From assembly GCA_018725485.1 (NCBI GenBank), contig QLUP01000008.1, positions 1-21,523 of the forward strand: a stretch of 21,523 bases of DNA, in the 5' to 3' direction. Source of the stretch: Candidatus Lithacetigena glycinireducens (GTDB lineage: Bacteria > Coprothermobacterota > HKB111). Shown here piece by piece: positions 1 through 21,523 of this stretch. The notes under the pieces were generated by a model. That model saw only the letters and a list, made by a program, of their open reading frames with translations, searched no databases and was not told the origin of the DNA. Positions within the stretch are counted from its first letter, which is position 1, and every line of letters starts with the position of its first letter. The position numbers and the translations under genes were made by a program.

Positions 1-28
1 TATTATATTATTATTTTTGAGAGGTAAT

Positions 29-1171
29 ATGAGAAGATTAGTGCAAGGCAACGAAGCATCTGCTCATGCAGCCATAAAGGCTGGTCTTGGTTTTTTCGCT
101 GGATATCCCATAACTCCTTCTTCGGAAATTGCTGAAGTAATTTCGCGGTATTTACCCTTCAAAGGTGGCATTTTTATGCAGATGGAAGATGAAATTGCCA
201 GCATAAATGCCATAATTGGCGCTTCTCTGGCAGGGGCTCGGGTCATGACAGCCACCTCAGGTCCAGGGTTTTCCCTTATACAGGAAGGAATCGGTTATGC
301 GGTTATGGTTGAAGCCCCTATTGTGCTGGTAAATATTCAAAGAGGCGGTCCGAGTACCGGCTTACCTACTGAAGTATCCCAGGGAGATTTAATGCAAAGC
401 CGGTGGGGAAGTCATGGAGATTTTCTTTCTATAGTTTTAAGCCCATCTTCTGTGAAGGAGATGTATGAATTAACCTATGAGGCTTTTAATCTTGCTGAAA
501 GGTTTAGGGCTCCGGTAGTAGTTTTATCGGATGAAGTTGTAGGTCACCTGAGGGAAGGGGTGGATTTTGAAAATATCTCTTTACCACCAATTGTAAAACG
601 ATCTAAGCCAGAAGTACCACCGGGTGATTATCATCCTTTTGAACCTGCCCTTAATGGCGTTCCTCCTCTTCCTGAGTACGGAACGGGCTATAGATTTCAT
701 GTTACCGGCTTATTCCATAACCAGAAAGGTTTTCCCACCAGCGATAAAAAGGATATTTCCACCCTTATGGATAGGTTGCACATTAAAATCAAAAACCATA
801 TTAAAGAATTTTTTAAGTTAGAAGAATATCAAACAGCGGATGCAGATATTCTATTTGTTTCTTACGGCATAACTGCTCGATCAGCTTTAGAAGCGGTTAA
901 TATTTTACGCGGACAGGGTATTAAAGCAGGGAATCTGAAGTTAATTACCCTTAATCCCATGGATGAAGAAGCAATCACCAGCATCCTTAAGAACCGGGAG
1001 ATGATTTTTGTACCGGAATTAAATATGGGTCAGCTCGTGTTGGACATTAAAAGGTTAGGCTGTAAAAACCGGGTCTATGCCATAAATCGCTATGATGGAG
1101 ATATACTAACTCCCCAGCAGTTGATTGAGGAAGTTATGAAAAGAATTAATGCAGGATTAGAAAGCCAATGA
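29..1171 (+). CDS. korA: 2-oxoacid:ferredoxin oxidoreductase, alpha subunit (2-oxoglutarate type)
   Basis: Alpha subunit of a cytoplasmic ferredoxin-dependent 2-oxoacid oxidoreductase, which converts a 2-oxoacid (probably 2-oxoglutarate) plus CoA to acyl-CoA, CO2 and reduced ferredoxin, reversibly. The 380-residue protein has the KorA layout: an N-terminal pyrimidine-binding domain (GNEASAHAAI, then the GYPITPSSEI motif near residue 25), the TATSGPGFSLIQEGIG stretch, and a C-terminal transketolase-like domain (LFVSYGITARSA; VPELNMGQL). An upstream TTG at 17 is in frame, but it overlaps the GAGAGG ribosome binding site at 19-24, so I prefer the ATG at 29. The gene overlaps korB by four bases (ATGA). 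A korD ferredoxin subunit may lie before the window; only 28 uninformative bases are visible upstream. Substrate preference is inferred from the separate alpha, beta and gamma subunits and the neighbouring glutamate dehydrogenase. Confidence 0.9.
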   Translation: MRRLVQGNEASAHAAIKAGLGFFAGYPITPSSEIAEVISRYLPFKGGIFMQMEDEIASINAIIGASLAGARVMTATSGPGFSLIQEGIGYAVMVEAPIVLVNIQRGGPSTGLPTEVSQGDLMQSRWGSHGDFLSIVLSPSSVKEMYELTYEAFNLAERFRAPVVVLSDEVVGHLREGVDFENISLPPIVKRSKPEVPPGDYHPFEPALNGVPPLPEYGTGYRFHVTGLFHNQKGFPTSDKKDISTLMDRLHIKIKNHIKEFFKLEEYQTADADILFVSYGITARSALEAVNILRGQGIKAGNLKLITLNPMDEEAITSILKNREMIFVPELNMGQLVLDIKRLGCKNRVYAINRYDGDILTPQQLIEEVMKRINAGLESQ

Positions 1172-1995
1172 ATATAAAAGACTTTTTAAGGACGGATTTT
1201 TTCCCTAATGTTTGGTGTGCTGGATGTGGCAATGGCATAGTATTACGCTCAACTCTGGAAGCCATCAAATCTCTGGATATATCAAAAGATGAAATAGCTA
1301 TGGTTTCCGGGATTGGTTGTTCATCAAGAGCTACCGGTTATGTTGATTTTCACACAATTCATTCTCTTCATGGTCGGGCTATTCCTGTAGCCGTGGGAGT
1401 TAGAGCAGCTAAACCCAATATGAAAGTTTTTGTAATGACCGGTGATGGAGACTGCTCTTCCATTGGTGGGAATCACTTAATTCATGCCGCCCGCAGAAAT
1501 ATAGACCTAACGGTAATCGTGTTTAATAACAATATTTATGGAATGACTGGTGGCCAGGTATCTCCTACCACCCCTTATGGCTCTCGAACCACTACCACTC
1601 CTTCAGGTAACCCAGAGAAGTCCTTTGATATTTGCTCGCTGGTAATGGGTGCTGGAGCTACCTATGTTGCCAGAGGAACAGTGTATCATGTTCACCAGTT
1701 GATAAAACTTATTAAAGAGGCAATTAATCATAAGGGGTTTTCTCTTATTGATGTAGTAACACCCTGCCCGGTATATTATGGCCGAATGAACAGGTACGAA
1801 GATGGTATAGCCATGATGAAAGAAATCAAAGAAAAAGCTGTTACAGTTGAAAAAGCCCTCTCATTAAACGAAAAGGATCTTGAGGGCAAGATAGTAATAG
1901 GTCTTTTGAAAAAAGAAGAAAAAGATGAGTTCCTCCAGACTTACCTATCTTTCTACAACACCAGAAAGGAGGCTAAAAGTGATACAGCAATTTAG
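1168..1995 (+). CDS. korB: 2-oxoacid:ferredoxin oxidoreductase, beta subunit (TPP-binding)
   Basis: Beta subunit of the same enzyme; it binds thiamine pyrophosphate and carries out decarboxylation. The 275-residue length is usual for KorB. Visible features are WCAGCGNG near residue 17, the GIGCSSR stretch, the TPP/Mg motif GDGDCSSIGGNHLIHAARRN around residues 92-111 with the closing NNNIYGMTGGQ, and the SPTTPYG segment that follows in this family. There is no fused ferredoxin or 2[4Fe-4S] domain, so electrons must pass to a separate ferredoxin or subunit. It starts in a four-base overlap with korA and its end overlaps the true korC start by 17 bases, so the three genes are translationally coupled. 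Confidence 0.92.
   Translation: MNIKDFLRTDFFPNVWCAGCGNGIVLRSTLEAIKSLDISKDEIAMVSGIGCSSRATGYVDFHTIHSLHGRAIPVAVGVRAAKPNMKVFVMTGDGDCSSIGGNHLIHAARRNIDLTVIVFNNNIYGMTGGQVSPTTPYGSRTTTTPSGNPEKSFDICSLVMGAGATYVARGTVYHVHQLIKLIKEAINHKGFSLIDVVTPCPVYYGRMNRYEDGIAMMKEIKEKAVTVEKALSLNEKDLEGKIVIGLLKKEEKDEFLQTYLSFYNTRKEAKSDTAI
1966..1972 (+). promoter_or_regulatory. Ribosome binding site deciding the korC start
   Basis: AAGGAGG lies inside the 3' end of korB, six bases before the GTG at 1979. It favours GTG 1979 over the ATG at 1925 in the same frame, which has no comparable site and would add 18 residues lying ahead of the family's usual N-terminus. Confidence 0.8.
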
Positions 1996-2506
1996 GTTTG
2001 CTGGTACCGGTGGCCAGGGTATTGGGGTTATGGGAGTAGTGTTTGCTGAGGCTGGAGTACTGGAAGGCAAAGAAGTAGCTTTTTCCCAGTCCTATGGTCC
2101 TGAAGCTCGCGGTGGAGCCTCTCGCACGGATGTAATTATCAGTGATTCCTACATTTATTATCCCAGGGTCACCGAGCCTGATTTTATGGTTATACTCAGC
2201 CAAGCATCCTTTGATAGGTATGTGAAAAAGAGCGATTCCAATTGCATAACTATTGTTGATGCCTCCATTGATACCGAAGATGGAGAAGGAATTTCTTTAA
2301 TAAAAGTGGCCATAATTGATACCACTTTAAAGGAATTTAAGAAACCTGTTTTTTCTAACTTTCTAGCTCTGGGAGTTCTGGTAAAAGTTTCCCAATCCGT
2401 AAGCTGTAAAAGTTTAGAGGAAGCTGTAAAAAGAAGGATGGGTGGCAAATACTTAATTGAAAATTTAAAAGCCTTAAGTATTGGCTTTGAATTGATTAAT
2501 AAATAA
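1979..2506 (+). CDS. korC: 2-oxoacid:ferredoxin oxidoreductase, gamma subunit
   Basis: Gamma subunit of the oxidoreductase encoded by the two preceding genes. The 175-residue protein begins directly with the family's signature RFAGTGGQGIG, followed by SQSYGPEARGGASRTDVIIS and the FMVILSQASFDRY segment, all diagnostic of the POR/KOR gamma domain. The start is GTG at 1979, chosen because of the strong ribosome binding site at 1966-1972 and because translation from there puts the signature at residues 5-15. The 17-base overlap with korB suggests coupled translation. The gene is followed after 22 bases by glutamate dehydrogenase. Confidence 0.9.
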   Translation: MIQQFRFAGTGGQGIGVMGVVFAEAGVLEGKEVAFSQSYGPEARGGASRTDVIISDSYIYYPRVTEPDFMVILSQASFDRYVKKSDSNCITIVDASIDTEDGEGISLIKVAIIDTTLKEFKKPVFSNFLALGVLVKVSQSVSCKSLEEAVKRRMGGKYLIENLKALSIGFELINK

Positions 2507-2528
2507 ACAATTTTCAGGAGGTTTAGAA

Positions 2529-3779
2529 ATGTCAGACAAATTAAATCCCTTTGAGATGGCGCAACAGCAAATTGATAAGGCTGCGTCAATTTTAGGTTTG
2601 GAACAGGGTATTCATGAAATACTCCGTTGGCCTAAAAGAGTACTTTATGTCAACATCCCTGTAAAAATGGATGATGGTAGTATCAAAGTTTTTCAAGGAT
2701 ACAGGTCTCAGCATGTGGATGTATTAGGACCTTTTAAAGGTGGTATTCGTTATCACCCTGATGTATGTATGGATGAAACTATTGCTCTTTCCATCTGGAT
2801 GACTTTTAAATGCGGAGTTGTTGGTCTTCCTTATGGAGGAGGAAAGGGTGGTATCACCTGTAATCCAAGAGAACTTTCACCGGGAGAATTAGAAAGATTA
2901 AGCCGTGGTTATATCCAGGCTATTTCTCCAATAATAGGGCCAGAGAAAGATATCCCAGCCCCTGATGTTTACACTACTCCTCAAATAATGGCCTGGATGA
3001 TGGACGAATTTAGCCAGCTTAAGGGTTATTATTCACCGGGTGTAATTACCGGTAAACCAGTAGCAGTTGGAGGTTCTTTAGGAAGAAATACCGCCACCGC
3101 CACGGGAACAGTAATTACTATAAGAGAAGCACTTAAAAGTATGGGAAAGACTTTTAAAGATATAACTGTGGCTGTGCAGGGTTATGGAAATGCTGGATTT
3201 TTCGCCGCCAAGTTAGTTTACGACAAAGGCGCTAAACTTGTAGCAGTGAGTGATTCCCGGGGTGGAATCCTGAACAAGGAAGGACTTGACCCCTACAAAG
3301 TTTTTGAACATAAGGAAAAGAATGGCTCGGTAGTAGGCTATCCTGGAGCAACTATCATTACTAATGAAGAACTTTTGCAACTACCTGTGGATGTTTTAAT
3401 ACCCGCAGCCCTGGAAGGAGTTATAACTAAGGCTAACGCTGGGAATGTTAAAGCAAAAATTATTGGAGAAGCGGCTAATGGACCGACTACCCCGGAAGCT
3501 GATGAGATTCTCTATAAAAATGGCGTGCTTATGCTCCCTGACATTCTGGCTAACGCTGGAGGTGTAACAGTTTCATATTTTGAATGGGTTCAAAATTTAA
3601 CCAATTATTACTGGACTCAGGAAGAAGTTGATTTAAGGCTTGATGAGAAAATGACTGCAGCTTTTAAAGCAGTATCGGAAATCAGCAAGCAGTATAAAGT
3701 AGATATGAGAACTGCTGCCTACCTTTATTCTATCGAGAGACTGGCTGAAGCTATAAAATTAAGAGGCTGGGCAGGCTAA
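2529..3779 (+). CDS. gdhA: Glu/Leu/Phe/Val-family dehydrogenase, probably glutamate dehydrogenase
   Basis: Catalyses reversible oxidative deamination of glutamate to 2-oxoglutarate and ammonium with NAD(P). The 416-residue length matches the hexameric bacterial class. The substrate domain shows GPFKGGIRYHP (residues 67-77) and the catalytic-lysine motif GGGKGGI with Lys106. The Rossmann domain has the GYGNAG dinucleotide motif at 218-223, and the segment EAANGPTTPEAD follows. A strong AGGAGG site sits just upstream of the ATG. Placement directly after korABC suggests the product 2-oxoglutarate is handed to the ferredoxin oxidoreductase, or the reverse during assimilation. Cofactor preference (NAD or NADP) cannot be read reliably from the sequence. 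Confidence 0.92.
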   Translation: MSDKLNPFEMAQQQIDKAASILGLEQGIHEILRWPKRVLYVNIPVKMDDGSIKVFQGYRSQHVDVLGPFKGGIRYHPDVCMDETIALSIWMTFKCGVVGLPYGGGKGGITCNPRELSPGELERLSRGYIQAISPIIGPEKDIPAPDVYTTPQIMAWMMDEFSQLKGYYSPGVITGKPVAVGGSLGRNTATATGTVITIREALKSMGKTFKDITVAVQGYGNAGFFAAKLVYDKGAKLVAVSDSRGGILNKEGLDPYKVFEHKEKNGSVVGYPGATIITNEELLQLPVDVLIPAALEGVITKANAGNVKAKIIGEAANGPTTPEADEILYKNGVLMLPDILANAGGVTVSYFEWVQNLTNYYWTQEEVDLRLDEKMTAAFKAVSEISKQYKVDMRTAAYLYSIERLAEAIKLRGWAG

Positions 3780-3803
3780 TAAGCAGATTAAAAGGAGATA
3801 GGG

Positions 3804-5212
3804 ATGACTGCTGAAATTCTTGAGGGTAAAACAAAGATAATTGCTACTCTCGGACCAGGTAGTAGTACAGAGGAAATAATCGAAAAGCTGATTATTAACG
3901 GGGTAGATATTTTCCGACTTAATTTTTCTCATGGTACTTATGAAGAACATAAAAAAAGGTTGGAAATTGTCAGGAAGTTATCTAATAAATACCATAAACC
4001 CGTAGCAGTTATCCAGGATCTATGTGGCCCCAAAATACGGTTGGGAAAAGTCAAAGAACAAAGACTCTGTATAGGGGATGTCATAGAGCTTGGTTCAGCA
4101 GAATTTCCTATCTCCACTCCTTTAATTATTAAAGATTTAAAATCTGATGATTTAGTCTTTATTGATGATTATTAAAAGTAAGGCAAAATACTGGAAATTC
4201 GTGTTTTTGCGGAGTTATCCGAGAAGGAATTATATCAGCAAATAAGGGTGTTAATATCAAGTCCCAGGTCTTATCTCTTAAATCTTTGACCGAGAAAGAT
4301 TTAAAGGATTTAGAATTTGCCATTAAAGAAGATATTGATTATGTAGCTTTATCCTTTGTTAAGTCAGCAAAGGATATTGATGATTTACGAAAGGAATTGA
4401 AGAATAGAGGTAAGAATTTACCTGTTATTGCTAAAATTGAGAAACACGAAGCCCTGGCAAATCTTGAGGAAATAATTGACCGGGCTGATGCTATATTAAT
4501 TGCCCGGGGGGATTTAGGCGTTGAAATTTCGCTGGAGGAAGTACCTTTAGCTCAGATAAAAATAATTAAAAAATGTCGCTTAAAAGGAAAACCGGTTATT
4601 GTAGCTACCCAGATTATGGAATCAATGGTAAATAATCCATTCCCCACCCGGGCTGAGGTAAATGATATTGCCACAGCAATAATTCAAGGTACCGATTCAA
4701 TAATGTTCAGTTCGGAAACTGCTGTTGGTTGTTATCCTGTTGAAGTTATAAGTACAGTTAACCAGGTTATACTTAAAACTGAAGCAGAGATGGAAAAACA
4801 GCCAATTCCTTCTAATTATATTTTTGAAAAAGCTGAGGGGGACCCACTCTTAGCTTTATCTTATTCAGCCTGTATTTTAGCTGACAATCTGAAAGCACAA
4901 GCTATGATTATCCCTACAGAAACTGGAAAAAGCGCTAAGAGGATTGCCAGATTTCGCCCTTCTACCCGGATAATAGCTCTAACTACTGAAGAAACAATAA
5001 GTAGACAGCTTTGCCTTGTTTGGGGAATATTACCGATAACTATGGTACCTGTTTCTACTATTGAAGAATTTTACCAGAAAGCAGAAGACCTTCTTCTTAC
5101 TAAAAAATTAATAAATGCGGGTGATAGAGTTATTTTTACCTCAGGAGCTTATATTGGATTATCTGGTGGCACTAATACTATAAAGTACCACATAGTTGGT
5201 GATGCTCATTGA
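3804..5212 (+). pseudogene. pyk: Pyruvate kinase interrupted by a single frameshift
   Basis: Pyruvate kinase converts phosphoenolpyruvate and ADP to pyruvate and ATP. The first frame (3804-4175, 123 residues, ATG with AAAGGAG at 3791) gives the N-terminal barrel strands (ATLGPGSS, RLNFSHGT, DLCGPKIRLG) and half of the B domain, ending FIDDY and then TAA. The second frame is open from 4169 and continues the family sequence at once (LLKVRQNTGNSC, then GIISANKGVN), followed by TEKDLKDL, IAKIEKHEA, ARGDLGVEI, ATQIMESM, PTRAEVNDIA and SSETAVGCYPVEV and a full C-terminal domain to 5212. Restoring one base between about 4167 and 4172, where the family has Asp-Asp-Gly, gives an ordinary protein of about 469 residues. 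All visible catalytic motifs are kept. The change could be a recent mutation or an assembly error. No slippery heptamer is present, and the stops are TAA, so selenocysteine readthrough is excluded. Confidence 0.85.
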
Positions 5213-5484
5213 AAAAATTATTTTTTCAGATTGTGGAAATTGCTATTTGGGTTCTGGCTATCACTTCTATTTTCAATTTTGTTATGACTTACAGTAATTA
5301 TTTGGTTATGAAAAATGAGATGAAAGCTTTAGAAATGCAGATAATAGAAGAAAAGAAGATTATTTCAAATTTGGACATGGAGATTGCCAAGTTGAAAACA
5401 CCCAAAGGGATAGAACAGGCGATAAGAGAAAAAATAGAAATGGCAAAACCAGGTGAGATTATAATTAAATTAGATAAGCCATGA
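5209..5484 (+). CDS. Septum formation initiator, DivIC/FtsB family
   Basis: A 91-residue bitopic membrane protein of the DivIC/FtsB type, which joins FtsL and FtsQ/DivIB in the division complex. It has a short cytoplasmic N-terminus, one transmembrane helix at about residues 5-26 (FQIVEIAIWVLAITSIFNFV), a coiled coil at about 30-65, and a C-terminal stretch (TPKGIEQAIREKIEMAKPGE) matching the usual end of this family. The start is TTG at 5209, overlapping the pyruvate kinase stop (TTGA). The next in-frame ATG would remove the membrane helix. The stop overlaps the next gene by four bases. Sequence conservation in this family is low, so the assignment rests on architecture, the C-terminal motif and the S1-like neighbour. 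Confidence 0.75.
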   Translation: MKKLFFQIVEIAIWVLAITSIFNFVMTYSNYLVMKNEMKALEMQIIEEKKIISNLDMEIAKLKTPKGIEQAIREKIEMAKPGEIIIKLDKP

Positions 5485-5771
5485 AATGCTTGATTTCCTT
5501 TATAAGTAAAGATGGATTAGTTGTTATAACTGAAGAAGGCAGTAAAGGGATTATTCCTTCTAAAGAAACAGGTGAAATAAACAATTATTCCATTGGTCAG
5601 CTGCTGGAAGTAGAACCTGCTAACTGGGAGTACAACGGCAAGCAAGTTTTTATGATTGAGAAAAAGGATAACAAGCCAAACTTTGAAGGTATGATACAGA
5701 AGTATTTGAAAGAAAGTAATGAGGAGTATCTTGATTATTATAAGAAGAAACAAAAAAAGAAGAGGAAGTAA
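5481..5771 (+). CDS. Small S1-like RNA-binding protein (YabR-like), divIC-adjacent
   Basis: A 96-residue protein. Residues 1-60 (KDGLVVITEEGSKGIIP, then YSIGQLLEVEPANWE) read like a short, divergent S1/OB domain, and the tail NFEGMIQKYLKES followed by a lysine-rich end resembles the tail of YabR-type S1 proteins, which sit next to divIC in many Bacillota. The last residues are almost all Lys and Arg, consistent with nucleic-acid or ribosome contact. It overlaps the DivIC-type gene by four bases (ATGA) and precedes cdaA by nine bases. It is clearly shorter than the usual family member (about 130 residues), so the S1 fold is an inference from similarity and position rather than a firm match. 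Confidence 0.55.
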   Translation: MKCLISFISKDGLVVITEEGSKGIIPSKETGEINNYSIGQLLEVEPANWEYNGKQVFMIEKKDNKPNFEGMIQKYLKESNEEYLDYYKKKQKKKRK

Positions 5772-5780
5772 TTAGATTAA

Positions 5781-6602
5781 GTGAGTAATTTAATTGAATT
5801 TGCCAGAGAATTGCTGTCAGCTCCCACCTGGAAGATAGTTGCGCATTTAATAGATATAGCCCTGGTCTCAATTATATTTTACAAAATATATATTTTCCTC
5901 AGGGGAAGCCGTGCTTACCAACTTATTAGAGGTATTTTTATTGTTATAGTAGGCATCGGCATAATCTATATATTATCTTCCCAGTTGGGGATTTTTCTAA
6001 TTTCTGGTTGGATGGTAAGATATCTTACAGTAGCTATTATTGTGGCTATTCCTATAGTGTTTCAACCTGAATTGAGGCGTGCTCTTGAATATATAGGAAG
6101 TAAGAAAATTCTTTCACCCACGATTGTCACCTCTTCTTTAGAGATTAGTATAGAAGAGATAGTAAAGTCAGTACAAACACTGAGCTTAAAGAAATGTGGT
6201 TCCTTGATTGTGCTGGAAAAATTAATCAACCTGAAAGATTATACCAATCAAGGAGTACAGATAAACAGCGATGTCCATGCAGAACTTATTGTGTCAATTT
6301 TTTTACCTACCTCGCCACTTCATGATGGGGCTTTAATTATTAAAAATGATAAGATAGTGGCAGCCCGCTGTGTAATGCCAGTATCTCGCGAAATGACTCC
6401 TGGGGGAGAGGAGATTGGACTGAGACACAGGGCTGCCCTGGGAATCACCGAAGAGACAGACTGTTTAGCCATCGTAGTTTCTGAAGAAAACGGTTCTATT
6501 TCAGTTTCTCACGAAGGAAAACTCATGAGGTTTATAACCCCCATGGAGCTTCGCGATATCCTGCGTGCAATTTATCAGGTTATCTCTGAACCTCATAGCT
6601 AA
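5781..6602 (+). CDS. cdaA: Diadenylate cyclase CdaA (c-di-AMP synthase)
   Basis: Membrane enzyme that joins two ATP into cyclic di-AMP, a messenger controlling potassium and osmolyte uptake and cell-wall balance. The 273-residue protein has three transmembrane helices at about 24-41, 50-66 and 79-95, then the DAC domain. The catalytic motifs are present: SPLHDGALII with DGA at 182-184, and the RHRAALG motif with RHR at 215-217. The residue just before RHR is Leu214, where CdaA and DisA proteins I know have Thr. The start is GTG at 5781. The gene precedes glmM and glmS as in most Bacillota, but no cdaR regulator gene lies between them; the 106-base gap has no coding potential. Confidence 0.93.
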   Translation: MSNLIEFARELLSAPTWKIVAHLIDIALVSIIFYKIYIFLRGSRAYQLIRGIFIVIVGIGIIYILSSQLGIFLISGWMVRYLTVAIIVAIPIVFQPELRRALEYIGSKKILSPTIVTSSLEISIEEIVKSVQTLSLKKCGSLIVLEKLINLKDYTNQGVQINSDVHAELIVSIFLPTSPLHDGALIIKNDKIVAARCVMPVSREMTPGGEEIGLRHRAALGITEETDCLAIVVSEENGSISVSHEGKLMRFITPMELRDILRAIYQVISEPHS

Positions 6603-6623
6603 TACTGTATTCTTGATTACTTC

Positions 6624-6653
6624 TTGCAATTATTAATAAACTTCATTTATATT
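6624..6653 (+). promoter_or_regulatory. Candidate promoter for glmM-glmS
   Basis: In the AT-rich gap between cdaA and glmM, TTGCAA (6624-6629) and TATATT (6648-6653) form a sigma-A-like pair with an 18-base spacer. Two perfect TATAAT hexamers follow at 6654 and 6659 but have no good -35 at normal distance. A perfect 7-base inverted repeat, AACTTCA (6639-6645) and TGAAGTT (6680-6686), brackets the -10 region and could be an operator or leader stem. AT-rich sequence yields such matches easily. Confidence 0.35.
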
Positions 6654-6708
6654 TATAATATAATAAACACTGATAAAACTGAAGTTAAACAGTCAGGAGA
6701 AAAACTTA

Positions 6709-8049
6709 ATGCAGAATTTTCGTTTGTTTGGAACTGATGGTATAAGAGGGATTGCAGGTAAAGAATTAACTCCCGAATTTTCTTTGAAGCTCGGATTATC
6801 TTCCGCACATGTGTTGATGAAAGATAAAAGGAAGGTTGTCCTGGGAAGAGACAGCCGTATTTCGGGAGATATGCTATCGCAGGCACTTTCTTCGGGTCTT
6901 ATGGCTTTGGGAGTGGATGTTCATGATGCTCATATAATTCCTACACCGGCTGTTTCTATGCTTACAGCAAAATATGGTTTTGATTTTGGAGTGGTTTGTT
7001 CAGCTTCTCATAATCCGGTTGAAGATAATGGTTTTAAATTTTTTGATTCAAATGGATTTAAAATCAGCGAGGAAGATGAAGACCTTATTGAACTTAACCT
7101 GGGAATGACTAATTTAATAGCCCGTTCTCCTGGAGTATCAGTAGGAAAACTGTACGATTTTAGTGAAGCTCAAAGCCACTATATAGAATATCTCATAGAA
7201 AAGTATCCCTTTAACCTGGATAATTTTTCTTTAGTAATAGACACCGCCTATGGTGCAACTTCTATGGTAGCCCCTGAGGTATTCAGGAGGTTAGGTGCAA
7301 AGGTGGTGGTTGTTCATGGAGAATTTAACGGTAACTTAATTAATGTTAATTGTGGGTCCACTAACCCTCAGAAAATGCAGAAAGTCATTATTGAAAATAA
7401 CGCTGATGTCGGTTTTGCTTTTGACGGAGATGGGGATAGAGTAATAGTTGTTGATGAAAAAGGCGAAGTACTTAATGGTGACCATTTATTGGCTATTATT
7501 GCCTCCAATATGATAAATTCATCCAGGTTAGCAAATCCTACAGTGGTAGGTACCGTACTTACCAACCAGGGGTTAGAAGTGATATTTAACAAATTAGGTG
7601 TGAATTTAATACGAGTTGATGTGGGAGATAGAAATATAGTGCAAACTTTAAGGAATAAGCAACTTCTACTCGGTGGGGAAAGGTCAGGGCACTTAGTTAT
7701 TATGGATAAGTCTTCAACTGGTGATGGAATTATAACTTCACTGGAATTGCTGAATGCACTTTCATCAAGTGGTACTCCCCTGTCAAAACTTAAAACTATA
7801 TTGAATGAATATCCTCAGGGGGAAATAAATCACCGTACCTCAAAAAAACACGAATTATTAAGAAATCCTAAATTACAGGAGTATGTAGAAGAAATAAATA
7901 AGGAATTAGGAGTTAGAGGTAGAATTGTTATCCGGGCTTCAGGAACCGAACCGATGATAAGAGTTATGGTTGAAGCAAAAGAAAATGAAGTTATAAACCC
8001 AATTATTAATAAAATAATGAGTAGGATTTTAGAGATAGAGGAGGAATAA
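6709..8049 (+). CDS. glmM: Phosphoglucosamine mutase
   Basis: Converts glucosamine-6-phosphate to glucosamine-1-phosphate on the way to UDP-GlcNAc for peptidoglycan. The 446-residue length is normal. The N-terminal FGTDGIRG motif, the phosphoserine loop CSASHNP with the catalytic Ser at 100, the Mg-binding FDGDGDR motif, the sugar-binding GGERSGH motif and the phosphate-binding RASGTEPMIRV motif are all present. AGGAGA at 6695-6700 serves the ATG at 6709. The stop codon directly abuts the glmS start. In other Bacillota GlmM binds and inhibits CdaA, so genetic linkage to cdaA fits both pathway and regulation. Confidence 0.96.
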   Translation: MQNFRLFGTDGIRGIAGKELTPEFSLKLGLSSAHVLMKDKRKVVLGRDSRISGDMLSQALSSGLMALGVDVHDAHIIPTPAVSMLTAKYGFDFGVVCSASHNPVEDNGFKFFDSNGFKISEEDEDLIELNLGMTNLIARSPGVSVGKLYDFSEAQSHYIEYLIEKYPFNLDNFSLVIDTAYGATSMVAPEVFRRLGAKVVVVHGEFNGNLINVNCGSTNPQKMQKVIIENNADVGFAFDGDGDRVIVVDEKGEVLNGDHLLAIIASNMINSSRLANPTVVGTVLTNQGLEVIFNKLGVNLIRVDVGDRNIVQTLRNKQLLLGGERSGHLVIMDKSSTGDGIITSLELLNALSSSGTPLSKLKTILNEYPQGEINHRTSKKHELLRNPKLQEYVEEINKELGVRGRIVIRASGTEPMIRVMVEAKENEVINPIINKIMSRILEIEEE

Positions 8050-9858
8050 ATGTGTGGAATTATTGCTTATATAGGTGATAAAGCCGTAATGCCAATATTA
8101 ATTCAGGGGTTACAGCGGTTGGAATATAGAGGGTATGATTCAGCTGGTATCGCTTTGGTTGAAGAAGGAGAATTAAACATCATAAAAACTAAAGGAACCG
8201 TGGACAGCCTGTCTGATTTACTGAAAGAAAGCAAAAACCAGGCAGTGTATGGTATTGGCCACACTCGTTGGGCTACCCATGGGGTTCCCTCAGATATCAA
8301 TGCTCATCCACATGCGAGCTGTAACAACAAACTGACTCTGGTTCACAATGGAATCATTGAAAACTATAAAGAACTCAGGGAACAATTATTAAATGAGGGC
8401 CATAAGTTTATTTCTGAAACAGACACCGAAATTGTGGTGCATATTATAGAAAAATATTATCAGGGGAATCTTGAAGAAGCAGTTATTAAAGGAATCAAAG
8501 ATTTACAGGGAGCTTATGCGTTGGCAATAATTTCAGCTCAAGAAGAGAAAATTGTTCTGGTAAGAAAGCAGAGCCCTTTGATAATCGGTGTTGGAGAGGG
8601 CGAGTGCTACGCAGCTTCTGATATACCTGCCCTTTTACCCTATACCAAAAAAATAGTAATTCTGGAAGAGGGAGACATCGCAATTCTGGAGAAAAATGGT
8701 TTTAAGGTTATAAATACTCAGGGGAAGGAAAGAAAAGTTGAAGTAATTGAAACTAACTGGGATGCTCGACTGGCAGAAAAGAGTGGTTATCCTCATTTTA
8801 TGTTAAAAGAGATTTATGAGCAACCTACTGTTTTGAAAGATACCCTGAGAGAAAGAATATCTGAAGACCAGCTTTTATTAGATGAAGCCGATTTTGGTGA
8901 CTTAATCCCTAACCTTAGAAAAGTGTATTTTGGAGCTTGTGGAACTGCTTATCATGCTACTTTAGTAGGTAAACATTATTTAGAGACTCTTTGTGACCTG
9001 GAAGCCGAAACAGAAGTGGCTTCCGAGTTCAGGTATCGTGATGTTCCCTGGGTAAAACCTGCTGTGGGAATAATCGTCAGTCAATCAGGCGAAACTGCAG
9101 ATACCCTGGGAGTGTTAACCCGGCTTAAAGAGCTCAGTTATCCGGTAATCGGCATAACTAATGTCATAGGAAGTAGTGTTTCTCGGGAATCCGATAGAAC
9201 CATTTATACTCGTGCTGGACCAGAAATAAGTGTAGCCTCAACTAAAGCCTATACCAGCCAGATGCTGGTTTTATTGTTATTAGCTCTTAGCTGGGCTAAA
9301 AAAAGAAATAAATTAAATTATGAAAAAGAAAGGTATTATATAAAAGAATTAAAAGAGTTACCCTTTAAAGCTCAACAGGTCATTGATAAATCTGAAGTAT
9401 TTTTAGAAACAGCCAGGGAATTGAAAGAGGCAAAACATTTATTCTACCTGGGTAGATTGCAGGATTACTATACTGCTCATGAGGGAGCTTTGAAGATGAA
9501 AGAGATATCTTACATTCATGCTGAAGCTTATGCTGGTGGAGAGTTAAAACATGGACCCCTGGCGTTAATAGAAAATAACACCCCGGTTATTGCTTTTTTA
9601 AGCAATAAAGCTATTGCTCCCAAAATGTTGTCAAATTTTGAGGAAGTAAGGAGCCGTGGGGGAAAAATATACCTCTTTACCACCCTGGATTTAAAGGAAA
9701 CATCTTTTAGGGTTGTGAAACTGCCTGATTCAGATATGTTAGTTAGCCCTATTTTGAACGGATTAGTTCTACAGCTGTTAGCTTACTATACTGCTCGCGA
9801 ATGCGGTGCACCAATTGATAAACCCCGAAATCTGGCAAAATCTGTAACGGTGGAGTGA
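8050..9858 (+). CDS. glmS: Glutamine--fructose-6-phosphate aminotransferase (isomerizing)
   Basis: Makes glucosamine-6-phosphate from fructose-6-phosphate and glutamine, the first committed step to amino sugars; its product feeds GlmM. The 602-residue protein has the N-terminal glutaminase domain with catalytic Cys2 (MCGIIAYIG), RWATHG and HNGIIENY, then two SIS domains (FGACGTAYHA, SQSGETADTL, STKAYTSQ) and the C-terminal PRNLAKSVTVE, of which the last residues form the active-site tail. The ribosome binding site GAGGAGG lies inside the end of glmM. There is no untranslated leader between glmM and glmS, so no glmS ribozyme is present here; control must come from elsewhere. Confidence 0.97.
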   Translation: MCGIIAYIGDKAVMPILIQGLQRLEYRGYDSAGIALVEEGELNIIKTKGTVDSLSDLLKESKNQAVYGIGHTRWATHGVPSDINAHPHASCNNKLTLVHNGIIENYKELREQLLNEGHKFISETDTEIVVHIIEKYYQGNLEEAVIKGIKDLQGAYALAIISAQEEKIVLVRKQSPLIIGVGEGECYAASDIPALLPYTKKIVILEEGDIAILEKNGFKVINTQGKERKVEVIETNWDARLAEKSGYPHFMLKEIYEQPTVLKDTLRERISEDQLLLDEADFGDLIPNLRKVYFGACGTAYHATLVGKHYLETLCDLEAETEVASEFRYRDVPWVKPAVGIIVSQSGETADTLGVLTRLKELSYPVIGITNVIGSSVSRESDRTIYTRAGPEISVASTKAYTSQMLVLLLLALSWAKKRNKLNYEKERYYIKELKELPFKAQQVIDKSEVFLETARELKEAKHLFYLGRLQDYYTAHEGALKMKEISYIHAEAYAGGELKHGPLALIENNTPVIAFLSNKAIAPKMLSNFEEVRSRGGKIYLFTTLDLKETSFRVVKLPDSDMLVSPILNGLVLQLLAYYTARECGAPIDKPRNLAKSVTVE

Positions 9859-9862
9859 AAAA

Positions 9863-10183
9863 ATGATTATTGGAAGAACTATTATCAGCGAAAAAGCAAT
9901 TGAACAAATAGTTTTGGAAACTATTTACGATTGTTATGGGGTAGTGGGGGTACATAAATCTACAATACTGGAAAAAGTTCAGGGCAAGCCTCCAGATATT
10001 AAAATAAAAACCAGGAGAGACATCTTAACACTTCAACTTTCTCTCTTAGTCGACCCTGAGCTGCCTTTTCAACAGGTTGCCAAAAATACTATACATACTT
10101 TAAGGTTTATCCTTTCTAAAATGATTGGTATTGAGCAGGATAATATTAAAATCAAACTTTATTTATACAAGGTTAAGGCATGA
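9863..10183 (+). CDS. Asp23/Gls24 family protein (YloU-like)
   Basis: A 106-residue protein of the Asp23 family. Visible family features are IGRTIISEKAIEQIVLETIYDCYGVVGV at the N-terminus, the basic middle segment (KIKTRRDILTLQLSLLVDP), and the amphipathic C-terminal part. Members are abundant small cytoplasmic proteins, some attached to the membrane in connection with envelope stress. It lies four bases after glmS and overlaps the DAK2-domain gene by four bases; the same Asp23-DAK2 pair (yloU-yloV) occurs widely in Bacillota. The precise molecular role is not known to me. Confidence 0.8.
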   Translation: MIIGRTIISEKAIEQIVLETIYDCYGVVGVHKSTILEKVQGKPPDIKIKTRRDILTLQLSLLVDPELPFQQVAKNTIHTLRFILSKMIGIEQDNIKIKLYLYKVKA

Positions 10184-11790
10184 AAGCATTAGTTTTATCT
10201 GACTTACTCAGCATGATTAAAGGTGCTTATGACGAATTAGCTATTCATAAAGATGAAGTTAATGCTTTAAATGTTTTTCCTGTACCTGACGGCGATACAG
10301 GAATTAATATGGTTATGACTATGCAATCAGCTCTCGAAGAAATCTCCAGGAATAATCCTAAAACTATAAAAGAGTTGTCTCTGGCTTTTAGAAGAGGCTC
10401 TTTGATGGGAGCTCGAGGTAATTCCGGGGTAATTCTGTCTCAGATTATCTTAGGTATAGGTAATGTTTTCGACGATGAAAACCAGATTGACGGAGCTATT
10501 TTAAAGAGAGCGCTCAAGCAGGGCTCTGACAGTGCTTATAAAGCAGTAATGAGACCTGTTGAAGGAACTATGCTGACCATAATTCGCTCTCTGGCAGAAG
10601 GCGCACAGGGAGTAGTTTCTGATGATATTGCAAAAATTCTGCTGGGAAGTATCAGGGAAGCAGATATCGCTCTTCAAAAAACTCCTGATATGCTACCAGT
10701 GTTAAAAGAAGCAGGGGTAGTGGATGCAGGAGGTTTAGGGTTAATCTACATCTTTAAGGGTATGCTAAAAGCTTTGACCGGGGAATCACTACCTGAAATA
10801 GTTCTTTTAGAACCTTCAAAATTTAAAGAGCTCTTACCTGTAGGGGTAGAAGAAGACCTCGAGTATGCCTATTGTACAGAATTGTTGATTAATAATCCCA
10901 ACAAAACTACCAAAGAACTTGAAACAATCTTAACAGAGATTGGAGGAAGCTTACTGGTAGTTGGAGACGCTTCTATGATTAAATTTCATATTCATTCCAA
11001 CCACCCGGATAGGGTTCTTGCCTACGCTTTGAGCACCGGGGAAATTCAGGATATAAAGATTGATAATATGAAATTGCAACACCGGGAATATCTTTATAAA
11101 AAAGCAGAAACCCCATCTGTTGTAAATCCAACTCGTGAAAAATATAGCATAATAGCGGTAGTTTTGGGTAGGGGAATGGAAGAGATTTATAAAAACCTGG
11201 GAGCCAAGGTGGTGATTACTGGTGGTCAAACTATGAATCCCAGTGTGGTAGAAATAGTTTCCAGTATTGAGAAAACATATGCAGAAAATATTTTTCTAAT
11301 AATAAATAATAAGAATATTAAAATGGCTGCTGAAGAAGCAATTAAAATAGCCTCACAGTTTAAAGTTTACCTGGTAAATACTAATCACATGGTAGAAGGT
11401 ATTTCTGCGCTTTTTAGGTTTAATCCTGATTTAGAGCCAGAAGAAAATTATGAAAGAATGAAGGAAAGTATAGCTAAAACCTGGGTAGCTGAATTGACGG
11501 TTGCTCAAAGGAATGGCAGTCTTGGAGAAACCAGTTATAACCTCGGTGATTATATTTCTATTACTTCTGACGACGAGATTTTATGTTCAGGTAAAGATTT
11601 AAATGAAGTAGTCCTTAGCACCCTTTTGAAATCTCCCTGCCAGGAAGGGTCTATAGTTACTCTTTATGCTGGAGAAGGGGTTGAAGAGAACTGGATTCTA
11701 AGAGAGGAAATTATTAAAAGATTCAAAGTCGAAGTTGAATTGTATTATGGTGGGCAATCTCACTATCAATATTTTATATCTGTTGAATAG
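10180..11790 (+). CDS. DAK2 domain protein, fatty acid kinase subunit FakA-like (YloV)
   Basis: A 536-residue protein with an N-terminal DAK2 ATP-binding domain (FPVPDGDTGINM, with the metal-binding DGDTG at 37-41, then GARGNSGVILSQI near 79-91, and DAGGLGL near 182) and a C-terminal FakA-type domain (FHIHSNHPDRVLAYAL; VITGGQTMNPSV; NTNHMVEGISALF). FakA phosphorylates fatty acids bound by separate FakB (DegV) proteins for incorporation into phospholipids. No fakB is in this window. Translation is coupled to the upstream Asp23 gene by ATGA. The gene runs towards the oppositely oriented selC, with 82 bases between them. Confidence 0.85.
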   Translation: MKALVLSDLLSMIKGAYDELAIHKDEVNALNVFPVPDGDTGINMVMTMQSALEEISRNNPKTIKELSLAFRRGSLMGARGNSGVILSQIILGIGNVFDDENQIDGAILKRALKQGSDSAYKAVMRPVEGTMLTIIRSLAEGAQGVVSDDIAKILLGSIREADIALQKTPDMLPVLKEAGVVDAGGLGLIYIFKGMLKALTGESLPEIVLLEPSKFKELLPVGVEEDLEYAYCTELLINNPNKTTKELETILTEIGGSLLVVGDASMIKFHIHSNHPDRVLAYALSTGEIQDIKIDNMKLQHREYLYKKAETPSVVNPTREKYSIIAVVLGRGMEEIYKNLGAKVVITGGQTMNPSVVEIVSSIEKTYAENIFLIINNKNIKMAAEEAIKIASQFKVYLVNTNHMVEGISALFRFNPDLEPEENYERMKESIAKTWVAELTVAQRNGSLGETSYNLGDYISITSDDEILCSGKDLNEVVLSTLLKSPCQEGSIVTLYAGEGVEENWILREEIIKRFKVEVELYYGGQSHYQYFISVE

Positions 11791-11872
11791 CAGTGTCTTT
11801 TTAGAATTTTTAATTTTTGCATAAATTGATTTTATTGAATACTGATTCAGTAATAAATAATCCAAAAATAAT

Positions 11873-11968
11873 TGGCGGGAGTATGTGAGAATCGAACTCA
11901 CCACAGGTGGAACACACCTGCCACTGGATTTGAAGTCCAGGAGGGACACCAGCGCCCCATCTACTCCC
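11873..11968 (-). tRNA. selC: tRNA-Sec (UCA), selenocysteine tRNA
   Basis: Read on the minus strand this 96-base gene folds as a selenocysteine tRNA. The acceptor stem is GGGAGTA with TACTCCC, followed by G and an encoded CCA. The anticodon arm is CTGGA, loop CTTCAAA, TCCAG, giving anticodon UCA (plus-strand TGA at 11931-11933), which reads UGA. The D stem is extended, the variable arm is long (CAGGTG paired with CACCTG), and the T arm is GTGAG, TTCGATT, CTCAC. The long variable arm, extended D stem and UCA anticodon together are specific to tRNA-Sec. It is charged with serine and converted to Sec-tRNA by SelA using selenophosphate from SelD. It stands divergently beside selD and convergently to the FakA-like gene. 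Confidence 0.95.
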
Positions 11969-11975
11969 AATTTTT

Positions 11976-12004
11976 ATGATAGGATATTTATGCTTATAAG
12001 TCAA
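11976..12004 (-). promoter_or_regulatory. Promoter of selC
   Basis: On the minus strand, TTGACT (12004-11999) and TATCAT (11981-11976) are separated by exactly 17 bases, and the first tRNA base at 11968 lies seven bases after the -10. This is a near-consensus sigma-A promoter at the expected distance for transcription starting at or just before the mature tRNA end. Confidence 0.75.
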
Positions 12005-12053
12005 GCTAATATAGACTTTAAAAAAAGAGAAAATTTGTCTGCAGGAGGATAAA

Positions 12054-13094
12054 ATGAGGTTAACCGATTTTGCTAAAGCTGCTGGTTGAGCTGCTAAAGT
12101 TGGACCAGGAGACCTCGGTGAGGTCTTAAGCAGCTTAAAATTACCTCATAACCCCAAACTGCTTTCTCATTGGGAAGGGTGGGAAAACGCCACCGTATAT
12201 TCTACTAAGGGAAATACGGTGATGGTGCAAACTGTCGATATGATTACCCCCATTCTTGATGACCCTTATGATTTTGGGCAGGTAGTAGCTGCTAATGCTA
12301 TAAGTGATATTTATACCATGGGCTGTTTGCCTGAATTAGCACTTAACATAATCGCTTTTCCCTGCTCGTCATTACCCATAGAAATTTTAAGCTTGATTCT
12401 TGCAGGTGGGCAGGATAAAGCAGCGGAAGCTGGAGTATTGATTGGAGGAGGGCATACCATAGAAGATGTCGAGATTAAATATGGTATGGTGGTCACAGGA
12501 TTTGGTACTAAAGATAACCTGTGGAGAGTTGGTGGGGCTAAAGAAGGCGATGTATTGATACTTACTAAACCTATTGGCACTGGTATTGTTTCCACCGCCC
12601 TTAAAGCTGGCGAAGCTCCCCTGGAGATAATAAATAGCGTAGCTGATTCTATGAAGAAACTGAACAATTTACCGGTGTTATTGAAAAATCATAGGATTAA
12701 AATTAAGGCTTGTACTGATGTTACTGGTTTTGGCTTGATGGTTCATGCTCTTAGTATGATAAATAAGTCAAAGTTAGGTATTAAAATGATTGCTCGCGAA
12801 ATACCCATTTTTAAAAAAGCTAATGAATTAGCTTTAAGCGGGTTTGTTCCCGGGGGAGCTTATAGAAATGAAAAATGGGCGTCGCCTAAAGTAATTATTA
12901 ATGCTACCCCTGATAATATGCTTTTTGACCCGATACTGCTTTATGATCCGCAAACTTCTGGAGGATTGCTGGTAGCGGTTGAACAAAATAATGCTGAATT
13001 GCTTTTGCTGATTTTAAAAGAAGCAGGATTTTCAGCTGCCTCTATCATAGGTTCATTTGTTAGCGATGAAGATGAAAGAATAGAAATTATCTGA
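12054..13094 (+). CDS. selD: Selenide, water dikinase, itself a selenoprotein (Sec12 by in-frame TGA)
   Basis: Makes selenophosphate, the selenium donor for Sec-tRNA synthesis, from selenide and ATP. Translation from ATG 12054 (AGGAGG at 12043-12048) reads MRLTDFAKAAGU with the TGA codon 12 at 12087-12089, then AAKVGPGDL. The TGA is where E. coli SelD has catalytic Cys17, and Lys15 three residues on corresponds to catalytic Lys20. A hairpin follows at once. Reading TGA as stop would leave only a late TTG or ATG start and drop the active site. The remainder (MITPILDDPYDFGQVVAANAISDIYTMG split by normal spacing, GGGHTIED, TDVTGFGL, YDPQTSGGLL) is complete; total 346 residues. yedF begins 15 bases later. 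Confidence 0.95.
12087..12135 (+). promoter_or_regulatory. Bacterial SECIS element in selD mRNA
   Basis: Immediately after the TGA, a two-part stem-loop can form. The lower stem pairs GCTGCT (12090-12095) with AGCAGC (12129-12134). The upper stem pairs AGACCTC (12110-12116) with GAGGTCT (12120-12126), leaving a GGT loop at 12117-12119. A short perfect stem with G and U in the apical loop, 3' of the UGA and inside the coding region, is the pattern recognised by SelB in bacteria. The loop lies 28-30 bases past the UGA. Confidence 0.8.
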
Positions 13095-13109
13095 TATGGG
13101 GAGGATGTA

Positions 13110-13610
13110 ATGCTATTGATTGATTTAAGAGGTTTACCCTGTCCTCAACCTGTTTTAAGAGTTAAAAAAGCTCTGGAAGAAGGAAATAATAGTTTAGAGG
13201 TTATAATTGACAACGAAACAGCTTTAAATAACATACTGAGGTTTGCCAGCATGAAACTCAAAACAATAGTTAACGAAGGTCAGGGTAAAACATTGTTTCT
13301 TTCATCGCGTTACCTGGGAAAAGGAGATGATGAACTGGGTGAATTATTAATGAAGTCTTTCCTTAATACCTTGCTTCAAACTCCAATTCTCCCTGAAACC
13401 TTAGTACTGATGAATACAGGTGTTTATTTGGCTTGCGACGAAAACTGCTACCAACCTCTTAAAAATTTGGAAGAATTGGGCGTAAATGTCCTGGTATGCG
13501 GCACCTGCTTAAAGTATTTTGACCTGGAAAGCGAACTCAAAGCAGGAAAAGTTTCTAATATGTTTGAAATCCTGGAATATCTGTTACTCAGGAATGTAAC
13601 TACCTTATGA
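13110..13610 (+). CDS. yedF: Sulfurtransferase-like selenium metabolism protein YedF
   Basis: A 166-residue, two-domain protein. Residues 1-65 form a TusA/SirA-like domain with the CPxP-type motif LPCPQPVLRVKKAL (Cys11) and the NETALNNILRFA segment; residues 90-160 form a DsrE-like domain ending with VLVCGTCLKYFDL and KVSNMFEILEYLL, which are characteristic of the YedF family found beside selD. The role is thought to be carrying or sensing selenium or sulfur as a persulfide or selenide, but the exact reaction is not established. It follows selD by 15 bases with a GGGGAGG site and overlaps the next gene by four bases. It is slightly shorter than typical family members (about 200 residues), mainly in the linker. 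Confidence 0.88.
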   Translation: MLLIDLRGLPCPQPVLRVKKALEEGNNSLEVIIDNETALNNILRFASMKLKTIVNEGQGKTLFLSSRYLGKGDDELGELLMKSFLNTLLQTPILPETLVLMNTGVYLACDENCYQPLKNLEELGVNVLVCGTCLKYFDLESELKAGKVSNMFEILEYLLLRNVTTL

Positions 13611-13825
13611 TTTTAATTCGATGGCCTACTCCCAACTGGGTATTAAAAGTAAACCATATCTTAGAGAAGGAGAAAATTCCCCATCAAATAATTCCCACCC
13701 CCAGAGAACTTGATCCTTCCTGTAACCTTTCTATACTTATAGCTGAAACAGTACTGGAGCAGACAGTTCAATTGCTGGAAACAAATGAAGTACCTGTTGA
13801 TGGCTTACTAAAGGTAAACAATTAA
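13607..13825 (+). CDS. DUF3343 family protein, putative Se/S carrier
   Basis: A 72-residue protein with one cysteine in ELDPSCNLSILIA (about residue 44), preceded by KIPHQIIPTPRELD. The pattern (small protein, a central PTPRE-type segment, then a Cys-containing strand) fits DUF3343, a family often found in selenium-utilisation operons and suggested to carry selenium or sulfur. It overlaps yedF by ATGA and is followed two bases later by the desulfurase gene, so it lies squarely in the selenium operon. Function is inferred from context only. Confidence 0.7.
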   Translation: MILIRWPTPNWVLKVNHILEKEKIPHQIIPTPRELDPSCNLSILIAETVLEQTVQLLETNEVPVDGLLKVNN

Positions 13826-13827
13826 AA

Positions 13828-14976
13828 ATGATTTACCTTGATAATGCAGCTACCACCTACCCTAAACCAGAAAAGGTTATTGAGACTATTAACTACCATT
13901 TGAGAAATCTTGGAGGTAGCACAGGAAGGGGTCACTATCAATGGGCCCTGGAGATAAGCAGAAAAGTCTATGCAGTTAGAACGAAGGTAGCTCAACTTCT
14001 GAGTATAGATGATCCTCTAAGAGTTATTTTTACCTATAACTCAACCTATGCTATAAATATGGTTTTAAAAGGACTGTTAAAACCTGGGGACAGGGTAATC
14101 CTTTCTTCTATGGAGCATAACGCTGTAGTTAGACCGTTGAGAAGTCTCGAAAAAAAAGGTGTTGAGCTTGTTTTTATACCCTGTGGCCCTGAAGGGGTAA
14201 TTGATCTGGAAACCCTGAGAAATGAAGCGCGACTGGGAGCAAGGCTGATTACGGTTTTAGGAGCTTCTAATGTATCGGGTACGATTCAGCCCTTAGCAGA
14301 GATTGGAAAAATAGCCCATGATAATAACATTTTATTTTTAGTAGACGGAGCGCAATTAGCTGGGTTGGAGCGTATAGAAGTAGATAACTGGCATATAGAT
14401 GCTTTTGCTTTTACCGGCCACAAAGGGTTATATGGACCTCAAGGGACCGGAGGTGTAGCTCTGTCATCCAGGCTTGCCCGTTTATTAGAACCGCTCATTG
14501 AAGGAGGAACAGGTAGCCTATCAGAAGAGGAATATCAACCTGATTTTTTACCGGATAAATTTGAGTCAGGCACCCTGAATTCTGCAGGAATAATAGGTTT
14601 GGGAGCAGGAGTAGATTTCCTGTTAGAAAAGGGCATATCTTCAGTTGTTTCACATGAAAGGAAGCTTCGTGATTTTTTAATAGAGAAATTAGTAAGGGAA
14701 AAAAATATTAATTTATTCGGACCCTTAGACTCACAGAAAACCACCGGGATCCTTTCTTTTAATATAAAAAACAAAGATATATCCACAATTACCAATATTC
14801 TTGACAGAGATTATGGGATAATGGTCAGGGCAGGACTACACTGTTCTCCTCTTGCCCATAAAAGCCTGGGTTCCTTTCCTATTGGCACCATAAGGTGTAG
14901 TTTTAGCCTTTTTAATACCCAGGATGAAGTACTATTCTTTTCTAAATCTTTAAATGAGATTTTAAGGAGGGGTTAA
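13828..14976 (+). CDS. Cysteine desulfurase-family aminotransferase (class V)
   Basis: A 382-residue PLP enzyme of the NifS/CsdA type. It begins MIYLDNAATTYPKP, has a PLP-stacking and binding core (SSMEHNAVVRPL; DGAQLAGLERI), the Schiff-base lysine Lys199 in FTGHKGLYGPQG, and a catalytic cysteine, Cys339, in RAGLHCSPLAHK. Such enzymes release sulfur from cysteine, or selenium from selenocysteine, as an enzyme-bound persulfide or selenide. Being between selD/yedF/DUF3343 and selA argues that it supplies selenium for selenophosphate, though general sulfur delivery cannot be excluded. Its stop codon abuts the selA start. Confidence 0.88.
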   Translation: MIYLDNAATTYPKPEKVIETINYHLRNLGGSTGRGHYQWALEISRKVYAVRTKVAQLLSIDDPLRVIFTYNSTYAINMVLKGLLKPGDRVILSSMEHNAVVRPLRSLEKKGVELVFIPCGPEGVIDLETLRNEARLGARLITVLGASNVSGTIQPLAEIGKIAHDNNILFLVDGAQLAGLERIEVDNWHIDAFAFTGHKGLYGPQGTGGVALSSRLARLLEPLIEGGTGSLSEEEYQPDFLPDKFESGTLNSAGIIGLGAGVDFLLEKGISSVVSHERKLRDFLIEKLVREKNINLFGPLDSQKTTGILSFNIKNKDISTITNILDRDYGIMVRAGLHCSPLAHKSLGSFPIGTIRCSFSLFNTQDEVLFFSKSLNEILRRG

Positions 14977-16341
14977 ATGAAAGAAAACCAGTTGAGGAAA
15001 TTACCTTCTATGGAAACCATTTTATCTAATCCTGTGGTTATGGAACTCTATAAACAGTACCCCAGGAATCTGGTAAAAGAAGCCATCAACGATGCCTTGG
15101 AAAAAATAAGGCTCGAGTCTAAAAATAATCCTGAACAGGATATTTCAATACAGAACATTATGAATGAAGTTAGGCAAATCCTATCTAAAAGGAAAATAAG
15201 GAAAGTTTTAAATGGGACGGGAGTGCTACTTCATACCAACCTGGGAAGAAGCCCACTGCCAATGATATCCTGTATAAAAGTTTTGGAAGTTATGAGCTCT
15301 TATTCTAACCTGGAGTATAATCTATTTTCAGGGGAGCGAGGAAGCAGACTGGAAAATATAGAATATTTAATAACTAAATTGACCGGGGGAGAGTCTGCCT
15401 TCGTGGTAAATAACAATGCAGGCGCTGTATTGTTGGTTCTTTCTACTTTTTGTAGAGACAAAGAGGTAATTGTTTCCCGTGGAGAGTTAGTAGAAATCGG
15501 GGGTTCATTTCGTGTCCCGGACATTATGCTGCAAAGTGGTGCTAAATTGGTAGAAGTGGGAACAACCAATATTACCCGCATTAGCGATTATGCAAAGGCA
15601 ATTAATGAAAACACCTCCTCTCTTCTTAAAGTACACCCCAGTAACTTTTCTATTAAGGGATATACCCAGCAGGTTGATTTAAAGGAACTGGTCAGTTTAG
15701 GGAGAGATAAAAACCTTATTACTATTGAAGACCTGGGAAGTGGACTCTTGAAAAATTACCCTATAGAATTTTTAAAACCTGAACCTACAGTTGAAGATAG
15801 TATTAAGGCAGGGGTAGATTTGGTTCTTTTTTCTGGCGATAAACTGTTAGGTGGTCCTCAATGCGGAATAATAATCGGCAAAAATCATTTAATAAAAATA
15901 ATAAAACAGCATCCATTATCACGAGCCTTGAGAATTGACAAAATGACAGTGGCAGCATTGGAAGCAGTTCTGGAAATATATTTTGATGAAAATAGATTAT
16001 TTTCAGAATCACCTCTTTTCCGCATGTTATTAATGGATGTCAGCGAATTAAGGAAAAGAGCTCGCTATATTCTGAGAAAGGTTATTAACAAAGAATATTT
16101 TAAAATTATTGAGGGTGTATCTACTACTGGGGGTGGTTCTTTACCAGATTGTGCAATTCCTACCCTGCTGATTACAGTTAAAAAAGAAGGTAAAACAGCA
16201 GAAGAGTTGTCTATTTATTTTAGAAACACCAACCCTCCTTTGATTGGTACCATCAATAATGATACTTTTACTATAGACTTGAGGACGATTTTAGAGATCC
16301 AGGATGAGGAGCTAATCACCTCGCTGAACAAGGTTTTATAG
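14977..16341 (+). CDS. selA: L-seryl-tRNA(Sec) selenium transferase
   Basis: Converts Ser-tRNA-Sec to Sec-tRNA-Sec with selenophosphate, using PLP. The 454-residue protein shows the SelA N-terminal helical region (RKLPSMETILSNP), the LNGTGVLLHTNLGRSPL segment, VVNNNAGAVLL, the EIGGSFRVPDIM stretch, and the PLP lysine Lys289 in LFSGDKLLGGPQCG. The C-terminal TTGGGSLPD is also conserved. A strong AAGGAGGGG site precedes the ATG, which directly follows the upstream stop. selB follows after one base. It is the bacterial one-step enzyme, consistent with the bacterial-type tRNA-Sec and SECIS seen here. Confidence 0.96.
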   Translation: MKENQLRKLPSMETILSNPVVMELYKQYPRNLVKEAINDALEKIRLESKNNPEQDISIQNIMNEVRQILSKRKIRKVLNGTGVLLHTNLGRSPLPMISCIKVLEVMSSYSNLEYNLFSGERGSRLENIEYLITKLTGGESAFVVNNNAGAVLLVLSTFCRDKEVIVSRGELVEIGGSFRVPDIMLQSGAKLVEVGTTNITRISDYAKAINENTSSLLKVHPSNFSIKGYTQQVDLKELVSLGRDKNLITIEDLGSGLLKNYPIEFLKPEPTVEDSIKAGVDLVLFSGDKLLGGPQCGIIIGKNHLIKIIKQHPLSRALRIDKMTVAALEAVLEIYFDENRLFSESPLFRMLLMDVSELRKRARYILRKVINKEYFKIIEGVSTTGGGSLPDCAIPTLLITVKKEGKTAEELSIYFRNTNPPLIGTINNDTFTIDLRTILEIQDEELITSLNKVL

Positions 16342-16342
16342 A

Positions 16343-18253
16343 ATGCGAAACTACCTTGTGGTCGGTACTGCTGGCCATATTGACCATGGAAAAACCCGGT
16401 TAGTTAAATCCCTGACCGGTATGGAAACCGACCGCCTGAAGGAAGAAAAAGAAAGAGGAATATCCATAGAACTTGGTTATGCATACTTAAAATTACCTTC
16501 AGGAGTTATTGCTGGATTTATTGATGTACCAGGTCATGAGCGATTGGTGAGAAAAATGATAAGCGGGTGCTATAGTATAGATTTATCTTTACTGGTTATA
16601 GCTGCTGATGAAGGATTTATGCCTCAAACTAATGAGCATTTGGCAATATTGAATTTATTAGGATTACCAAAGGGAATTGTAGTAGTAACCAAAATTGATC
16701 TGGTAAGCGATAACGACCTTCTTATTCTGGAAGAGGAAATTAAGGAAAGAGTAAAAAACAGTTTTTTAGAAAATGCACCCATTGTCTATACTTCAACTGT
16801 TACCAATATGGGTATTAGTAATCTAATTGAATTAATTGACGGGTTTTCTCATACTTTACCAGTTAGAGATACCTCTGGACCATTTAGACTTTTTATTGAT
16901 AGGGTGTTTTCTCTACCAGGTTTTGGGACTGTAGTTACCGGAACAGCATTCAATGGGGTGGTTAAAAAAGAGCAGAATATAGAGATACTTCCCAAAGGAC
17001 ATATTTCAAGAGTAAGGTCAATAGAGGTTCACTATCAATCAGTTGAAGAAGCAGTTGCCGGTGAAAGGGTAGCTTTGAATTTACCTGATGTAAAAGTTAG
17101 TCAGATAAAGAGAGGCGAGGTAATTTGTACCCCGCAAGCTTACAAACCAACATCTTTACTTGATTTAAAAATTGAATTGCTTCCAACCCAAAAAAACATC
17201 CTGTTGAAACATGGTCAGAGAATAAGGTTTTACCATGGGTCCAGCGAAGTTTTAGGAAGGGTATTGTTTACAGGTTTAAAAGAAATTCGCCCAACTGAAA
17301 CCACTATTGCACAGATTTATCTGGAGGAACCTGTAGTTGCTCGTGAAGGAGACAGGTTTATAATTCGCAGTTACTCTCCGGTAAATACTATTGGAGGTGG
17401 TTTTGTCCTTGACCCTTATGCCATTAAAAGAAGGAAAAAAACCATTCTTGATACTGTAGTTAGTTTAGAAGACCCTGTTTCACGATACATAAAGATTCTC
17501 AATAAAGAAGATAGTTTTATGATTGATATTCCAGCCTTTTCTTTTATCTCCCAAAAGAACGAAGAAGAAATAATTAAGGAAGTGTTAAATTCCGATAAAT
17601 TCATTCTTCTTCCCCCGGAACAGCCATTCTACATCTCCTTGAAAGCAAGGTTTGAAGAAAATAAACTATTTGTGGAACAAAAACTGCAAGATTATCACCA
17701 GGCTAATCCTCATTCTCCAGGTTTTTTACTGGAAGAGCTAAGAAATAAACTTACCGGTTTAGATGTGAAGCAGTTTCGTGTTTTTATTAAGTACCTGGTT
17801 GAACAGGGGACTGTGGAAGTTAACGGTCAATTAGTAAGATTAAAAGGATTGGAAGCTGTATTTAGCGGTGAATGGCTTGAAGGTAGAAATACCTTGCTTA
17901 AGTTAATTGGTGAGAATAAGTTTTCCCCACCTACTATTAAAGAGCTGGTTGAAATAATGGATAAGAGGGGATGGAAGAAAGATAAACTGCATAGTTTGCT
18001 TAAAGCCATGGTAGAAGCAGGTGATATTATTCGGGTTTCGGAAGAATTATGGTTCTTAACCTCTGTATTTGAAAACATAAAGAAAGATTTAATTGATTAT
18101 CTTTTGAAAAAAGTAGAAATAAGCCCGGGGGATTTTAAAGATTTGTTTAATATTTCTCGAAAATATGCTATCCCTTTGCTTGAATGGTTTGATAACCAAA
18201 AAATTACTTTTCGGGAAGGAAATGTTCGCAAATTAAGAACCAAACAAAAGTAA
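16343..18253 (+). CDS. selB: Selenocysteine-specific translation elongation factor SelB
   Basis: GTPase that carries Sec-tRNA-Sec to the ribosome at UGA codons marked by a SECIS hairpin. The 636-residue protein has EF-Tu-like domains I-III at the N-terminus with the GTP-binding motifs GHIDHGKT (11-18), DVPGH (61-65) and TKID (116-119), followed by a C-terminal region of winged helices (about residues 375-636) that binds the SECIS RNA. Length is normal. There is one base between the selA stop and this ATG and only a weak ribosome binding site, so coupled translation is likely. Its stop codon lies inside the terminator stem at 18249-18275. Confidence 0.95.
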
Positions 18254-18281
18254 TTGTCTTTAAGGGATGATTGCTTTTTTT
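18249..18281 (+). terminator. Probable intrinsic terminator of the selenium operon
   Basis: AGTAATTGTC (18249-18258) pairs with GATGATTGCT (18266-18275) over ten positions, three of them G-U, around a seven-base loop, and is followed by a run of seven T ending at 18281. The selB TAA is within the 5' arm. The stem is not GC-rich, so strength is uncertain. Confidence 0.55.
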
Positions 18282-18377
18282 GTCATAATGGACCTTGATC
18301 CAACACTTCCACTTTGAACTTTTAATAACATAAATCAGTCATTTTCTATTTTTGTTAGGTACATTTACAGGGTTATT

Positions 18378-18406
18378 TAGACCAGTACTTAAATTTGGGT
18401 TATAAT
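18378..18406 (+). promoter_or_regulatory. Candidate promoter of the ftsEX operon
   Basis: TAGACC (18378-18383) and a perfect TATAAT (18401-18406) are separated by 17 bases, 35 bases before the ftsE start. It lies in the 160-base gap after the selB terminator, the only sizeable space before ftsE. The rest of that gap shows nothing else I can support. Confidence 0.5.
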
Positions 18407-18441
18407 TATTCTTGTGATAATGAAGTAAAAGGAGCTTTATC

Positions 18442-19131
18442 TTGATTGAGTTTAAGAACATAACCAAGTCTTATAATAATGGTGGCCCTCCTGCAGTAGC
18501 CAATATTTCCTTACGCATAGAACGAGGCGAATTTATTTTTCTGGTTGGTCCCAGTGGAGCAGGGAAGAGTACACTTATTAAATTATTATTCCGGGAAATT
18601 ATGCCCACCGCCGGTAGGTTATTTTTTCTAAAAAGAAATATTACCGAGTTTACGGAGAGCGAACTTCTGAGATATCGTAGGCGGATTGGGATGGTCTTCC
18701 AGGACTTTCGGTTATTGAAACAAAAAACCGTTTATGAAAATGTAGCCTTTGCCCTGGAGGTTTTAGGGCAATCTCCCAGGAAAATCAGGCAGAAAGTACC
18801 TTTAGCCTTAGAGAAAGTTGGACTGACAGGCAAGGAGAAGGCTTTCCCTTCCGAGTTATCTGGAGGAGAAGCCCAAAGGGTAGGAATTGCCAGGGCTATT
18901 GTTAAAGATCCCTTAATTATCCTGGCTGATGAGCCTACTGGAAATGTGGACAGGGATAATTCAAAACAAATTATGAAACTTTTTGAAGGCATAAACGAAG
19001 GTGGTACTACGGTGATTGTTGCTACTCACGCCTGGGAATTAGTTAACCAATTGCAAAAAAGAGTTATAGCTCTAAAAAAAGGTCGTATTATTAGAGACGA
19101 GCAAAATGGAGGTTACGACACTGAATATTAA
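18442..19131 (+). CDS. ftsE: Cell division ATP-binding protein FtsE
   Basis: ATPase of the FtsEX complex, which passes ATP-driven conformational changes through FtsX to peptidoglycan hydrolases or their activators outside the cell. The 229-residue protein has Walker A GPSGAGKST at 36-44, Q-loop VFQDFRLL, ABC signature LSGGEAQRVGIARA, Walker B IILADEPTGNVD and the switch histidine in ATHAWELV. The FRLL and ADEPTGNVD wording is typical of FtsE rather than of other ABC ATPases. It starts with TTG at 18442, seven bases after AAAGGAG. It overlaps ftsX by up to 26 bases. Confidence 0.94.
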   Translation: MIEFKNITKSYNNGGPPAVANISLRIERGEFIFLVGPSGAGKSTLIKLLFREIMPTAGRLFFLKRNITEFTESELLRYRRRIGMVFQDFRLLKQKTVYENVAFALEVLGQSPRKIRQKVPLALEKVGLTGKEKAFPSELSGGEAQRVGIARAIVKDPLIILADEPTGNVDRDNSKQIMKLFEGINEGGTTVIVATHAWELVNQLQKRVIALKKGRIIRDEQNGGYDTEY

Positions 19132-20005
19132 CTCACTGAGATACTGTTTGCGACAGAGTTTTATTTCAATTTACAGAAATATCTGGCTGGTTTTAGTTAC
19201 CGCAGGAATAATTGCTGTTTCACTTTCCATATTTGGTGGGTTTCTTCTTATAGCTATAAATACCGGTCAAATTATCAGCAATGTTGAGTCTAACATTGAG
19301 ATTGCTGTTTTTCTCCACAATGATGCTAATGTAAAAGAGATACAATTTAAACTTGATAATCTTAAAGGTGTTAATAACTATACCTTTGTACCTAAGGAAC
19401 AGGGACTGGAGGATTTTAGTAAGTTAATGAACAACAGGATACCTTTAGAAGGGTTAAGCGGTGAGAATAACCCTTTACCAGACCTTTTTCGAGTTAGAGC
19501 CACCAGGGCTGAACTGGTTCCTGAACTGGCTCGTGAAATTCAAGGTTATCCTGGAGTAGAGACTGTTGAATATGGTGAAAAATTAATAGGTATGTTGAAT
19601 AGAGTTACAAGCTGGTTGAATACAGTCTTTCTGGTTATGAGCACTCTTCTTGCTCTGGGAGCAATGTTCTTGATTATAACTACCATCCGCATTTCGGTTT
19701 TGTCTCGCCAGGAAGAAATAGGGATTATGAAATACTTAGGTGCGAGCAACTCTTTTATCCGTTTCCCCTTCATTCTGGAAGGGATGGTGATAGGGTGGAT
19801 TGGAACTCTTTCTGCTACTTTGGTACTTGGTGCAGTTTATTATCAATTAGTAGTCTCACTCCAGCATGAAGTTCTGGCTTTTTTTATACAGCCTGTAACA
19901 GACATAGACATACTCCTACCAATTTTTATAGGTCTATTGGTCATGGGAACTTTACTGGGTGGAATAGGTAGTATGGTGTCTATACATAGACATCTACAGG
20001 TTTAA
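19106..20005 (+). CDS. ftsX: Cell division protein FtsX
   Basis: Membrane partner of FtsE. The protein of 299 residues has the FtsX pattern: an N-terminal membrane helix (about 25-50), an extracellular domain (about 55-165, beginning SNVESNIEIAVFLHNDA and containing FVPKEQGLEDFSKLMN), then three further membrane helices with the conserved IRISVLSRQEEIGIMKYLGASN loop between. The extracellular domain is where hydrolase activators such as PcsB dock. The start is uncertain. The ATG at 19106 has only a weak site upstream, while GGAGG at 19108-19112 overlaps that ATG and would serve a CTG at 19121, in frame five codons later. The gene is followed after one base by the PcsB-like fusion. Confidence 0.92.
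   Translation: MEVTTLNINSLRYCLRQSFISIYRNIWLVLVTAGIIAVSLSIFGGFLLIAINTGQIISNVESNIEIAVFLHNDANVKEIQFKLDNLKGVNNYTFVPKEQGLEDFSKLMNNRIPLEGLSGENNPLPDLFRVRATRAELVPELAREIQGYPGVETVEYGEKLIGMLNRVTSWLNTVFLVMSTLLALGAMFLIITTIRISVLSRQEEIGIMKYLGASNSFIRFPFILEGMVIGWIGTLSATLVLGAVYYQLVVSLQHEVLAFFIQPVTDIDILLPIFIGLLVMGTLLGGIGSMVSIHRHLQV
19108..19112 (+). promoter_or_regulatory. Ribosome binding site that may set the ftsX start at CTG 19121
   Basis: GGAGG inside ftsE covers the last base of ATG 19106 and stands eight bases before the in-frame CTG at 19121. Either start gives a complete protein; the difference is five residues. Confidence 0.4.
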
Positions 20006-20006
20006 C

Positions 20007-21464
20007 ATGGAAATACGGGATTCTAAAAAACACCGTCTCTGGATTACAACTGTCTTATTGGTTGTTTTAATTATATCTATTTTAAGTATTTTATATAGCC
20101 ATACCTATGCTTCTATTGAAGATATCAAAAAGAAAGTTGAAAGTACCCGAGCGGAAATAATTGAACTGGAAAAAATAATAAAAGCCTTAGATGATTCCAT
20201 CAAAAATAGAGAAAAAAGGATTGAGGAACTAAGCCAGGAGTACCTGGAAACGGAAACTCAGCTAAAAGTGTTAGAAGTAGAACTTGTCCAATCAGAATCC
20301 AGGTTGAAAGAGAAAAATCGGATTTTTGCCGGTCGAGTACGCAGTGCTTATATCAAGGGATGGACTTCTTACCTGGAATTATTCCTGGAGTCAGAAAATT
20401 TTGGCGATGTAATTATCAGGATGGCATACTTAACCAGAATTCTGAATCGGGATGCAGAATTGATTAATTCAGTTAAAAATGAACAGGCGTTAATAAAAAA
20501 ACGAAAAACAGAAATTGCTAGTAAACGCCAAAAACTCCTGGAACTCAGAAGTCAGAAGGATGGAGAATACCGAAATCTTGTTGATCAGCGTCGCGAGAAA
20601 GATAACCTACTGGCATCAGTTAAAAAAAGACTGGCTGTTGAATTAGTAAAAATTACACCACAAGCAGAGCGTAAGCCTGTATATGGTATTGTTATTGATA
20701 ATCACCCCCGTGCCAGACCTCAGCACGGTCTGGCAAAAGCAAGTTTAATATATGAGTATGAAGTGGAAGGGGGAATAACACGCTATTTAGCTCTTTTTTC
20801 TTCGTTTCCCACTAAGGTGGGTCCCATACGCAGTGCCCGGAGCCACAGTATAATACTGGCTATGGAAAATAGCGTCAATTATATTTATGCCAGTGCTGGT
20901 ACCGATATCCTGATAAAAATCAAAGATTGGAAAGTAAACAGTACGAATGCTATAACTTCAGGTAATCCCAGTTTTTTCCGAGATTCTTCCCGAAAAGCTC
21001 CCCATAATCTTTATGTAAATCTGGCTACACTGGGTGTAGAAGAACCTTCAAAAGAAGTAGTCATTCGACCAGCATATTTAAGCCGACAGGGCAACGAAGC
21101 TTCTGAAGTGATTCTGGAATACAGCTCAATTTACAGTGTCAGATATGAATATTTATCAAAAAAGGGTGTATACAGGCGGTATGTCAATGGTGAACTTCAC
21201 CGTGATGCTACTAAGGAGGAAATTCTCGCCCGTAACATTATCGTGCAGTATGTGCCACACGGGTTAGATATTCTTAGAAGACCTACTCCTAAGTTAGTTG
21301 GTAAAGGAAAAATTGAATTTTACTCGCAAGGTCAACAATTCAGCGGGACCTGGATAAAAGATAGCAATACTTCACCAACACGCTTTTACTACCAGGATGG
21401 GCGTGAATTAGAACGCGTGTATGGTCAAACCTGGATTCAGATTGTCCGGATTCCAAGAAAGTAA
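20007..21464 (+). CDS. FtsEX-linked PcsB-like coiled-coil protein fused to a DUF3048 (YerB-like) domain
   Basis: A 485-residue exported or membrane-anchored protein. Residues 11-32 are a hydrophobic helix ending SHTYAS, possibly cleaved after TYA. Residues 37-105 and 145-210 are two long coiled-coil segments separated by the hinge RVRSAYIKGWTSYLELFLES and NFGDVIIRMAYLTRI (110-145), closely resembling PcsB/EnvC-type activators. Residues 223-485 match DUF3048: YGIVIDNHPRARPQ (226-239), YEVEGGITRYLALF, VGPIRSARSH (271-280), FFRDSSRKAPHNLY (323-336), then a second part with RYVNGELHRDA, IIVQYVP and GTWIKDSNTSPTRFY up to GQTWIQIV. The CHAP or M23 domain that usually follows the coiled coil is absent. 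It lies one base after ftsX, so control by FtsEX is likely. DUF3048 has no known activity that I can state. Confidence 0.85.
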   Translation: MEIRDSKKHRLWITTVLLVVLIISILSILYSHTYASIEDIKKKVESTRAEIIELEKIIKALDDSIKNREKRIEELSQEYLETETQLKVLEVELVQSESRLKEKNRIFAGRVRSAYIKGWTSYLELFLESENFGDVIIRMAYLTRILNRDAELINSVKNEQALIKKRKTEIASKRQKLLELRSQKDGEYRNLVDQRREKDNLLASVKKRLAVELVKITPQAERKPVYGIVIDNHPRARPQHGLAKASLIYEYEVEGGITRYLALFSSFPTKVGPIRSARSHSIILAMENSVNYIYASAGTDILIKIKDWKVNSTNAITSGNPSFFRDSSRKAPHNLYVNLATLGVEEPSKEVVIRPAYLSRQGNEASEVILEYSSIYSVRYEYLSKKGVYRRYVNGELHRDATKEEILARNIIVQYVPHGLDILRRPTPKLVGKGKIEFYSQGQQFSGTWIKDSNTSPTRFYYQDGRELERVYGQTWIQIVRIPRK

Positions 21465-21523
21465 ATTTATTTCACCTGAGGAATAAATAATTCAGATTAT
21501 TTCAGAGTTACACACTTAGTCAT

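Follow-up and report, generated by a model that had tools for sequence, protein, structure and literature searches.

The window analysed here, a 21,523-nucleotide stretch of DNA from Candidatus Lithacetigena glycinireducens, probably encodes a dedicated second FtsEX machine; its coiled-coil partner has a DUF3048 (YerB-type) domain in the position occupied by an M23 peptidase in the canonical partner. FtsEX is a bacterial membrane switch that normally triggers wall-cutting enzymes, and the second FtsEX most likely gates a wall effector that is not a peptidase. At the level of sequence, the parts of this machine, its three-gene order, its paralogy within the genome, the single origin of the fused lineage and the conservation of the DUF3048 residues are established. 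The original prediction had recognized the coil, the replacement of a peptidase by DUF3048 and the link to ftsEX, all of which stand, and had missed that this FtsEX is a second, paralogous pair.

The three genes of the module lie on the forward strand. The ATPase gene ftsE of the second pair (18442..19131; TIGR02673, 271.4 bits for a cut-off of 264.85) encodes intact Walker A (GPSGAGKS), signature (LSGGE) and Walker B (ILADE) motifs, as read from the sequence, and ftsX (19106..20005; NF038347, 259.9 bits for a cut-off of 225) encodes an extracellular domain (FtsX_ECD, PF18075, E 5e-19); both calls exceed the curated NCBIfam cut-offs and thus qualify the genes as an FtsEX pair. The stop codon of ftsX occupies positions 20003-20005, and the open reading frame of the 485-aa coiled coil-DUF3048 fusion protein (20007..21464), the proposed effector of the second FtsEX, starts one base later, as originally described; the secreted PcsB-type coil is therefore encoded beside ftsX, as is expected of an FtsEX-coupled partner. 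Sigma-70 and terminator scans gave results near chance level. Just upstream of the ftsEX-fusion genes, the window holds a complete selenocysteine cluster made up of a selenocysteine tRNA gene (11873-11968, reverse strand), the adjoining selD (12054-13094, forward strand) and, at 13828-18253 on the forward strand, a TusA-like gene, a class-V aminotransferase (NifS-like) gene, selA and selB. Furthermore, selD is apparently itself a selenoprotein gene, with an in-frame TGA at 12087-12089 (context KAAG*AAKVGPGDL), so that the listed start of its reading frame, 12219, is too late.

The fusion protein begins with a signal peptide or membrane anchor (residues 1-35, 20007..20111, from the translation and the model), in which a hydrophobic stretch at residues 11-32 ends in TYA-S and a lipobox is lacking, there being no cysteine near the signal end. 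A PcsB/EnvC-type antiparallel coiled-coil hairpin follows (residues 37-216, 20115..20654, from Pfam and the model), with CC_PcsB (PF24568) matching residues 95-165 (20289-20501) at E 4.2e-13 and 49.4 bits for a cut-off of 27. The remainder consists of the DUF3048 N-terminal domain (residues 219-342, 20661..21032; PF11258, E 4.8e-33) and the DUF3048 C-terminal domain (DUF3048_C, residues 370-477, 21114..21437; PF17479, E 3.2e-21), which score 114.8 and 76.3 bits, respectively, against Pfam cut-offs of 25. Both halves are thus what they had been proposed to be. Pfam searches up to E 1 found no M23, CHAP, NlpC or other peptidase domain in the protein and DUF3048 as the sole family beyond the coil, which bears out the replacement of the peptidase and does not place the protein among hydrolases or LytM proteins.

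A PDB sequence search matched residues 209-480 to YerB (2psb) and, weakly, the N-terminal half to coiled-coil metallopeptidase and PcsB-type chains. The full-length AlphaFold model, built from nine homologues (pLDDT 71), comprises a signal helix (residues 4-30), a helical hairpin (37-116 and 132-216) and a domain rich in beta structure, and its residues 218-484 superpose on YerB 2psb with Z 25.8 and an rmsd of 3.2 over 257 residues. For the coil of the model, structural matches were obtained with FtsX-bound EnvC (6tpi, Z 12.1) and with the FtsEX-EnvC complex of Vibrio (8tzl, Z 12.0), at values that long helices commonly reach. Because long helices match many structures, these matches are weak taken alone, and the coil assignment rests on the Pfam match and the gene context, not on Z.

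This gene arrangement extends well beyond the window. All three genes recur in a congener (G001), at 76-89% identity to those of the window, and eight more MAGs, from Dethiobacter and other Bacillota, encode the fusion with 47-57% identity. Among 398 genomes drawn from Dethiobacter's phylum, at least 20 encode the full-length fusion, 17 of them new, this number being a lower bound since at most four candidates were scored per genome. The total is thereby 27 fusion genomes (the window's, G001, the eight MAGs and the 17 new survey genomes), those named being MAGs, and such a recurrence indicates that the fusion is not due to chance. It lies directly 3' of ftsE-ftsX at 25 of the 26 assessable loci (the window, G001, seven of the eight MAG loci and 16 survey loci), the locus L124 at a contig edge having been left out of the count. 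At the exception, L018 in G061, the fusion is found among carbon-monoxide dehydrogenase and heat-shock genes, away from any ftsEX. The predicted link to ftsEX is thus conserved in other genomes; an absent DUF3048, an absent coil and a fusion always remote from ftsEX, each of which would have told against the prediction, were all looked for and none was observed. The plasmids searched hold DUF3048 alone or the coil alone and no fusion, and the viral contigs searched yielded no further DUF3048 sequences. As for other neighbours, three related genomes encode a putative DUF4015 glycosyl hydrolase downstream of the fusion (L020 5713-7452, L103 9328-11040 and L104 7170-8849), and spoIVA (a 502-aa open reading frame) sits directly beside it on the opposite strand in G162 (L142 2373-5384).

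Contig C155 of the window's genome (83% complete) encodes another FtsX, within the gene order secA, prfB, ftsE, ftsX, coil-M23. The order secA-prfB-ftsE-ftsX is the usual one in Bacillota, secA and prfB being named here by reading of the sequences, and the canonical partner is a 382-aa coil-M23 protein in which the HxxxD and HLH metal motifs are present. The canonical ftsEX and coil-M23 genes of G001 are arranged in the same way. Two or more FtsX_ECD genes occur in 25 of the 27 fusion genomes; G061 and G064, possibly incomplete assemblies, have one FtsX each, and only the canonical FtsX was found in G061. Other families of the window's phylum (G002 to G008) have a single FtsX each, with a coil-M23 gene after ftsX at the two loci read (G002 and G004). 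The window ftsEX with its fusion is a second, paralogous FtsEX within one genome, and the presence of a canonical ftsEX with its coil-M23 in that same genome indicates that the fusion is not a substitute for the usual division hydrolase. The literature searched contained no report of a duplicated FtsEX, nor of a genome with two FtsEX, one of them bearing a new effector. Other copies were also encountered: G063 and G066 (L061 and L062) have a third FtsEX-like module, with a gene for a CC_PcsB protein of ~370 aa showing no recognised C-terminal domain, then ftsE and a divergent ftsX, and G301 has a third FtsX_ECD gene too. At L060 (5082-8175, in G067), the canonical ftsEX is followed by two tandem coil-M23 genes encoding long Ala/Glu/Arg-rich repeat linkers ahead of the peptidase.

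Maximum-likelihood analysis groups the 25 fusion-linked FtsX into a single clade (97/100; 99/95 in a second tree), distinct from their canonical counterparts in the same genomes. The sister of this clade is the FtsX of G111 (99/98), and that of G244 falls near; each is the single FtsX found in its genome, and both are partnered by coil-M23 proteins whose coils score E ~1e-43 to 1e-45 against the fusion model, the M23 motifs being intact in G111 and HLD replacing HLH in G244. As the sister FtsX is partnered by the same kind of coil bearing an intact M23, the tree and the domain comparison indicate that DUF3048 replaced the peptidase once, on an existing FtsEX-coil machine. On the simplest reading, a G111-like FtsEX-coil-M23 would have been duplicated or passed sideways before its M23 was replaced by DUF3048. 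Furthermore, the fusion-linked FtsX of the window nests in the Bacillota clade and the canonical one falls with the phylum of the window, a pattern that suggests horizontal gain of the module by the window's genus, canonical FtsX placements being on long branches and deep placements unsure.

DUF3048/YerB proteins are widespread in Bacillota and others, and in the literature searched DUF3048 appears in a single paper, as unassigned, and YerB in lists without a function. Modelled alone, again from nine sequences, the DUF3048 part (pLDDT 83, pTM 0.85) superposes on YerB 2psb with Z 27.8 and an rmsd of 3.0 over 258 residues (Foldseek E 1e-20), which is the only significant match in PDB structure searches with this part (next row, Z 2.6). 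A kinship with LCP phosphotransferases was also considered and gained no support, these searches returning only 2psb. Thirty positions are conserved both in the 27 fused domains and in 25 stand-alone ones. They include R237, Q239, R329, R391 and W449, as well as N232, E254, R259, R275, S276, R278, P332, H333 and N334, which are held by the motifs DNHP, VEGGITR, GPIRSAR and KAPHN put forward in the original prediction as a candidate site. H280 is particular to the fusions, a tyrosine being found there in 92% of stand-alone DUF3048. Given the residues shared by the two sets, the fused DUF3048 looks functional and not a relic. In G067, which keeps an intact fusion, a stand-alone DUF3048 lipoprotein gene (L069 5770-6862) is split into two overlapping frames by an apparent frameshift or assembly error.

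The interval between the coil tip and the start of DUF3048 is 115-116 residues in 9/9 fusions, and that between the coil tip and the M23 core is 145-155 residues in 9 of the 11 coil-M23 proteins (longer in the L060 tandem pair), which places DUF3048 ~30 residues nearer the coil than M23, the two domain starts not being strictly comparable. In EnvC and PcsB, a restraining or Ala-rich helix lies between coil and effector (PMC7668044); the AlphaFold model, of moderate quality, has none between the coil and DUF3048. The short interval would leave little room in the fusion for an EnvC-like restraining arm, within the limits set by moderate models and by domain starts that are not strictly equivalent. 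Conservation at the coil positions matching the FtsX-binding segments of EnvC does not significantly exceed that of the other coil positions (p 0.065). Among 22 aligned fusions, a doubtful LAC is seen in L020 and L023 only, whereas the stand-alone DUF3048 forms that were read have lipobox-like signals, and this difference suggests that the tether may have changed from lipid to FtsX.

The surroundings of stand-alone DUF3048 genes were surveyed at 52 loci. Their commonest neighbours are ybeY (20), a 7TM-HD phosphodiesterase gene (19), recO (18), dgkA on the upstream side (17), era (15) and cdd (15), which corresponds to a ybeY-dgkA-cdd-era operon; murJ is downstream at 5/52 loci, and in G062 DUF3048 is found between a family-4 glycosyltransferase gene and murJ. 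In Gram-positive bacteria, dgkA often encodes an undecaprenol kinase, and near stand-alone DUF3048 it is sometimes fused to PAP2. This context hints weakly at undecaprenyl-linked wall precursors, the hint being weak because these are conserved housekeeping operons and both dgkA and murJ are minority contexts.

The activity of the fused domain can be read in other ways. Since DUF3048 takes the place of the M23 peptidase on the same coil, it might be a cell-wall hydrolase of new fold and the second FtsEX just another hydrolase switch, all the more so as conserved polar residues are retained in fused and free domains and as the effector domains known on FtsEX coils are all hydrolases or hydrolase activators (PMC7668044, PMC11627006). 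We consider this unlikely: structural comparison returns YerB alone and no hydrolase, a missing match being weak evidence, and the short stretch between coil and domain appears to offer little space for the arm that holds hydrolases off, so that the hydrolase role raised in the original prediction gains nothing from the fold. An EnvC-like activator, recruiting and switching on a separate amidase or peptidase as EnvC does via its non-catalytic LytM domain (PMC7668044), is slightly more plausible but still doubtful. A DUF4015 putative glycosyl hydrolase or an SLT transglycosylase is indeed encoded next to the fusion in some genomes, but neighbours differ among genomes and no partner enzyme is conserved beside it, and the retained polar residues would resemble a ligand or active site more than a docking groove.

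Two further readings concern the module as a whole. That the second FtsEX and the fusion serve sporulation seems quite improbable, even though yerB is listed as Spo0A-controlled and as a core sporulation gene (PMC3416734) and spoIVA, which adjoins the fusion in G162, is present in 21 of the 25 fusion genomes outside the window's genus. As spoIVA is found in 336 of the 398 genomes of the background draw (84%), the fusion genomes show no enrichment, and a link via co-occurrence was rejected; moreover, the window genome and its congener are without spoIVA. The single locus away from ftsEX, in G061, could speak for an accidental gene fusion with no functional tie to FtsEX, but the survey of loci rules this out for practical purposes, given the adjacency at 25 of 26 loci, the co-divergence of FtsX as one clade and the constant coil-to-domain spacing in 9/9 fusions.

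We thus retain, as the probable explanation, a second FtsEX machine dedicated to a DUF3048 effector. One EnvC coil is bound by two FtsX extracellular domains, and the effector has been proposed to be released by an ATP-driven motion (PMC7668044); FtsEX of B. subtilis has a role in elongation, not division (PMC6705773). By analogy with the FtsEX-EnvC, PcsB and RipC literature, the coil of the fusion would dock on the extracellular domains of FtsX and would move when FtsE binds or cycles ATP, so as to expose, position or clamp DUF3048 outside the membrane. With low confidence, DUF3048 may have there the role that it has in the lipoprotein YerB, the FtsX tether replacing the lipid anchor, and this role could be to bind or process a cell-wall or undecaprenyl-linked ligand or to activate a wall enzyme, with no cutting of peptide bonds; we favour such handling of a wall or lipid-linked ligand, by binding or processing, over hydrolysis, again with little confidence. 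The likeliest arrangement would be a division of labour in wall metabolism, in which one FtsEX drives the M23 peptidase and the other DUF3048. More tentatively, FtsEX might here drive non-cutting work, the second FtsEX gating a domain of the YerB type that deals with glycans or with wall precursors linked to undecaprenyl; if true, a single cell would cut its wall with one FtsEX and use the other for supply, anchoring or sensing. The replacement of a peptidase by DUF3048 on an FtsEX coil, with its single origin, constitutes a natural domain-swap experiment, which ties DUF3048 to ATP-controlled wall work and makes this link testable.

FtsEX-PcsB of Streptococcus, FtsEX-CwlO of Bacillus and FtsEX-RipC of Mycobacterium have in common with the window's module FtsE, an FtsX that has an extracellular domain, and a coiled-coil partner that is secreted and ends in an effector domain, but the effector of the window is DUF3048 instead of CHAP, NlpC/P60 or M23, and the window's genome has this FtsEX pair in addition to a canonical one. 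The module resembles FtsEX-EnvC-AmiA/B of E. coli and Vibrio in its coil hairpin (6tpi, 8tzl) and in an effector domain that probably lacks peptidase activity of its own; it differs by the absence of LytM and by DUF3048 coming right after the coil, which would leave little room for a 50-residue restraining arm. With YerB of Bacillus subtilis (2psb), the fusion shares both DUF3048 domains, the fold and the conserved residues, whereas proteins of the YerB type carry a lipobox but lack a coil, and the fusion carries a PcsB coil but lacks a lipobox. The ftsEX and coil-M23 genes of G111 and G244 provide the sister FtsX and the closest coil; there, however, the FtsX is the only one found and the partner ends in M23, where the fusion ends in DUF3048.
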